A DNA stretch of 64,000 bases, from assembly GCF_022808865.1 (NCBI RefSeq), contig NZ_JAKZLB010000001.1, forward strand, positions 186,001-250,000, written 5' to 3'. A program made the position numbers and the translations under genes. The notes under the pieces are model-generated. The model was not told the origin of the DNA, made no database searches, and worked only from the letters and a program-made list of their open reading frames with translations. Positions within the stretch are counted from its first letter, which is position 1. Every line of letters starts with the position of its first letter. This stretch comes from Geothrix oryzisoli. GTDB lineage: Bacteria > Acidobacteriota > Holophagae > Holophagales > Holophagaceae. Positions 1-64,000 of the stretch are shown piece after piece.

Positions 1-3000
1 CCTCGATGGCGCGGATGCCGTTCTGGGAACTGGTCGTGCTGCTGCTGAAGTTGTTCACATAGATGTAGCCACCCGCCGACGCGATGCCGAGGGGAGCCAC
101 GAACTGGGCGGTGGTGTAAGCGCCGTCCACCCAGCCTGCGGTGCCCGTGCCGACGGCCATCTGCACGGTGCCGGTGGTGTCGTACTTCTTCACCTGGCTC
201 GCGCCGGTGATGGAGACCCACACTGAGCCATCCGCGGCGACGGCCACGCCCGTGGGGTTGGTGCCGGTGGCGGCGACGAAGTCGAGGCTGGCACCCGTGG
301 TGGCGTCGATCTTGAAGACCTTGGCCGCAGTGGAATCCGTGGCGTAGACGAAACCGCCGGTGGAGTCGACGGCCAGACCCGCGTGGTTCGGAGTGGCTGG
401 ATAGGTGCCACCGCTCACCGTGAAGGTGGCTTCGGTGAAGGTGCCATCCCCATTGGGAGTGAACTTGCGCAGCTTCTTGGTGGCGCCTGTGTCTCCGACG
501 AACAGGGCCATGAGGGCGCCCGTCGAAGGGTTCACCTGCACGGCGACGCTCTTGGGTGCGAAGAACGCGATGTTGGTCGCCGTGGCGTCCTTGAGGGTGG
601 TGACCGTGCCGTCCGTGGCCATGACGCGGACGAGGTTGTTGACCGTGTCCGCGGCGAACGTGAGGCTGCCGTCGGGAAGGGTAGCCAGGTTGGCGCCCGA
701 AGCGGTTCCGAAGGTGAACTTGGCGCTGACGCCCAGGCCGTCCGCGTTGCCGGTCACCCGGGGCGAACCTGCATAGGCATAGCCCAGGGGCTTGGTGGGG
801 TCATCGAGGGTGTAGGTCAGCTGGCCCGTGGCGGGGGAGGAGACGGCCAGCACCCGGATGGCCTGGTTGTCGAAGCCTGCACCGGCATCCGCCACATAGA
901 TCTTCGAACCGGCGGTGCCATCGCCCTGGGCCAGCACGTAGTAGACGTTGCTGAGGCAGGCGGTGGTGGAGGTGGGGAGGGTCGTGGTCCCATCCAGGGT
1001 GATGCTGGAGGAGGCGTAGCCTTCGAGCTGGGTTCCGGTCTTGCCAGCGATGGTGATGAGGGCGCCGGCGAGGGAGCCGGAGGCCGGAACCATACGGACG
1101 GCGTAGTTGTCGCGGTCCGCGATATAGACATTGCCCGAGGTGTCCACGGAGACGCCCTGGGGGTTCCTCAGCAGGCCGCTGGTGGCAGCCAGGTTGTCGG
1201 CGAAGCCGGCCGTGCCGGTCCCGGCGAAGGTCGTGGCGACCGGGCTGGCGCCCGAGAGGTCGATCTTGACGACCTTGTTGGTGCAGACCACGTAAAGGAG
1301 CTTGCGGCCGCCGTTGAAGTCCTTCGCCATGGCCGTGGCGCTGGACACGCCGCTGGCGTAGAGGTTGGCGACCAGCACCGGGGCGGGGGCCCCCACCGTG
1401 AGGTCCATGGTGTAGAGGTTCCCCGCGGAGGCGGAGTATTCCACGAAGTACATCGTGCGGGTCGCGTCGATCACCAGGGCATTGGTGTTCAGGCTGAAGC
1501 TCGCCACGAGACCGGGCGCGTAGGTGCCATCCCCGTTGGGGGTGAGCTTCAGCAGGCGCTTGGTGGTGTAGCCTTCGCCGCCCACATAGATGTCCCCGGT
1601 CACGGGGTCCACGGCCATGTTGCGGGGGGAGAGCAGGGTGGTGGTGTCGGTGTTGGTGGCAGCCGCGCCGGCCAGGCCAGGGGTCCCGGCGATGGTGGTG
1701 ACCCGCCGGTCCGGCGTGACGCGGCGGACGAGGTTGTTGCTGTAGTCGGCCACGATCAGGGTGCCGTCGTTGGCCTTGTCGTCCCAGACGATGGCGTTGG
1801 GCCGGTAGAAGCGGGCGGTCGAGAAGCCGGTGAGGGGATCCGCGCCGCCGTCCACATTGCCGCGGCCGGAGCTGAAGGAACCCGCCACGTAATGCAGGCC
1901 CTTGGCCGCAACCTTGAGGATGCGGCTATCGCCGCCCAGCGTGTTGGAGCCAGCGAGGGTGAAGCTCTGCCTCCGGACCGGATTGACGGTCGCACTGGTG
2001 CTGCCGAGCACATTGGCGCCGTTGAGCGTGAGGGTATCGGCCAGGCCCGTGTAGGACCAGGAGAGGGTCGAGGTCCCGCCATAGGTCGTGGGAGCAGGCG
2101 CCGCCGTGAAGGAGGTGATGGACACGGGGGCCGTGCCGACGGTGACTCCCGCCGTCCGGATCACGGGCGCGCCGCCGGCGGCCGGGGTGGCTGACAGGGT
2201 GTAGGTCGTGGTGACAGCCGGGCTGACATTCTTGGTGCCGGAGAGGCCGAAGGGGCCGGTCCCGAGGGTCGCATCCGCAGGGTTGGCGGTGAGGGTCACG
2301 CTGCTGAACACCCCTGAAGCCAGGCTCGCATCCCAGGCCAGGATGGTGCTGCCGCCCAGGTTGATGACCGCGGGGCTGAGGGTGAAGGCGAGGGGGGTGG
2401 CGGCCACGGTGATCTTGATGGGCCGGGTGGTGTTGCCCACCGAATTGGTGGCCGTCACGGTGTAAGTGGCCTGCGCCGCGGCGACTTGGGGCGTGCCGCT
2501 GATCACGCCGGTGGCGGGGTCGATGGCAAGTCCGGAGGGCAGGGGGGGATTCACACTGTAGGTGATCGGGGCGCTGCCGGACACCGTGGGGGCGTTGGCG
2601 GCGATCTGCACATCCACATAGCAGGTGGCATTCTCGTTGGCGTAGGTCAGGCCCGAGGGCGCCAGGAGCACCGTCACGGCCGTGGTGGCCGTGGCCTTCT
2701 GCCCGTCACCGCTGGTCACGGTGAGGGTGTACACACCTGATGTCGTGATGTTGGAGATGGGGAAGGGGACGTTGCTCGTGACCGGAATGTTCCCGGGTGT
2801 CACGACCGCGGTTCCGTTGGTGGCGGAGAAGTTGGCCCGGAACCAGGCCGTTCCGCCCTGGGGGATGGACAGGGTGGAGCCGCTGGGAGTGGGCGAGAAG
2901 GTCGTCCCGGTCTTGGTGCCGGTGGTGAAGGCGGAGATGTTGGGGGCGGGATGGTCGTAGCTCGAAGGGTTGGAGGCGCAGCCGATCTGCATGGCGACCA

Positions 3001-3073
3001 GCCCCAAGGCCAGTCCGAATGTCAGGCAGGCCGACGCCCAGAGGGCGCTCAGGCGGGTTGAACGGGTTTGCAT
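1..3073 (-). CDS. Secreted NHL-repeat/putative Ig-fold protein (3' end outside window)
   Basis: An open frame runs on the minus strand from an ATG at 3073, preceded by AGGAG, through the left edge without a stop, so only about 1024 codons are visible. The product begins with a hydrophobic export signal (about residues 8-27) ending near a cysteine. The sequence before that Cys (Q-I-G-C) is a poor lipobox, so lipid anchoring is uncertain. Ser/Thr-rich Ig or putative-Ig modules follow (SGTPQVAAAQATYTVTATN type), then several NHL/beta-propeller-like units of the kind GLAVDSTGGFVYATD and NPQGVSVDTSGNVYIADRDN. Such proteins are exported and bind ligands or surfaces; no enzymatic motif is visible. 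It starts 50 bases behind the TonB-dependent receptor on the same strand and is probably co-transcribed with it, so it may be an accessory of that system. The specific role is unknown. Confidence 0.8.
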   Translation of the reverse strand, partial: MQTRSTRLSALWASACLTFGLALGLVAMQIGCASNPSSYDHPAPNISAFTTGTKTGTTFSPTPSGSTLSIPQGGTAWFRANFSATNGTAVVTPGNIPVTSNVPFPISNITTSGVYTLTVTSGDGQKATATTAVTVLLAPSGLTYANENATCYVDVQIAANAPTVSGSAPITYSVNPPLPSGLAIDPATGVISGTPQVAAAQATYTVTATNSVGNTTRPIKITVAATPLAFTLSPAVINLGGSTILAWDASLASGVFSSVTLTANPADATLGTGPFGLSGTKNVSPAVTTTYTLSATPAAGGAPVIRTAGVTVGTAPVSITSFTAAPAPTTYGGTSTLSWSYTGLADTLTLNGANVLGSTSATVNPVRRQSFTLAGSNTLGGDSRILKVAAKGLHYVAGSFSSGRGNVDGGADPLTGFSTARFYRPNAIVWDDKANDGTLIVADYSNNLVRRVTPDRRVTTIAGTPGLAGAAATNTDTTTLLSPRNMAVDPVTGDIYVGGEGYTTKRLLKLTPNGDGTYAPGLVASFSLNTNALVIDATRTMYFVEYSASAGNLYTMDLTVGAPAPVLVANLYASGVSSATAMAKDFNGGRKLLYVVCTNKVVKIDLSGASPVATTFAGTGTAGFADNLAATSGLLRNPQGVSVDTSGNVYIADRDNYAVRMVPASGSLAGALITIAGKTGTQLEGYASSSITLDGTTTLPTSTTACLSNVYYVLAQGDGTAGSKIYVADAGAGFDNQAIRVLAVSSPATGQLTYTLDDPTKPLGYAYAGSPRVTGNADGLGVSAKFTFGTASGANLATLPDGSLTFAADTVNNLVRVMATDGTVTTLKDATATNIAFFAPKSVAVQVNPSTGALMALFVGDTGATKKLRKFTPNGDGTFTEATFTVSGGTYPATPNHAGLAVDSTGGFVYATDSTAAKVFKIDATTGASLDFVAATGTNPTGVAVAADGSVWVSITGASQVKKYDTTGTVQMAVGTGTAGWVDGAYTTAQFVAPLGIASAGGYIYVNNFSSSTTSSQNGIRAIE

Positions 3074-3123
3074 GTGCTCTCCTGAAGGATCTCGTGCGAT
3101 GGGGACAGATGGAGGGATTCAGC

Positions 3124-6100
3124 CTAGAAGCGCAGCTTGAGCGTGAACTGGGCTTCCCGGGTGCGGTTGTCGGGGCGGTCGATGGCGCCGAAGATCGCCG
3201 AGTAGTTGTCCGGATAGGTCGAGGCGTTCTTGGCGAAGGTCGTCTGGGAGGTGTAGTGGTTGGCCCAGTTGAAGACGTTGAAGACATCGACGATGCCCTG
3301 GAGGCTGACCTTCCGGGTGAGGCGGAAGGTCCGGGTCAGCCGCAGATCGAAGGTCTTCGCGTTCGGCTGCCGGTAGGTGTTGCGCCCGTTGGCGGTATCG
3401 AGGTACTTGCCGTCCCCGTTGAGATCGTCGTAGTAGACGGCCGTGAAGGGGCGTCCTGTCGTATAGGTGGTGACTCCCGAAATCTGGATCCCGTAGACCG
3501 GAGGGGCGTACCAGGCGAGCACGGCCCGGAACTTGTGGTCGTTGTCGCTGAGGGCGTAGGACCCCAGGGGATCAGCCGGATTTTCGGTCAGCGCATTGGT
3601 GGAGGTCAGGGTGGCCCGGTCGTTGGAATTGTTGTCCTCGGCCTTGGAGAAGGTGAGGTTCCCCCGGAAGCCCCAGCCATTGGTCGTGCGCTTGGAGCCT
3701 TCGATCACCAGGTTCTTGTAGCGGCCCTCCCCGTCGTATTTCGAGAGGATGACGTCGCCGTAGCCGAGGAGGTCCAGCTGATGGCCCCGCACGATCGCGC
3801 TGTAGGGCCGGGCGGTGACGGCGTTGGAAAAGTGGTTCCAGGGACTGGCGTAGCCATCGTTGTAGATGGCATTGCTCAGGGTGGTGGTGCTCCCATCGGC
3901 GTACTGGGCCAGGTTGATGTTCACGGCGTACTGCAGGTTCCTGAACTGCTTGTAGGTCCCGCGGATCGCCCCGGTATAGCCATTGCCGAAGTCATGCTCG
4001 ATGCCCAGGGACGCGGTGCGCGCCTGGGCCATCTTGGCCTCCGGGTCGATCAGCGTGACGGTGATGGAGTCCTTGGGCAGCAAGGCCAGCTGGCTCATGG
4101 GGACCGCCGTCAGGGCGCCGGGGCCCGTGAGAGGACCGGACCAGCGGGAACCGGCGGAGAGCACGCCGCCCGGCTGGAAGTTGGCTAGGCTCGAGGCGGA
4201 AGCGGAGGACACGTAGTAGGACATCAGGTTGATGCCGTTGTTCATCATGGCGCCCGAGGTGGTCTGCCCGGGGTTGCCCACGCTGGACCAGCCGTAGCCT
4301 CCGCGCACGAGGGTGCGGTGGTCGCCAAAGAGGTCGAAGGTGAAGCCGAACCGGGGGTCCAGCGCACTGTCGTTGGGGGCCCGGTCCAGGCCCTGGAGGC
4401 GGGGATTGGGATTCGGGTTGCCGCTCCACCGCTCGACGGTATACCGCGCACCCAGGCTGAGCTGGAGGCGCTGGTTGAAGAGGCCGCCGTACTGGACCTG
4501 GGCGTAGCCGGCCAGGTAGTCCAGGTCGAAGGCACTCACGCCATCCAGAGGCGAGTAGCCCTGCGAATAGGTCACGCCAGTGCCGCTGAGGGTTCCGGCG
4601 AACCACTGGTTGGCCGCATCGTAGGTGTTGAAGGTCCAGTTCCCGCGGCCACTGGGCAGGTAGCGGTTGTTCATGTGGACCCTCTGGAGATCGACGCCTC
4701 CCTTCAGAGTCCAGTCGCCGGTGAAGAAGGTGAGGTTGTCCTGGAACTGGGTGGTCCGCTCCTCGGTGTTCCGGGGATCGATGTAGTACTGGCCCGCATT
4801 GATGGCGTAGCTGGTGTCGATGCGGGCGATGCGCACCGGCGCCGAAAGCGTGGTGTTCGGGGTGGTGGGGCGCTTCTCGTTGGCGAACTGGAGCCGGGCC
4901 TCGTTGACCAGGTTCGCACTGAGGGTCGAATTGAGCTCCAGCACCGTGGAGAGGCTGGAGAACTTCATGGTCGAGTTGCCCGATTCCGCCGTGTCGCTCC
5001 TGCGGGTCCCGGGGTAGATGTCGTTGAGTCCCTCGTACGACTGGGAGTTCAGGCGGACGGACATGCGGTGGTCGGTGTTGATGGTCCAGTCCAGCCGCCC
5101 CATGACGGCCAGGTTGGTCTGGCGATCGGCCCACGAGGCCTTGTTCTCCTGGGCCAGAGTCCGGCCCGGCATCGTGGTCATGAGGGAGCCCATGCCGCCA
5201 GGGCCGAAGAAGGTGTTGAAATCCGCCGTCGTGTTGCCGGAATACGCATCGTTGAAGCCGAAGGCGGGAACGCTGTCCTCGCTGGTCCGGGCCGCTTCCA
5301 CATTGATGAAGTAGTGGAGCTTGTCCTTGATGATGGGGCCGCCGAAGTTGAAGCCTGCCTGGGTGGAGTGGAAATTCCGGGTGCGGACGGCCGGGTCGTT
5401 CACACTGCCCTTCGGGTCGTAGGACACGGGCTTGACCTTGGCCACCAGGCTGCTGGGCCGGAACAGGATGAAGGCCATGCCGCCCGGTTCGTTCGTCCCC
5501 GTCTTGCTCACCGCGTTGATGATCGCGCCCACGGCGTCGCCGTACTGGGCGTCGAAGGAATTGGTGATGACCTGGAGCTCCTTGATGGAATCCTGCCCGA
5601 AGGTGAAGGGGATCCGCGTTCCGCCGCGCTGCTCCGTGTTGAACCTCGAGTTGAAGCTCATGCCATCGATCTGGAGGTTGTTCTGGACGCCGCGGGCGCC
5701 TTCCACGGAGGTGTAGTAGCTGGTCGCGCCGGTGGCGGCGCCGGGCGTCAGCTGGACGAGGTCGGTGAAGTTCCGGCCATTGATGGGAACGGCCTCGACC
5801 AGGTCTTGCGTGATGGAGGTCTGGGTATTGATCTGGGTCAGGTCGAGCCCCTCGGCCTGGGCGACGACTTCCACCACCGCCGCGGCTTCGGCCGAATCCA
5901 GGGTGAAGTTCAGGTCTGCCGTCTGCCCGAGACTCACCCGGATGTTCGCGGATTTGCCGGCCCGGAGTCCCTTGGCCGTGACCGCCAGATCATAGGTCCC
6001 GATGGGGAGGAAGACGAAGTGGTACTCCCCCCGCTCATTGGTGGTGAGCGTCTGGGAGAAGCCGGTTTCCAGGTTCCGTGCGACCAGGCTGGCGCCCTTC

Positions 6101-6225
6101 ACAGGCGCGCCCTGCCTCGATTTCACGATGCCCCGGATGGCTCCGGAGGTCGTGCTTGTCTGGGCATGCCCGATGACGGCACAGGCCAGAGCCGTGAGAA
6201 GAGTCGAGGTTGCGCGCAGTCGCAT
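3124..6225 (-). CDS. TonB-dependent receptor, Oar-like, with carboxypeptidase-regulatory domain
   Basis: This outer-membrane beta-barrel transporter of about 1033 residues should take up a large ligand using TonB energy. The protein starts with a Sec signal (LLTALACAVIGHAQ). A carboxypeptidase-regulatory-like beta-sandwich follows (about residues 28-110; GAIRGIVKSRQGAPVKGASL), then a plug domain (VPINGRNFTDLVQLTPG, and a QYGDAVGAIINAVSKTGTN segment), then a long barrel ending in an aromatic C terminus (LKLRF), as expected for BamA recognition. I chose the ATG at 6225 because GGAG lies seven bases ahead; a TTG sits one codon upstream. This N-terminal domain plus plug plus barrel architecture is typical of the many Oar-type receptors of Acidobacteria. 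The substrate cannot be read from the sequence. The NHL/Ig protein follows after 50 bases and is a likely partner. Confidence 0.92.
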   Translation of the reverse strand: MRLRATSTLLTALACAVIGHAQTSTTSGAIRGIVKSRQGAPVKGASLVARNLETGFSQTLTTNERGEYHFVFLPIGTYDLAVTAKGLRAGKSANIRVSLGQTADLNFTLDSAEAAAVVEVVAQAEGLDLTQINTQTSITQDLVEAVPINGRNFTDLVQLTPGAATGATSYYTSVEGARGVQNNLQIDGMSFNSRFNTEQRGGTRIPFTFGQDSIKELQVITNSFDAQYGDAVGAIINAVSKTGTNEPGGMAFILFRPSSLVAKVKPVSYDPKGSVNDPAVRTRNFHSTQAGFNFGGPIIKDKLHYFINVEAARTSEDSVPAFGFNDAYSGNTTADFNTFFGPGGMGSLMTTMPGRTLAQENKASWADRQTNLAVMGRLDWTINTDHRMSVRLNSQSYEGLNDIYPGTRRSDTAESGNSTMKFSSLSTVLELNSTLSANLVNEARLQFANEKRPTTPNTTLSAPVRIARIDTSYAINAGQYYIDPRNTEERTTQFQDNLTFFTGDWTLKGGVDLQRVHMNNRYLPSGRGNWTFNTYDAANQWFAGTLSGTGVTYSQGYSPLDGVSAFDLDYLAGYAQVQYGGLFNQRLQLSLGARYTVERWSGNPNPNPRLQGLDRAPNDSALDPRFGFTFDLFGDHRTLVRGGYGWSSVGNPGQTTSGAMMNNGINLMSYYVSSASASSLANFQPGGVLSAGSRWSGPLTGPGALTAVPMSQLALLPKDSITVTLIDPEAKMAQARTASLGIEHDFGNGYTGAIRGTYKQFRNLQYAVNINLAQYADGSTTTLSNAIYNDGYASPWNHFSNAVTARPYSAIVRGHQLDLLGYGDVILSKYDGEGRYKNLVIEGSKRTTNGWGFRGNLTFSKAEDNNSNDRATLTSTNALTENPADPLGSYALSDNDHKFRAVLAWYAPPVYGIQISGVTTYTTGRPFTAVYYDDLNGDGKYLDTANGRNTYRQPNAKTFDLRLTRTFRLTRKVSLQGIVDVFNVFNWANHYTSQTTFAKNASTYPDNYSAIFGAIDRPDNRTREAQFTLKLRF

Positions 6226-6545
6226 CAAAAGGCTCCTCGCCCGAAGGGCGTCAGTACTCGTGGAAATCCGGGGACACCGGTTGAAGGGGAACGGTCCATC
6301 ATAGACGAGGCATCGCTACTTTATGCTTCAATTTTCGTGAGTCCCGGGTAAAAAGCGCGTAATATCCCTGCTTTCCCATTGGGGCCTGGCCTGTTCAGAG
6401 CTACGCTGGGTGATCCCAACACCTGAGTCTTGTGGGTATCCAACCGGGGCGCCTGGCCGGCTTGACCGTCGCCTCATGGTCTTTGTGGGCCGAAGGGTCT
6501 GGAATCGATCCGCCTTTCTCCCCTGGTCTGAAGCAGAGAGACATC
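6226..6545. other. Divergent intergenic region between the receptor and nuclease genes
   Basis: About 320 bases separate two divergently transcribed secreted-protein genes. The middle part (roughly 6300-6370) is clearly more A/T-rich than its surroundings and is the probable site of both promoters. I could not identify a convincing -35/-10 pair with normal spacing on either strand. No RNA gene or inverted repeat of note is visible. Confidence 0.5.
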
Positions 6546-9329
6546 ATGACGAACCCTCAGAAACCATTCTTCCGCCGAGTGCTCCCGGCCTTCCTGGTGG
6601 GGGCCCTGGCCCTGATGCCTGCCTGTGGCGGAGGCGGGGGCGGCGCCAGCACCGGGACCACCTCTGCCCAGGCCTCCAGCCCGGCGATCACCACCCAGCC
6701 GGCGTCCCAGGTGGTGCTGGAGGGCGCGAAGGCCACCTTCAGCGTCACGGCCACCGGAAATGGCACCCTCAGCTACCAGTGGCGGAAGAACGGAACGGAC
6801 CTTGCGGGGCAGACCGGGAGCACGCTGACCTTCGATCCCGTGACCCTGGCCGATGGGGGCAGCTACGCGGTGGTGGTGACCAACGCGCTGAATGGCGCCA
6901 GCGCCAGCACGACCAGCGCGGCGGCGACGCTCACGGTGAGCCCGAAGGCGACCTCGCCGATCATCGCCGCCCAGCCGGCGTCCCAGACGGTGCTGGAAGG
7001 CGCGAAAGCCACCTTCAGCGTCACGGCCACCGGAAACGGCACCCTCAGCTACCAGTGGCGGAAGAACGGAGCGGACCTCGCGGGGCAGACCGGGAGTACG
7101 CTGACCTTCGATCCCGTGGCCCTGGCCGACGGCGGCAGCTATGCGGTGGTGGTGACCAATGCGCTGAATGGCACCAGCGCCAGCACGACCAGCGCGGCGG
7201 CGACGCTCACGGTGAACCCGGCCAACAGCACCGCCCCCGTCATCACGGCCCAGCCGCTCAGCCTCACCACCGTCGCGCCTGACGGGGCGACGTTCTCCGT
7301 GTCCGCCACCGGAACGGGAACCCTCCGCTATCAGTGGCGGAAGAACGGGAGCAACCTCGTCGGGGCCACTCAGCCGAGCTATGCCGTCAGCGCCACGGAT
7401 CTGCAGGAGACCAGCGCCCAGTTCAGTGTGGTGGTCACGGACGATGCCGGCGGCACGACCAGTCAGAACGCCACCCTCACGGTCATGGCACCAGAGCCCA
7501 CCTATGCGGGCGATCCCATCGCTGTTCCCGCCCGGGCGCTCACGGTCCTGCCTTCGTACAACGTGGGAACCGCCTTCCCCCACGGGGCCTTCCGGCTGGG
7601 CTACGACGAGTCGTTGAAGAACCCTGCCTGGACGGCCTACGCCAACTTCAAGTTCATCGCGGCCTACGCCAACGGCACTCGGACCTTCCTCGCGGATGAC
7701 CGGCTGGTGGCCCCCCAGGTGACCGATGCCGACTACTCCGGAAGCGGCTGGACCCGGGGCCATCAGGTGATGATGTCCGATCTGGCCTACCGCTACGGTT
7801 CCCAGGCGGGTACGGACTCGTGCCGCCTGTCGAATGTCGCGCCGCAGGATACGGACCACAACAACAACTTCTGGAACAACCTGGAACAGATGATCGGCGG
7901 GAGCTTCACCGGGAGCGGTGGGGCCTGGGTCCCGGGCGTGGCGGATGCCAGCGGCCGGATCTGGATCTACACCGGACCGACCTTCGAGGCGAATGCGGCC
8001 CTGCTTCCGGGGGCGGTGGCCCCCGTCCGCATTCCCAGCGGCTTCTGGAAAGTCGTCGTCCGGGAAGTGGCGCCGGGGCAGCCCAAGGTCCTGGCCATCC
8101 TCACTCCCAATCGATCGGGACTGCCGGCCACAGACGCGGGGATCCAGCAGTACACGACTTCGGTCGCGCGCATCGAGGCCCTCACCGGCCTGGACCTCTT
8201 CCCGAATGCGGCTGTCCCCCTGCCGGCGGGCTTCAAGACCGGAGTGGACGTGCGTGGCTGGGGCAGCCACTTCGAGGTGACGGGCGCGCCCAACGTGCAC
8301 ATGGTCGAACCCAGCTGGGACGGCACGGCTTCCATCGGCGTGAACTACACCTTCCAGGGCCAGGCCACCAGCTCCAACAGCTCCGTGGCCTCGGTGCGTT
8401 GGGATTTCGGCGACAGCACCACCGCCACCACTCCGAATGCCACCCACACCTACTCTGCGAATGGCACCTACAGCGTGGTCTTCACGGCCACGGACGCCCT
8501 GGGGGTCAGCCGTTCCGTCACCCGGGTGCTCACCTTGACCGGCGGAAACCAGGCCCCGGCCGTGGCGGGGCTCCCGGCCTCAGCCTCCACGCCTGTGGAT
8601 ACGCCCCTGGACATCCCGTTCACCGTGACTGATGACGTCGCCCCCCTCAGCGTCACCTTCTCAGCCACCTCCAGCAACCAGGCCATCGTGCCAGACGGCG
8701 GCCTCACCGTCGCGGGGACGATGGCCAGCCCGATCCTCCACATCGTGCCCGCCGCCGGGGCCACGGGTACGGTCACCCTCGCCCTCAAGGTGACGGACGG
8801 GGACCTGGCCAGCACCACGAAGACCCTGACCCTCTCCGTGGGGACGCCCCCGCCGCCGGCCGGGCTCGCGGAGCACTTCACCTGGGCAGGCATCGGCAGC
8901 TATTCAACCGGAGACTACACCCTGGCGACCGGCTCCTGGCACTTCGTCACGACCCTGAGTACGACCAGCGACTCCAACGACGCCAAGAATGACGGTCAGA
9001 GCCTGCGCATGAAGGCCGTGGCCGGCAGTGCGGTCTGGATGAACTTCGACTACGGCGATGCCGCCACGCCCGTCTCCTCGGTCAGCGTGGCGTACGGTGT
9101 CTACAAGTCGGACGAAACGAATGCCAGGTCCGCTGCTTTCTCCCTCTACTACTCGAACGATCAAGGCGTGACCTGGACCAAGATCGGCAACTCGGTGACG
9201 GCCACCTCCAACACCCTCAGCACCGCCACCTTCGGTGGGCTCAGCCTCACCGGCCCGATCCGCTTCAAGATGGCGGTGGACGGCACACCAACTGCCCGGC
9301 TGAACCTGGACGACTTCGTCGTCCAGTAG
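6546..9329 (+). CDS. Lipoprotein DNA/RNA non-specific endonuclease with Ig and PKD domains
   Basis: The 927-residue product begins with a signal peptide ending in a probable lipobox (ALMPAC) and a Gly-rich linker. Three Ig-like repeats follow (about residues 45-320), the first two almost identical. The central domain (about 330-570) matches the DNA/RNA non-specific endonuclease fold: RGH with the catalytic His at 406, followed by LSNVAPQ and the metal-site N-x2-F-W-N-N-L-E segment. The usual Asp of the DRGH signature is Thr here (TRGH). A PKD domain follows (WDFGDSTTATTPNATHTYS), then a cadherin/Ig-like region and a C-terminal beta-sandwich typical of secreted nucleases. The likely role is degradation of extracellular nucleic acid for nutrients or biofilm turnover. 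The ATG at 6546 was chosen because it directly precedes the signal peptide; its ribosome site is weak, and the frame stays open upstream to 6432. Confidence 0.85.
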   Translation: MTNPQKPFFRRVLPAFLVGALALMPACGGGGGGASTGTTSAQASSPAITTQPASQVVLEGAKATFSVTATGNGTLSYQWRKNGTDLAGQTGSTLTFDPVTLADGGSYAVVVTNALNGASASTTSAAATLTVSPKATSPIIAAQPASQTVLEGAKATFSVTATGNGTLSYQWRKNGADLAGQTGSTLTFDPVALADGGSYAVVVTNALNGTSASTTSAAATLTVNPANSTAPVITAQPLSLTTVAPDGATFSVSATGTGTLRYQWRKNGSNLVGATQPSYAVSATDLQETSAQFSVVVTDDAGGTTSQNATLTVMAPEPTYAGDPIAVPARALTVLPSYNVGTAFPHGAFRLGYDESLKNPAWTAYANFKFIAAYANGTRTFLADDRLVAPQVTDADYSGSGWTRGHQVMMSDLAYRYGSQAGTDSCRLSNVAPQDTDHNNNFWNNLEQMIGGSFTGSGGAWVPGVADASGRIWIYTGPTFEANAALLPGAVAPVRIPSGFWKVVVREVAPGQPKVLAILTPNRSGLPATDAGIQQYTTSVARIEALTGLDLFPNAAVPLPAGFKTGVDVRGWGSHFEVTGAPNVHMVEPSWDGTASIGVNYTFQGQATSSNSSVASVRWDFGDSTTATTPNATHTYSANGTYSVVFTATDALGVSRSVTRVLTLTGGNQAPAVAGLPASASTPVDTPLDIPFTVTDDVAPLSVTFSATSSNQAIVPDGGLTVAGTMASPILHIVPAAGATGTVTLALKVTDGDLASTTKTLTLSVGTPPPPAGLAEHFTWAGIGSYSTGDYTLATGSWHFVTTLSTTSDSNDAKNDGQSLRMKAVAGSAVWMNFDYGDAATPVSSVSVAYGVYKSDETNARSAAFSLYYSNDQGVTWTKIGNSVTATSNTLSTATFGGLSLTGPIRFKMAVDGTPTARLNLDDFVVQ
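6696..7215 (+). repeat. Two 244-base near-identical direct repeats (Ig modules)
   Basis: Bases 6696-6939 and 6972-7215 are near-identical copies offset by 276 bases. They encode the first and second Ig-like modules of the nuclease lipoprotein. The third module (about 7243-7490) is related but clearly diverged. The nucleotide-level identity suggests a recent tandem duplication or ongoing gene conversion, and the pair could recombine to change repeat number. Confidence 0.85.
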
Positions 9330-9346
9330 CCCCCACCAGACAGCCG

Positions 9347-9378
9347 CCGGCCGGTCCACGGATTCCGTGGCCGGCCGG
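9347..9378. terminator. Hairpin between convergent genes
   Basis: The arms CCGGCCGG-t-CCACGG and CCGTGGCCGGCCGG pair over 14 bases with one bulged T and a three-base loop. The hairpin lies between the nuclease stop and the EAL-gene stop. No T-run follows on either side, so intrinsic termination is inferred from its position. Confidence 0.6.
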
Positions 9379-9387
9379 GTGGGTGTC

Positions 9388-10146
9388 CTAGGGCAGGGGC
9401 TCGAGGGCCAGCGGCTTCGGCTGGGTGGGCCATGGGCGGCCCAGGATGTAGCCCTGGCCCCAGGGCACATCGGCGTCCATGACGGCCTCCAGCTCCTCCA
9501 GGGTCTCGATGCCCTCGGCGATGAAGCCGATGCACATGTGCCTGGCGAAATGGGAGAGCGCGTTGAGGAGTGCGGCCTGGTAGGGCCGACGATGGACCTG
9601 CTCCACGAGGCTCCGGTCGGCCTTGATGAAGTCCGGTGCCAGCCGTGCCATCTGCGTGAGGCTGGCCACGCCGGCGCCCAGGTCGTCCACGGCCACGCGC
9701 AGGCCCAGGTCGCGCAACCGCTTGGCGTAGGACTGGAGTGCCTCGAGGTCATGCACGCCCTGGGATTCGGTGAACTCCATCACCACGAATTCCACCGGGA
9801 AGGGCAGGGCTTCCAGCCAGCGGGGAAGGCAGCGCCAGAATCCGGGAGCTTCCAGGCTCACGGGCTCCAGGTTCACGAAGTGCAGATGGCTCCCGTTCCC
9901 GCCCTGGCTCAAGGCCGTGAAGGTGGCCTCGAGGAAGCGGAGATCCAGAGCCAGCCGGTCCTTGGGTGCCAGGGTCGGGTCCTGGAGGATCGGCCCCACG
10001 GGATGAGTCGCGCCGTCCGGGCTCTGGAGGCGCGCCAGGTACTCCTGGGCCATCATCCGGTTGTCGCTGAGCCGGTACATGGGTTGGACGTGAGGCACGA
10101 TCGCGCCTTCTCCGCTCAGTAGACTTTCCAGGATGCCCTTGGGCAT
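9388..10146 (-). CDS. EAL-domain cyclic-di-GMP phosphodiesterase (stand-alone)
   Basis: The 252-residue product is essentially one EAL domain with no GGDEF, PAS, receiver or membrane segment. The residues that bind metal and substrate in active EAL enzymes are all present: E35 (in EYL rather than EAL), N92, E124 (EFTE), D154-D155 (DDLGAG rather than DDFGTG), K175 (IKAD), E211 (AEGIE) and Q231 (QGY). By family knowledge it should hydrolyse c-di-GMP to pGpG in the cytoplasm. The loop changes (EYL, LGAG) mean activity cannot be assumed, and a c-di-GMP-binding role is possible. The ATG at 10146 has GGAG seven bases ahead; a TTG at 10167 is an alternative. It is convergent with the nuclease gene and divergent from murD. 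Confidence 0.88.
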   Translation of the reverse strand: MPKGILESLLSGEGAIVPHVQPMYRLSDNRMMAQEYLARLQSPDGATHPVGPILQDPTLAPKDRLALDLRFLEATFTALSQGGNGSHLHFVNLEPVSLEAPGFWRCLPRWLEALPFPVEFVVMEFTESQGVHDLEALQSYAKRLRDLGLRVAVDDLGAGVASLTQMARLAPDFIKADRSLVEQVHRRPYQAALLNALSHFARHMCIGFIAEGIETLEELEAVMDADVPWGQGYILGRPWPTQPKPLALEPLP

Positions 10147-10248
10147 GGCCGCTCCGCACTCGTTCAAGGGTCCCGCAGCCAGTGTAGCGTGCCGGCGGTC
10201 CGCATGCAGGAAGCTTCAACCCGGGTTACGCTGGACATGGGGGGCGAC

Positions 10249-11571
10249 ATGCGCACCGTGGTCATGGGGGCTGGACGTTCGGGCCTGGCGGCAGCCCGAT
10301 TCCTGGTGTCGCAGGGGCAGTCGGTGGTGCTGACCGATACCCAGCCCAGCCCGGAACCAGAGCTGGAACTCGAGCTGGCGAAGGCGGGCATCCCCGGTGT
10401 CTGGGGCAGCCATCCTGCGTCCCTCCTGGAACAATGCCGCGAACTCATCATCAGCCCTGGAATTCCTCTTACCGCGCCCTTTGTCGCTGAGGCTCTTTCT
10501 CGCGGAATTCCTGTGATCGGGGAAGTGGAACTCGCCCACCGCACCCTGCGGGCCCGTCACGATGGCAGCCGGGTGCTGGCCGTGACCGGCACCAATGGCA
10601 AGAGCACCACCACCGATCTGGTGGCGCACCTGCTGCGGACCTCGGGCCGGCCTGCCGTGGCCTGCGGCAACCTGGGCACCCCGGTCATCGAGGCCGTGGC
10701 CGCCGGCACGCCCGGCTCGCTCTACGCGGTGGAGCTGAGCAGCTACCAGCTCGAGACCGTGGCTGGATTCCATGCGGAGGCAGCGGCCTTCCTGAACCTC
10801 ACGCCGGACCACCTGGCCCGGCACGGCACCCTCGAGGCCTACCGCCGGGCCAAGCTGCGGATCTTCGAACGGCAGGGCTCCGGGGATCTCCGGGTGGTGC
10901 CTGCGGCCCATCCCGAGTGGTGGCAGGACGCGCCGGGCGACGGGCGGACCGAACGCTTCGGCTGGACCGGGTGCGAGGCCTGGTGCGATGCCGCGGGCCA
11001 CCTGCACCTGCATGGCCAGGCGCTCCTCCACCGCGACGATCTGCGGATCCCCGGCGACCACAACGTGGAGAACGCTCTGGCGGCGGCCCTTCTGGCACGG
11101 CACGGCGGCGCCACGCTCGAGGCCATCCGCGCGGGATTGCGCACCTATCCGGGCCTGGCCCACCGCATCGCCTTCTGTGGCGAGAAGAGCGGTGTGAAGG
11201 CCTACAACGATTCCAAGGGCACCAACGTGGACGCCACGGTGACGGCCATCCGCGCTTTGCCGGGGCCGCTGGTGCTGCTGCTGGGCGGCACGGACAAGGG
11301 CGCCAGCTACGAGCCGCTGCGGCAGGCGCTGGATGGCAAGCTGCGCCGCCTGGTCTTCCTGGGTGACGCGATTCCGCAGCTCACCCGCGACCTGGGCGAC
11401 CTGCCCCACGAGGTGGTGCCGGTCTTCGACGAGGCCGTCCGGGCGGCCCTTGCCCTTGCGCACCCCGGCGACCAGGTGCTCCTCAGTCCCGCCTGCGCCA
11501 GCTTCGACCAGTTCGACAATTTCGAGCAGCGCGGCGAGCGGTTCGAGGCGCTGGTGCAGGCCTGGCTCTGA
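10249..11571 (+). CDS. murD: UDP-N-acetylmuramoylalanine--D-glutamate ligase
   Basis: This cytoplasmic Mur ligase adds D-glutamate to UDP-MurNAc-L-Ala with ATP hydrolysis. The 440-residue length is normal for MurD. Visible signatures are the N-terminal Rossmann-like GAGRSGLAAARF, the ATP loop GTNGKST (about residues 114-120), the central-domain HNVENALAA, NDSKGTNVDAT, the GGTDKG loop, and the C-terminal LSPACASFDQF-x-NFEQRGERF. Two in-frame ATGs are close together, at 10237 and 10249. I prefer 10249 because it follows a G-run and starts directly at the MRTVVMGAG fold. Unusually for murD, no other mur/fts cluster gene is adjacent: the neighbours are an EAL gene and an oxidase. Confidence 0.95.
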   Translation: MRTVVMGAGRSGLAAARFLVSQGQSVVLTDTQPSPEPELELELAKAGIPGVWGSHPASLLEQCRELIISPGIPLTAPFVAEALSRGIPVIGEVELAHRTLRARHDGSRVLAVTGTNGKSTTTDLVAHLLRTSGRPAVACGNLGTPVIEAVAAGTPGSLYAVELSSYQLETVAGFHAEAAAFLNLTPDHLARHGTLEAYRRAKLRIFERQGSGDLRVVPAAHPEWWQDAPGDGRTERFGWTGCEAWCDAAGHLHLHGQALLHRDDLRIPGDHNVENALAAALLARHGGATLEAIRAGLRTYPGLAHRIAFCGEKSGVKAYNDSKGTNVDATVTAIRALPGPLVLLLGGTDKGASYEPLRQALDGKLRRLVFLGDAIPQLTRDLGDLPHEVVPVFDEAVRAALALAHPGDQVLLSPACASFDQFDNFEQRGERFEALVQAWL

Positions 11572-11660
11572 TAACATAACCCATAGATCGTCTTTATCTG
11601 GCTGGGTTGGGCCCCTGGAGCCTCCCGAGGTTCAGATATGCCGATCCGCTGGAGGCCCCG

Positions 11661-13079
11661 ATGCATGACGCCACCCGAATCGCCGCTGACCTGCGAATCA
11701 TGTTGGGACAGGATGCCGTCCTGACCGACGTGGAGGACCTCGCCAAGTACGAGTCCGGCTGGCGGTACGGGAAGGGCAAGGCCCTGCTGGCGGTCCGCCC
11801 GGGAACCACCGATCAGGTTGCGGAGGTCATGGCCTACTGCCACGAGCGGGGCGTCCGCGTGATGCCCCAGGGCGCCAACACCGGCCTGGTCGGCGCCTCC
11901 AACCCCGACGCCAGCGGCGAGATGCTCGTGCTCAGCCTGGAACGGCTGAACAAGCGGCTGGAGATCGATCCGGTCAACCGGACGGCGGTGGTGGATGCCG
12001 GCGTGCTGCTCAGCACGCTGAACGGGGCCCTCGCCGAGCACGGCCTCATGTTTCCCATCGACCTCGGGGCGGATCCCACCATCGGCGGCATGATCGCCAC
12101 CAACACGGGCGGCACCCGGCTCCTGAAGTACGGCGACGTGCGCCACAACCTGCAGGGTGCGGAGGCGGTGCTGGCGGACGGCACGGTGGTGGACGTGATG
12201 AACCACCTCCGGAAGAACAACACCGGCTTCGATCTCAAACAGATCCTCGTGGGCACCAGCGGCGTCTACGGCGTGATCACCGGAGCGGTGCTCCAGGTGG
12301 TGCCCGTGCCCCGGCAGGACGCGACGGCCCTGGTGGGCTGCGCCTCCGGGGACGCGGTGCTGGCCCTGCTGAAGGCCCTGGAGCGGGAACTCGCGGACGT
12401 GTTCACGGCCTACGAGGTCATCAGCGCCAACGCCCTGAACCCCGTGTTCAAGCACCACGACACCATCCGGAATCCCTACGGCAGCACCAGGCCACCGGCG
12501 TACACCGCCCTGGTGGAGCTCTCATCCACCCTGCCTGAGACGGCCCTGAACCTGCCGGAAGTCCTGGAGGAGCGCCTGGGGGCCTTCCTCGAAGCCGATG
12601 GCGGCGAGGGCATCACGGACGTCTTCATGGGCAAGCCCGAGGACTTCTGGGCCATCCGCCACCACATCAGCGAAAGCCTGCGGAACGAGGGCAAGGTGCT
12701 GGCCTTCGACATCAGCGTGCCGCGAAGCCGCATGGCCGCCTTCACCGATGCCGCCGTGGCCCTGCTGGCCCAGGACTATCCCTTCGTCCGCTGCTGCGAC
12801 TTCGGCCACTGGGGCGATGGCGGGACCCACCTCAACCTGGTGTGGAACGAGGCGGAGTCGCCCCGGCCGACGGCGGTGATCGTCGAGGAGCTGCAGTCGC
12901 GCATCTACGAGCTGGCGGTCCGCGGATTCGACGGTTCGTACAGCGCTGAGCACGGCGTCGGCCCCCACAACCAGCGGTTCTACGATGCCTACACCCCGGA
13001 GCCGGTGAAGGCCGTGAACCAGGCGCTCAAGCAGCGGCTGGATCCCGAGGACCTGCTGGGCACCACCCGGCTCGGCTGA
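11661..13079 (+). CDS. FAD-linked 2-hydroxyacid dehydrogenase (D-lactate dehydrogenase/glycolate oxidase-like)
   Basis: The 472-residue protein belongs to the PCMH-type FAD-binding oxidoreductases. The N-terminal FAD domain shows PQGANTGLVGAS and DLGADPTIGGMIATNTGG. The C-terminal cap ends with GDGGTHLNLVW and the conserved SAEHGVGPHN motif, whose His is part of the active site in D-lactate and D-2-hydroxyglutarate dehydrogenases. It probably oxidises a D-2-hydroxyacid and passes electrons to quinone or an electron-transfer partner. The exact substrate cannot be fixed from sequence. The start at 11661 has GGAGG five bases ahead. A DASS-family anion transporter follows after 35 bases, which suggests the pair imports and oxidises an organic acid such as lactate, malate or a related compound. 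Confidence 0.85.
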   Translation: MHDATRIAADLRIMLGQDAVLTDVEDLAKYESGWRYGKGKALLAVRPGTTDQVAEVMAYCHERGVRVMPQGANTGLVGASNPDASGEMLVLSLERLNKRLEIDPVNRTAVVDAGVLLSTLNGALAEHGLMFPIDLGADPTIGGMIATNTGGTRLLKYGDVRHNLQGAEAVLADGTVVDVMNHLRKNNTGFDLKQILVGTSGVYGVITGAVLQVVPVPRQDATALVGCASGDAVLALLKALERELADVFTAYEVISANALNPVFKHHDTIRNPYGSTRPPAYTALVELSSTLPETALNLPEVLEERLGAFLEADGGEGITDVFMGKPEDFWAIRHHISESLRNEGKVLAFDISVPRSRMAAFTDAAVALLAQDYPFVRCCDFGHWGDGGTHLNLVWNEAESPRPTAVIVEELQSRIYELAVRGFDGSYSAEHGVGPHNQRFYDAYTPEPVKAVNQALKQRLDPEDLLGTTRLG

Positions 13080-13114
13080 ACCCGGATGTCGGACTGATTC
13101 TCAAGGAGCCAATC

Positions 13115-14518
13115 ATGGGCGGAAAGAAGTGGATCTATCTCGTGCTGGCGTTCGCCTGCCTGGCCGGGATCCTGTGGTTCATGCCGACCTCGGCGGCCCT
13201 GAAGCCGGCCGCGAAGGCCTCGCTGGCCATCGCGGTCTTCGCCATCATCGTCTGGGTCACGCAGGCCATGGACGATGCCCTGAGCGCCCTCGTCATCGTG
13301 TTCCTGCTCGCGGCCCTGAAGGCCACCGACCTCACAGGCTCCTTCGCGGGCTATTCCAACACGGCCCTGTGGCTCATCGTCATCGGCTTCATCATGGCGG
13401 CGTGCATGGAGAAGTCGGGGTTGTCCAAGCGCATTGCCCTCTTCCTCGTGAACGCGGCGGGCGGCTCGGCCATCAAGGTCTATTGGGCCGTGGCCGTCGT
13501 CATGGCGGTCCTCAGCTTCCTGGTGCCCTCCATCACGGCCCGTACGCTGCTGATGCTCCCCATCATCCTGGGCGTGGGGCAGGCCTTCGGCACCAAGGCC
13601 GGCGAGAGCAACATCGTCAAGGCGCTGCTCTTCATCGTGGCCATGAGCGGCACCATGATGAGCATCGGCGTCCTCACGGCCCACGTCGGCAATCCCATCA
13701 CGGCGGGCCTCATCCAGACCGCCACCAAGACCACCATCTCCTGGTCCCAGTGGCTGAAGGTGGGCGCGCCCCCGGCCTTCATCCTCGCCTTCGTGTCCGT
13801 CTACGTGATCCAGCTGATGTGGCCGCCCGAGTTCAAGGAACTGGGCAAGGGCCAGGATTTCGTCCGCAGCGAACTGGCCGCCCTCGGCAGGTTCAGCGGC
13901 ATGGAGGCCTACACCCTGGTGGTGTTCCTCATCACCCTGGTGCTCTGGGCCACGGACTCCTTCCACAAGATCAACGTGGTGATCATCGGCATGCTGTCCG
14001 TGATCCTGCTGCTGTGGCCCGGCAAGGGCGTCATGACCTGGAAGGAGGCCCAGGCGAAGGTGCCCTGGAACGTCTTCGTCCTGTACGGCGCGGGCCTCTC
14101 CATGGGCACGGCCCTGGCCAGTTCCGGCGCGGCCAAGTGGCTGGCGGGAACCATGCTCTCCCCCATCGTCACCATGCCCCACGCCGTCCAGATGGTGATC
14201 CTCATCTGGTTCATCACCCTGCTCCAGATCTTCTTCACCGGCGGCGGCCCCAAGACCACGGCCCTCACGCCCATCATCATCGCCCACGCCGTGGCCATCG
14301 GCGCGAATCCCCTGGGCTTCGCGCTCATCCTCGGCATGAACATGCAGCACCAGTATCTTCTCCCCGTGAGCAACATGCCCAATGCCGTGGCCATGGGCAC
14401 CGGGCACGTCACCACCAAGGAGCTGATGAAGACCGGGGCGGTCATGAGCGTCCTGGCCGCGGTGTTCATGACCGGCGTCGTCTTCACCTACTGGAAGTGG
14501 CTGGGCCTCGTCCAGTGA
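13115..14518 (+). CDS. DASS/SLC13-family anion (di-/tricarboxylate) transporter
   Basis: The 467-residue protein is hydrophobic throughout, with roughly 11-12 membrane segments. It resembles the divalent anion:sodium symporter family in length and in paired repeats (ITARTLLMLPIILGVGQ in the first half, ALTPIIIAHAVAIGANP in the second) and helix-hairpin segments such as GNPITAGL. It should act in the inner membrane, importing or exchanging organic acids, probably with Na+. A strong AAGGAG precedes the ATG. Its position directly behind the 2-hydroxyacid dehydrogenase suggests it supplies that enzyme's substrate, though this is inference. A 9-base inverted repeat follows its stop and overlaps the next gene's ribosome-binding site. 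Confidence 0.87.
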   Translation: MGGKKWIYLVLAFACLAGILWFMPTSAALKPAAKASLAIAVFAIIVWVTQAMDDALSALVIVFLLAALKATDLTGSFAGYSNTALWLIVIGFIMAACMEKSGLSKRIALFLVNAAGGSAIKVYWAVAVVMAVLSFLVPSITARTLLMLPIILGVGQAFGTKAGESNIVKALLFIVAMSGTMMSIGVLTAHVGNPITAGLIQTATKTTISWSQWLKVGAPPAFILAFVSVYVIQLMWPPEFKELGKGQDFVRSELAALGRFSGMEAYTLVVFLITLVLWATDSFHKINVVIIGMLSVILLLWPGKGVMTWKEAQAKVPWNVFVLYGAGLSMGTALASSGAAKWLAGTMLSPIVTMPHAVQMVILIWFITLLQIFFTGGGPKTTALTPIIIAHAVAIGANPLGFALILGMNMQHQYLLPVSNMPNAVAMGTGHVTTKELMKTGAVMSVLAAVFMTGVVFTYWKWLGLVQ

Positions 14519-14529
14519 TCGCCATCGGC

Positions 14530-14570
14530 GGGATCTCCCGGTAGATTCGAAAAGTCCCCCAGGAGATCCC
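14530..14570 (+). promoter_or_regulatory. Inverted repeat that can mask the ribosome-binding site of the next gene
   Basis: GGGATCTCC at 14530-14538 is an exact reverse complement of GGAGATCCC at 14562-14570, with a 23-base spacer. The right arm contains the AGGAG Shine-Dalgarno core and ends on the base before the ATG at 14571. If transcribed from upstream, the mRNA could fold and block initiation, so the small secreted protein may be translated only under certain conditions. This is a structural inference. Confidence 0.45.
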
Positions 14571-15077
14571 ATGCGCACCTCCCTGCTCGCCCTCCTTCTC
14601 GCCGCCCCGCTTCTCGCGCAGGCCCCCCCGTCCAAGGCCGATGCCTTGGCACCGGTCCGGTTCCTGGCGGGGGAGTGGGTGGGCGAGGGGGATGGAAAGC
14701 CCGGCTCTGCCAGCGGCGCGGCCTCCTTCCGCTTCGAGCTGGAGGGGCAGGTCCTGGTGCGGCGCAGCCACGCCGACTACCCCGCCGCCAACGGCCGGCC
14801 CGCCGCCCACCACGAGGACCTGCTGACGGTCTTCGCCGAAAGCGGCCAGCTCAAGGCCTTCTATGTCGACAACGAGGGCCATGTCATCCGCTACCTGGCG
14901 GCCGCCGTGCCCCAGGGGGTGGCCTTCACCAGCGAGGCGGCCCCCGGTCCGCGGTTCCGCCTGACCTACCTCCGCGGGGCCGCCGATACCGTCACGGTCC
15001 GCTTCGAGATCGCCCCGCCCAACGCCCCCGACGCCTTCAAGACCTACCTGGAAGGTGTCACCCGCAGGGTGAAGTGA
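14571..15077 (+). CDS. Small exported protein, DUF1579-like
   Basis: A 168-residue protein with a short signal peptide (LLALLLAAPLLAQ). The mature part opens with LAPVRFLAGEWVGEG, which resembles lipocalin-like DUF1579 or heme-binding-type beta-barrels where an FLxGxWxGxG motif begins the barrel. It continues with alternating strands (VLVRRSHADY, LLTVFAESGQLKAFYVDN). No catalytic residues are recognisable and no function is assigned. It is probably periplasmic. It lies 52 bases behind the transporter, but its start is buried in a possible mRNA hairpin. A very long bidirectional hairpin closes the unit. Confidence 0.7.
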   Translation: MRTSLLALLLAAPLLAQAPPSKADALAPVRFLAGEWVGEGDGKPGSASGAASFRFELEGQVLVRRSHADYPAANGRPAAHHEDLLTVFAESGQLKAFYVDNEGHVIRYLAAAVPQGVAFTSEAAPGPRFRLTYLRGAADTVTVRFEIAPPNAPDAFKTYLEGVTRRVK

Positions 15078-15087
15078 CCCTCAAGCG

Positions 15088-15148
15088 CCTTCCCCTACAT
15101 GCGAAACGGCCCCCGGTTTCCGGGGGCCGTTTCGCATGTAGGGGAAGG
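15088..15148. terminator. 29-base perfect hairpin between convergent genes
   Basis: Arms 15088-15116 and 15120-15148 are perfectly complementary over 29 bases around a TTT loop. This is far longer than a usual terminator stem. It sits exactly between the stop of the small secreted gene and the stop of the ccsA-type gene, and neither side has a strong T-run. It is probably a bidirectional terminator or 3'-end-protecting structure. Confidence 0.75.
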
Positions 15149-15149
15149 A

Positions 15150-16922
15150 TCAGGCCTTCCCGTGTGGTTTCTCCACCCAGAACCTGGCGGGCGCATAACA
15201 GATGGCCATGAAGACCAGCTGGCTGATGATGAAGCCGGTCAGGGCGTAGAAGGCCTGGTCCATGAAGCCGTAGGAGTGCAGGCCCACGCCGAGCATGTTC
15301 ACGCCGAACCAGGAGCAGGCGGTGATGACGTTGCCGAAGATCGCCATCACCATGGTGCCCCGCTCGCGAACGTAGCCGGCCCAGCGGGCATGGAGGATGA
15401 TGGCGTTCCACAGCACGATCATCAGCGCGCCGTTCTCCTTGGGATCCCAGCCCCAGAAGCGGCCCCAGGACTGGTCGGCCCAGATACCGCCCAGCACGGT
15501 GCCCACGAAGCTGAAGAACAGGGCGAAGCAGATGATGCCGTAGGCCATGTCCACCAGGGCCTTGTCGGTCTCCGGATCCACCTTGGTGACGATGTGCTTC
15601 CGGATGGCGTAGCCGATGGCGATGGCACCGGCGAGGAAGGTGCCGGAGTAGCCGATGGTGATGGTGACGACATGGGTGGCCAGCCAGAAATTGGAGTCCA
15701 GCACGGCCCGCATCATTTCCATGGTGTCGCCCTCGGTGCCGAGGTTCTGGGCCACGATGAGGGATGCGAAGCCCGCGGCGGCGGCCACGGCGGTGCCGAA
15801 GCCCTTGCGGTACATCCGCTCTACGATGAGGCCGAGGATCACGGCGCCCCAGCCCACAAACACGGCCGAAGAATAGAGGTTCGTCACCGGGGGGCGGCCC
15901 TGGAGGATGATGCGCGCCGCCAGGCCCAGGGTGTGGACGATGGCGCCGGCGAAGAGCAGCGAGTAGGCCGTGGGGCGCAACAGGTCGGGCTTGTAGATCC
16001 AGGAGATGCACAGGACCATGAACGCCACGAAGTAGATGGAGAGGCCCACGAAGAAGGGCTGGGCGCGGTTGAAGACGACTTCATTGTTCGCGTGGCTCAG
16101 GGCGCCGGGCTTCAGGGTGGAGACCACGCCATTCATGTCGGCCAGGGCCTGGTTGAAGCTGGCGGGATCGTTGGCGGCATAGGCGGCGTTGAGCCGGGCG
16201 AGCGGCACCAGGGCCGGGTGGACGCCCTGGCCGGAAGCCATGGCGCGGAGTCCCTCACCCACGTTCTTCCAGGCGTCGGGGTTACCGCCGGGCAGGGGGG
16301 GCAGAATGCGGAAGGCCGCGAACTGCATCAGTTCCTGGTGGCGGGCGGAAGCCTCGGCATCGCTGATCGACTGGAGCTCCCAGCCGAGGCCGGGCGACCC
16401 CGCCAGCTGGAGGGTGTTCCGCAGCTTGTAGTAGAGGTAGGCGCGGTCGAACAGGTTCACGATGGCGCTCTGGAAGCGGGTCCGCTTCTGGGGCGCGATG
16501 GGCTGGGCGTTCTGCGCCTGCTTCTGGATCTCCTCCAGGTGGGAGGACAGGTCCGCGAAGCTGAAGTAGTTCCGGTTCTTGGTCTGCTTGGCGCCGATCA
16601 GGCCGATGACATCCGGATCGTCGATGACGAAGATGGGCTGCTGGTCGGCCACCTGGGGCCGGAACATCACATCGAGGAGCCACTCGTCGGGCCCGATGGT
16701 GCGGCCCTCGTAGCGGAAGCCCTGGCGGCTGTGGATGACCAGCAGGGAATTGCGGGCCAGGGAATCCAGCGGCTTGACGCGGCCACCGTCCAGGATGGGG
16801 ATGTTGCCGAAGCCGGCGGCGTCGAAGCCGCGGACCTTCCCGCCGGGCAGGGCGAAGATCAGCGCGATGAGCAGGGCGAGGACGCCGGCGCCCCAGGCGA
16901 GGTATTTCTGCACGAAGGTCAT
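15150..16922 (-). CDS. ccsA: Cytochrome c biogenesis protein, CcsA/CcsB type (System II heme delivery)
   Basis: The 590-residue membrane protein carries the CcsA/CcmC-family heme-handling domain in its C-terminal half. The tryptophan-rich WGRFWGWDPKE motif is followed by a His-containing helix (LWNAIILHARWAG), and other conserved histidines lie in HTLGLAARI and ATHVVTITIGYSG. The N-terminal half holds a first membrane segment, a large periplasmic region and additional helices, which makes it longer than plastid CcsA. With ResB it exports heme and attaches it to CxxCH motifs of periplasmic apocytochromes. Its ATG follows the resB stop after one base, so the two are translationally coupled. The many multiheme cytochromes at 49-54 kb would depend on this machinery. 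Confidence 0.93.
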   Translation of the reverse strand: MTFVQKYLAWGAGVLALLIALIFALPGGKVRGFDAAGFGNIPILDGGRVKPLDSLARNSLLVIHSRQGFRYEGRTIGPDEWLLDVMFRPQVADQQPIFVIDDPDVIGLIGAKQTKNRNYFSFADLSSHLEEIQKQAQNAQPIAPQKRTRFQSAIVNLFDRAYLYYKLRNTLQLAGSPGLGWELQSISDAEASARHQELMQFAAFRILPPLPGGNPDAWKNVGEGLRAMASGQGVHPALVPLARLNAAYAANDPASFNQALADMNGVVSTLKPGALSHANNEVVFNRAQPFFVGLSIYFVAFMVLCISWIYKPDLLRPTAYSLLFAGAIVHTLGLAARIILQGRPPVTNLYSSAVFVGWGAVILGLIVERMYRKGFGTAVAAAAGFASLIVAQNLGTEGDTMEMMRAVLDSNFWLATHVVTITIGYSGTFLAGAIAIGYAIRKHIVTKVDPETDKALVDMAYGIICFALFFSFVGTVLGGIWADQSWGRFWGWDPKENGALMIVLWNAIILHARWAGYVRERGTMVMAIFGNVITACSWFGVNMLGVGLHSYGFMDQAFYALTGFIISQLVFMAICYAPARFWVEKPHGKA

Positions 16923-16923
16923 G

Positions 16924-18084
16924 TCAGCCCTCCTTCTTGTCCTGGCGCCGCTTCAGCGAGCGCCGCAGGACGATGGCGAAGTGCACGAGCAGGCCCAGGG
17001 AGACCAGCACGCACGACACATAGGGGAGAAGCCAGCCGGGATTTTCAACCACGGAAAGGACAGAGAGCGTGTCGTTCTTGCCAAAGCTCGCCTGGTAGAA
17101 GGTCTTGCCCTCGTACCGCAGCGGCTGGTTCATGTAGATGAGCACTTCCCGGGACTCCTTCTGGGAGGGGTTCACCACCTGCACCAGGCTCGAGAAGTTC
17201 TTCGGGATGTCGGTGCCCGGGTAGACGTCATGCCGGAACTGCTTGAGCGTGAACGAGTAGGGCAGGTACTGGCGGCGCAGGCGCATGGAGAGTGAGTAGG
17301 TGTGCCCCTCATGGGTGAAGGACTGGGGCGCGCCGAGGGCCATGGAGGCCAGCCAGATGCCGTAGCTGTGGCCTCCGGCGATGGGCTCCACCAGGACGGA
17401 CCCCATGTTCATCTCGTTGTCGTTGGTGACCGTGGGCCGCTCGACGATGGCGACGTTGGGGCCGATCCCGGCTGTGGCGCCCGAAGGCTGCCCGCCGGCG
17501 CCCAGGTTGGAGAGCTCGGCATTGGGGAAGTAGCGCTTCACATTCAGGGTGATGGGCGTGCCCGGGATGGCGATGGTGCCGCCCTTGGACAGCAGGGTGT
17601 CTGGCACCGAGTAGACCTCGTCCCAGGTGGGATCCGTGGTGTCGATGACCGCCAGTTCCATGTTCTTGTAGCTCTGGACGTAGTTGACGGTCTGGCCCAC
17701 CTCGATGGACATGTTGGTGTCCACCTGCATCAGGCCGGCCACGAACTCGCCGGCGAACAGGATCACCAGGCCCGCGTGGACCAGCCACATGCCGGCCTTG
17801 GCCCAGCTGCGCTGGATGTCGAGGGTCTTGGCGATGAGGTTCAGGGTGAGCATGAGGCCCACCAGGCCGCCGCCCGGGAAGGTGGGAACCGGGAAGGACA
17901 GGAAGCTGAACTGGTGCCAGACGAAGAAGCTGCGCATGTAGGCGTTCACGGCACCGGCCGTGCCCAGTTCCACCTGGGCGAGGGTGCAGAACACCACGAG
18001 AAGCATGAGCAGGGCCAGCAGCACGATGGTGAGCTGGAAGGACTTGAAGAAAGCCCAGATGCGGGAGGCGAGTGTCTTAATCAA
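16924..18084 (-). CDS. resB: ResB/Ccs1-family cytochrome c biogenesis protein
   Basis: The 386-residue protein has the ResB pattern: an N-terminal membrane helix (FQLTIVLLALLMLLVVFCTLAQ), two more helices around residues 65-115, a large periplasmic domain, and a final membrane helix (LLPYVSCVLVSLGLLVHFAIVL). A GKTFYQASF motif lies just before the last helix, as in ResB proteins. It forms the System II cytochrome c synthetase with the next gene. The start is TTG at 18084, overlapping the upstream lipoprotein gene by eight bases. No better ATG precedes the first membrane helix, and the ribosome site is weak, which suits coupled translation. Confidence 0.9.
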   Translation of the reverse strand: MIKTLASRIWAFFKSFQLTIVLLALLMLLVVFCTLAQVELGTAGAVNAYMRSFFVWHQFSFLSFPVPTFPGGGLVGLMLTLNLIAKTLDIQRSWAKAGMWLVHAGLVILFAGEFVAGLMQVDTNMSIEVGQTVNYVQSYKNMELAVIDTTDPTWDEVYSVPDTLLSKGGTIAIPGTPITLNVKRYFPNAELSNLGAGGQPSGATAGIGPNVAIVERPTVTNDNEMNMGSVLVEPIAGGHSYGIWLASMALGAPQSFTHEGHTYSLSMRLRRQYLPYSFTLKQFRHDVYPGTDIPKNFSSLVQVVNPSQKESREVLIYMNQPLRYEGKTFYQASFGKNDTLSVLSVVENPGWLLPYVSCVLVSLGLLVHFAIVLRRSLKRRQDKKEG

Positions 18085-18748
18085 GGCGGAGGCTCTCCAG
18101 GATGCGCATGAAATCAGGCTTGGCCTTGGCTACCGGACCGGCATCGCCCGTGAGCTTGAGGAACCAGGTATTCCCGTCGGGGGTGGAGATCAGGCCGGCC
18201 ACCATGCGGCTCTTGGTCTGGCCTTCGCTGGTGAAGTCGTAGACGTTCAGGGCACCGGCCTTGGTCTTGACCACCACCCGCGCGGCGGCCAGGGCCGCTT
18301 CGTCGATGGGGCCCAGGCCGATCTGGCCGCGCCAGCGGTTCACGTTGGCCAGCTCGCCGCCGGCGGGTCCGGGCAGGACCACCACGGTGGCCTCGTTGCG
18401 CCCGGCCACCGGGGACTTGAAGGTGGCGTAGCGCATCCCTTCGCCGGTGGCCTCGCTCCAGCCCTTGGGGAGGGACCACTTCAGGGAGCCCTGGCCGGAG
18501 GGCCTGGGGGGGGCGGGCATGTCGCCCTCGGCCAGGGGCATGCCAGCGGGGGCTTCGCCCATGGCGGCCATGGGGGAGCCGGCGGTCGGCGCCTCCTTGG
18601 GCACTCGGAAGTGGCTCACCTGGTCTCGGTTGCATCCGACGGCCAGGGCCAGGAATCCGGCACCGGCCAGCAGGGAGGCCTTCTGGAGGAAGGGCAGGGA
18701 GCGGTGGGGAGGCGTCGATGTTTTCAACAAGGGGTTCCTCTGGGACAC
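18077..18748 (-). CDS. Lipoprotein of unknown function in the cytochrome c assembly operon
   Basis: The 223-residue product has a signal peptide with a clear lipobox (ALAVGC) near residue 39, so it should be a lipid-anchored periplasmic protein. The mature part has a Pro/Ala-rich linker, then a compact domain (about 75-223) with LPKGWSEATGEGMRYATF, VVVLPGPAGGELANVNRWRGQIGL and WFLKLTGDAGPVAKAKPDF. That arrangement resembles small alpha/beta domains found in other bacterial lipoproteins, but I cannot name the family with confidence. The apparent start is GTG at 18748. The gene overlaps resB by eight bases, suggesting a role in, or co-expression with, cytochrome c maturation. Confidence 0.7.
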   Translation of the reverse strand: MSQRNPLLKTSTPPHRSLPFLQKASLLAGAGFLALAVGCNRDQVSHFRVPKEAPTAGSPMAAMGEAPAGMPLAEGDMPAPPRPSGQGSLKWSLPKGWSEATGEGMRYATFKSPVAGRNEATVVVLPGPAGGELANVNRWRGQIGLGPIDEAALAAARVVVKTKAGALNVYDFTSEGQTKSRMVAGLISTPDGNTWFLKLTGDAGPVAKAKPDFMRILESLRLD

Positions 18749-18798
18749 ATCAGAATACCGGACCTTCCGGGGCGAAGACAGGTGACATTGGGCAAGGC

Positions 18799-19044
18799 TT
18801 ACAGTTCGAAAGGCTGGACAGCTTCATCGATGAGTTTGGCTAATTGTTGGTCTTTATCGGTGATACCTCCCGCGTCGTGGGTGGTGAGGGTGATCCGGAC
18901 ATGCCCCCAGCCAAAGATGATATCTGGGTGGTGATTCATGGCCTCGGAAGGTTCCACCACGGCGGTCACAATCCGGAAGGCCGTCATGAAGTCCGGGGTC
19001 CGGAACTCCCGGACCAGGCATCCGTCCCGTTCGATCCAGGTCAC
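18799..19044 (-). CDS. phhB: 4a-hydroxytetrahydrobiopterin dehydratase
   Basis: An 81-residue protein matching pterin-4a-carbinolamine dehydratase. The key feature is the active-site run EAMNHHPDI around residues 33-41, followed by the VRITLTTHDAGGITDKD segment. It recycles the 4a-hydroxy-pterin made by aromatic amino acid hydroxylases. Its GTG start overlaps the stop of the upstream hydroxylase (GTGA), so the two proteins are made together, matching their biochemical partnership. It is slightly shorter than the usual 95-105 residues. Confidence 0.92.
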   Translation of the reverse strand: MTWIERDGCLVREFRTPDFMTAFRIVTAVVEPSEAMNHHPDIIFGWGHVRITLTTHDAGGITDKDQQLAKLIDEAVQPFEL

Positions 19045-20651
19045 GGCTTCACCTCCAGGGCCAGGGTGGCCTCCAGTTCAGCCAACTCCGCCTGGAGGAG
19101 CCATTCGCCTGGGAAAGCGCGGGCCTTCCCGGCCAGGATCCGGCTCCGGGCTTCGTTGGGGAGGCCCCCTTCTCTCAGGGCCCGGGCCTCCATGTACAGC
19201 CCGGCCAACTCCGGGGGCAGCGAGGCGGCCTTGCGGGCCCGGGCCTGGGCCTCGGCCTCGCCTTCCGCAAAAGCGCCCAGCCCGCCGTACCAGCGGTCCC
19301 AGGCGCCCGGGTCTGCCGGGCCGCCGGCCACGGAGGGCAGGCCCGGGCTGAGGAAGAGGAGGGCCCAGCTGGGCAGGTCCAGAGGGCGGCCGTCCTGGTG
19401 GCCCCGCAGGTTGATCACCTCGTGCTCGCCCACCCGGAAGCCGGTGAGAAAGAGCCCCGAGGGCAGGTCCAGGCTGAAGGGGCCATGGGGGGGCAGGGCT
19501 CCGCGGCCAAAGGCCACCAGCGCCGAGCCGGGCCAGGGACGGTCCTCCGCGACACCGCCCCGGGAGAGCAGCACGGGGCCCTCCACCCGCACCAGGGCGG
19601 TGGACAGTCCCGGGGCCAGCTCGCCGCGGGCGGGGATCCGCGCCACCACCTTGCCCGTGAGTTCGAGCCCACCCTCCAGGCCCAGGTGGTTCACGGTGCG
19701 GGCCCGCAGGGCCTCCTCCAGGCCATGGTCGCCGCCCCGGCGCCAGCTGAGGGTGGCCTCGAAGGCCTCCAGCACCGCGAACAGGTGATCGAAGTCCCGG
19801 GCCACGAAGAGCTGGGGCTGCATGCAGGTGATGTCGTACTCGGTGTCCACGCAGCCAAGGCCCAGCGGCACCTTGGCCACGGCTGATGTGAGGCAGTGGG
19901 CGGCTTCGCCCAGGCTGCTGAGGAGCCCGGCGCCGTAGAGTTTCGGATCCGCCAGGTCGCCCACCAGGCCGTATTCGGCCGTCCACCAGTAGAGGCGGCT
20001 GGCCTTGGTGCTTTCGCTCACGTAGCGGCGGCTGGCGGAGGCGGCCCGGAGCCGCTCCTCCGCAAGGTGGACTTCCGTCCCGGTGGCCTCGGGATCCTCC
20101 TTGACCACGCTGAGGTTGCGGATGGCCTCATAGACCGCCTGGTCCTCCACGGAGGCGATGGCGCGGAACCCGGCCTCCCCGCAGCGCTTCAGGTAGTCCG
20201 CGTAGCGGCGGTCCGCGAGGATGGGCGCGTGGCCCGCGCTTTCGTGGACGATGTCCGGCGCCGGCGTGTATTCGATGTGCTCGTGGCTGCGGATGTCCGC
20301 CGCGATGGCCAGGACGCCCAGGGACTGCAGCTCTGTGAACACGGCCGGGGGGATGAAGCCCCGCACGCCCACGGCGGACCAGCCCAGGCCTTCGAGCTTG
20401 AGGTTCATCTCATCAAGGCTGGGGATGCGCTCCAGGCCGATCCCCGTGGCCGCCAGCCCGGTGAGGTAGCTGCCGTGGGCCGTATCCTTCAGGCGGTCGG
20501 CGAGGCGGTGGAGGATGTGCCGCCAGACGGCGTGGTCCCGCGGGGTGTACGCCTCATAGTCCTGGGCCGCCACATAGCGCCGCAGGTGGGCCGGAAGCCG
20601 GTCGATGGCGCGCTGGGTGGGGCTGGGAGACGCGGAGGTGGAGGCCATCAT
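19041..20651 (-). CDS. phhA: Aromatic amino acid hydroxylase (phenylalanine-4-hydroxylase type), long form
   Basis: The biopterin-dependent hydroxylase fold lies in residues about 60-300. The iron ligands are H136 and H141 in PDIVHESAGH, and E226 in WWTAEYGL. It should convert phenylalanine to tyrosine with O2 and tetrahydropterin; the adjacent dehydratase recycles the cofactor. At 536 residues it is much longer than classical bacterial enzymes of about 260-300. The extra C-terminal 230 or so residues (strand-rich, then a helical AEGEAEAQARARKAA tail) match nothing I recognise and may be regulatory. Two ATGs stand in tandem at 20651 and 20648, and the ribosome site is weak. Tyrosine or tryptophan hydroxylation cannot be excluded from sequence alone. 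Confidence 0.9.
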   Translation of the reverse strand: MMASTSASPSPTQRAIDRLPAHLRRYVAAQDYEAYTPRDHAVWRHILHRLADRLKDTAHGSYLTGLAATGIGLERIPSLDEMNLKLEGLGWSAVGVRGFIPPAVFTELQSLGVLAIAADIRSHEHIEYTPAPDIVHESAGHAPILADRRYADYLKRCGEAGFRAIASVEDQAVYEAIRNLSVVKEDPEATGTEVHLAEERLRAASASRRYVSESTKASRLYWWTAEYGLVGDLADPKLYGAGLLSSLGEAAHCLTSAVAKVPLGLGCVDTEYDITCMQPQLFVARDFDHLFAVLEAFEATLSWRRGGDHGLEEALRARTVNHLGLEGGLELTGKVVARIPARGELAPGLSTALVRVEGPVLLSRGGVAEDRPWPGSALVAFGRGALPPHGPFSLDLPSGLFLTGFRVGEHEVINLRGHQDGRPLDLPSWALLFLSPGLPSVAGGPADPGAWDRWYGGLGAFAEGEAEAQARARKAASLPPELAGLYMEARALREGGLPNEARSRILAGKARAFPGEWLLQAELAELEATLALEVKP

Positions 20652-20753
20652 TGAATTCTAATCCGAAATCAATGACTCGTCGCCCGCCATTCCTGAATCT
20701 GGGAACCCACAAAGGTCCAGGGAATCCGGCCGGCGGCGGGCTACCCTGGTTCC

Positions 20754-21536
20754 ATGCCCTTCGACCCCTGGGAACCCTACCGCGACCTGCGCTTCGCCGG
20801 CACCCGGGAACATCCGGTGCACGGACCCTGCTTCATCGCCGAGGGCCGGATCCTCGTGGAGGATCTGCTCTCGGCGGGCCGGGCGGGGCGCCTGCAGGTC
20901 GTATCCGTGGCGGCGACCACCCCAGCCGCCGAAGCGGCGCGGGCCCTGCTTCCGGCCGGGACGGAACTGCTGGTGGCCGAGCCGCAGGCCCTGTCGGAAC
21001 TGGCGGGCTTCTCCTTCCATCGCGGCCTCATGGCCCTGGCGAAGGTGCCCCCGCCGCCCCCGCCTTCGACGCTGCTCCCGGCCCGGCGCCTGCTGGTGCT
21101 GCCGAGGCTCTACGACGGCGAGAACCTGGGCCTGCTGCTGCGCAGCGCGGCCGCCCTGGGACTGGATGGGGTGCTGGCGGGGCCGGGGCCGGGTCTCTGG
21201 AGCCGCCGCACGGTGCGGGTGTCCATGGGCGCGATCTGGCGCATCCCGGTGTGGCGGGTGGAGGATCCCTGGCCCTTTCTCGCTGACTGGAAGGCTGCTG
21301 GCCCCGGCTCGGAGGTCGTCGCCGCCGCGCTCACGCCGCAGGCGGAGAACGCCCGCGCCTGGCGGCCCGCGGCCCGCTGCGCCCTCGTGATGGGTCCCGA
21401 GGACACGGGCCTGGATGCGGACCAGCTGGCCCACTGCGACCGCGCCGTGGCCATCCCCATGGCCTCCGGCATGGACAGCCTCAATGTGGCCGCCGCCGGG
21501 GCCATCCTCATGTTCCGGATGGTGGAGCCGGGCTAA
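20754..21536 (+). CDS. TrmH/SpoU-family RNA 2'-O-methyltransferase
   Basis: The 260-residue protein has an N-terminal substrate-binding-like region, then a SPOUT domain with its three motifs: NLGLLLRSAAALGLDGVL (motif 1), LVMGPEDTGLD (motif 2), and IPMASGMDSLNVAAAGAI (motif 3), where the knot binds S-adenosylmethionine. It should methylate a ribose 2'-hydroxyl in tRNA or rRNA. The substrate is not evident and I give no gene symbol. The ATG at 20754 has a weak ribosome-binding sequence. It is divergent from the hydroxylase gene with about 100 bases between them. Confidence 0.9.
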   Translation: MPFDPWEPYRDLRFAGTREHPVHGPCFIAEGRILVEDLLSAGRAGRLQVVSVAATTPAAEAARALLPAGTELLVAEPQALSELAGFSFHRGLMALAKVPPPPPPSTLLPARRLLVLPRLYDGENLGLLLRSAAALGLDGVLAGPGPGLWSRRTVRVSMGAIWRIPVWRVEDPWPFLADWKAAGPGSEVVAAALTPQAENARAWRPAARCALVMGPEDTGLDADQLAHCDRAVAIPMASGMDSLNVAAAGAILMFRMVEPG

Positions 21537-21598
21537 GCCTCCCACGGGGGCGTACCTTTGGGGTGGCGCGGACCGCGGCCCGCGGGAAAGGAGGCGCC

Positions 21599-22108
21599 AT
21601 GAATGCCGTGAAGCATCCCACCTCGCCATCCCTTGAATGGCTGGATCCCAAAGTGCGGGAGCCCCGGTATGAACTTCATGCCGGCGACGAAGTCGTGGCG
21701 AGGCTCACGCTGGAACCCTTGTGCCGCACCTTCGCCACGGCCGAGACCGCGGACCGCAGCTGGACCTTCCGGCAGACCGGTATCCTGGCGTCCCTGGTCC
21801 ACATCCGCGAGAAGGGTTCCAGCCAGGATCTGGCTGTGTTCCACCCGGGTTTCCTGGGCCGGGGGGACCTCACCTTCGCCGATGGTGAGACCTTCTCGTG
21901 GCGCCCGGACCATCGCCGAGGCACCTGGTCGTTTCGGGACAAGGGCGGCGAGGCGGTGCTCACGCTCCGGCTGGAACCTTCGCCTCCAGGCGAGCCCTGG
22001 CCCCACCGGACGAAGGCGGAAGTCGAGATCCCGCCTGAACGGCGCACAGGCCCGAACATCCCCCTGCTGACCGCCTTCGGCTGGTACCTGATCGTCCTTC
22101 GCCAGTAG
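21599..22108 (+). CDS. Conserved hypothetical protein
   Basis: A 169-residue soluble protein with no signal peptide or membrane segment, rich in beta-strand (YELHAGDEVVARLTLEPL, WTFRQTGILASLVHIRE, GDLTFADGETFSWRP, GTWSFRDKGGEAVLTLRLE). It ends in a hydrophobic stretch (NIPLLTAFGWYLIVL) that may bury a C-terminal helix. The pattern recalls small cytosolic beta-barrel proteins of the DUF2846 or LURP kind, but I do not assign a family. A perfect AAAGGAGG six bases before the ATG at 21599 supports the start. It follows the RNA methyltransferase on the same strand. Confidence 0.65.
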   Translation: MNAVKHPTSPSLEWLDPKVREPRYELHAGDEVVARLTLEPLCRTFATAETADRSWTFRQTGILASLVHIREKGSSQDLAVFHPGFLGRGDLTFADGETFSWRPDHRRGTWSFRDKGGEAVLTLRLEPSPPGEPWPHRTKAEVEIPPERRTGPNIPLLTAFGWYLIVLRQ

Positions 22109-22231
22109 CAAGGGCTATTTCTCGAAGGGACATCGCCGACCGGGATGTCCGGAAGCCACGCACTCCAAGGTGCCTTCTGACTCCCAGGTGCGCGTGGTCT
22201 AGAGTGGAATCCTGTCCTTCAAGGAGTCCCC

Positions 22232-23275
22232 ATGGCCACCGCCAAAGCCTACGCTGCGACCTCCGCCACCGCTGCCCTCGCGCCCTTCCAGATCGAGCGC
22301 CGGGCCGTGGGGCCGCACGATGTCCAGATCGAGATCGCCTACTGCGGCATCTGCCACTCCGACCTGCACCAGGTGCGGGACGAGTGGGGTGGCTCCAAGT
22401 ACCCGATGGTCCCGGGCCACGAGATCGTCGGGAAGATCACGGCCGTGGGCGCCCATGTGAAGGCCTTCAAGGTCGGCGGCCTGGCCGGCGTGGGCTGCAT
22501 GGTGGACAGCTGCCGCACCTGCCCCAGCTGCCAGCGCAAGCTCGAGCAGTTCTGCGAGAAGGGCGTGGCCTGGAGCTACAACAGCACGGAGATGGACCGG
22601 GTGACCCCGACCTACGGCGGCTATTCGTCCAGCATCGTGGTCGACGAGGCCTTCACACTGAAGGTCTCCCCCAAGCTGGACCTGGCCGCAGCAGCCCCGC
22701 TCCTCTGCGCGGGCATCACCACCTACTCGCCCCTGCGCCACTGGAACACGAAGAAGGGCGACAGGGTGGGCGTGGTGGGTCTGGGCGGTCTGGGGCACAT
22801 GGCCGTGAAGATCGCCGCCGCCATGGGGGCCGAAGTGACCATGCTCAGCACGTCGAAGTCGAAGGAGGCTGATGCCCGCAAGCTGGGCGCGCACCACTTC
22901 GGCCTCACCTCGGAGGATGCCACCTTCAAGCGGCTGGCGGGCCAGTTCGACCTCATCATCGACACCATCTCCGCCCCCCACGACTACAACAAGTACCTGG
23001 GCCTGCTCCGGGTGGAGGGTGCCATGGTGCTGCTGGGCGTGCCGCCTGAACCCACCCCGGTGGCGGCCCACGCGCTCATCGGCGGCCGCAAGACCCTCAG
23101 CGGCTCGCTCATCGGCGGCATCCAGGAGACCCAGGAGATGCTCGATTTCTGCGCCGAGCACGGGATCGTCTCCGACATCGAACTCATCCCCGTCCAGCAG
23201 GTGAACGAGGCCTACGAGCGGATGCTGAAGAACGATGTCCGCTACCGCTTTGTGCTGGACATGAAGACGCTCTGA
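22232..23275 (+). CDS. Zinc-dependent NAD(P) alcohol dehydrogenase (YahK/cinnamyl-alcohol type)
   Basis: The 347-residue medium-chain dehydrogenase has catalytic zinc ligands in YCGICHSDLH and GHEIVG, a structural-zinc cysteine set (CRTCPSCQRKLEQFC), and the nucleotide fold GLGGLGHMAVKIAAAMGAEVT. In that fold Ser/Thr follow the second strand (MLSTSKSK), favouring NADP(H) as in YahK/AdhA-type aldehyde reductases. It should interconvert aldehydes and primary alcohols in the cytoplasm. AAGGAG lies six bases ahead of the ATG. A perfect 15-base hairpin follows the stop. No pathway neighbour is evident, so the physiological substrate is unknown. Confidence 0.92.
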   Translation: MATAKAYAATSATAALAPFQIERRAVGPHDVQIEIAYCGICHSDLHQVRDEWGGSKYPMVPGHEIVGKITAVGAHVKAFKVGGLAGVGCMVDSCRTCPSCQRKLEQFCEKGVAWSYNSTEMDRVTPTYGGYSSSIVVDEAFTLKVSPKLDLAAAAPLLCAGITTYSPLRHWNTKKGDRVGVVGLGGLGHMAVKIAAAMGAEVTMLSTSKSKEADARKLGAHHFGLTSEDATFKRLAGQFDLIIDTISAPHDYNKYLGLLRVEGAMVLLGVPPEPTPVAAHALIGGRKTLSGSLIGGIQETQEMLDFCAEHGIVSDIELIPVQQVNEAYERMLKNDVRYRFVLDMKTL

Positions 23276-23306
23276 CCGGTCCGTGCCGCCGGCAGCCGCA
23301 GCCTGA

Positions 23307-23340
23307 ATACAGACGCCCCGCAATCGCGGGGCGTCTGTAT
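23307..23340. terminator. 15-base perfect hairpin between convergent genes
   Basis: Arms ATACAGACGCCCCGC (23307-23321) and its exact complement (23326-23340) enclose AATC. It lies between the alcohol dehydrogenase stop and the stop of the minus-strand secreted protein, so it can serve both directions. Confidence 0.75.
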
Positions 23341-23356
23341 CCAGGGGAAAGGCGAT

Positions 23357-23902
23357 TCAGAAGGGGCCGGCCACCAGATCCAGGGTGGCCCGGGGGCCGC
23401 CCTTGGTGCCCATGGGCATGGGCTCCGCCCCGGTGACCTCGATGATGCCCTTGATCTTCGGGTCATAGAGCAGGGCCCAGTTGGTCGCCTGGCCCTGGGC
23501 CATGACGCAGCCGTTCTTCAGCGCGGCGGGGGTGGTTCCGAAGGCGGGAATCCGGTCGGCGACCCCGTGGACCACCAGGGTGGCGAAGGACGAGCCGTCG
23601 TGGACCAGCAGATCCCTCGGCATGAGGGCCAGGAGCTCGACCTTCCGCTGAGTGAGCACGGCTGCCGCCCGCTCGACCTGGAGGGGGTAGCGCGCATCGA
23701 TCACCGTGAGGGTGGATCCGTCGGGCAGGGCCCGCTGCAGGTCGGCCACCAGCTCCTTCGTGACGCCGTAGTTGCAGACGACTCCGAAGTGGGTCTTCCC
23801 CGGGAAGACAAGGCCTGCGGTCTTCACCACGGGGCCGAAGTCGTCCGCGACCAGGGCGGTGGAGAAGGCTGCCAGGGCGAGCAGGGTGATGGGTCGGAAC
23901 AT
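23357..23902 (-). CDS. Exported protein of unknown function
   Basis: The 181-residue product starts at ATG 23902 with a strong GGAGG ahead and has a signal peptide (MFRPITLLALAAFSTALVA). The mature region alternates strands and helices: GLVFPGKTHFGVVCNYG, VADLQRALPDGSTLTVIDARYP, AAAVLTQRKVELLALMPRDLLVHDGS. The arrangement resembles periplasmic binding-protein-like or ABC-substrate-binding folds reduced to one lobe, but no family motif is certain. It is probably periplasmic. It stands alone between a terminator hairpin and the divergent regulator gene. Confidence 0.7.
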   Translation of the reverse strand: MFRPITLLALAAFSTALVADDFGPVVKTAGLVFPGKTHFGVVCNYGVTKELVADLQRALPDGSTLTVIDARYPLQVERAAAVLTQRKVELLALMPRDLLVHDGSSFATLVVHGVADRIPAFGTTPAALKNGCVMAQGQATNWALLYDPKIKGIIEVTGAEPMPMGTKGGPRATLDLVAGPF

Positions 23903-24170
23903 GGAACACCTCCGTGAAGGGGACCCGGCCGGGCCCAGGTGGATGCCCAGCCGAAGCTGCGGCAGGGGGAAACCTTGGCCGGGGCGCCTCACCGCGCCAT
24001 GGTGGCTGCCTTATGGCATAAAGATTGGTTAGATGTGGTTTGTAACGTGGGTATGGGGCCATCGCGAGGTTTGGCCGTGTCTCGTGACCCGGCTGTTAGA
24101 TCCGCGTGAGATCCCTGTATTGAAGAAGACCCCGTGGGTCCCATACTTGCCACGCGACCTGTGGTGCCAA

Positions 24171-25043
24171 ATGACCCGACTGGCTTTTGGCGGTTTTGAA
24201 CTGGACCCCACCACCGGAGAACTCTGGAAGGGGGAGGAGGGCGTCCGCATCCAGGAGCAGCCGCTCAAGCTGCTGCTCTGCCTGCTGGAGCGGCCGGGAC
24301 AGGTGGTGGGTCGCGAGGAGCTCCAGAAACGGGTGTGGAAAGGGGACATCCACGTTGGTTTCGAGGATGGGCTCAATGCAGCGGCATGGCGGCTCCGGCA
24401 GGTTCTGGGGGACTCCGCCGAGCAGCCCCTCTACATCGAGACGGTGCCCCGCAAGGGCTACCGCTTCATCGGGAAGGTGCTCCCCCTGCCCGGGAAGGCG
24501 CCTCCTCTTTCAGGCTCCTTCCCCATGCCGGTCTTCCGGCCCTCCACCAACTCCAGCCTGCACCCGGCGATTCGGGGCAACCGGCGCTGGGGAACGTGGA
24601 AACTGGGGCTGTCGATCGCCCTGGGATTGGGTCTCCTGGGCGCCGGCGCCATCCTGTGGGCCACCCTGAGGCCGAAGCCGGTGGCCTTTGTGATGCACCC
24701 GCTGGTGAACGTGACCGGCGACCCGGCGGTGGACTACTTCGCTGCCGCCCTGACCCGGCAAGTGGCCCAGGATCTGGCGGCCGAGCCCCGGTTGAAGGTC
24801 CTGCCCGTCGCGGCGGCATCCGCCGGGCAGGAGGCCCTGCCCCCCGATGGCCTGAGGCTCACCTGGACCTTGGCCAGGGAGTCCCAGGGGTACCGCATCA
24901 CCATGAGCCTGAGCGATGCCCAGGGCCATGGTCGTGGCGACCGGGTGATCCAGGTCTCCTCCGAGGATCTTCACCGGGCGCATCAGGCCATTGCGGCTTT
25001 CCTCATGGAGCAGGCCGCCCAGGGTTCTCCGCCGGGGACTTGA
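24171..25043 (+). CDS. Membrane-tethered winged-helix transcriptional regulator (CadC/ToxR-like)
   Basis: The N-terminal 100 residues are an OmpR-type DNA-binding domain (LAFGGFELDPTTGELWK, PLKLLLCLLERPGQVVGREELQKRVW, TVPRKGYRFIG). A Pro-rich linker follows, then one membrane helix at about 144-166, and a periplasmic domain of about 120 residues (DYFAAALTRQVAQDLAAEP). This layout matches CadC-like one-component regulators common in Acidobacteria, which sense a periplasmic signal and bind DNA from the membrane. The C-terminal sensor lacks the TPR repeats often present. I chose ATG 24171 since the domain starts there; no clear ribosome site is visible and the frame is open upstream to 24033. 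The target is unknown. Confidence 0.82.
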   Translation: MTRLAFGGFELDPTTGELWKGEEGVRIQEQPLKLLLCLLERPGQVVGREELQKRVWKGDIHVGFEDGLNAAAWRLRQVLGDSAEQPLYIETVPRKGYRFIGKVLPLPGKAPPLSGSFPMPVFRPSTNSSLHPAIRGNRRWGTWKLGLSIALGLGLLGAGAILWATLRPKPVAFVMHPLVNVTGDPAVDYFAAALTRQVAQDLAAEPRLKVLPVAAASAGQEALPPDGLRLTWTLARESQGYRITMSLSDAQGHGRGDRVIQVSSEDLHRAHQAIAAFLMEQAAQGSPPGT

Positions 25044-25109
25044 TCCATGGCCCCTGCAGGGGAGGATGGCGGGCTTGGACGCAACCCGCCGAGTGGATGG
25101 ACCTGCTCC

Positions 25110-26402
25110 TCAGCCCCACACCCGCTCGCCACCCACCCAGGTGCCGAGGACTTTGCCGGGCAGGCTCCAGCCCTTGAATGGTGTGTTGTAGGACTTGGAC
25201 TGGATGAAGGCACGGTCCACCTGGACCTGGGCGTTCGGATCGAAGAGGACGAAGTCCGCGGAGGTGCCGGGCCGGAGACAGCCGAGGCCCTGGCGGTCGA
25301 GATGGAAGACCTTGGCGGGCTCCCAGCTGAGCAGGCTGATGGCCTTGGCGAGGCTGATGACCTTGCGGTTCACGAGCAATTCCAGGGTGAGGGGCAGGGC
25401 GGTCTCCAGGCCGATGACGCCGAAGGCGGCGATGGGCAGTTCCACTTCCTTGTCGTCCCAGCCGTGAGGGGCGTGGTCCGTGGCGATGGCGTCCACGGTG
25501 CCATCGGCGATGGCCTCCAGGACTGCCTGGATGTCCGCCTCGGTGCGGAGGGGCGGGTTCATCTTGAAGTCGCTGTCGAACTTCATCAGCTCCTTGTCCG
25601 ACAGGGCGAAGTGGTGGGGTGTCACCTCGCAGGTGACGGCCAGGCCGCGGGCCTTGGCGTCCCGCACCATCCGCAGAGAACCCTTGGTGCTGAGGTGGGC
25701 CAGGTGCAGGTGGCCGCCCGTGTGCTCCGCCAGCACGATATCGCGGGCCACCATGGCCTCCTCCGCCGCGGCGGGGATGCCCAGGCAGCCGAGCGAGGCG
25801 CTCACAGCGCCCTCGTGCATGTAGCCCTTGCCGGCCAGCTCCCTGTCCTCCTCGTGGGCCACTACGGGGACGTCCAGCCAGCGGGTGTATTCCAGGGCCC
25901 GCCGCATGAGCGAGGCGTTGCCGATGGGCAGGCCGTCGTCGGAGAAGGCCACGCAGCCCGCGGCCTTCAGGGTGCCCATGTCGGCGAGTTCCTCGCCCTT
26001 CATCTCCCGGCTCACCGTGCCGATGGGGAAGTAGCGGCAGAGGCCGGCCTTGGCGGCCCGGGTGAGCATCATCTCGGTGATGGCCACGCTGTCGTTCACG
26101 GGTTTGGTGTTGGCCATGGCGCACACGGCGCTGAACCCGCCCGCCACCGCCGCCCGGCTGCCGCTCTCGATGCTCTCCTTGCGCGTCTGGCCCGGCTCGC
26201 GGAAATGCACATGGAGGTCCACGAACCCCGGCGCCAGGACGGCGCCGCCGCCATCCAGGATCTCGGCCCCCGCCGCCAGCGGATCGCGTTCCAGATCGGC
26301 TCCCATGGCCGCCACGACCCCCTCGACCACCAGCAGCGACCCGGGCCCGTCCAGGTTCTGCGCCGGATCCACAAGGCGGACGTTCTTCACGAGGAGGGAC
26401 AT
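25110..26402 (-). CDS. pyrC: Dihydroorotase
   Basis: The 430-residue class I dihydroorotase interconverts N-carbamoyl-aspartate and dihydroorotate in pyrimidine synthesis. It carries the metal-binding DLHVHFREPG near residue 62, the AFSDDG loop, an internal HLAHLSTKG segment with a metal-binding histidine, and the ATDHAPHG motif containing the catalytic Asp. The C-terminal strand ends in VWVGGERVWG-type sequence usual for amidohydrolases. GGAG lies five bases before the ATG. It is transcribed in the same direction as guaB but separated by a short repeat region. No aspartate carbamoyltransferase gene is adjacent in this window. Confidence 0.93.
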   Translation of the reverse strand: MSLLVKNVRLVDPAQNLDGPGSLLVVEGVVAAMGADLERDPLAAGAEILDGGGAVLAPGFVDLHVHFREPGQTRKESIESGSRAAVAGGFSAVCAMANTKPVNDSVAITEMMLTRAAKAGLCRYFPIGTVSREMKGEELADMGTLKAAGCVAFSDDGLPIGNASLMRRALEYTRWLDVPVVAHEEDRELAGKGYMHEGAVSASLGCLGIPAAAEEAMVARDIVLAEHTGGHLHLAHLSTKGSLRMVRDAKARGLAVTCEVTPHHFALSDKELMKFDSDFKMNPPLRTEADIQAVLEAIADGTVDAIATDHAPHGWDDKEVELPIAAFGVIGLETALPLTLELLVNRKVISLAKAISLLSWEPAKVFHLDRQGLGCLRPGTSADFVLFDPNAQVQVDRAFIQSKSYNTPFKGWSLPGKVLGTWVGGERVWG

Positions 26403-26436
26403 GGGAGCTCCGGGGATGCCTTCAGGTCTAGTTTGG

Positions 26437-26464
26437 GCTGTCAGCTGTCGGCTGTCAGCTATCA
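26437..26464. repeat. 14-base tandem repeat in the pyrC-guaB spacer
   Basis: GCTGTCAGCTGTCG at 26437-26450 is followed directly by GCTGTCAGCTATCA. A related CAGCTGGCAG and an inverted GACAGC follow within 25 bases, so the region can also fold. It resembles short dispersed intergenic repeats; whether other copies exist in the genome cannot be judged here. Confidence 0.6.
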
Positions 26465-26494
26465 GTGGCCGGCAGCTGGCAGTCGACAGCGCCC

Positions 26495-27955
<1,461 letters not shown>

Positions 27956-28007
27956 CGGGGGGCCTTTATCCGGACCCGCTGGCTGCGGGACCTTGCATCC
28001 CATGGTC

Positions 28008-28946
28008 TCATGCCGGAGGCGCGGCTTCCAGAGGCCGCTCGCACCGCAGGCCGTCATGCGGGTTTCCGCGCCAGGATCCCCAGGCGCCACAGGTGCCGGC
28101 GGGATCGGGGCAGCGGGGCCGGAAGGGGCACCCGGCGGGGCGGTCCTGGGGGGCGGGAAGGAAGCCCGATTCCGACGATGGCTGCCGCCGGGCGGCTGTC
28201 AGGAGGCGGGCCGTGTAGGGATGCCGGGGGGCGGAAAGCAGGCGGGCGGCGGGCCCGGCCTCCATGGCCTCGCCACCGTAGAGGACCAGGAGGCGCTCGC
28301 AGGCCCGGGAGGCCAGGGCCAGGTCGTGGGTGATCCACAGGAAACCCAGACCCCGCTGCCGTTGGAGTTCCAGGACCAGGTCCAGGAAGGCCGCCTCGGC
28401 CAGGGGATCCAGGGCCGTCGTGGGCTCGTCCAGCACCAGCAGCTCGGGATCGCAGGCGAGGGCCATGGCGAGGCAGATCCGCTGGCGCTGGCCGCCGCTG
28501 ATCTGGTGGGGAAAGCGGCCGAGGAACGGCCCCCCCGTGGGCAGCTCCAGACGCTCGAGCAGGGGCCCCAGCCGTTCCAGCGCGGCCGAGGGGGACTCCC
28601 CCCGATGGACACCCGGCAGCAGGGTCAAGTGCTGGCCGAGGGACAGCAGAGGGTTCAGGGCCTGGCGGGGGTCCTGGGGCATCCAGGCCATCCGGGCACC
28701 CCGGATGAGGTCCCGGTCGCGTCCGGGCTGGTCCATCGGGACGCCGAAAGCCGTGAACTTTCCCCCCGCCAGCCGCACTCCAGGAGGCAGGACGCCGAAC
28801 AAAGCCTGCACCAGCAGGCTCTTCCCCGAACCACTCTCACCCACCAGGCCCAGGCGCTCTCCCGGGTCCAGGCGGAGGTCCAGGGGACCCAGCAGACGGA
28901 CCCCGTCCACCCGTTCCAGGAGCAGTGCGTCGATGGCCAGGGACAT
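28008..28946 (-). CDS. Oligopeptide/dipeptide-type ABC transporter ATP-binding protein (orphan)
   Basis: The 312-residue ATPase shows Walker [11 protein letters not shown], the ABC signature ISGGQRQR, Walker [13 protein letters not shown] and a switch His (LWITHDL). Its C terminus holds the cysteine-containing [14 protein letters not shown] element specific to the OppD/DppD subfamily. It should energise import of peptides or nickel-like ligands at the inner membrane. No permease, binding protein or second ATPase gene is within the window, so it works with proteins encoded elsewhere or is a relic. Its ATG directly follows the divergent spacer shared with the DUF465 gene. Confidence 0.88.
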
Positions 28947-29094
28947 GGGCCAAGAATCGCATGGAAGTGATGGAAGTCAACGGGTTCCATGTGAATCCGG
29001 ATTGCCTCTTGACGCCCCTTGGGTGGGCCTTACCCTTGGGCCACCTGATCACCCTGCGGGTTCCGCGGCGGGCCCGCCCAGGCAAGGAGGATTC

Positions 29095-29328
29095 ATGGAT
29101 TTCCTGCGCCCAGATCTCCAGGAGCGCCTAATGAAGGAGCACTTTGAATTCCGCAAGCTCATGGAAGAGCACCGGGCCGCCGACACGCGCCTGTGCGATC
29201 TCCAGAGGAAACCCACCCTCTCCGCCAAGGAATCCCTGGAGGAGGTGGAACTGAAGAAGACCAAACTCCGGGCCAAGGAACGCATCTATCACATCGTGCA
29301 GGAGGCCTCAAAGCACGCCGAACAGTAG
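29095..29328 (+). CDS. Small helical DUF465 (YdcH-like) protein
   Basis: A 77-residue, charged, all-helical protein. The pattern LMKEHFEFRKLMEEHRAADTRL and LKKTKLRAKERIYHIV is typical of DUF465/YdcH, a short antiparallel coiled coil of unknown function. A perfect AAGGAGG precedes the ATG at 29095. A rho-independent terminator with a T-run lies 19 bases behind the stop, so this is probably a single-gene transcript. It is cytoplasmic. Confidence 0.88.
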   Translation: MDFLRPDLQERLMKEHFEFRKLMEEHRAADTRLCDLQRKPTLSAKESLEEVELKKTKLRAKERIYHIVQEASKHAEQ

Positions 29329-29347
29329 GCCCTCCGCACTCGCAGGA

Positions 29348-29381
29348 GAAGCCCCGGGAATCGGCCCGGGGCTTCGTTTTT
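29348..29381 (+). terminator. Rho-independent terminator of the DUF465 gene
   Basis: GAAGCCCCGGG and CCCGGGGCTTC pair over 11 bases around a six-base loop and are followed by G-TTTTT, a classical intrinsic terminator on the plus strand. It is also just behind the hutI stop on the other strand. Confidence 0.88.
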
Positions 29382-29397
29382 GGGGCCGGGGCGGGAA

Positions 29398-30606
29398 CTA
29401 CGCCGGCAGCAACCTCGGCCGGTAGGGCTCGCCCACCCAGTACACGAGCTCGAGCATCTCGTTCACATCCCAGAGCAGCACGTCGGCCTTGGCGCCGGGG
29501 TAGAGGTGGCCGAGGTCCGGGCGGCGCAGGCTGCGGGCGGGGTGCAGGGTGAGCGCGGTGAAGGCCTCCTCGAAGGTCATGCGCAGCTGGAGACAGCCCA
29601 GGCGCAGGATCGTCAGGGGGTCCACGCAGGGGCAGGACCCGGGGTTGAAGTCCGTGGCCAGGGCCACGCGGCAGCCGGCCTCGATCATCCTGCGGGCGGG
29701 TGCCCAGTCCCGCATGCCCAGGAAGAGGGTGGTGCCAGGCAGGAGGACGGGCGTGACATCGGCGGTGGCCATGGCCCGCATGCCCGCCTCGCTGCAGAAC
29801 ATGAGGTGGTCGGCACTGGCGGCGCCCAGCTCGGCGGCCAGCTCGGCCCCGCCGGTCCAGCTGAGTTCGTCCGCATGGACGCGGGGGACCAGGCCCAGGC
29901 GCTTGCCCGCCTCGAAGATGCGGCGGCCCTGGTCGGCGGTGTACACGCCGGTCTCCACGAACACATCGCAGAACCGGGCCACGCCGGGATGGCGGCGCAC
30001 CAGCTCCGGCAGCCAGTCCTCGGCCACGGCACGGGCATTGGCCTCGGCGTCTCCCGCGAACTCAGGGGCGAGGTCGTGGGCCGGGAGCAGCGTCACATCG
30101 AGGCTCCAGCCCCGCTTCTTCAGCTCTGCGTAGGCCGCCGTGAGGCGGGATTCCGCCTCCAGTTCCAGGCCATAGCCGGTCTTGCACTCGAGGTGCACCA
30201 CGCCCCGCTCGCGGAAGGCCTTCAGGCGCTCCTGGCCCGAGGCCACCAGCTCCTCCACCGAGGCGCTCCGGGTGGCGCGCACGGTCTCCCGGATGCCGCC
30301 ACCTTCGGCGGCGATCTGCTGGTAGCTGGCGCCGTGGAGCCTGCGGTTGAACTCACCCGAGCGGTCGCCACCGAAGAGCAGGTGGGTGTGGGGATCCACG
30401 AAGCCGGGGGTGGCCCAGGCCCCAGCCCCGTCCACCCTGGGCGCATCGGTCCAGGTTGCGGGGAGGTCCGCTTCCCGGCCCAGCCAGGTCACCCGGCCAT
30501 TCTCCATGGCCAGGGCCGCCCCGGGGACCCGGTCCACCGCCCAGCTTCGAGCGGGATCGGGGGTCAGCAGGCCCCGGAGGTTCACGAGCACACGGCGATC
30601 CGACAT
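29398..30606 (-). CDS. hutI: Imidazolonepropionase
   Basis: The 402-residue amidohydrolase opens the ring of imidazolone-5-propionate to N-formimino-L-glutamate in histidine degradation. Motifs are the metal pair in FVDPHTHLLFGGDRSGEF, GGGIRETVRATR, HLECKTGYGLE, HADELS, SADHLM and the catalytic Asp in LATDFNPGS. The start at 30606 (MSDRRVLV) fits the family N terminus, although no strong ribosome site precedes it. The frame stays open far upstream, to 32892, but that stretch is antisense to the yfaA-position gene. None of hutH, hutU or hutG is in the window, so the pathway genes are scattered or elsewhere. Confidence 0.93.
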   Translation of the reverse strand: MSDRRVLVNLRGLLTPDPARSWAVDRVPGAALAMENGRVTWLGREADLPATWTDAPRVDGAGAWATPGFVDPHTHLLFGGDRSGEFNRRLHGASYQQIAAEGGGIRETVRATRSASVEELVASGQERLKAFRERGVVHLECKTGYGLELEAESRLTAAYAELKKRGWSLDVTLLPAHDLAPEFAGDAEANARAVAEDWLPELVRRHPGVARFCDVFVETGVYTADQGRRIFEAGKRLGLVPRVHADELSWTGGAELAAELGAASADHLMFCSEAGMRAMATADVTPVLLPGTTLFLGMRDWAPARRMIEAGCRVALATDFNPGSCPCVDPLTILRLGCLQLRMTFEEAFTALTLHPARSLRRPDLGHLYPGAKADVLLWDVNEMLELVYWVGEPYRPRLLPA

Positions 30607-30714
30607 GAAATCAGTCTGCCAGCAAATAATTCCCCCGAGGTCCCTTGCGCCGGCGACCGGGCTTGATAGCATCGCTCGACACCGGAGGTTCCAGTGCGGG
30701 GCAGGGGGCGTGGC

Positions 30715-32886
30715 ATGAGGCGACTCGCGCAGGGTCTGTGTGTGCTGGGGGCGCTCCTGCCCTCCGGAGCGGCGGCCCAGGAGGCCGTGCCGGCCTGGGC
30801 GCGCGAGCGGGCCGGACACTGGTCCACCTACCGCACGGATGGCCGTGGGCAGCGCATCTGGCAGGCCGTGCCCTTCGCCCAGATGACGCCCGCTGAACAG
30901 TGGGATCAGTTCCTGGAGCATCTGAAACAAGGGGGCGAAGCCCGCCGGGTGGCCCTGGCCTTCCTGGGTCAACGGACCGCATCGGTCTGGGCCGAAGAAG
31001 GCCTGAAGACCGGGGATCCGGAGGTGGCGCTCGCCCTCTATCGGATCGGCTACCGGCGTCCGGGCGCCGACCCCTTCGCGTACCTGGGTGCTCCGGACCG
31101 CGTGGAGCGTCCCTGGACTCATGGCCTGGGGCTCCACCTGGACAAAGCGGGCTGGCGGTTCCAATGGATTCCCAGCCCGGCCCTGTTCACGCAATCTGGG
31201 ACGGCGGCCCTTCCGAAGGGCCTGGCCCAGGCCGCGCAGCCGGGCGTGCTCATCCACCTGAAGCGCCTGCGACCCGACCTCGAGCGGCTCGTCTCCCTCG
31301 GCGGAGGGCAGGGGGCGGCCCAGGCCGGCCCTGCCGGCGGCATCCTCCCGGCGCTGGCCCAGGGCAGCCGCGTGGGCTTCGCGGTGCGGCACCTGGAGCC
31401 ATGGCTGAAGCAGGCCTCTCCGGCCCTGGAACCCCTGGCGAACCGCGAGGCCTGGGTGCTGCACTACGGGCCCGCGCGGGAGGGCGCGGAAGGGATCCAG
31501 GGAACCCTGGTGTTCGTTCCAGGTGATCTGCCGGCGCGGACGCAGCTGATGATGGCCCTGCTCAAGTTGAACCCCCTGAGCGCGGGGGCCCGCTCCCGCG
31601 TGGTGAAGTGGACCGGCCCCGGGGCTTCCACGGAAGTCCAGCAGCTGCGTGGATCCGGTGGGGTCTTCCACTTGATCCAGATGGCCGAGGGCACCTGGAT
31701 CAGCGATCGCGAGGCCCCACTGCGCGCGCTGTTGTTCCCGGGTCCCTTTCCCACCCTGGGCGAGCGCCCGGAGTGGGCCCGGGTGGCCTTGTCGGCCATG
31801 GGGTCGGAGACCGAGTTGTCCTTCTGGCTGGCCCCGCGCATCGGTGCGGACGCAGCGTTCGAGATCCAGGCCCTCCGCCGCCGGCAGGTGAACGCGCAGC
31901 AGGGCACCTGGCCCAATCCCTTCGTGGCCAAGGCCGCCCCGCGTACCGGGGCCCTGGCCGTGGCGCTCGGGGCGGGGCCCACCGAGAAGCTCGTGGAGGC
32001 CCTGTTGCGCGTGGACCATCCCCGCGACCTTCCGGTGCCTCAGATGCCCCAGTTCGCAGACGGCGGGCGGGCGCTCAGCCCCGCGCAGATGACGGAGTAC
32101 AAGGCCGCCGTGGCCCGCGGGGAAGAGCAGCTCCGCCAGCGCAACCTGCTCCGCCAGGACGCGGCGGCGCTGCAGGCCTGTCTGGACCTCCGCGGCGCCG
32201 CTCTGTTCTGGAACGGCTGGGTCACGGCGCCGCCGCTGAATCCTGCCGAGAAGGCGGCCCTGACGGAACTGGCCCGGCTCCGGCGCGAGGATCCATGGCG
32301 GGCCATGCGGACTCAGCAGGAGGGGAAGGTGGCGGCCTTCGGCGGGTTCGGTGAGCCCGGCATGGTCCCGAGCCTGGCCCTGGCCCTCCCCCTGCAGCCT
32401 GCCCGGCGGATCCAGGCGGAGAACCTGCTGAAGAAGGTCCTGCCGCGCCTCTTCCAGGGGCAGAACCAGAAGCAGGCCCTCGGCGCCGCCGAGGTGCACC
32501 GCATTCTCACCGCCCAGGCGTTCCGGCCCGCCTGGATCGTGGTGGCCGACACCCTGGTGCTGGGCACGGACGAGGCCGCCGTGAAGGCTGTGGCCGCGGG
32601 GCTCCTGGGCCAGGCCCCGACCTTGGCCGACAGCGACTCCCGCGCCTGGGCGCGCATGGAGGTGGATGGGGCTCGGGCTTCTTCCGAACTGGAGAACCTG
32701 CTGCTGGCCTTCCTCCGCAGCCGCACAGGCAGCGGCTGGTGGATCGGCGAATCGGCCTCCCAGGATGAGGCGGCCGCGGAGCTGGCGGGGAGCCTGGGCC
32801 CCTTCCTCGGCGTCCTCAAGGGCCTGGGGCCCGTGCGCCTGGAGTGGAACTGGACCGCAGGCGGCCTGGAGGGGCGGCCCCGATGA
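30715..32886 (+). CDS. Large exported protein at the yfaA position of an alpha-2-macroglobulin operon
   Basis: The 723-residue protein has a signal peptide ([16 protein letters not shown]) and no recognisable catalytic motif. It is a long alpha/beta sequence with repeated short elements such as [42 protein letters not shown] and [23 protein letters not shown]. In that respect it resembles large periplasmic proteins such as DUF2138/YfaA or DUF3352. My only strong argument for YfaA equivalence is position: it is first in an operon followed by DUF1175 and a macroglobulin, as in E. coli. AGGGGGC lies ahead of the ATG at 30715. Its stop overlaps the next start (ATGA). Confidence 0.7.
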
Positions 32887-33827
32887 ATCCACGCCTCCTG
32901 TTGGCCGCGGGCGCCGTGCTGGCCGCCGCGATCGCGCTGGTGCCGGTCCGGCACCGGGCGACCCTGGAGGCCGACCCCGCCAACCCCGTGGTCCGCCTCC
33001 GGGTGGAAAGTCGCTCGCTCCTGGGCCTGCGTCGGTCGGGCTGGGGCGTGAGCGTCCGCGGGGTGCAGGCCTGGCGCGGGCCCGGAGGGTTCTTCCTGGT
33101 GGCCGAGGCGCCCGTCGTGGCGGAGGTCACGGCCTGGCCTGGCTTCCGACAGTCACTGTCCATTTCAGCCTCCGGCGCCCGGCTCCAGGGCGGCCTTCCG
33201 GATGAAGGCGACCGTGAGGCCTTCCGCAGCTGGTTCGTGGCGCTGCTCGAGCAGCAGGTGGAGGCGCCCAGCCCCGCCTGGGAGCCCGCCCAACGGGACT
33301 GCGCGGGTCTGCTCCGCTTCGCCTTCCGCGAGGCCCTCGCCCCGCACACGGCCGAGTGGCGGAGCCGCGTCGCCTTCAACGAAGGTGCCCCGGGCCAGGA
33401 TCCCTCCCCCGCGCTCGGTGCCGCCTGGCGGCAGGGGTTCCCCACACCGGATGGGCCGCGCCCCTTCGCCAAGGGTGCCTTCCTCCGGCGTCTCGCCTGT
33501 GTGCCCCTGGGGCGCGATACGGCCTTGGCCCGCCCCGGGGACCTGGTGTTCTTCGCCCGCGGCGGAGCCCGCACCCAGCCCGACCACGCCATGGCCTTCG
33601 TGAGGCCGGATGTGGACGGCGCCCCCATGCTGCTCTACCACACAGGACCCGAGGGCAGCGGCACCGCCCAGAAGCCCGGCGAGGTCCGCCGCGTCCGGCT
33701 GGATGATCTGCTGCACCACCCCGATCCCGACTTCCGACCCGTACCCGAAAATCCCTCGTTCCTGGGCCTCTTCCGCTGGCGCTTGCTGGCGGGCGGAGCC
33801 TCCGAGCCATTCCTTCCCAGGTCCTGA
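32883..33827 (+). CDS. DUF1175 family (YfaT-like) protein
   Basis: The 314-residue product has an N-terminal hydrophobic anchor ([18 protein letters not shown]) and a domain with [16 protein letters not shown] near residue 140, DLVFFARGG and [10 protein letters not shown]. This matches the DUF1175/YfaT type. The Cys-containing DCAGL...REA segment followed by a conserved His (DHAM) looks like an NlpC/P60-type Cys-His arrangement, suggesting a papain-like fold, though this is inference. The ATG overlaps the previous stop by four bases, and its own stop lies one base before the macroglobulin ATG, so it is tightly coupled to both. Confidence 0.82.
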
Positions 33828-33828
33828 C

Positions 33829-36800
33829 ATGCGCTGGTTCCGACCGATCCTCACCCTGTTGCTGCCGGCGCTCCTGCTGCTGCCGACCGCCGGTACGGCC
33901 CAGAAGCGGGCCACCGAAGCCCCCTGGCGCGAGGGTGGCTGGACCGGCGCCTTCGCCACCCTGCGGCCGACCCTCCCGGGGAAGCCGGGCCAGCTGGAGG
34001 CCGCCGGTCCCATCCCGGCTGAAGCCCGCATCCGGATCTACCGGGTGGAAGATCCCGAAACCTTCCTGAAGAAGGTCCTGACCGACCGCAACCAGGCCGC
34101 GGCGGCGGGGGGCCGCGGGGTCTCGGATCCCCTCGACCTGCTGCGAGAAGCGGTCCTGTGGGGCGGACGCCGCGCCTTCGTCACCGTGCATCGCACCGCC
34201 ACCCGGACCCTGCGGGATGTGGCCAAGCAGACGGACCGGCTGCACTCCGCCCGTACCAGCCCGGACCGGGTCCGCGAAGGCTCGGCCCTGCCCATCGAAG
34301 GACAGCCGGGCATCACCTTCGTCACCGAGATCATCCCCAGGGTCAGCGAGGACATCGCCGGGAAGAAGGGACATGAGGACGATGAATCCGGTGATGACGG
34401 TTTCACCAGCCGCGTGCAGCTGCCGGCCCAGCCCACGGGCCTCTACCTGGTGGAGATCCTGCGGGGCAGCGAGGCGGCCTACGTGCCCTGGATGGTGACC
34501 GATCTGGCGCTGCTGTCGGAACAGGACGGCCTGCGGATCCGCGTGCAGGCGGTGGATGGGCGCGATGGCGCGCCGAAGGCCGGCGTGTCCGGCCAGCTCC
34601 TCGAAGGGGCCAAAGTCCAGCCGCTGACCTTCGATGGCGGCGGCAGGGCCGAGGCCACGGTCACGCCAGGCGTGCGCCGGCTGGTTCTGGCCCGCAGCGG
34701 AGGGAGCTTCGCCCTTCTCGCCAGTGAAGGCCAGAGCGCCGCCGCCGTGCGCCAACGCCTCTATGCGTTCACGGAGCGGCCGCTCTACCGTCCGGGCCAG
34801 GAGGTCTTCGCCAAGGCCATCCTCCGCCGCGTGGACGAGGGGGAGAACCGCGTGGTGAATGGGGCCGCGAGCCTGCCCTTCACGGTGCTCGACCCCGAGG
34901 ACACGAAGGTGACGGAAGGCCAGGCGAAGCTGCTGAACGCCGAAACCGGCACCTACGCCGCCCAGTTCATCCTGCCGGGCGCGGGACGCCTGGGCCTCTA
35001 CCGCCTGGTGTTCCAGGGGCCCCAGGGACCCGGCCAGGCCGAGTTCAAGGTGGAGCAGTTCGTGAAGCCCGCCTTCGAGGTGAAGGTGACATCCGAAAAG
35101 AGCAAGGTGGGCCTGGGCGACGCGCTGACCTTCCATGCGAATGCCCGCTACTTCTATGGCGCGGCGGTGCGCGGCGCCAAGGCGGACTGGTTCCTCTACA
35201 AGGTGGTGCCGCCCAAGGCCCGCTGGATCTGGGATGAGGAGGATGCCGGTCCGGCCCCGGAGTTGATGGAAAGCGGCCAGCTGGAGCTCGACGATGACGG
35301 TCAGGCGGATCTGCCCACCTTCAAGGCAGAAAGCGACGGACTCTGGCGCATGGTCGTGAAAGTGGCCGACGCCTCGGGTCAGCGCAACAGCGGCCAGGCT
35401 CAGGTGCGGGCGGCCGCCGGCGACCTGGTGCTGATGATCGCCGCGGACCGCCAGGTGGCCCTGCCGGGGAAACCCTTCCAGGTGACGGCGCGGGCCCTCG
35501 ATTTGGACGGCAAAGAGGTGTCGGGAGTGCCCATCATCTTGCGGGCCGCGCGCATCGTGGCCCAGAAGGACAGCGCCTACTGGTGGTCGCGACCCACGGC
35601 CCTGAAACCCGGCGAGACCATCGCCTCCGCCCGGGGCCCCCAGGCCATGCTGAGCATCCCCGAGGGTGGTGCCTTCCTGCTGGTGGCCGAGGCCCGGGAT
35701 TCCAAGGGTCGGCCCGTGACCGCCCAGCGCCAGATCACCGTGGCGGCGGAAGGCACGCCGCTGCCCGCCGTGCCCGACCTCCGCGCCGCCGCCGACAAGC
35801 CCGAATACCAGCCCGGCGATACGGCCCGCATCCTCGTGCAGCTGCCGCGGCCCAGGCTGACCCTGCACTGGGCGCTGGAGCACGAAGGCCTTGGGCAGCA
35901 GCAGAGCCGCGCCGTGCAGGGCACCACGGCCCTGATCGAAGTCCCCGTCACCGCGGCCATGCAGCCCAATGTCTGGGCCGTCTTCGAGATCGTGAGCGAG
36001 GGCCGCCGCCAGATGGCGGAAGTGCCCCTCCGGGTTCCGAAGCGCGACCGCCGCCTCCAGGTGGCCGTCACCACCGAGAAGGAACGCTACCAGCCGGGCC
36101 AGCCCATGAAGGTCTCCGTGGAGGTGAAGGATGCCTCCGGAAGGCCCTCCGCCGCGGACCTCAGCGTGGGCGTGGTGGATGAGGCCATCTACGCCCTGAG
36201 CCAGGAACTGCATCCCGACCCGGTGCGCTTCTTCCATCCCACGCGCCGCCACGGCGTGCTGCGCTCCGGCTCCACGGACTGGAACTTCCACGATCTGCTG
36301 CGCCGGCAGCGCCCTGTGTGGAGCCTCAAGCAGACGAAACGCGGCGACTTCAAGGCCGATGACGACGACAAGGTGCGCCAGAACTTCAAGGACACGGCCC
36401 ACTGGGTGCCCTTCGTGGCTGCGGGCCGCGACGGGAAGGCCAGCGTGGACCTGGTGCTGCCGGACAACCTCACCGCCTGGCGGGCCACGGCCACGGCAAT
36501 CACCGCCGATACCAAGGTGGGTGTGGGCCGGGCCTCGAAGCCAGCCTCGAAGCCCCTGCAGGTGGCCCTCACCCTGCCGCGCACGCTGAGCGTGGGCGAG
36601 GAGGCCCGGGCCATCGCCCTGGTGCGCAACCTCTCCGGTCAGCCCATCCAGGGGAAGATCCGGCTGGAGGTGCAGAACGGCCGCTTCTCCGGGACGCCCG
36701 ATGGCACCTTCACCCTCCAGGACCAGGGCGAGTACCGCTTCGCCCTGCCCCTGTTCTCCGACAAGACCGGCCCGCTCACGGTGACGGCCCGGGTGGAAGG

Positions 36801-38586
36801 CGGCGGGCTGAAGGATGCCGAACGGCAGAAGGTCGTCGTCCAGGACCAGCTCGTCCCGGCCTCGATGTCCGGTTCCCTGCTGATGGAAGGAGGCTCCCAG
36901 ACCCTCACCATCCCGACCCCGCCGGGCGCCAAGGGCGAGGCGACGCTGGTGCTCACGCCCGTGGGCAACCTGGAGCACCTGGCCGCGCCCTCGCTGCCCT
37001 ACCTCATCGGCTATCCCTACGGCTGTGTGGAGCAGACGCTCTCGAGCTTCGTGCCCAACCTGCTGGTGGCCGACCTCGTGAAGCAGGGCGCCATGCCGGA
37101 CCTGGACTGGAAGCAGCTCACGAACCTGGACCGCAACATCCGCGATGGCGTGTTCAAGGTCTACGGCTATCAGCTGCCCAATGGCGGCTGGGGCTGGTAT
37201 GCGCCCAAGGACTTCGGCCTGGACGCCAACCCCCACACGACGGGCTACGCCATCCAGAGCTTCGCCACCATGGCGCGCCTGGGCTATGCCGTGGATGAAG
37301 GGGTCTACCGCCGCGGCCGCATGGCGGCCCTGAACCTCTTCCAGCAGGTGGCCCGGCAGGCGGATCAGGCTGGATCTGCACCCAAGGCCCGGGCCGACCA
37401 CGGGCGCGCCACGGAACCCGCCGCGGATGCCGCCTTCCTGCTGGTGTCCCTGGCCCAGACTGGCGAACCCCTCGCGGGCCTGCTGGACAGCGCCGCGGAC
37501 AAGGTGCTGCGCGGACAGTGGCCCGGTGACCACGTGCTGGCCATGGTGGCGCTGGCCGCCGCCCAGGCGAAGCACCCGCGGACGGCCGCGCTGATCGAGC
37601 GCCTGGAGCAGCGCGCCGTGGTGAAGGGCGGCCTGGCCCGCTGGGAGGGCCGCCGGGAGTTCTGGTGGAGCTATGCCTCGGGTGATGTGGTGCCCACGGT
37701 GATGGCGCTGAAGGCTCTGTGCCTGGCGCGTCCCCAGTCGCCGCTGATCCGCCAGGGCGAGACCTTCCTGGCCTCGGAATACCGCGGCTACGGCTGGTAC
37801 TCCACCTGGAGCACGGGCCAGATCGTGGATCTGCTGCCCTACCTGATGAAGGTCCGCAAGCTGGACTGGGGGCCGCTCGCCATCCAGGCGGCCGTGCAGG
37901 GTGGCCCCACCTGGGACTTCAAGGAACGGCCCCAGCCCCGCCGGTGGAACGCCCGTGAGTCCCGCCCGGGCAGCTACGCCATGGCGGAGCCGAAGCCCGT
38001 CACCCTCACCGCCAGCGGCAAGGGCCTGCTGGTGTGGACCTATGCCTACCAGGTGCCCGGCAGTGCCGCGGCCATCCCCAAGGGCGACGCCTCCTCGGCT
38101 CTGCGGCTGTCCGTGACCCGCAGCCTCTGGCGGCTGAAGACGCCGCAGGAAACCGGCAATGCCCGCCAAGGTTGGATCCGCCAGCGCTGGACGGGGACCC
38201 TGAACGCAGGCGAGGAGGCCTGGATGGAGGTGTCCTTCCGCACGGACCGGGACGCGGACTACGTGATGCTGGAGGTGCCCGTCCCCGGTGGCCTCAATCC
38301 CACAGTGAAGCTGGAGGGCTTCGTCCTCGAAGGGAAGTCCTTCACGGACGAGGGGGCCACCGAAACCTGGACGAAGCCCCGCATCGAGGTTCACGCAGAC
38401 AAAGTGACCTTCCTGTTCCCCCGGACCTGGAGCTGGGACACCCACACGGTGCGGATCCTCCTGCGGGCGGGTATGGCGGGCAGCTACCGGCTGCGGCCGG
38501 CCAAGCTGAGCCTCATGTCGGACGAAGGGCAGTGGGCCACCTGTGATGGCGCGGGCCTGAAGGTCCTGGATGGAGGTGCGCGATGA
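33829..38586 (+). CDS. Bacterial alpha-2-macroglobulin (YfaS-like) with intact thioester
   Basis: The 1585-residue exported protein (signal LLLPALLLLPTAGTAQ, no lipobox) has the macroglobulin series of beta-domains: a YRPGQEVFAKAILRR segment, an extended MG region, VSVEVKDASGRPSAADLSVGVVDEAIYAL, and the LPDNLTAWRATATAIT motif. It then carries the thioester GCVEQ (C1066, Q1069) in PYGCVEQTLSSFVPN, followed by the alpha-helical thioester domain and a C-terminal receptor-like domain. In this family a protease cleaves the bait region, the Cys-Gln thioester is exposed and the attacker is trapped covalently. Length and order match E. coli YfaS (about 1530 residues). Being soluble or loosely attached, it probably patrols the periplasm. 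Overlaps with both neighbours indicate co-production. Confidence 0.93.
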   Translation: MRWFRPILTLLLPALLLLPTAGTAQKRATEAPWREGGWTGAFATLRPTLPGKPGQLEAAGPIPAEARIRIYRVEDPETFLKKVLTDRNQAAAAGGRGVSDPLDLLREAVLWGGRRAFVTVHRTATRTLRDVAKQTDRLHSARTSPDRVREGSALPIEGQPGITFVTEIIPRVSEDIAGKKGHEDDESGDDGFTSRVQLPAQPTGLYLVEILRGSEAAYVPWMVTDLALLSEQDGLRIRVQAVDGRDGAPKAGVSGQLLEGAKVQPLTFDGGGRAEATVTPGVRRLVLARSGGSFALLASEGQSAAAVRQRLYAFTERPLYRPGQEVFAKAILRRVDEGENRVVNGAASLPFTVLDPEDTKVTEGQAKLLNAETGTYAAQFILPGAGRLGLYRLVFQGPQGPGQAEFKVEQFVKPAFEVKVTSEKSKVGLGDALTFHANARYFYGAAVRGAKADWFLYKVVPPKARWIWDEEDAGPAPELMESGQLELDDDGQADLPTFKAESDGLWRMVVKVADASGQRNSGQAQVRAAAGDLVLMIAADRQVALPGKPFQVTARALDLDGKEVSGVPIILRAARIVAQKDSAYWWSRPTALKPGETIASARGPQAMLSIPEGGAFLLVAEARDSKGRPVTAQRQITVAAEGTPLPAVPDLRAAADKPEYQPGDTARILVQLPRPRLTLHWALEHEGLGQQQSRAVQGTTALIEVPVTAAMQPNVWAVFEIVSEGRRQMAEVPLRVPKRDRRLQVAVTTEKERYQPGQPMKVSVEVKDASGRPSAADLSVGVVDEAIYALSQELHPDPVRFFHPTRRHGVLRSGSTDWNFHDLLRRQRPVWSLKQTKRGDFKADDDDKVRQNFKDTAHWVPFVAAGRDGKASVDLVLPDNLTAWRATATAITADTKVGVGRASKPASKPLQVALTLPRTLSVGEEARAIALVRNLSGQPIQGKIRLEVQNGRFSGTPDGTFTLQDQGEYRFALPLFSDKTGPLTVTARVEGGGLKDAERQKVVVQDQLVPASMSGSLLMEGGSQTLTIPTPPGAKGEATLVLTPVGNLEHLAAPSLPYLIGYPYGCVEQTLSSFVPNLLVADLVKQGAMPDLDWKQLTNLDRNIRDGVFKVYGYQLPNGGWGWYAPKDFGLDANPHTTGYAIQSFATMARLGYAVDEGVYRRGRMAALNLFQQVARQADQAGSAPKARADHGRATEPAADAAFLLVSLAQTGEPLAGLLDSAADKVLRGQWPGDHVLAMVALAAAQAKHPRTAALIERLEQRAVVKGGLARWEGRREFWWSYASGDVVPTVMALKALCLARPQSPLIRQGETFLASEYRGYGWYSTWSTGQIVDLLPYLMKVRKLDWGPLAIQAAVQGGPTWDFKERPQPRRWNARESRPGSYAMAEPKPVTLTASGKGLLVWTYAYQVPGSAAAIPKGDASSALRLSVTRSLWRLKTPQETGNARQGWIRQRWTGTLNAGEEAWMEVSFRTDRDADYVMLEVPVPGGLNPTVKLEGFVLEGKSFTDEGATETWTKPRIEVHADKVTFLFPRTWSWDTHTVRILLRAGMAGSYRLRPAKLSLMSDEGQWATCDGAGLKVLDGGAR

Positions 38587-39443
38587 GGCCGCTGCTGGTT
38601 CTCCCCCTCCTGCTGACAGCCCCTCTCCTGGGCGCCCAGAAGGCGCGGACGACCAGGCCCCAGCCCGTGGTGGCCTATGTACCCGACCTCAAGCAGTGGC
38701 GCCTGGAGCTGTCGCCGGCCCTCGGCGGGTGGTCCGGGGACCGCACCGTGAACCTGCGGATCAAGCTGGTGGACCCCCGGGATCCCAACCCGCCCAAGGA
38801 CCAGGCCCAGCCCCGGTTCTTCGATGAGGAAGGGGGGGGCGAGGACGAGCTTCGCACGGAGGACACCCGCACCGCCGAGCAGCTCCGGCAGGAACGGCTG
38901 GCCCGGGAGGCCGAGGCCGCCCGCAACGCCTGGCGGACGCGCACCCTGCAGGTGTGGTTCAACGGTGCGGCGCTGCGCTGGCAGGCCAGCGTGGGCACCA
39001 CCCTGCACACCGAGCTCACCGCCCAGAATGGCGAGAACCGGCTGGAGATCCTGGAACCGGATTCGGGCCTGAAAGTGGTTCGCAGCTGGTGGGTGTCCAC
39101 GGCGCGGACCCGCCTCCGCGTGGTGTCCCTGCAGGTTGGCGACGAGTACCCCGGCGGCAGCCTCCAGGTGCAGGAGCCGGACGGGGCCCTGGCCCAGGGG
39201 GGGCGCCGCACGCCCTCGGGCGGCATGCTGCGCTGGTCCGGCGAATACACCCACGAGACCCCGCCACCGGGTACCTACACGCTGAAATGGATCAGCGGCT
39301 GGCGGGGCGGCCGGCCGACCCGGGTCCGCCTCGAGGCCCTGCTGGACGGCGGCACCGACCAGGAGCGCCGCTGGACCTGGGAGCGCCTCATTCTGCCCGG
39401 CGCCGGACCGGTCACCCTGGGGACCTTCGATGTGGAACCCTAG
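38583..39443 (+). CDS. Exported DUF2135-like (YfaP-type) protein
   Basis: The 286-residue product has a signal peptide (LLVLPLLLTAPLLGAQ), an acidic linker (EEGGGEDELRTEDTRT), a beta-sandwich region (TLQVWFNGAALRWQ, LHTELTAQNGENRLEILEP) and a C-terminal beta domain (GGSLQVQEPDG, ETPPPGTYTLKWISGWRGG). The last domain resembles DUF2135 of YfaP, where a P-x-G-x-Y-x-L strand is typical. The function of that family is unknown; by context it acts with the macroglobulin in the periplasm. GGAGG precedes the ATG, which overlaps the macroglobulin stop by four bases. Its own stop overlaps the next gene by 14 bases. Confidence 0.75.
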   Translation: MRPLLVLPLLLTAPLLGAQKARTTRPQPVVAYVPDLKQWRLELSPALGGWSGDRTVNLRIKLVDPRDPNPPKDQAQPRFFDEEGGGEDELRTEDTRTAEQLRQERLAREAEAARNAWRTRTLQVWFNGAALRWQASVGTTLHTELTAQNGENRLEILEPDSGLKVVRSWWVSTARTRLRVVSLQVGDEYPGGSLQVQEPDGALAQGGRRTPSGGMLRWSGEYTHETPPPGTYTLKWISGWRGGRPTRVRLEALLDGGTDQERRWTWERLILPGAGPVTLGTFDVEP

Positions 39444-40260
39444 GCTCGCCGCTGTCCTCCTGGCCTTCCGGCTGCTGACCGCCCAGCCTGCGCCGGAAGC
39501 CGGGCCCAATCCCGCGCTGCTGGCGGCTTCGCGGGCGCCGGTCCTCCGGCCGGGCGAGGGCTTCGCCATCACCTTGGGGGACGGTGAGGTGCGGGCCTTC
39601 GGGGAGGCCCGCCGGGAGGCCCCCATGGGCAGCCTCGCCAAGCTGGTCTGGACGCGGCTGGAGGGGGCCGAGTGGTCCAGCTCGGGCGTCCAGTACCGGT
39701 GCAAGGGGGCGGACGGGCCTTTCGTGTGCTGGAACCGCGAGGGCCATGGTCGGGTGGATCTGGGCCGCGCCCTCCAGGAGAGCTGCAACCTGGCTTTCCT
39801 GTTCTGGATCGCGGGCTCCCGCGAGCGCTGGCTGCAGGACTACGGCCCGGATGCGGCCCGGGCGCGCCTGGAGGATGTCTTCCAGCCCTTCCTGGGCCAC
39901 CGGATGCCTCCGGGGGAAGGCCTGCCTCCCCTGACGCCGGCCTGGGTCGGGGACGGGGATCTGCTGCGGACCAGCCCCGAGGCCTTCCTCCGCTGGCTCA
40001 TGGAACCGGACCAGGCGGAGGTGGTGACCTTCGGGAAGCGCTACCTGGCGGGCTACTGGGTGGAGTTCATGGACCTGTTCGGCAAGGAGGGCTGGTGGTT
40101 CAAGACCGGCACCGGCCCGGTGCCCGGCGAGCCTGCCGCCACCAGCGCCTGGGTGGCGGGTGGGCGGGGTTCCGCCCTCGTGGTGCTCCACCTGCCGCGC
40201 GGTCGGGGCAAACACGAGGGCATGGTGCGCATCCGGGAGATCCTGGGGCTGAAACCTTGA
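39430..40260 (+). CDS. Exported penicillin-binding-protein/class D beta-lactamase-like serine enzyme
   Basis: The 276-residue protein starts with a hydrophobic export signal. All three active-site motifs of penicillin-recognising serine enzymes are in order at plausible spacing: S68-L-A-K71 (SxxK), S118-C-N120 (SxN, within GHGRVDLGRALQESCNLAF, very like PBP2-type transpeptidases) and K225-T-G227 (KTG, in GWWFKTGTGP). It should therefore bind or act on peptidoglycan stem peptides, or be a beta-lactam-reactive enzyme, in the periplasm. It is small compared with class B PBPs and has only the catalytic domain. By position it may correspond to part of YfaQ. Its start lies 14 bases inside the previous gene and its stop overlaps the next start. 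Confidence 0.78.
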   Translation: MWNPRLAAVLLAFRLLTAQPAPEAGPNPALLAASRAPVLRPGEGFAITLGDGEVRAFGEARREAPMGSLAKLVWTRLEGAEWSSSGVQYRCKGADGPFVCWNREGHGRVDLGRALQESCNLAFLFWIAGSRERWLQDYGPDAARARLEDVFQPFLGHRMPPGEGLPPLTPAWVGDGDLLRTSPEAFLRWLMEPDQAEVVTFGKRYLAGYWVEFMDLFGKEGWWFKTGTGPVPGEPAATSAWVAGGRGSALVVLHLPRGRGKHEGMVRIREILGLKP

Positions 40261-41735
40261 TCGCTCTGGCGGTCGCGGCACCCGCGCCACCGTTCACGCC
40301 ACCCGTGGTCGAGGGTGATCCGGTTGTCCGGCCGGCTGTGGAAGAGGCGCTGCGGCAGTCCTTCGCGGCCACGGCAGGCTATGGCGCCTGGCCTTCCGGG
40401 CCCTGGCGCGTGGTCATCCACCCGGATGCCGCCGCCTTCGAGCAGGCTACCGGGGCCCCCACCGGCCGCAGCGCCCAGTGGGTGGGCGGAACCCTGCATC
40501 TGCGCCCCTGGGAGCAGCTGCAGAGGCGGGACGCGGGGCTGGTTCTGCGGCATGAGCTGACGCACCGGCGCCTGCGGGATGCGGGCCTCCGCCGCTGGGC
40601 CGAGGAGGCCCGGTGTCTGTGGGCGGAGCGTCACCCGAGGCCGCCGAAGGCCTGGCCCGCCACGCCTCCCTCCGGGCTGCAGGCGCGCCTCGACCGCGCC
40701 CTCGCCGGGGGCACCACCCGCGAGCAGGCCTGGGCGTACCGCTGGCTGCGGGCCTGGCTCCGGGGCGAGCCCCTGCCTGCACCGCCCAGCGCCAAGGCGG
40801 CCGAGCGCGATGCCTGGGTCCGGGAAGCCCCCCTCCTGGCCGAGACCATCACTGTGGTGTGGCCGCCGGAGCGCCTCCGCCACGGCATGGAAGTGAATGG
40901 ACACCGGCTGTCGCATGTGGCCGGGAAGACCTGGCGGTTCCGCGGTCCGGTCCGGTTCGGCCCGGGTTTCCCCGTCCACCAGCTGACCGGCCGCGTGGTG
41001 GTGCGGGCCGAGGCGAAGGGATGGCGCCTGGCCTGGACGGCCTCCCACGCTGCCTGGATCGCCGCCGCCACCGAGGGCGAGCTGGGTGCCGGGGCGCCGT
41101 TCGAGGCCCGGCGGGCCTTGGCGGCGGTCCTCCGCCGCTGGCTGGAGGGGCACCGTCAGCAACATCCCGGCGGCGTCCTCTGCCCCCTGACGCACTGCGC
41201 CGTGGTGCGGGGCAGTGCCTCCGCAGACACGGCCCAGGCCGTGGCGGCCGCTCCGGGTCTGGAGCTGGATCCCCGCTGGGCCTTCTTCACCGGCTCTGCG
41301 GGTGGGCACGCCCTCAGCCCCCGCGAGGTATGGGGCGAGGGACCGGTCGGCTCCGGCCAGGCCGCGGAGGTCCCCGGCGACCGCTGGCGGGCCTGGGAAC
41401 GGGACCTCAGCGCCGCCCAGGTCGAGGCATTGAAGCAGGCTGTGCGGCCAGGCGTGAAGGCAGGGCAACGCGGCCTGCGCCTGGGGGACTCCGGGCCCTA
41501 TGCGGTCGAGGATCTGCGCCTGGCCGCAGGCCGGCGCTTCGGCTGGACCACCTGGCCCAGCAATGTCTGCGCGGCGGAGGTCCGCCCTGACGGATCGCTG
41601 CGGCTGAGCGGCTATGGTTGGGGCCACAACGTGGGCCTCTGCCTTGCCACCGCCCGTTTCCGCGCGGGCGAGGGCGCCAGCGCAGAGCAGATCCTGGCGG
41701 AGGCGTTCCCGGCCTCGTGGCGGGTCGCACCATGA
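40257..41735 (+). CDS. HExxH metallopeptidase-like plus SpoIID-like domain protein
   Basis: The 492-residue product begins at a TTG overlapping the preceding TGA (TTGA). An N-terminal region has H99-E-L-T-H103, then W114-A-E-E about ten residues on, the spacing of gluzincin-type peptidase MA-like domains. The second half (about 260-492) looks like SpoIID/LytB: ATEGELGAGAPFEARRALAAVL, a Cys-containing GGVLCPLTHCAVVRG, and the closing GWGHNVGLCLATARFRAGEGASAEQILAEAFP. SpoIID enzymes cleave glycan strands lacking stem peptides. The short hydrophobic start (IALAVAAPAP) is a marginal export signal. In context it would edit the wall beside a macroglobulin and a PBP-like enzyme. Function is inferred from motifs only. 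Confidence 0.72.
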   Translation: MIALAVAAPAPPFTPPVVEGDPVVRPAVEEALRQSFAATAGYGAWPSGPWRVVIHPDAAAFEQATGAPTGRSAQWVGGTLHLRPWEQLQRRDAGLVLRHELTHRRLRDAGLRRWAEEARCLWAERHPRPPKAWPATPPSGLQARLDRALAGGTTREQAWAYRWLRAWLRGEPLPAPPSAKAAERDAWVREAPLLAETITVVWPPERLRHGMEVNGHRLSHVAGKTWRFRGPVRFGPGFPVHQLTGRVVVRAEAKGWRLAWTASHAAWIAAATEGELGAGAPFEARRALAAVLRRWLEGHRQQHPGGVLCPLTHCAVVRGSASADTAQAVAAAPGLELDPRWAFFTGSAGGHALSPREVWGEGPVGSGQAAEVPGDRWRAWERDLSAAQVEALKQAVRPGVKAGQRGLRLGDSGPYAVEDLRLAAGRRFGWTTWPSNVCAAEVRPDGSLRLSGYGWGHNVGLCLATARFRAGEGASAEQILAEAFPASWRVAP

Positions 41736-41983
41736 TCTGGTGGGTCTACCTGCTCCGCTGCGGGGACGGCACGCTCTACTGCGGCATCGCGCTGGATGTG
41801 GAGGCACGCCTCCGGCTGCACCGCGAGGGAAAGGGTGCCAAGTACACCCGGGGCCGGAGCCCCCTGGAGTTGGTGTATCGCGAAGCCTGCGGCTCGAAAG
41901 CCGAGGCCCTGCGGAGGGAGCGGACCCTCAAGCGCCTGAAGCGCCCGGCCAAGGAAGCGCTGATCACTACAGGAAGACCGTGA
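41732..41983 (+). CDS. GIY-YIG domain protein (YhbQ/UPF0213-like)
   Basis: An 83-residue protein consisting of one GIY-YIG nuclease-like module. It has WVYLLRCGDGTLYCGIALDVEARLRLH in place of GIY...YIG, the conserved Arg in ARLRLH, RGRSPLELVYREA, and the Glu in EALRRERTLKRLKR. This is the length and pattern of the small UPF0213/YhbQ group, whose role in DNA processing is poorly known. The ATG overlaps the upstream stop (ATGA), so it is the last gene of the macroglobulin operon. Its 3' end overlaps the convergent gene by 17 bases. Confidence 0.88.
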   Translation: MIWWVYLLRCGDGTLYCGIALDVEARLRLHREGKGAKYTRGRSPLELVYREACGSKAEALRRERTLKRLKRPAKEALITTGRP

Positions 41984-42767
41984 TCGCGAGCCGGATGCCC
42001 GGGTGGCGGGGGTTGACCAGGTAGTAGCCGTCGCCGTAGTAGTCGACATACACCTCATCGGTCAGGTACCAGTCGTCCACCCAGAACTCCGGCCAGGGAT
42101 CCACCATGAGGAACCAGTAGCCCCCGCACCTGAACCGGGGATAGCCCTGGTAGATCACCGGGCGGCTGCCGATGCGGAAGGGATGCCCGTACCCGAAACG
42201 GGAGACGAACTGCGGCTCGGGGATGCGGTAGCCGCCGTAGCCTCCGCGCTGGGCCCAGGTCCGGTGGTCCCGCTCCCAGTGCTGGGCGCGATGTTCCCGC
42301 CAGCTCGAGTGGGCCGGCCAGGCATTCCGGCGCCAGGTGTCCCGGGTCTGCCAGGCGCGGGCCGTTTCAGCGGCCCGCGGGGAGGGGCGAGCGTCCCGAA
42401 CCGGCGGACGGGAGGACTCCCGGCGGTCGGAGGGGGGCCTCACAGCGCCGGGCGCCTCGCGTCGGTCCATGCGTCCCTCGGAGCGTCCTTCAGGCCGGGC
42501 GAATCGTTCCGGCCGCGCCTGGCGCTCGGGCCCAGGCATGGGACGGACCCGTTCCATGTCCCGCGAAGGGCGGGGCGCCTGGGGGGCGGCTCTCGTGGGT
42601 GAGGGCTGTTCCCGGCCCCGCTCGGGGCCTCGTTCGGGGGCGCGGCCCTCACGGGGGCGATCCGGCCGGGGGCCTTCCTCCCGGCGGTCGTGCTGGGCCG
42701 GGGCCGGCACGGTCAGGACGGCCAGAAGCAACAGAACCAGGGGGCTGGACGTTCGATGGCGCGTCAT
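41967..42767 (-). CDS. Exported Arg/Pro-rich protein with aromatic C-terminal domain
   Basis: The 266-residue product has a signal peptide (LVLLLLAVLTVPAPAQ), then about 110 residues dominated by Arg, Pro, Glu and Gly with no fold. The C-terminal part (about 140-266) has WRRNAWPAHSSWREHRAQHWERDHRTW, a GYGHPFRIGSR segment and a Tyr/Asp-rich end (YYGDGYYLVN). This organisation resembles RcnB-like or DUF6515 exported proteins, whose terminal domain carries a Trp/Tyr-rich sheet. The basic stretch may bind nucleic acid or cell wall. The function is unknown. AAAGGAGG precedes the ATG. Convergent 3' overlap with the GIY-YIG gene. Confidence 0.75.
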   Translation of the reverse strand: MTRHRTSSPLVLLLLAVLTVPAPAQHDRREEGPRPDRPREGRAPERGPERGREQPSPTRAAPQAPRPSRDMERVRPMPGPERQARPERFARPEGRSEGRMDRREAPGAVRPPSDRRESSRPPVRDARPSPRAAETARAWQTRDTWRRNAWPAHSSWREHRAQHWERDHRTWAQRGGYGGYRIPEPQFVSRFGYGHPFRIGSRPVIYQGYPRFRCGGYWFLMVDPWPEFWVDDWYLTDEVYVDYYGDGYYLVNPRHPGIRLAITVFL

Positions 42768-42903
42768 GGACTCCTCCTTTCCACATCCTCGATGGAGGCA
42801 CTGGATAAGATGCTGGAAAAGCAGGATCAGTGCCAGCCCAGGCAGCTCCGCCTTCCGGAGGGGGTGTTCCAGCCCTTCGGAGCCTGGCCTTCCAAGGCCG
42901 CCA

Positions 42904-43659
42904 TCAGTGCTGCAGCAGGTTCCGCAGGTCGTCCATCTGGGCCTTCGACGCCAGCGGGCGGGCTGGCTGGGACCCATCCAGGGGTACCGCGAGCACCTCC
43001 GCGGACTCGGCCTTCCGCGAATCGCTCCGGGTCTCCACGACCAGGTAGACCGTTCGACGGAGGCTGTCGTAGTGCCAATTGGCACACGCGGTCCCCGTGG
43101 CGGTGACCGCGCGCAGGTTCCGGCCCGACGCGTCGCAGAGCCAGATCCGGGCCTCGTCGCCTTCGTCGAGGCGGCCATTCCCGTTCGTGTCCGAATCGAC
43201 GATGCTCACCACCAGGCCGTCGACTCGGGCGCTCCGGCCCTCGTCCCCATCCTCGAGGGTGTCGTAGCGGAGGATGAGGCTTTTCCGGGTGAGCAGGGGC
43301 CGGGAGGCCAGCGTCTTGGCGTCCACGAAGAGGAGGTTGAAGAGGGGGACGTTCGGGGCGCTCTTGTTGTAGCTCCCGATGCCCCGAGGCTCCTCGGGTT
43401 CCTGTGGGAGACCCTCCACGGGGACGAGCAGGGTGTCCGTGCCCTTCAGGGACTTCGGAACCCCAAGGCGCAGGATGGCGGCTTGGGAGGGAGTGTCCGT
43501 GGTGGACGCCGAGGCTCCGGCCGGAAGGCCCTGGCCCCGGTCGCGAGCGGGCCAGAGCGCGGTGGCGCCGACGATCAGCAGGACGACCAGGCCGACCAGC
43601 AGGAGCGTTCCGTTCACGGCCCAGAGAAGGTGGTTGTAGCGCTGGAGGTCGGTCCTCAT
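42904..43659 (-). CDS. Single-pass membrane protein of unknown function
   Basis: A 251-residue protein with one N-terminal membrane helix (LLWAVNGTLLLVGLVVLLIVGATALW) and a large domain outside or, less likely, inside. The region includes GSYNKSAPNVPLFNLLFVDAKT, a strand-rich GLVVSIVDSDTNGNGRLDEGDEARIWL with an EF-hand-like acidic loop (D-T-N-G-N-G-R-L-D), and ANWHYDSLRRTVYLVVETRSD. The dockerin-like acidic loop may bind Ca2+. I recognise no family. Its ATG overlaps the rpe stop (ATGA), so it is translated with rpe. A small GGCCTT/AAGGCC hairpin sits just behind its stop. Confidence 0.75.
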   Translation of the reverse strand: MRTDLQRYNHLLWAVNGTLLLVGLVVLLIVGATALWPARDRGQGLPAGASASTTDTPSQAAILRLGVPKSLKGTDTLLVPVEGLPQEPEEPRGIGSYNKSAPNVPLFNLLFVDAKTLASRPLLTRKSLILRYDTLEDGDEGRSARVDGLVVSIVDSDTNGNGRLDEGDEARIWLCDASGRNLRAVTATGTACANWHYDSLRRTVYLVVETRSDSRKAESAEVLAVPLDGSQPARPLASKAQMDDLRNLLQH

Positions 43660-44342
43660 GCCTGCCGCCCCGCACCCATCTCTTGCAGGAGTGAAGCCAC
43701 GGCCGTCCCCGGGGCCTCGGCCTTGAACACAGCGTTGCCGGCCACGAGGCAGTCGGCTCCGGCCCGCACGAGATCGGAAGCGTTCTTCAGGCTCACGCCG
43801 CCATCCACCTGGATGAAGAAGGGCACGCCGCGCGCCGCCCGCAGGGCGTTGAGGCGCTTCACCTTGTCCAGGACACGGGGGATGAAGCTCTGCCCGCCGA
43901 AGCCCGGGTTCACGCTCATGAGCAGCACGAAGTCGAAGTCGCCGATGAGGTCCACGAGGGTCTCGATGGGTGTGCCCGGATTCAGCACCACACCGGCTTT
44001 GCCGCCCGCCTGACGGATGGCGGCGAGGGTGCGGTGCAGGTGGGGATCCGCCTCCTGGTGGATGCTCACCCAGTCGGCGCCGGCCTTCACGAAATCCGCC
44101 GCGTAGCGCAGGGGCTCCACGATCATCAGATGGCAGTCCAGGGGCAGCGTCGTGGCCTTGCGCAGGCCTTCCACCACCGGCAGGCCGATGGTGATGTTCG
44201 GCACGAAGCGGCCATCCATGACGTCCACATGCACCACCTGGGCCCCCGCGGACTCGATCATCCGCAACTCCTCGCCCAGCCGCGTGAAGTCTGCGGAGAG
44301 CAGGGAAGGGGCCAGCAGGGGGGATGCGGGGCGGAGGGTCAT
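43656..44342 (-). CDS. rpe: Ribulose-phosphate 3-epimerase
   Basis: The 228-residue TIM-barrel enzyme interconverts ribulose-5-phosphate and xylulose-5-phosphate. Motifs are LAPSLLSADFTRLGEE, the metal/catalytic VHVDVMDGRFVPN, DCHLMI, SIHQEAD, VLNPGTPIE, VLLMSVNPGFGGQSF, and QVDGGVS, holding the usual His and Asp residues. The ribosome-binding sequence ahead of the ATG is weak. The membrane protein downstream overlaps its stop by four bases. No other pentose-phosphate gene is adjacent. Confidence 0.95.
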   Translation of the reverse strand: MTLRPASPLLAPSLLSADFTRLGEELRMIESAGAQVVHVDVMDGRFVPNITIGLPVVEGLRKATTLPLDCHLMIVEPLRYAADFVKAGADWVSIHQEADPHLHRTLAAIRQAGGKAGVVLNPGTPIETLVDLIGDFDFVLLMSVNPGFGGQSFIPRVLDKVKRLNALRAARGVPFFIQVDGGVSLKNASDLVRAGADCLVAGNAVFKAEAPGTAVASLLQEMGAGRQA

Positions 44343-44399
44343 GTGCCTAGTATCACCGAGGTCGGTATTCCGTGTACCAGCGGGAGGCTGGAGTTAGGG

Positions 44400-45350
44400 T
44401 CAGCTCAACTGCCACCCATCTCGACCCTCAGCGATGACTTGCCGCTTCCACTTTTTCGGGCTGTATTGTCCAGCGCTGAACGTGACTTCGTAATGGATGA
44501 TGCGTTGGCGGATTTGAGCTGTATAGGTGAAGAACTCCACCACAATATCCCCCCCGCTGCGGCAAACCTTCGGATGCCAGTCAGTCGGGGCTGATCTCAC
44601 CCAAGTCCATCCCGAGGGCAGACGCTCTGCCTTTGTCAGGTAAGTGAGTGGCGCAGGATTGGTTTGGGGTAGGTCTTCTTCGAACTGATCCTCTTTGAAT
44701 CGGTAATGGCTAGGACTGGTCCAGAGAATGTGCTGGAAATTCCATGCGCCCAAATTTTGCGCATCGGCCTGATCCCATGTTCCGGGGAAGTCCTGAATTT
44801 CCAACCGGAAGAGGGAGGCCTCGAAATACGATTTCAGGGAGAGGTCTCCCGCGAGGAGGGACATGTAGTCGCGGCTGAACCAGGCTGGATCATCGTTCGG
44901 CAGATTCAGGGGTTCCGCTGGTTGTGGAGGGAATCTGCGTTGATTATTCGGTGTCGCCAGAGGAGAAAGCCTAAGTGTAATGCCCCGATGGATGCCATAG
45001 ACCTTGGTGAATCCACACGGATGGCAACAACTCCCAACCGCAGGCCCCCAGTCGTACGCCACGAGGGTGAACGTTTCGTTTAAGTGAATCGATGAGAACT
45101 GGCAGAGGATCGCCATCGGGTCGCGGAACGGGACGATCCAGGATGCCGAATCAAGTGGCCGATCGTATCGGGCTACCCTCGATGCCGCGCTCCGGTAGCT
45201 TCGAAGCCTTGCCAATGTCGATTGGAACTCGGGCTGCGAGAATCTGACGCAGTCACTCGTCGTACTCCGAAATTTCGAGGGGCCACATCCCAAATTCACG
45301 ACGAGCAGGATCGAGATCCATGTGTCGCCTCGGAGACGAATCGTCATCAC
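44400..45350 (-). CDS. Lipoprotein of unknown function with atypical base composition
   Basis: A 316-residue protein with a short signal and probable lipobox (LVVNLGC) at about residue 22. The mature part is rich in aromatic residues (YDWGPAVGSCCHPCGFTKVYGIHRG, YFEASLFRLEIQDFPGTW, WKRQVIAEGRDGW) and has several cysteines but no family signature I can name. The coding sequence is clearly less GC-rich, with A/T-ending codons, than its neighbours, which points to recent acquisition. The frame opens with GTG at 45350 immediately followed by ATG at 45347; GGAG suits either. It starts 13 bases behind the amidohydrolase stop, so it was inserted into or placed behind that transcription unit. Confidence 0.75.
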   Translation of the reverse strand: MMTIRLRGDTWISILLVVNLGCGPSKFRSTTSDCVRFSQPEFQSTLARLRSYRSAASRVARYDRPLDSASWIVPFRDPMAILCQFSSIHLNETFTLVAYDWGPAVGSCCHPCGFTKVYGIHRGITLRLSPLATPNNQRRFPPQPAEPLNLPNDDPAWFSRDYMSLLAGDLSLKSYFEASLFRLEIQDFPGTWDQADAQNLGAWNFQHILWTSPSHYRFKEDQFEEDLPQTNPAPLTYLTKAERLPSGWTWVRSAPTDWHPKVCRSGGDIVVEFFTYTAQIRQRIIHYEVTFSAGQYSPKKWKRQVIAEGRDGWQLS

Positions 45351-45363
45351 TCAGCTCCAATGA

Positions 45364-46971
45364 TTACGGGTGGCCCAGGGGCACCTCGACCCCATTCACC
45401 CACAGCCGGCCCGGCTTCACTTTCCGCATCGCCTCGGGTGTGACGGAGCCCAGGGGCGCCTGGACCCACAGCAGGTCGGCCACGGCCCCCTTCTGGAGCG
45501 CGCCCAGGTCCTTGGCGCGGCCCAGAGCCGCGGCATTCCCGGCCGTATAGGCCCGGACGGCCTCGGCGCGGGTGAGGCGCTGGGCGGGCAGGAAACCGCC
45601 GGGCGGGTTGCCGTCGGGATCCTGGCGCGTCTCGGCGGCAGCGAGGGCGATGAAGGGGTTGGCGTCCTCCACCGGCGCATCGCTGCCGAAGGCGAGCAGG
45701 GCGCCGCCGTTCACAAAGCTGCGCCAGGGGAAAGCCTCGTTCACGCGCCCGGGGCCCAGGCGGGCGGGCGTCCAGCTGTGGTCCGAGGTGCAGTGGGTCG
45801 GCTGGATGCTGGCCACCACGCCGAGCTTCCCGAAGCGGGCGGCGTCGTCGGCGGTGACGATCTGGGCATGCTCGATGCGCGGGGGCAGGGCGCCCCTGCC
45901 CTTCTTCATGGCCTTTTCGAGCAGGTCCAGGGCCGCGTGGTTGGCTGCGTCGCCGATGGCGTGGATGGCTGGCTGGAATCCGGCCCGCAGGGTGATGGAG
46001 GCATCCAGGGCGACCTTGGCCGGATCGGTGACCCACAGACCCTGGGTGGACGGCTCGTCCGAATAGGGGGCCAGGAGCCGGGCGCCGCGGCTGCCCAGGG
46101 CGCCATCCAGGTAGAACTTCACGCCCTGCACCTGGAAGAAGGACAGGTTCTTCGCCCGGCCCTGCTTCAGCTCCCGGAGCATCAGGGCGTGGTCATGGTT
46201 CAGGTAGGCGAAGACGCGGATGGGCAGGGCGCCTGCGGCAGCCATGCGCCGGTAGGCCGCCAGCTCGCGGGCGCCCACGCCCATGTCCGCCACGGCCGTG
46301 AACCCGTCCGCGCGCAGGGCGGTGAGCCCGGCCTTCAGGCGGGCTTCCAGTTCCGCCGAGGTGGGTTCAGGGATGTGCTTCTCCACCAGCTGCACAGCCG
46401 CATCGAGCAGGATGCCCGTGGGGCGCCCGGCGGCGTCCTTGAGGATGCGGCCGCCTTCGGGATCGGGCGTCTTGGGGCCGATGCCCGCCAGGGCCAGGGC
46501 CGCGCTGTTCACCCAGGCGGCATGGCCATCCACGCGCTGGAGGAAGGCGGGACGGGAGCCGGTGAAACCATCCAGATCGAGGGCTCTGGGGAAGGTCTTG
46601 GCCGGCCACCGGTTCTGGTCCCAGCCCCGGCCCAGCACCCAGCCCTGGGGATGGGCGGCAGCCCAGGTGCGGATGCGCGCCAGGGTTCCCTCCAGGTCCG
46701 CCGGTCCCGTGAGGTCCACCTTCCGGCTCAGGGCGCCCAGGCCGCCGACATGCGCGTGGCCCTCGATGAGCCCGGGCAGCAGCGTGCCGCCGGACAGGTC
46801 CACGCGCCGGGCGGTCGGGTGGGCTTTGGCGAGGGCCTCCGGCTTGCCCACTGCCAGAATCCTCCCTTTCCCGATGGCCAGGGCCTGGCCGTGCTGCAAG
46901 CCCTGGGGCGTCCAGAGGTCGGCCCCGGTGAAGATCTGGATGGAAGCTGGCGGCGGGGGCGGCAGGGGCAT
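45364..46971 (-). CDS. YtcJ-like metal-dependent amidohydrolase
   Basis: The 535-residue enzyme belongs to amidohydrolase family 3. It has LSGGTLLPGLIEGHAHVGG with the HxH metal ligands near residue 72, HAIGDAANHAALDLLEKAM, RIEHAQIV, a metal-ligand Asp in FGSDAPVEDANPF, and the closing ADLLWVQAPLG strand. By family it hydrolyses amide or formamide-like bonds on an unknown substrate. A run of prolines follows the initiator Met. No export signal is obvious, so it is probably cytoplasmic. It is divergent from the mutase gene with about 80 bases between starts. Confidence 0.88.
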   Translation of the reverse strand: MPLPPPPPASIQIFTGADLWTPQGLQHGQALAIGKGRILAVGKPEALAKAHPTARRVDLSGGTLLPGLIEGHAHVGGLGALSRKVDLTGPADLEGTLARIRTWAAAHPQGWVLGRGWDQNRWPAKTFPRALDLDGFTGSRPAFLQRVDGHAAWVNSAALALAGIGPKTPDPEGGRILKDAAGRPTGILLDAAVQLVEKHIPEPTSAELEARLKAGLTALRADGFTAVADMGVGARELAAYRRMAAAGALPIRVFAYLNHDHALMLRELKQGRAKNLSFFQVQGVKFYLDGALGSRGARLLAPYSDEPSTQGLWVTDPAKVALDASITLRAGFQPAIHAIGDAANHAALDLLEKAMKKGRGALPPRIEHAQIVTADDAARFGKLGVVASIQPTHCTSDHSWTPARLGPGRVNEAFPWRSFVNGGALLAFGSDAPVEDANPFIALAAAETRQDPDGNPPGGFLPAQRLTRAEAVRAYTAGNAAALGRAKDLGALQKGAVADLLWVQAPLGSVTPEAMRKVKPGRLWVNGVEVPLGHP

Positions 46972-47049
46972 GGGGATCTCTCGAAGGGGGAAGGGCCAGT
47001 GTAGCGTCCCCCCTCGCGTGGGCGATAAGGTGGATCTCATGGAGGCCCC

Positions 47050-48705
<1,656 letters not shown>

Positions 48706-48816
48706 TTTTTCAAAACACCATAATATCTTGTGAGATTGGGCGATCCGGGTACCCTTATTGCTTCGCAGTGACCAACCCCGTCCCGCCTCCCCGCGGGACC
48801 CTGAACCGGAGGCACC

Positions 48817-49068
48817 ATGCGTATCGCCATCCTCATCGCCGCTGCGGCGCTGATCCTCGCCGTTCCCGCCCAGGCCAAAGTGCCGTTCGTGAAGAAGGCC
48901 CAGGAGCTGGGCTTCGCCGAGGTGAAGGACTGCAAGGCCTGCCATGTCGGCGCTCCCAAGAAGGGTGGCGAGATGACCGCCCGCGGCAAGTTCCTCGAAG
49001 AGACCAAGGCCAAGAAGAAGGCCGCCGAGGTCGATCTCAACTGGCTGAAGGACTACAAGGGCAAGTGA
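48817..49068 (+). CDS. Small exported monoheme c-type cytochrome
   Basis: The 83-residue product has a clean signal peptide (ILIAAAALILAVPAQA) and one heme-binding site, CKACHVGAPKKGG, leaving a mature protein of about 65 residues rich in Lys. It resembles the small cytochrome at 53607, sharing CHVGAPK after the heme site. A soluble periplasmic electron carrier that docks with the large cytochromes downstream is likely, but this is inferred from location. The spacer in front has a single TGTGA half-site (48734-48738). An intrinsic terminator follows, so it is transcribed separately from the 11-heme genes. Confidence 0.85.
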   Translation: MRIAILIAAAALILAVPAQAKVPFVKKAQELGFAEVKDCKACHVGAPKKGGEMTARGKFLEETKAKKKAAEVDLNWLKDYKGK

Positions 49069-49093
49069 ACCGCTGAAGCGTTCCTGAAGGTCA

Positions 49094-49121
49094 CCGGGCG
49101 GCTTTTCCGCCCGGTTTTTTC
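49094..49121 (+). terminator. Rho-independent terminator of the monoheme cytochrome gene
   Basis: CCGGGCGG and CCGCCCGG pair over eight bases around CTTTT and are followed by six T residues, a standard intrinsic terminator 25 bases behind the stop. Confidence 0.92.
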
Positions 49122-49211
49122 TGTACCCAGAAGGCGTGCCCGCAATAGATCACGACACCTGTAGCGACATCAATAGGCAGACATGCAACGACTTGGGATT
49201 TACAACGGGCC

Positions 49212-49225
49212 GTGATCTAGATCAC
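49212..49225. promoter_or_regulatory. CRP/FNR-family operator palindrome upstream of the 11-heme genes
   Basis: GTGATCTAGATCAC is a perfect 14-base palindrome, 60 bases before the ATG at 49286. It fits the CRP pattern GTGA-N6-TCAC and also the FNR core TGAT-N4-ATCA. A CRP/FNR-type regulator responding to redox or carbon state is therefore a good candidate for control of this operon. A further GATCAC half-site lies at about 49148. Confidence 0.7.
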
Positions 49226-49285
49226 CACCAGGTATCTTAATGGGAGGTAACCGCGCTAGGCTGATAGGCGACATGTGAGGTAGCT

Positions 49286-51148
49286 ATGCGTCTGCTGATC
49301 GCCGGACTGCTTTCCGTATTCCTTGCGGCCGCTCCTCCCTCGGGTCAGGACTGCACCGGCTGCCACGACATCGATCTGGCCAAGTTCGCGACCACGAAGC
49401 ACGGGAGCATGGGCTGCACGGATTGCCACAGCAGCATCACGAAGCTGCCCCACGCGGACAAGCCTGCGCCCGTGAAGTGCGCCACCTGCCACGAGGACCA
49501 GGTCAAGGCCTACAGCAAGAGCGTTCATGGGGTCGCCAAGCAGAACGGGATGACCGATGCGGCCACCTGCGCTTCCTGCCACGGGCCCGCGCACCAGATT
49601 CTCGGAGCGGGCGATCCCGCGTCGAAGGTGGCGAAGCAGAACCTGGCGAACACCTGCGGCAGCTGCCACTCCAATCCGGATTTCCTCGCCAAGCACCAGA
49701 TCCCGTTCGTGAAGCCGGTGGAGGCGTACCGCCTGAGCGTGCACGGCCGCGAGGTCGCCAAGGGGAACGCGGGCGCGGCATCCTGCTCCGACTGCCACGG
49801 CAGCCACGACATCCTGGCCTCCCGGGACCCCAAGGCCAAGGTGAACCGCGCCAACGTGGCGGAAACCTGCGGCGTCTGCCACAGCGACATCCAGGCCATC
49901 TACGCCGACAGCGTGCACGGGCTGGCCGTGAAGCGGGGGTCCAAGGATTCCCCGACCTGCACGGGCTGCCACGGCGAGCATGACATCCTGGCGCCTTCGG
50001 AAGCCGGCTCCCTGGTGAACGCGGCCCGCGTGTCCACCATCACCTGCGGCCGCTGCCACGGGGACGAACGCCTGAACACCCGCTACGGATTCGGCGACAA
50101 GGTGCCCGCCTACCAGGACAGCTTCCACGGCCTTTCCGTCCGCGGTGGCGGCAAGTCCGCGGCCAACTGCGCCTCCTGCCACGGGGTGCACAACATCCTG
50201 CCCTCTGCGGATTCCCGCTCCACGGTGAACCCGGCCAACCTGGCCCAGACCTGCGGGAAATGCCATCCCGGTGCTGGCTCCAAGCTCTCAGCGGCGCCCA
50301 TCCATGTGCGCACCGCCACGATCACGGAGCATGTCTCCGTGCGGTGGATCCGCCTGGCCTACCTGGTGCTCATCCCGCTGACCATCGGGTTCATGCTGCT
50401 GCACAACTTCCTCGACTGGCTGGCCAAGCTGCGGCGCGGACCCCACCACGGCGGCACGCACGAGGGCTTCCCCCGCATGAACAAGACGTTCCGGCTCACC
50501 CACGCCATGGTGATCGTGAGCTTCGTCTCCCTCGTCATCACGGGATTTGCGCTGAAGTTCCCGGACTCGGCCTGGGTGAAGCTCTTCCAGTCCTTCGACC
50601 CGACCTCCAGCCTCCGCGGTGTGGTGCATCGCATCGCCGCCGTGGTGATGATGGCGGGGACGGTGTTCCATTTCATCCACCTGGCCCTCTCGAAGCGGGA
50701 CCGGGTGATCCTCGTGGAGCTGCTGCCCTCCTGGCAGGACGCCAAGGACATCTTCAACATGCTCCGGTTCAACCTGGGCCTGATCCGGGAGCGGCCGACC
50801 TTCGGCATGTTCGGCTACGCCGAGAAGATGGAGTACTGGGCCTTCATGTGGGGCACCGTCGTGATGGCCGTGACGGGCCTCCTGCTCTGGGCCGAGAACT
50901 GGAGCCTGCGCCACCTCCCGAAATGGGTGCTGGACGCCGCCACGGCCGCCCACTGGTATGAAGCCATCCTGGCCACGCTCTCCATCCTCGTCTGGCACTG
51001 GTACCTGGTGATCTTCGACCCCGATGTCTACCCCATGGACCTGGCCTGGCTGAACGGCAAGGCCTCCGCTGACCACATGCGCGAGACCCGGCCCGAGTAC
51101 TACCGGAAGACGATCGAGAAGCACGGAACCGACCACCCCGACGCCTGA
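49286..51148 (+). CDS. Undecaheme cytochrome c fused to cytochrome b membrane domain (CbcL-like), first copy
   Basis: The 620-residue protein has a signal peptide and eleven CxxCH heme sites in its first 340 residues (from CTGCHD to CGKCHP). Many come in the NrfB/c3-like alternation CASCHG-x-HNIL / CGKCH, with separate His ligands in SVHG motifs. The C-terminal 260 residues hold about five membrane helices of the cytochrome b561/formate-dehydrogenase-gamma type, with helix histidines (FRLTHAMVIVSF, HRIAAVVMMAGTVFHFIHL, WHWYLVIF) for b-heme. The architecture matches Geobacter CbcL, a quinol oxidase passing electrons to periplasmic carriers. GAGGT precedes the ATG. It is followed after 54 bases by a paralogue with the same heme count. 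Confidence 0.9.
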   Translation: MRLLIAGLLSVFLAAAPPSGQDCTGCHDIDLAKFATTKHGSMGCTDCHSSITKLPHADKPAPVKCATCHEDQVKAYSKSVHGVAKQNGMTDAATCASCHGPAHQILGAGDPASKVAKQNLANTCGSCHSNPDFLAKHQIPFVKPVEAYRLSVHGREVAKGNAGAASCSDCHGSHDILASRDPKAKVNRANVAETCGVCHSDIQAIYADSVHGLAVKRGSKDSPTCTGCHGEHDILAPSEAGSLVNAARVSTITCGRCHGDERLNTRYGFGDKVPAYQDSFHGLSVRGGGKSAANCASCHGVHNILPSADSRSTVNPANLAQTCGKCHPGAGSKLSAAPIHVRTATITEHVSVRWIRLAYLVLIPLTIGFMLLHNFLDWLAKLRRGPHHGGTHEGFPRMNKTFRLTHAMVIVSFVSLVITGFALKFPDSAWVKLFQSFDPTSSLRGVVHRIAAVVMMAGTVFHFIHLALSKRDRVILVELLPSWQDAKDIFNMLRFNLGLIRERPTFGMFGYAEKMEYWAFMWGTVVMAVTGLLLWAENWSLRHLPKWVLDAATAAHWYEAILATLSILVWHWYLVIFDPDVYPMDLAWLNGKASADHMRETRPEYYRKTIEKHGTDHPDA

Positions 51149-51202
51149 GACCACCCCCTTGGCGCTTTACTGACCCCTCCCCACCCCATAGGAACCCTCC
51201 CC

Positions 51203-53377
51203 ATGACCTGGACTTCTACCGATACTCAGGCTCCCGCCGCCGCCAAGCGGCGCGGCGGAAGCCTGCTGCTGGCCCTGATCACCGGCCTCCTCCTCGCCAC
51301 CGCGCCCCTGCAGGCGGCCCCCGCCAAGGCGGCGGCCAAGGAGAGCTGCTTCGATTGCCATAGCGACAAGGACCTCACCAAGGAAGGGCCGAACGGGACC
51401 ACCGTGCCGCTCTTCGTGGATGCGGGACGGTTCGGCGGCTCGGTGCATGCCTCGTTCTCCTGCAAGACCTGCCATGCCGACATCCACAAGGACCATCCAG
51501 GGGATGGCAACCCGGTGCCGAAGGTGAAGTGCGGGACCTGCCACACCGAGCAGGACAAGGTCTACCAGGGCAGCATCCATGGCATGAGCAAGGCCATGGG
51601 CGCCTCCGCCGCGGCGAACTGCACGGACTGCCATGGGAACCACTACATCGTCCCCGTGAAGCAGACGGATTCGCCGGTTTACAAGATGAACCTCTCGCAG
51701 ACCTGCGCGAAGTGCCACGCGAACAAGAACCTCACCGATGAATACAAGATGAAGTACCCGCAGGTGGCCTCCCAGTACCAGGAGAGCATCCATGGGAAGG
51801 CGCTCCTCGTGAAGGGGCTCATCGTCGCGCCGGGCTGCAACGACTGCCATGGTGTCCACGACATCAAGCGGAGCGTGGACCGCAGCTCCCCCATCAACCA
51901 TGCCAACGTGGCCAAGACCTGCGGCAAGTGCCATGTGACGGTGGAGGAGGTCTACAACAAGAGCGTCCACGGCCAGCTGCTGGCCAAGGGCGATCCCCGT
52001 GGCCCCGTCTGCATTCAGTGCCACTCCGCTCACCAGATCGAGACCCCGGTGAGCGGCCACTTCAAGGCCGGCAGCGACATGGTCTGCGGCAAGTGCCACG
52101 CCGACCGCCTGGAGCACTACCGCGACACCTACCACGGCAAGGCCATGGCCCTGGGCAAGGCCAACACCGCCAGTGCGGTGGCCGCCTGCTACGACTGCCA
52201 CGGCCACCACGACGTCCTGCGGGCTGCGGATCCCAATTCCCGGCTCTCTCCCGCGAACATCGTCAACACCTGCAAGCAGTGCCACGCCAACGCCTCGGTC
52301 AGCTTCACGAAGTACGCACCCCACGCGAATCCCATGGATCGCAAGAACTACCCGGTGCTGCACTACGTCTTCCTGATCATGACCGCGCTGCTCGTGGGGA
52401 CCTTCTCCCTGTTCGGTGCGCATACCCTCCTGTGGCTGTTCCGGTCCATCTGGCTCTACCGCCACGACTCGAAGCAGTTCCGCGAGGCCAAGATCAAGAT
52501 CCAGGAGGATGACGAACAGTTCACCCGGTTCCAGCCCTTCGAGCGGTTCCTCCACATCCTGGTGGTGACGAGCTTCCTGCTGCTGACCATCACCGGCATG
52601 CCGCTGAAGTTCTACTACACCGACTGGGCGAAGGCGATCTTCCGGTTCTTCGGCGGAGCCGATGTGGCCCGCACCCTCCACCATTTCGGGGCGGTGATCA
52701 CCTTCACCTACTTCGTGCTGCATGTGACCAGCACCGTGAGCCACCTCTGGAAGAACCGCGGCTACCTGAAGGACCCCGAGACCGGCGCCTTCAAGCCGGG
52801 CCGCATCTTCACGGCCATGGCCCACCCGGATTCCATGATCCCCACCAAGCAGGATCTGAACGACTTCGTGGCGCACAACCGCTGGTTCTTCGGCAAGGGA
52901 CCGCGCCCCGAGTTCGACCGCTGGACCTACTTCGAGAAGTTCGACTACCTCGCCGTGTTCTGGGGCGTCTTCGCCATCGGCGTCTCGGGGCTGATCATGT
53001 GGTTCCCTGAGTTCTTCAGCCGCTTCATGCCAGGCTGGATGATCAATGTGTCGCTCATCGTCCACTCGGACGAAGCCCTGCTGGCCGCCGGCTTCATCTT
53101 CACCGTGCACTTCTTCAACACGCACTTCCGGCTGGAGAAGTTCCCCATGGACACGGTGATCTTCTCGGGCCGCATCTCCAAGTCCGAGATGCTCCACGAG
53201 CGCAAGCGCTGGTATGACCGTCTGGTGTCCGAAGGCCGCCTGGACAGCTTCCGCGTCAAGGATGAGTGGGAGGCCTGGAAGGGCATCGCCCGCAGCGCCG
53301 GCTACATCTTCTTCGGCGTGGGCCTCGTCCTGCTCTTCCTCATCATCTACGCCATGACCTCCCGTCTCGCGCACTGA
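51203..53377 (+). CDS. Undecaheme cytochrome c fused to cytochrome b membrane domain (CbcL-like), second copy
   Basis: The 724-residue paralogue has an N-terminal export segment (LLLALITGLLLATAPLQA) and again eleven CxxCH sites (CFDCHS to CKQCHA) with SIHG/SVHG/TYHG distal-ligand motifs. A longer membrane domain follows: one helix at LHYVFLIMTALLVGTFSLFG, then the cytochrome b helices FERFLHILVVTSFLLLTITG, LHHFGAVITFTYFVLHV, YLAVFWGVFAIGVSGLIMWF and a His-containing HSDEALLAAGFIFTVHFF, and a final anchor at the C terminus. It is longer than the first copy in loops and in its last helix. The likely role is quinol oxidation and electron export to periplasmic or extracellular acceptors. It is probably co-transcribed with the first copy. 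A hairpin follows the stop. Confidence 0.9.
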   Translation: MTWTSTDTQAPAAAKRRGGSLLLALITGLLLATAPLQAAPAKAAAKESCFDCHSDKDLTKEGPNGTTVPLFVDAGRFGGSVHASFSCKTCHADIHKDHPGDGNPVPKVKCGTCHTEQDKVYQGSIHGMSKAMGASAAANCTDCHGNHYIVPVKQTDSPVYKMNLSQTCAKCHANKNLTDEYKMKYPQVASQYQESIHGKALLVKGLIVAPGCNDCHGVHDIKRSVDRSSPINHANVAKTCGKCHVTVEEVYNKSVHGQLLAKGDPRGPVCIQCHSAHQIETPVSGHFKAGSDMVCGKCHADRLEHYRDTYHGKAMALGKANTASAVAACYDCHGHHDVLRAADPNSRLSPANIVNTCKQCHANASVSFTKYAPHANPMDRKNYPVLHYVFLIMTALLVGTFSLFGAHTLLWLFRSIWLYRHDSKQFREAKIKIQEDDEQFTRFQPFERFLHILVVTSFLLLTITGMPLKFYYTDWAKAIFRFFGGADVARTLHHFGAVITFTYFVLHVTSTVSHLWKNRGYLKDPETGAFKPGRIFTAMAHPDSMIPTKQDLNDFVAHNRWFFGKGPRPEFDRWTYFEKFDYLAVFWGVFAIGVSGLIMWFPEFFSRFMPGWMINVSLIVHSDEALLAAGFIFTVHFFNTHFRLEKFPMDTVIFSGRISKSEMLHERKRWYDRLVSEGRLDSFRVKDEWEAWKGIARSAGYIFFGVGLVLLFLIIYAMTSRLAH

Positions 53378-53394
53378 CGAGGTGACACCAGGAG

Positions 53395-53424
53395 GAGGGG
53401 CTCCGGTTTGCGCCGGAGCCCCTC
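53395..53424 (+). terminator. Intrinsic terminator of the 11-heme operon
   Basis: GAGGGGCTCCGG and CCGGAGCCCCTC pair over 12 bases around TTTGCG and are followed by a T-rich TTCTTGTT stretch, 18 bases behind the stop. Confidence 0.85.
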
Positions 53425-53501
53425 TTCTTGTTCCTAGTCGCACCCGATCATGTGTGTTCTCAAGTTATTTGGAATCAGCGCGTTTTGGATCATGACAAAG
53501 C

Positions 53502-53517
53502 TGTGACTGCCATCACT
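53502..53517. promoter_or_regulatory. CRP/FNR-family site upstream of the diheme cytochrome
   Basis: TGTGA-CTGCCA-TCACT matches the CRP consensus TGTGA-N6-TCACA at all but the last position. A -10-like TATGAC lies at 53536-53541. If transcription starts near 53548, the site is centred close to -40, the class II activator position. The activator's identity is inferred. Confidence 0.62.
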
Positions 53518-53606
53518 GACGAACCCGGGCCGTCATATGACACTCAACTCATCGATTCAGCCCTGCTCGGATCGGATTCGAACCCCTACCCTCAACAGGA
53601 GTTTCC

Positions 53607-53840
53607 ATGCGCCGCATCACCCTCCTCACCGCCGCCCTGATCCTGGCCGTGGCTCCGATGGCCTCCGCCAAGCCGACCACCGTCAAGGGTGCCAAGTGCA
53701 CCGCCTGCCACGTGGGCGCCCCCAAGGACAAGAAGTTCAACGCCGAAGCCACCAAGATGGTCGCGAAGTACAAGGAAGCCCAGTGCAAGGACTGCCACGG
53801 CTTCGCCGATGGCAAGCTGACCGTCACCAAGAAGAAGTAG
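53607..53840 (+). CDS. Small exported diheme c-type cytochrome
   Basis: The 77-residue product has a signal peptide (LLTAALILAVAPMASA) and two heme sites, CTACHVGAPKDKK and CKDCHGFADGK, in a Lys-rich mature chain of about 56 residues. It shares the ACHVGAPK heme-site context with the monoheme protein at 48817, so the two flanking the 11-heme genes are related. It is a likely soluble periplasmic carrier between the inner-membrane cytochromes and further partners. AGGAG precedes the ATG. A CRP-like site lies about 100 bases upstream and a long perfect hairpin just behind. Confidence 0.87.
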   Translation: MRRITLLTAALILAVAPMASAKPTTVKGAKCTACHVGAPKDKKFNAEATKMVAKYKEAQCKDCHGFADGKLTVTKKK

Positions 53841-53852
53841 TCGTTCCACTCT

Positions 53853-53898
53853 CCAGAAACGAGAAGGCGCCGGATCTCCGGCGCCTTCTCGTTTCTGG
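53853..53898. terminator. 22-base perfect hairpin between convergent genes
   Basis: Arms 53853-53874 and 53877-53898 are perfectly complementary with only TC between them. It lies between the diheme cytochrome stop and the phosphohexomutase stop and has T-rich ends (CGTTTC), so it can end transcription in both directions. Confidence 0.8.
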
Positions 53899-53905
53899 AA
53901 CCTGA

Positions 53906-55606
53906 TTAGAGGCCGAGCAGCGAACGGGCTTCCGTCTCCAGGCGGTCCAGCTGCGATTCGCCGCCCCGGCCCTGCAGGTACACCTTCAGCTTGGGCTCGG
54001 TGCCGCTGGGGCGGAAGGCGGCGAAGGCGCCGCTCTCCAGCCGGAACTTCAGGACATTGCTGCGCGAGATGGGCAGCGCGACGCTGCGGTCATCGGGCCG
54101 GTCCAGGATGGGCTCGCTGAGGCCATCACCATGCCAGAGGCCGGTCTGGAAGTCCTCCCAGCTGACGACCTTCTCGCCGCCCAGGGTGGCGAGTCCCGCC
54201 GCCCGGATGCGGCCCATGGCCTCGGCAAAGCGCTTGGCGCCACCGGGCCGGGGATCCTCCAGGTTCACCAGGCGGTTGCGGAAGGTGCCGACCTTGGCCA
54301 TGAGGGCGTCCACGGCCTCGAACAGGGTCTGTCCCTTCGCCTTGTGATGGCCCGCCATCTCAGCCACCACCAGGGCCGCTGTGACGCCGTCCTTGTCCCG
54401 GAGGTCGGGGGGGAGCAGCATGCCGTAGCTTTCCTCGGCGCCGAAGGCATAGGGCTCGCCCAGCGCCTCGAGGCGATCCATGCAGACGGCGATGTTCTTG
54501 AAGCCCGTGAGCGTCCAGACCACCGGCAGCCCATGGTGCCGGGCCACTTCGGCCATGAAGTCGGAGGTCACCACCGTGCTGACCACGGCACCCTTGCGCC
54601 CCTTCTGGGTGCAGAGATAGTCCAGGGTGAGGGCGGCCAGATCATTGCCCGACATGAGCTCCCAGGCCCCGTTCCGCCGGGCGACGACGCCGATGCGGTC
54701 CGCGTCGGGGTCGTTGGCGAGGATGATCTCGGCGTCCATGGCCTCGGCCTCCTTCAGGGGGGCGGCATAGGCCGCCAACTCCTCGGGATTCGGGCGCGGC
54801 GCCGTGGGGAAGGTGCCGTCCTGCACGCCCTGGCTGGGGCTGATGGAGAGCGGCAGGCCCGCCCGCTCGAAGAGGGCCGGCACGAAGGCGATGCCGGTTC
54901 CGTGGAAGGGCGTGTAGAGAATGCGCGCGGCCTCGAAGGACTTGGGCCGCTGGAGCAGGTCCTGGCCCATGGCGATGTAGGCTTCCTCGACCTCGGCGGG
55001 GATCGGCTGGATGCGGCCCGTCGGTACGACAGGTGGTTCGGGCACCAGGGGCAGGCCCGCCATGTGCGCTTCGACTTCCGCATCCCAGGGCTCCACGACC
55101 TGGCCACCCAGGTCGTTGTAGGCCTTGAAGCCGTTGTATTCCTTCGGATTGTGGCTGGCGGTGACGATGGCGCCACAGCCGGCGCCCAGGCGCTTCATGG
55201 CGAAGCAGAGGAAGGGGGTGGGCAGGGGACGGTCGCCCAGGAACACCTGGTAGCCGGCCGCCGCCAGGACCTCGGCGCAGGCCCTTCCGAAGGCCTGGGA
55301 GTTGAGGCGGGTGTCGAAGCCCACCACGGCGATCTTCTTCCCGGGGGCCCTCTGGCTGGCGACGCTGGCCAAGGCCAGGGACACGCGGCGGATGTTGGGG
55401 AGGTTCATGCGGCGGAGTCCCGCGGCCATGAAGCCCCGGAGTCCGCCGGTGCCGAAGGCGAGGGGCTCCGAGAAGCGGTCTTCCAGTTCGGCTGCGGCCC
55501 TGGCGTCCCCCGCCTCCGCGGCCCTCAGCAGGGGCTCGAGCTCCGCCCGGAGCTCCGGCTCCAGATGGGGGAAGGCGAGGTAGGCGTGGGCGGATTCAAG
55601 GCTCAT
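53906..55606 (-). CDS. Phosphoglucomutase/phosphomannomutase family enzyme
   Basis: The 566-residue alpha-D-phosphohexomutase has the phosphoserine loop VTASHNPKEYNGFKAYND, the metal loop DPDADRIGV, the sugar loop FGAEESYG and the phosphate-binding RPSGTEPKLKVY, all in order. Length and the AHAYLAFPHLEPELRAEL start match the long PgcA-type phosphoglucomutases, converting glucose-1-P and glucose-6-P, but mannose or deoxyribose phosphates are possible. It is cytoplasmic. ACAGGA precedes the ATG. It is the last gene of the minus-strand operon, 34 bases behind the methyltransferase. Confidence 0.92.
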   Translation of the reverse strand: MSLESAHAYLAFPHLEPELRAELEPLLRAAEAGDARAAAELEDRFSEPLAFGTGGLRGFMAAGLRRMNLPNIRRVSLALASVASQRAPGKKIAVVGFDTRLNSQAFGRACAEVLAAAGYQVFLGDRPLPTPFLCFAMKRLGAGCGAIVTASHNPKEYNGFKAYNDLGGQVVEPWDAEVEAHMAGLPLVPEPPVVPTGRIQPIPAEVEEAYIAMGQDLLQRPKSFEAARILYTPFHGTGIAFVPALFERAGLPLSISPSQGVQDGTFPTAPRPNPEELAAYAAPLKEAEAMDAEIILANDPDADRIGVVARRNGAWELMSGNDLAALTLDYLCTQKGRKGAVVSTVVTSDFMAEVARHHGLPVVWTLTGFKNIAVCMDRLEALGEPYAFGAEESYGMLLPPDLRDKDGVTAALVVAEMAGHHKAKGQTLFEAVDALMAKVGTFRNRLVNLEDPRPGGAKRFAEAMGRIRAAGLATLGGEKVVSWEDFQTGLWHGDGLSEPILDRPDDRSVALPISRSNVLKFRLESGAFAAFRPSGTEPKLKVYLQGRGGESQLDRLETEARSLLGL

Positions 55607-55640
55607 GGAAGGTCCTGTGGGAACATTCGAGGATTGCAGA

Positions 55641-56261
55641 TCAATCGACCGAGGTCGACCCGGAGGCCTTGCGGGCCACCACCTGGACCACGGCGCCCAG
55701 GCCGTGATGATGGGCGCCTTCGCGGATCTCGCGCACCACCTCGCGGCCGACTTCGAACTCCAGCCCGGGCAGAAGCTCCCTCAATTCCTGGAGGGTGTTC
55801 AGCAGGCCCGGTTCTCTCGGCCCGCCGGTACCGTACTCCAACTGGTCGGGCGTGTAGGCTTCCAAGATCAGGACGCCCCCGGGAGCGAGGGCGGCGGCGC
55901 AGCGCGGATAGAGGTCCCGCCGGAGCGTCGGGGGCAGGTGGCAGAAGATGGAGATGATGCCGCTCCAGGCTGTGATCCCGGGGTCGAACTCCGCGAGATC
56001 GGCGACCACGGTGTGGAGGGTCACCCCGCGGCTGGCAGCCAGCTCCTGGGCCCGGGCGAGACCGACCGGGGACAGGTCCACGGCCGTGACCCCGTGTCCC
56101 AGGGTGGCCAGGTATACGGCGTTCCGTCCTTGTCCTTCACCCAATCCCAGCACGGGGCCCAGGGGAATGCGCGGCGCCATGTCCCGCAGGAAATCGTTCG
56201 GTTCGGCGCCGTAGGTCAGCTCGGGCTGGCCGTAGCGCTCATCCCAGAACTCGCGTCCCAT
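55641..56261 (-). CDS. Class I SAM-dependent methyltransferase (TehB-like)
   Basis: The 206-residue protein starts with FWDERYGQPELTYGAEPNDFL, the TehB-like entry. The SAM loop is LGLGEGQGRNAVYLA (the usual LxxGxGxGRN), then an acidic VTAVDLSPVGL for ribose binding. The D-x-P-P substrate motif is absent, replaced by IISIFCHLPPTLRRDLYPR. It methylates a small molecule or metalloid in the cytoplasm, substrate unknown. Its ATG shares one base with the PmbA stop (TGATG), so it is translated with the upstream gene. Confidence 0.87.
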   Translation of the reverse strand: MGREFWDERYGQPELTYGAEPNDFLRDMAPRIPLGPVLGLGEGQGRNAVYLATLGHGVTAVDLSPVGLARAQELAASRGVTLHTVVADLAEFDPGITAWSGIISIFCHLPPTLRRDLYPRCAAALAPGGVLILEAYTPDQLEYGTGGPREPGLLNTLQELRELLPGLEFEVGREVVREIREGAHHHGLGAVVQVVARKASGSTSVD

Positions 56262-57649
56262 CAGGCGCCTCCCAGAGCGATGTCCTCGAGGAGGATGCTC
56301 AGGCCGGCGCTGCTGCCGTACCAGCGGAGATCGCTGCCCAGGGCGGCAATGCGGGTGAGGAAATCGCGAAGGTTGCCGGCGAAGGTGAGCTTGTCCACGG
56401 GCTCGGCCAGGAGGCCGCCGCGGATGCGGATGCCGCTGGCCCCCACGCTGAGGTCACCGCTGACGGGATCCACCGTGTGGAGACCCATGATCTCCGTGAT
56501 GAGCACGCCATTCCCGGCCAGGCGGTAGAGGGCGTCGGGCGCCGTCGCGCCGGGCAGGGGGAACAGGTTGAAGGTCGTGGCCCCGGGCTGGCTGCCGAAG
56601 CCCCGGCCTGCGCTGGCGGTGGGGGCCATGCCCATTTCCGCCGCGGTCTTGAGGGTGTGGAGGTAGGTCTTGAGCACGCCGCCTTCGAGCAGCACATTGC
56701 GGCGCGTGGGCAGCCCCTCCGCGTCCCAGGGCTCGGTGCCGAGCGCTGGGCGGCCGGGTGCCTCGGGCAGGCGGCCATCGTCCACCAGGGTGAGCAGGGG
56801 GGAGGCGATGGCCTGACCCAGCTTGCCGGTGAAGAGGCTGCGCTGCTTGAGCACGGATTCGGCGTCCAGCATGCCGGCCACGATGCCCAGCAGATCGACG
56901 GCCACTTCCGGATGCAGCACCACGGCGTATTTCCCGGCGGGGAGGCGCTGGGGATTCAGCTTGCGCTCGCCCTTGAGGGCCGCTTCCGCGCCGATGGCGG
57001 CGAGATCGAGCCCCGGACGGCGGGCCACATCCCAGTGCCAGGCCGCCTGGCGTTCCTCGCCGTCGGCGACCGCCAGCTCGATGGCGGCCGAGCAGCTGGA
57101 CCATGCATCCGGGGCCCGCACGCCTTTTTGCGTGAGCAGCAGGCTGGCGCCGGTGCCGTCGCTCCAGGCGGATTCCCGCACCGCGGCCACTTTCGAGGAG
57201 GCCTTCCGCGCTTCGGCCTCCAGTTCCAGAGCCCACCCGATGCGCTGTTCGGGGGTGAGGGCCTCGACGGACGGGTCGAAGCGGCTGGGGAGGTCATCGG
57301 TGCCCTCGGGATCGGCCTGGCGCAGCCAGGGGTCCTCGTCCCCCAAGGCGCTCAGTTCCCAGGCCTGGGCGAAGAGGGTGCGGAAATCGGTCGCGGCGAG
57401 GTCGGTCGTGGTGGCGAGGCCGGTGCGGAAGCCCTTGCCGCCGTTTCGGATCACGCGCACCCCCAGACCTCCGCGCTTGCTGGCGGTGAGATCCTCCAGC
57501 GCCCCGTTCTGGACCTTGGCCTTGCGGCTGCGGGACACGGAGACGAAGGCCTCGGCGCCTTCCGCACCCAGGCTGAGCGCGTGGCGGATGCCGTCCTGAA
57601 GGCGGGCTTCAAGGGCTTCGGGGATGAAGGTGCGGAAGGGATCAGTCAT
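56261..57649 (-). CDS. pmbA: TldE/PmbA-family metalloprotease subunit
   Basis: The 462-residue protein matches PmbA/TldE: RSRKAKVQNGALEDLTASKRGGLGVRVI at the start, and GRGFGSQPGATTFNLF with a C-terminal VDPVSGDLSVGASGIRI. PmbA lacks the metal-binding HExxxH and forms a heterodimer with TldD that unfolds and degrades small peptides. The TldD partner is two genes upstream in the same operon, supporting the pairing. It starts just behind the macro-domain gene and overlaps the methyltransferase start by one base. Confidence 0.92.
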   Translation of the reverse strand: MTDPFRTFIPEALEARLQDGIRHALSLGAEGAEAFVSVSRSRKAKVQNGALEDLTASKRGGLGVRVIRNGGKGFRTGLATTTDLAATDFRTLFAQAWELSALGDEDPWLRQADPEGTDDLPSRFDPSVEALTPEQRIGWALELEAEARKASSKVAAVRESAWSDGTGASLLLTQKGVRAPDAWSSCSAAIELAVADGEERQAAWHWDVARRPGLDLAAIGAEAALKGERKLNPQRLPAGKYAVVLHPEVAVDLLGIVAGMLDAESVLKQRSLFTGKLGQAIASPLLTLVDDGRLPEAPGRPALGTEPWDAEGLPTRRNVLLEGGVLKTYLHTLKTAAEMGMAPTASAGRGFGSQPGATTFNLFPLPGATAPDALYRLAGNGVLITEIMGLHTVDPVSGDLSVGASGIRIRGGLLAEPVDKLTFAGNLRDFLTRIAALGSDLRWYGSSAGLSILLEDIALGGA

Positions 57650-57650
57650 G

Positions 57651-58169
57651 TCAGGGCTCTTTCTCGAAGGCGGACCGCAGGATGGCCAGGGCAGGGGCGT
57701 CGAAGGCCACGAGGGTGATGGTCTGCGGGAGGTCGTGGGCGGCCAGCCAGGCGCGGCAGATGGCCATGGCGATGGCGGCGGCCCGGTCGGCGGGGAAGCC
57801 GTAGATGCCCGTGCTGATGGCGGGGAAGGCCACGCTTCCGCAGCCGCGGGACTCGGCCAGGCGGAGGCTCTCCCGGTAGCAGGAGGCGAGGGTCTCGTCC
57901 TCGCCCTGCCGCCCGCCGTCCCAGACGGGGCCCACGGTGTGGATCACGAAGCGGGCGGGCAGGCGGTGGCCGGCGGTGACCTTCGCTTGCCCCGGCGGGC
58001 AGCCGCCCAGGGCCCGGCACTCGTCCAGCAGGCCCGGTCCGGCGGCCCGGTGGATGGCTCCGTCCACCCCGCCGCCACCGAGGAGGCTGCGGTTCGCGGC
58101 ATTGACGATGGCGTCCACGGCGAGGGTGGTGATGTCGGCCTGCACCACCTGCAGGCGCGCGGAGGTCAA
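57651..58169 (-). CDS. Macro-domain protein (O-acetyl-ADP-ribose deacetylase-like)
   Basis: The 172-residue macro domain has the ADP-ribose-binding [37 protein letters not shown] (Asn of VNAAN and the Gly-rich loop) and the second loop [13 protein letters not shown], as in YmdB. Members remove acyl or ADP-ribose groups from ADP-ribose and proteins. The TTG start overlaps the TldD stop (TTGA), and its stop is next to the pmbA ATG. The gene is thus wedged between the two halves of the TldD/TldE protease, which suggests co-expression. Confidence 0.9.
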
Positions 58170-60259
58170 ATGACGCTCGGCAGGGGCTCGGCGGTGCCGC
58201 CGACCACGAGGGCGGGGCAGAGGATGGTGGGCAGGGCGTCACTGACGGGCACCCCCTGGCCGTCCTTGCCGCAAGTGCCGATGTCGAAGTGGTGGAGGTC
58301 GGAGCCGATGCGGGTGAGGCCTTTCAGCACGTCGGGGCCGCAGCCGCTGAGGGTGGCGTTCTTCACGGGGTATTTCGGTTCGCCGTTCTCCACCCAGTAG
58401 CCTTCCGTCACCTGGAACACGAAGTTGCCCGTGACCGTGTCCACCTGGCCGCCGCCCATGTGCTTCACGAGCAGGCCGCGGTCCAGGTCCCGGAGGATGG
58501 CCTCGGGCGCCTCGCTCCCCGCGGCCAGGAAGGTGTTGCGCATGCGGGGGATGGGCAGGTGGCGGTAGCTCTCCCGGCGGCCGTTGCCCGTGGGCTCCGT
58601 GGCCATCTTCCGGGAAGTCTTCCGCGACTGCAGGTAGGCCTTCAGCACGCCGTTCTCGATGAGGACCACGCGGCTCACGGGATTGCCTTCGTCGTCGATG
58701 GCCTGGCTGCCGCGCTTGTGGGGCAGGGTGCCGTCGTCGATGATCGTCACCCCTTCGGCGGCCACTTTCTGGCCCAGCTTGCCCGCGAAGGCGCTCATGC
58801 CCGCGAGCGCGAGGTCCGCCTCCAGACCGTGCCCGCAGGCCTCGTGGATCATGGTGCCGCCGGCGCTGCTGCTGAGGACCACCGGGAAGGTGCCGGCCGG
58901 CGCGGGCTGCGCGTCCAGGGCCTGGATGGCCAGGCGGACGGCTTCGCGCACGGTGCGCGCCACGGCCTCGTCCGTGAAGAGCTCGAAGCCACGGGTCTCG
59001 CCCAGGGCCTGGTAGCCCGTCTGGAGCTGGGTGCCATCCCCGGCGGTGACATTGGCCCGGAGCACGCTCTGGGTGCGGTGGTCCTCGGTGAGCCGCCCCG
59101 TCCAGGTCCCGTTTTCGCGCTCGGCGGCGGCGATCCACACCCGCTGGGTGTTGTCGCCGTAGCCCACGGACACCTGCTTGAGGGCACCAGGGCGCAGGGA
59201 TTCCGCCTCGGCGCGGGCCAGGGACTCGGCGCGACGGACCAGGGCGACCTTTTCATCCAGGGGCACGCCGCCCGGGTCGCGCTCGACGGGGCTGGGCGTG
59301 GGGTGGACCTTCAGCGTCAGGGCTGGGATGGCGGCCATCGTGCCGGTACCGGGGGCGGCCAGGGTATGGGCGGCCTCCAGCAGCTCCTCGAAGGTCGGGG
59401 CGATGAGGTCGGCGAAGCGGGTGGTCTCGCCATCCACCAGGCGCAGGCTGGCTCCGAAGGTCTCCGAGGCCAGCACATCTTCCATGCGGCCATCGTCCAT
59501 GCCCAGGGCGTGGGCCCGGCGCCGCTCCGCAAAGGCCTCGCCGTAGTCGCCGCCGCGGCTGAGGAGGGCGGTCAGGACGTCGCGGAGCTGGTCGGGGGTG
59601 AAGGGTGCGGGCATCAGGGCTCTCCACGTCCGCGCGCGGCGGACCCTCCAGTTTGACAGAAGGGCCGCTTCGGCTCCCGCCAGGATCCCGGCCAGGTCCC
59701 TGCCATCGTTGGGGATCACGAGGTCCGCATGGAGGGCACGCTCCGGGGACGTGGCCTGGGCTCGCAGGCGGGCCAGGGCCTCCTCGCGGGGCATCCCGTC
59801 CCGGGCCATGAGGCGCGCCAGCCGGAGATCCTCCGGGGCATCCACGGTCCAGAAGGCATCGAAATGGTGGGATCTCCCGGTTTCCACCCAGAGGGCCGCG
59901 TCCAGCACCGCCCCATGGGTGCCCGGGGGGAGGGTCGCGAGCCGGGCGGCCTGGAGGGCCTCGATGCGGGGGTGGAGGAGGGTGTTCAGCCGGGCCCGCG
60001 CGGCGCTGTCCGTGAACACGTGGGCGGCCATCCAGGCGCGGTCCAGGGCGCCATCCGGCCGGAGGCAGGCGGGCCCGAAGGCGGCGACCACGGCCGCCAG
60101 CCCCTCACTGTCCGGCCGCACCACCTCCCGGGCCAGGGCGTCCGCATCGATCACGGCCCAGCCCCGGGCCGCCAGCAGCCCCGCCACAAAGGTCTTCCCC
60201 GCGGCAATGCCGCCGCTGAGGCCGAGGATGGGGAAGGGGGACGATGGAACAGGGGACAT
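58166..60259 (-). CDS. In-frame fusion of dephospho-CoA kinase and TldD metalloprotease
   Basis: One uninterrupted frame of 697 codons contains two complete enzymes. Residues about 1-207 are CoaE-like: [18 protein letters not shown] with the P-loop at 16-23, [12 protein letters not shown], and [12 protein letters not shown]. These phosphorylate dephospho-CoA, the last CoA step. Residues 216-697 are a full-length TldD with the zinc motif H472-E-A-C-G-H477, GFELFTDEA, and [18 protein letters not shown]. No stop or frame break separates them. An in-frame ATG at 59614 with GGAG seven bases ahead could also start TldD alone. The first ATG at 60259 has a weak ribosome site; a TTG at 60283 is an alternative. 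PmbA, TldD's partner, lies downstream. Confidence 0.85.
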
Positions 60260-60373
60260 GGTCGGGTTGGCGGGAATTCTCAAGGGTCGGAATGGAGGAA
60301 TCCGGTGGGAGGCGTGACTTGCGTCTCTTGCAGCCTTCTGTCGTCGTCTGTCAGCATGCCGGAATTGCCCTCC

Positions 60374-60387
60374 AGGAGGTCGGTTTG
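60374..60387 (+). promoter_or_regulatory. Shine-Dalgarno that fixes a TTG start
   Basis: AGGAGG at 60374-60379 lies five bases ahead of TTG at 60385-60387, immediately before a typical signal peptide. Upstream ATGs in the frame (60244 and 60292) would add a non-signal leader, so the TTG is the likely start of the DUF3857-type gene. The 125 bases between it and the CoaE-TldD start must carry both divergent promoters. Confidence 0.8.
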
Positions 60388-62337
60388 AAATTGCGTCATT
60401 TCATTGCCGTACTCTGTCTAGCCATCCACGCCTGGGCGGGGAGCGATTGGCCGCCCATCCCGCCGGAAATCTGGGCGATCAAGGAAGGCCCGAAGGGGGC
60501 CGTGGTGATTGAGGAACGCTACCGGTTCCAGCTCATGGAGATGGAGACGGTCTATCGCGTCCGCATCTTCTCGGAGGAGGGCCGCGGCGCGGCCGCCCTG
60601 CCGGATCTGCCCAAGAACGCCCAGGGCATCAAGGGCCGCACCGCCTATCCGGATGGCCGCGAGATCACCTTCGACAGCCGGAAGGACTTCGCCGAGCGGA
60701 AGGTCGAAGCGGGCGGACGGGATTATTCCCAGGTGCATATGGTGGCTCCGGGGGTCACTTCGGATTGTGTGATCGAGGTCCGGTGGAGGGAGCGCTCCGA
60801 CGGCTACCTGTCCGGGTTGCCGAAGCGGATGGTCAACGGCCTGTACGGCGCCTGGACGCTCGGGAACCCCTATCCGACGCGGGTGGCCACGGTCGAGATC
60901 GCCAAGCACTTCCCGCTCGCCTTCTACATGACCGGCGGAAGGGTCGGCATGGCCGAGGACACGGAGCGGGGCGGGTTCCGCATCATCTCCTACCGGAACC
61001 TGCCGGCGATGGAGAACATCCCCTATTCCATCCCTCCGACGAACGGATTCCCCCGGATGGAGATCTTCTGGCAGCCCGATGACCTCATCCGGGCGATCCA
61101 CAACGGGAATGACGCCTATTGGACGGAGGCCTTCGACCGGATCTTCAAGAGCGACTACGAGGAATCCGTGGACACCGGCGGCGCCTTCCGGCGGCTGGCC
61201 GCGGAGCTGGTGAAAGGGCTCCCGGAGGCCCCCCAGGCGCGGGCGAAGGAGCTGCTCGCCCGCCTGGAGGCGCGGATCAAGAATGTGTCGGTGCCCACCG
61301 CCTCAGAGAAGAAGGCCCTTCCCAAGAACTTCTGGGACGATTACGAGTCCAAGCGGCTGGACAAGGCGGCGGCCTCTGGCCTGGCCAGTGCCAGCGGCAT
61401 GCGGCTGATGTACTACCATCTGCTCAAGGCCGCGGGGATCCTCCCCAAGATCGCCAAGCTGGTGGACCGGGACCAGAACCTGTTCAACTACGGCCGTCTG
61501 AACGCCTGGCAATTCCACCACGACATCCTTGGGATCGCCGAGCCCGGGAAGGATGACCTCTGGCTCGACCCCGGCAACCGCTACGCCGCGCCGGGCGTGA
61601 TCCATCCCGACTACCAGGCGGTCCCCATGCTGGTCTTCGAGTCCCAGGACTGGAAGACCTGGAAGCCGGTCCGGGGCATGCTCCAGGCCACCAAACCCAC
61701 CTTCAACACCCGCTCCTATGCCTATGAACTGCACCTCGGGGAGGATTCCGACCAGTTTGAGGTCCGGGCCCAGTTTGGCGGATATCCCGAATATTCCGAG
61801 CGCTTCCGCTATCTTTCCCACGAAGCGGCGGATCAGTCCCGCCTGCTGAAGGAGGAGTTCGAGAAGCACGGGAAGAACCTGATCATCTCCAAGGCGGTCG
61901 TCCTGGATGCCGCCAACCCCGGGAAACCGGTCTCCTGGGAGGTCGGCGGCAGCCTGGAGCGCGAGTCCGGCCGCCGCCGGGAGGTGCTGCCCTTCCCGGG
62001 GATGCCCTGGCCCCTGTGGGTGCCCGACAAGCTGGACGTCCCGCGCACGGTGCCCATCGTGCTGCCCTACCTGGCGTCCCACACCGCGGTCTGCACCTTC
62101 GAAGTCCCGCGCGGGTACCGCTTCGACCCCCCGAACGAACTGCGCAACCGGAACCCTTTCGGAACGGTGATCTGGACCACCAGGTACGACTCGCAGGCGC
62201 GCAAGGTCACGATCCAGCTCAGCACGGAAGTGGCTTCCATCAACCAGGGGTCGGGTTACTGGCCGGCCTTCCGGGAGTTCCTGGGCTGGATCCAGGAGGC
62301 CTGCAGCCGCACGGTCGTGCTGACCAGGGAGGGCTGA
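60385..62337 (+). CDS. Exported DUF3857/transglutaminase-like protein
   Basis: The 650-residue protein starts at TTG with a signal peptide (LRHFIAVLCLAIHAWAG). An N-terminal DUF3857-type beta domain follows: VVIEERYRFQLMEMETVYRVRIFSEEGRGAA, TFDSRKDFAERKVEAGG, and VIEVRWRERSDGYL. The middle region contains a helical section (RLAAELVKGLPEAPQARAKELLARLEAR) and a transglutaminase-like core (SGMRLMYYHLLKAAGILPKIAKLVDRD and LNAWQFHHDILGIAEPGKDDLWLDPGNRYA), where the normal catalytic Cys appears replaced. The role is unknown; related proteins are periplasmic. It is followed after one base by a paralogue with an intact Cys. Confidence 0.8.
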   Translation: MKLRHFIAVLCLAIHAWAGSDWPPIPPEIWAIKEGPKGAVVIEERYRFQLMEMETVYRVRIFSEEGRGAAALPDLPKNAQGIKGRTAYPDGREITFDSRKDFAERKVEAGGRDYSQVHMVAPGVTSDCVIEVRWRERSDGYLSGLPKRMVNGLYGAWTLGNPYPTRVATVEIAKHFPLAFYMTGGRVGMAEDTERGGFRIISYRNLPAMENIPYSIPPTNGFPRMEIFWQPDDLIRAIHNGNDAYWTEAFDRIFKSDYEESVDTGGAFRRLAAELVKGLPEAPQARAKELLARLEARIKNVSVPTASEKKALPKNFWDDYESKRLDKAAASGLASASGMRLMYYHLLKAAGILPKIAKLVDRDQNLFNYGRLNAWQFHHDILGIAEPGKDDLWLDPGNRYAAPGVIHPDYQAVPMLVFESQDWKTWKPVRGMLQATKPTFNTRSYAYELHLGEDSDQFEVRAQFGGYPEYSERFRYLSHEAADQSRLLKEEFEKHGKNLIISKAVVLDAANPGKPVSWEVGGSLERESGRRREVLPFPGMPWPLWVPDKLDVPRTVPIVLPYLASHTAVCTFEVPRGYRFDPPNELRNRNPFGTVIWTTRYDSQARKVTIQLSTEVASINQGSGYWPAFREFLGWIQEACSRTVVLTREG

Positions 62338-62338
62338 C

Positions 62339-64000
62339 ATGTCCAGGGTCCTCCCGCTGCTGCTCCTCTCCCTGACCTTGTCGGCCCAGGATGCCTTCCG
62401 CAAGCTGCCGGATTGGGCGGCCACCGTTGCCCGGGCCGCCCAGGGCGAGACGGCTCCGAATCAGGCCGATGCCTGGGTCCTCCTCGACCGCACTGAGATC
62501 GCCTATGTGGGCAGCGGGGAGATCCGCCAGCGCCGGTTCCGCCTGGTGAAGGTGATCTCCGAACGGGGGCAGGGCCATCGGACCTTCACCCTGCGGGGCC
62601 TGGGGGGAAAGGCCAGCAAGGTGAAGAAGCTCAAGGGATGGAATCTCCGGCCGGACGGCGAGATGGTGAAGCTGGACCAGGACGAGGTGGTCACCATCCA
62701 CGACGCCGGGAGCTCGGAATTCAGCACCGAGACGCTCACCGGAGCCTCGCTGGATCGGGTGGTGCCGGGCAGTCTCCTGGCGTTCGAATCCCTGGAATCG
62801 GTGGAAAGCCCGTTGGGACCCGTCGCCCAGGAGTGGATCATGGAGTCCACCCCGGTCCGTCGGTGGGAGCTGGAGGTGGCCAAGAAGGATGGCTGGTTCA
62901 CCAACCTCAAGGCGGTGACGATCTCCATGGAGAAGTACCACTTCCAGCCCTGGATCACCAAGGTCGAAGAGGTCCAGGGCTCCCGCCTGGCCCTTTCGGA
63001 TCTTCCGGCCCTGCCCAAGGACGAAGGGGGCCACCCGGACTTGTCCGGGCTCCTGCCCATGGTCCGGGTCTGGTTCCTCGACCCTGAGCTCGCCACCTCC
63101 CGGATGTGGAGCAGCTGGAATGGGCTGGCGACCTGGGCGGAACAGAACTATGTGGCCAAGCAGGTGCCTGCCACCGCCGCCGCGCGCGGATGGTCGGGCG
63201 TCGGCGGATTGAAGGCGCTCCACGCCTGGATGGGGGGGGCCCTCACCTACAAGCAGATCTACCTCACGCCAGAGCGGGGATGGGTTCCCGAGCGCTCCGA
63301 CGAGGTGGGGCGCAAGCGCTATGGCGACTGCAAGGACATGAGCTGCTTCCTCATCGCGGAGGCCTCGGCCATGGGCTTTCCCGGCTTCCCCGCGCTCGCC
63401 TCCATCGGAGGCGCTGAAATCAATCCGGCGGATTCGCCCTATCCTGTGTTCAACCATGTGATCGTGGCCCTCAAGCTGGAGCAGAGCCTTGGGTTCCCGG
63501 CCGAAGTCGTCACCCCGCGGGGCCGCTTCCTGCTGGTGGACCCCACGGACCCGCTGACCCCGCTGGGCCTGCTCAACGAGGCCCACCACGGGCGCCATGT
63601 GATGCTCTGCCTGGGGGACGGTGCCCAGTGGGTGCGGATTCCCGATGCCGCGATCCAGCCCAGCCGGCTTGAGATGGATCTGGAAGGGGAGGCCGCCCGG
63701 GATGGGCGGCTCGTGGCCACCCTCCAGATTGATGAGACCGGGGATGCCTGGGACCTGCGTTCCACCGCCAAGGCGTTGGGGACCAAGGGCGTCCACGACA
63801 GGCTCGTGCGGGATCTGCTGGACCTTCCACCCACCGGGACCGTGGTGGTGCAGGGGCTGGGTGATCCGTTGGACCTCACCAAGCCCTTCCATGTGAAGCT
63901 CCGGGTGGATCACCCCCAGGGTTTCCGCGTGAACGGCTCGGAACGCGAGCTCGTCGGCTGGGGCATTCCCTGGCCCCGGGGCCTGATCCAGAAGGTGGGT
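62339..64000 (+). CDS. Exported DUF3857/transglutaminase-domain protein (3' end outside window)
   Basis: The open frame of 554 codons runs off the right edge. A signal peptide (LPLLLLSLTLSAQ) is followed by a DUF3857-type domain (AWVLLDRTEIAYVGSGEIRQRRFRLVKVIS) and a transglutaminase-like core with RYGDCKDMSCFLIAEASAMGF, where Cys is in the GDCKD nucleophile position. A His-containing NHVIVALKLE and an Asp-containing FLLVDPTDPLTPLG complete a Cys-His-Asp triad. It is therefore more likely an active cross-linking or peptide-hydrolysing enzyme than its upstream neighbour. The ATG starts two bases behind that gene's stop. Expected location is the periplasm. Confidence 0.85.
   Translation, partial: MSRVLPLLLLSLTLSAQDAFRKLPDWAATVARAAQGETAPNQADAWVLLDRTEIAYVGSGEIRQRRFRLVKVISERGQGHRTFTLRGLGGKASKVKKLKGWNLRPDGEMVKLDQDEVVTIHDAGSSEFSTETLTGASLDRVVPGSLLAFESLESVESPLGPVAQEWIMESTPVRRWELEVAKKDGWFTNLKAVTISMEKYHFQPWITKVEEVQGSRLALSDLPALPKDEGGHPDLSGLLPMVRVWFLDPELATSRMWSSWNGLATWAEQNYVAKQVPATAAARGWSGVGGLKALHAWMGGALTYKQIYLTPERGWVPERSDEVGRKRYGDCKDMSCFLIAEASAMGFPGFPALASIGGAEINPADSPYPVFNHVIVALKLEQSLGFPAEVVTPRGRFLLVDPTDPLTPLGLLNEAHHGRHVMLCLGDGAQWVRIPDAAIQPSRLEMDLEGEAARDGRLVATLQIDETGDAWDLRSTAKALGTKGVHDRLVRDLLDLPPTGTVVVQGLGDPLDLTKPFHVKLRVDHPQGFRVNGSERELVGWGIPWPRGLIQKVG

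Follow-up and report, generated by a model that had tools for sequence, protein, structure and literature searches.

The window, a 64,000-nucleotide stretch of the Geothrix oryzisoli genome, carries seven consecutive plus-strand genes, g1 to g7, at positions 30715-41983. All seven open reading frames and all six junctions of this coupled set, predicted originally from the DNA letters, were found as described. Each of the six junctions is an overlap or a single-base gap: ATGA overlaps join g1/g2 (32883-32886), g3/g4 (38583-38586) and g6/g7 (41732-41735), a TTGA overlap joins g5/g6 (40257-40260), 14 bases are shared by g4/g5 (39430-39443), and 1 base lies between the g2 stop (33827) and the g3 start (33829). 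The features of the locus are listed below.

30607..30714, plus strand: intergenic region from the amidohydrolase gene to g1, presumed to hold the operon promoter
30715..32886, plus strand: g1, exported protein of 723 aa, family unassigned
32883..33827, plus strand: g2, DUF1175 protein of the YfaT/MagC family with an NlpC/P60-like fold (Pfam, 5.5e-43)
33829..38586, plus strand: g3, alpha-2-macroglobulin in the MagD/YfaS position (Pfam MG2, A2M_BRD, A2M, bMG10 and TED)
38583..39443, plus strand: g4, exported DUF2135-like protein of the YfaP/MagA/MagF family (hhalign to a YfaP/MagF alignment)
39430..40260, plus strand: g5, PBP-like serine protein with a DD-peptidase/transpeptidase fold (structure model, Foldseek, motifs)
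39631-39642, 39781-39789 and 40102-40110, plus strand: g5 motifs SLAK, SCN and KTG, respectively (sequence)
40257..41735, plus strand: g6, HExxH metalloprotease-like N-module and SpoIID-like C-module (hhalign, NCBIfam)
40551-40565, plus strand: HELTH of the g6 HExxH module, with WAEEA downstream (sequence)
41079-41108 and 41181-41198, plus strand: ELGAGAPFEA and CPLTHC of the g6 SpoIID-like module (aligned to SpoIID modules)
41732..41983, plus strand: g7, small GIY-YIG protein of 83 aa (Pfam GIY-YIG, 5.7e-17)

The upstream neighbour is a divergent amidohydrolase gene on the minus strand, starting at about 30606; downstream of the operon lie a convergent minus-strand gene and then the ribulose-phosphate epimerase gene (rpe). 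No match to the sigma-70 consensus was found in 30607..30714. Separate internal promoters or terminators had been named beforehand as evidence against a single unit, and neither promoter-like nor terminator-like sites rose above shuffled sequence across the operon region. PADLOC recognised no known anti-phage system in the operon. The genome comprises 3.23 Mb in 7 contigs, with the window on contig C1. The order g1 to g7 was maintained in those loci of the genus that were read completely, and also in other Holophagaceae, where it is fused or interrupted by contig ends in places. Near-identical loci occur in named Geothrix, e.g. Geothrix paludis and G. limicola.

Products of g1 to g4 and g7

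The original prediction likened the gene order to E. coli yfaA-T-S-Q-P. The DUF1175, macroglobulin, YfaQ and YfaP families agreed with that likeness; g1, the implied counterpart of YfaA, did not, as hhalign to the MagB (YfaA/DUF2138) alignment reached a probability of only 2%. We rejected homology of g1 to DUF2138/MagB/YfaA on this result; DUF2138/MagB was not found in Blastocatellia loci either. Searches of Pfam, NCBIfam and PADLOC returned no match to g1. The protein is conserved within the genus at 63-84% identity, and its structure model was of low confidence (mean pLDDT 52), too poor for a structure search.

The predicted identities of g2 as DUF1175 and g7 as GIY-YIG were borne out by the Pfam scores given above. 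A hydrophobic segment lies at the N-terminus of g2, its profile matches PDB 7bk8 'MagC' (4e-65), and Cys139, His235 and His253 occupy the invariant Cys-His-His columns of the DUF1175 family in 13 diverse sequences. DUF1175 has been described as inactive (PMC10318531). As in mag/yfa operons, the DUF1175 gene lies directly upstream of the macroglobulin gene. Pfam did not recognise g4 directly, and blastp against YfaP gave an E-value of 0.003; its predicted DUF2135-like character was upheld by profile comparison only (hhalign to the YfaP/MagF alignment, 97%, E 9.8e-11), which places it in the DUF2135 family found in mag/yfa operons. We could not retain g7 as a member of the unit. The gene was seen in Holophagaceae loci only, with none beside non-Holophagaceae operons, and it persists next to g5 where the macroglobulin is missing. 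Its product has no signal peptide, and g7 is probably a co-transcribed passenger.

The start of g3 resembles a signal peptide. Both parts of the prediction for this gene, a macroglobulin and an intact CVEQ, held: Pfam A2M domains were found, and the TED carries CVEQ at residues 1066-1069 (nucleotides 37024-37035), aligned with the CxEQ of other mag-type macroglobulins. The bait-region domain (A2M_BRD, 4.9e-17) and the mag-type context agree with a Type II macroglobulin. Type II proteins have been defined as lacking the CXEQ thioester motif (PMC5764988), and g3 departs from this part of the definition; earlier wording was more cautious, with the thioester missing 'in many species' (PMC3328433). 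After de-duplication the motif could be read in 98 mag-type loci, and 90 of them keep the thioester Cys; the 8 exceptions carry Gly, and all are Pseudomonadota, including Pseudomonas and Escherichia. Therefore, the thioester-less mag-type forms are most simply read, from these sequences, as secondary losses in lineages that happened to be studied. Bait domain and thioester together are conserved across most loci. The thioester state changed at least three times on a 58-row macroglobulin tree, a quick tree in which long branches meet and whose deep order was not used.

The intact CVEQ, present as in Type I, could also mean that g3 is a Type I (YfhM/PBP1C) macroglobulin recruited into a mag-like cluster, and the deep position of the Holophagaceae A2M, unresolved on the tree, leaves room for such an origin. 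However, the thioester is no mark of Type I, because almost every mag-type macroglobulin has CxEQ, the exceptions being a few Pseudomonadota. Moreover, no pbpC was found among the operon genes or the neighbouring genes searched, and the nearest genes encode DUF1175 and DUF2135-like proteins. We rejected recruitment as the main reading on these grounds and consider it highly improbable.

The wall modules of g5 and g6

The prediction of a PBP-like g5 and an HExxH/SpoIID-like g6 was confirmed by Foldseek, hhalign and NCBIfam matches. An AlphaFold model of g5 (pLDDT 75.5, pTM 0.74) matched class D beta-lactamases, the BlaR1 sensor and PBPs in Foldseek (best E 3.3e-6, probability 1.00), and NCBIfam returned PBP2 (1e-5). 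With this fold and its SxxK, SxN and KTG motifs, g5 falls within the serine PBP/beta-lactamase superfamily, as a motif-complete protein that is predicted to be catalytically complete. The N-part of g6 matched the C-terminal HExxH module of a Blastocatellia fusion protein (hhalign 97%, E 5.8e-11), and its C-part matched the SpoIID module of the same fusion (98%, E 2e-13). The C-part has the conserved Glu and C-x-x-THC of SpoIID, and alone it lies below the Pfam threshold; NCBIfam assigned g6 to SpoIID_LytB (2.3e-5).

In Blastocatellia, a single protein has the order PBP-SpoIID-HExxH (Pfam Transpeptidase 6.7e-34, SpoIID 1.5e-21). E. coli YfaQ, for which Pfam reports DUF2300 and SpoIID, likewise has HExxH after the SpoIID part in an alignment. 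The Holophagaceae arrangement is PBP followed by a separate HExxH-SpoIID gene, and in genome G097 (locus L055) the g5 and g6 equivalents are fused into 715 residues. These module orders, with those of Spirochaetota, argue that g5 and g6 together are the MagE/YfaQ (DUF2300) equivalent of the operon, divided between two genes and with its last two modules swapped; g5 corresponds to the N-terminal module and g6 to the other two. Direct hhalign of g5 and g6 to the Pseudomonadota MagE alignment was weak (E 6e-4 and 6e-3, respectively); the connection is made via the Blastocatellia fusion and the individual modules. YfaQ had already been predicted to be transpeptidase-like and SpoIID-like; the portion of that report available to us does not mention the HExxH module, its permutation or the fission series (PMC12282094).

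A short hydrophobic stretch at the start of g6 prompted the idea of a programmed frameshift joining g5 and g6. We rejected it, since most of the relatives read retain the 4-base start/stop overlap and the g6 equivalent in locus L059 has a signal-like start; coupled re-initiation is simpler.

Co-occurrence was assessed in 76 de-duplicated DUF1175-macroglobulin loci with at least 3.5 kb downstream. All gene counts in relatives rest on profile matches to open reading frames, subsequently de-duplicated, because the gene caller used for relatives was home-made. Within the fetched flank, a DUF2135-like gene was present in 74/76 loci, a PBP module in 68/76, SpoIID in 67/76 and HExxH in 70/76, and only 3/76 were missing all three wall modules. 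The proposed conserved unit of a periplasmic macroglobulin with peptidoglycan enzymes thus holds in about nine of ten evaluable loci, across several phyla. Close relatives lacking the PBP-like and SpoIID-like genes had been named as refuting it; in Holophagaceae, g5 and g6 were instead kept with the macroglobulin. DUF1175 was found in 37/297 sampled genomes of Acidobacteriota, the phylum of the window, and in 15/398 of Pseudomonas's phylum.

The three wall modules are encoded by one gene in Blastocatellia, Pseudomonadota and G097, by two in Holophagaceae, L078 and L094, and by three consecutive genes in Spirochaetota (L105 and L107), a pattern that favours a single functional set. In several Acidobacteriota a fused wall gene adjoins the operon but is read from the other strand (L033, L035, L036, L039, L045, L047, L048 and L050). 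Elsewhere in the window's genome there is one other SpoIID gene, a canonical one, so that chance adjacency is unlikely. In every readable Pseudomonadota locus, PBP motifs 2 and 3 are degenerate (SCG/SCA, KTW/KTF) despite the presence of the macroglobulin; PBP catalysis is therefore not universally required.

Macroglobulin and g5 active site in Geothrix

The macroglobulin was found in 23/47 Geothrix genomes and g5 in 46/47. Ten macroglobulin-less genomes were read, and only g5 and g7 were left between the amidohydrolase gene and rpe; for the other macroglobulin-less genomes, absence rests on the assembly. A search of seven macroglobulin-less genomes for the A2M family found no other macroglobulin. 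As g6 accompanied the macroglobulin in 23/23 genomes and occurred in 1/24 without it, at a contig edge, g6 was the only one of the last three genes to track the macroglobulin. The suggestion that conserved co-occurrence of these three genes would support one system therefore failed literally, because g5 and g7 persist in macroglobulin-less genomes. Retention of g5 without the macroglobulin means that it has some other role too.

The g5 active site was scored in 45 Geothrix genomes. Each genome with the macroglobulin (23/23) had SxxK, SxN and K[T/S]G intact, and active-site residues were broken in 22/22 genomes without it (Fisher p 2.4e-13, ignoring relatedness). Broken copies had Ser68 replaced by Gly, Asp or Glu, Lys71 by Leu, Gln or Arg, Ser118 by Asp, Gly or Asn, and Lys225 by Gln, Leu or Ile; the copy in genome G716 was broken at Lys225 alone. 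On the best tree, the g5 state required at least four parsimony changes. Two independent contrasts fell on well-supported branches, and the sign test uses just these two. The dN/dS of broken copies was 0.13-0.27, compared with 0.07-0.23 for intact copies. As they are under purifying selection, broken copies resemble pseudoenzymes that have been retained more than they do dead genes. Outgroup Holophagaceae have full, intact operons and joint regain of SxxK, SxN and KTG is implausible; loss of the unit, not gain, is thus the likely direction. An active site that is intact only where the macroglobulin is present suggests that the macroglobulin and the PBP-type enzyme work together.

We also considered whether the last genes are mere neighbours, with g5 and g7 residents of the amidohydrolase-rpe site and the macroglobulin genes arriving around them, uncoupled. 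Such an origin would account for g5 being in 46/47 genomes when the macroglobulin is in 23/47, and for g5 and g7 standing alone between amidohydrolase and rpe in the 10 inspected genomes. It is weakened by the perfect active-site split (23/0 vs 0/22) and by the likely direction of loss, and in other phyla PBP, SpoIID and HExxH modules accompany the macroglobulin, also as fusions. We regard an uncoupled origin as very improbable.

Proposed function and likeness to known systems

We think it somewhat probable that the operon encodes a complex for envelope defence, which captures intruding proteases and also edits or repairs peptidoglycan, wall repair being a step that we infer. The proteins would work in the periplasm, at sites where T6SS attack, predation or lytic enzymes have breached the envelope. 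Cleavage of the bait region would spring the macroglobulin, and the protease would be trapped covalently via the thioester. The DUF1175 and DUF2135 proteins would hold the assembly at the wall, where the SpoIID/PBP pair would trim and re-link damaged glycan strands and peptides; protease capture and the editing or repair of peptidoglycan by the SpoIID, PBP and HExxH proteins would in this way share one site. PBP-type chemistry would be of use only alongside the macroglobulin unit: where the unit has been lost, the active site has decayed repeatedly although the protein survives. Independent losses are few in number, which weighs against this reading. Published work fits a link to the wall: magD protects P. 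aeruginosa against the peptidoglycan-targeting T6SS effectors VgrG3 and Tae1 (PMC12663445). What magD counters there are peptidoglycan hydrolases rather than proteases, so the trapping of proteases may be a lesser function.

This last observation would also suit an operon mainly for peptidoglycan maintenance, in which the macroglobulin serves not for defence but as a structural regulator (for example a scaffold or bait-cleavage switch). A single macroglobulin is adjoined by three to four modules directed at the wall, the g5 active site tracks it, and yfaQ deletion gives wide cells and a profile like that of peptidoglycan-remodelling mutants without any attack (PMC12282094). However, in vitro MagD captures a protease once its bait is cleaved (PMC5764988), most loci conserve the bait domain and thioester, as suits a covalent trap, and absence of the unit from about half of Geothrix genomes suits accessory defence better. 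We consider a mainly maintenance role unlikely and prefer the defence complex.

It is conceivable, and we put it forward tentatively, that the macroglobulin unit and the PBP-fold enzyme are one machine. Firing of the trap may license or target local wall re-linking, and PBP catalysis would be under selection only in the company of the thioester macroglobulin and the SpoIID/HExxH protein, g5 turning into a conserved pseudoenzyme when the macroglobulin is lost. If there is one machine, the thioester-less 'Type II' proteins would derive from a thioester-bearing, wall-repairing defence complex. Because Acidobacteriota operons keep both the thioester and complete PBP motifs, both proposed activities are testable there by point mutation. 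Coupling of YfhM and PBP1C has long been suspected, from gene adjacency only; the natural experiment in Geothrix offers direct comparative evidence for coupling of trap and PBP beyond such adjacency.

By its gene families, we assign the operon to the known mag/yfa family as its Holophagaceae/Geothrix member. The operon as such is thus not novel, its core being already known; what is new here is the intact thioester, the catalytically complete MagE with its permuted modules, and how closely the state of the PBP active site follows the presence of the macroglobulin. Like magABCDEF of P. aeruginosa, it unites DUF1175 (MagC), macroglobulin (MagD), MagE modules and DUF2135 (MagA/MagF) in one operon. 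In that system MagD binds MagA, MagB and MagF, and a role as a chaperone-like factor of the cytoplasm has been ascribed to MagE (PMC5764988). The Pseudomonas sequences examined have GGVEQ or CGVEQ, whereas the thioester is intact in the Geothrix operon. MagE is in one piece, with SCG and KTW, whereas in Geothrix it is split with the last two modules swapped, and g5 has complete SCN and KTG. Where Pseudomonas has DUF2138/MagB, Geothrix has g1, with no homologue detected, and the Geothrix operon has an extra GIY-YIG gene. E. coli yfaA-yfaT-yfaS-yfaQ-yfaP shares the core families, with PBP-like, SpoIID and HExxH parts in YfaQ; however, yfaS is a pseudogene in K-12 without CxEQ (GGVIN), yfaP is last in order, and YfaA is not homologous to g1 by profile comparison. 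The Type I pair YfhM-PbpC of E. coli resembles the operon in that a thioester macroglobulin is encoded with a penicillin-binding protein. Its gene set differs, with no DUF1175 or DUF2135 adjoining yfhM, and g5 consists of a PBP-fold domain alone, with no glycosyltransferase attached.

Retention of g5 in Geothrix lacking the macroglobulin

In ten Geothrix genomes without the macroglobulin (L186-L195), the amidohydrolase-rpe (ribulose-phosphate epimerase) site carries only g5, which encodes the PBP-fold protein, and the GIY-YIG gene. As g1-g4 are missing upstream of g5 and g6 is missing downstream, two blocks flanking g5 are gone while g5 itself was retained. Homologues of g5 with broken active sites (L196-L207 and L186-L195) gave dN/dS values of 0.13-0.27, indicating that they are still under purifying selection. 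These proteins look like pseudoenzymes with a role independent of catalysis.

The PBP module of MagE/YfaQ, the protein split between g5 and g6, was also read in Pseudomonadota (L117, L138-L148 and L172-L180), with loci counted only where the module was readable. In all of these, SxN was replaced by SCG or SCA, and KTG by KTW or KTF.

Other arrangements and macroglobulin classes

The DUF2135-like and DUF1175 domains were fused in one protein at eleven loci, mostly from Methylomonas (L118, L121, L124, L125, L127, L130, L134, L136, L137, L140 and L142). An unassigned protein of ~560 residues follows, and at several loci this is followed by a divergent macroglobulin (CTEQLAHS). These loci hold the same families, differently arranged.

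Further macroglobulin classes were observed within the same genomes (L165, L166, L170 and L171), one of 1907-2323 residues with SCLEQR and another of 1660-1733 residues with GCFEQTSS.

Locus L133 (JAJTBC010000057.1, titled Bacillota bacterium) and L059, from Holophagaceae genome G284, are apparently one and the same contig of 10280 bases, as their total length and gene sizes match. The Bacillota title looks wrong.

Triad positions of DUF1175

DUF1175 is encoded by g2, and its triad region was compared in an alignment of 13 diverse sequences (A1).

33297-33647, plus strand: Cys-His-His region of DUF1175 (alignment A1)

The Cys, His and His columns at the NlpC/P60 triad positions were invariant, in contrast to a previous report in which DUF1175 was termed inactive (PMC10318531).
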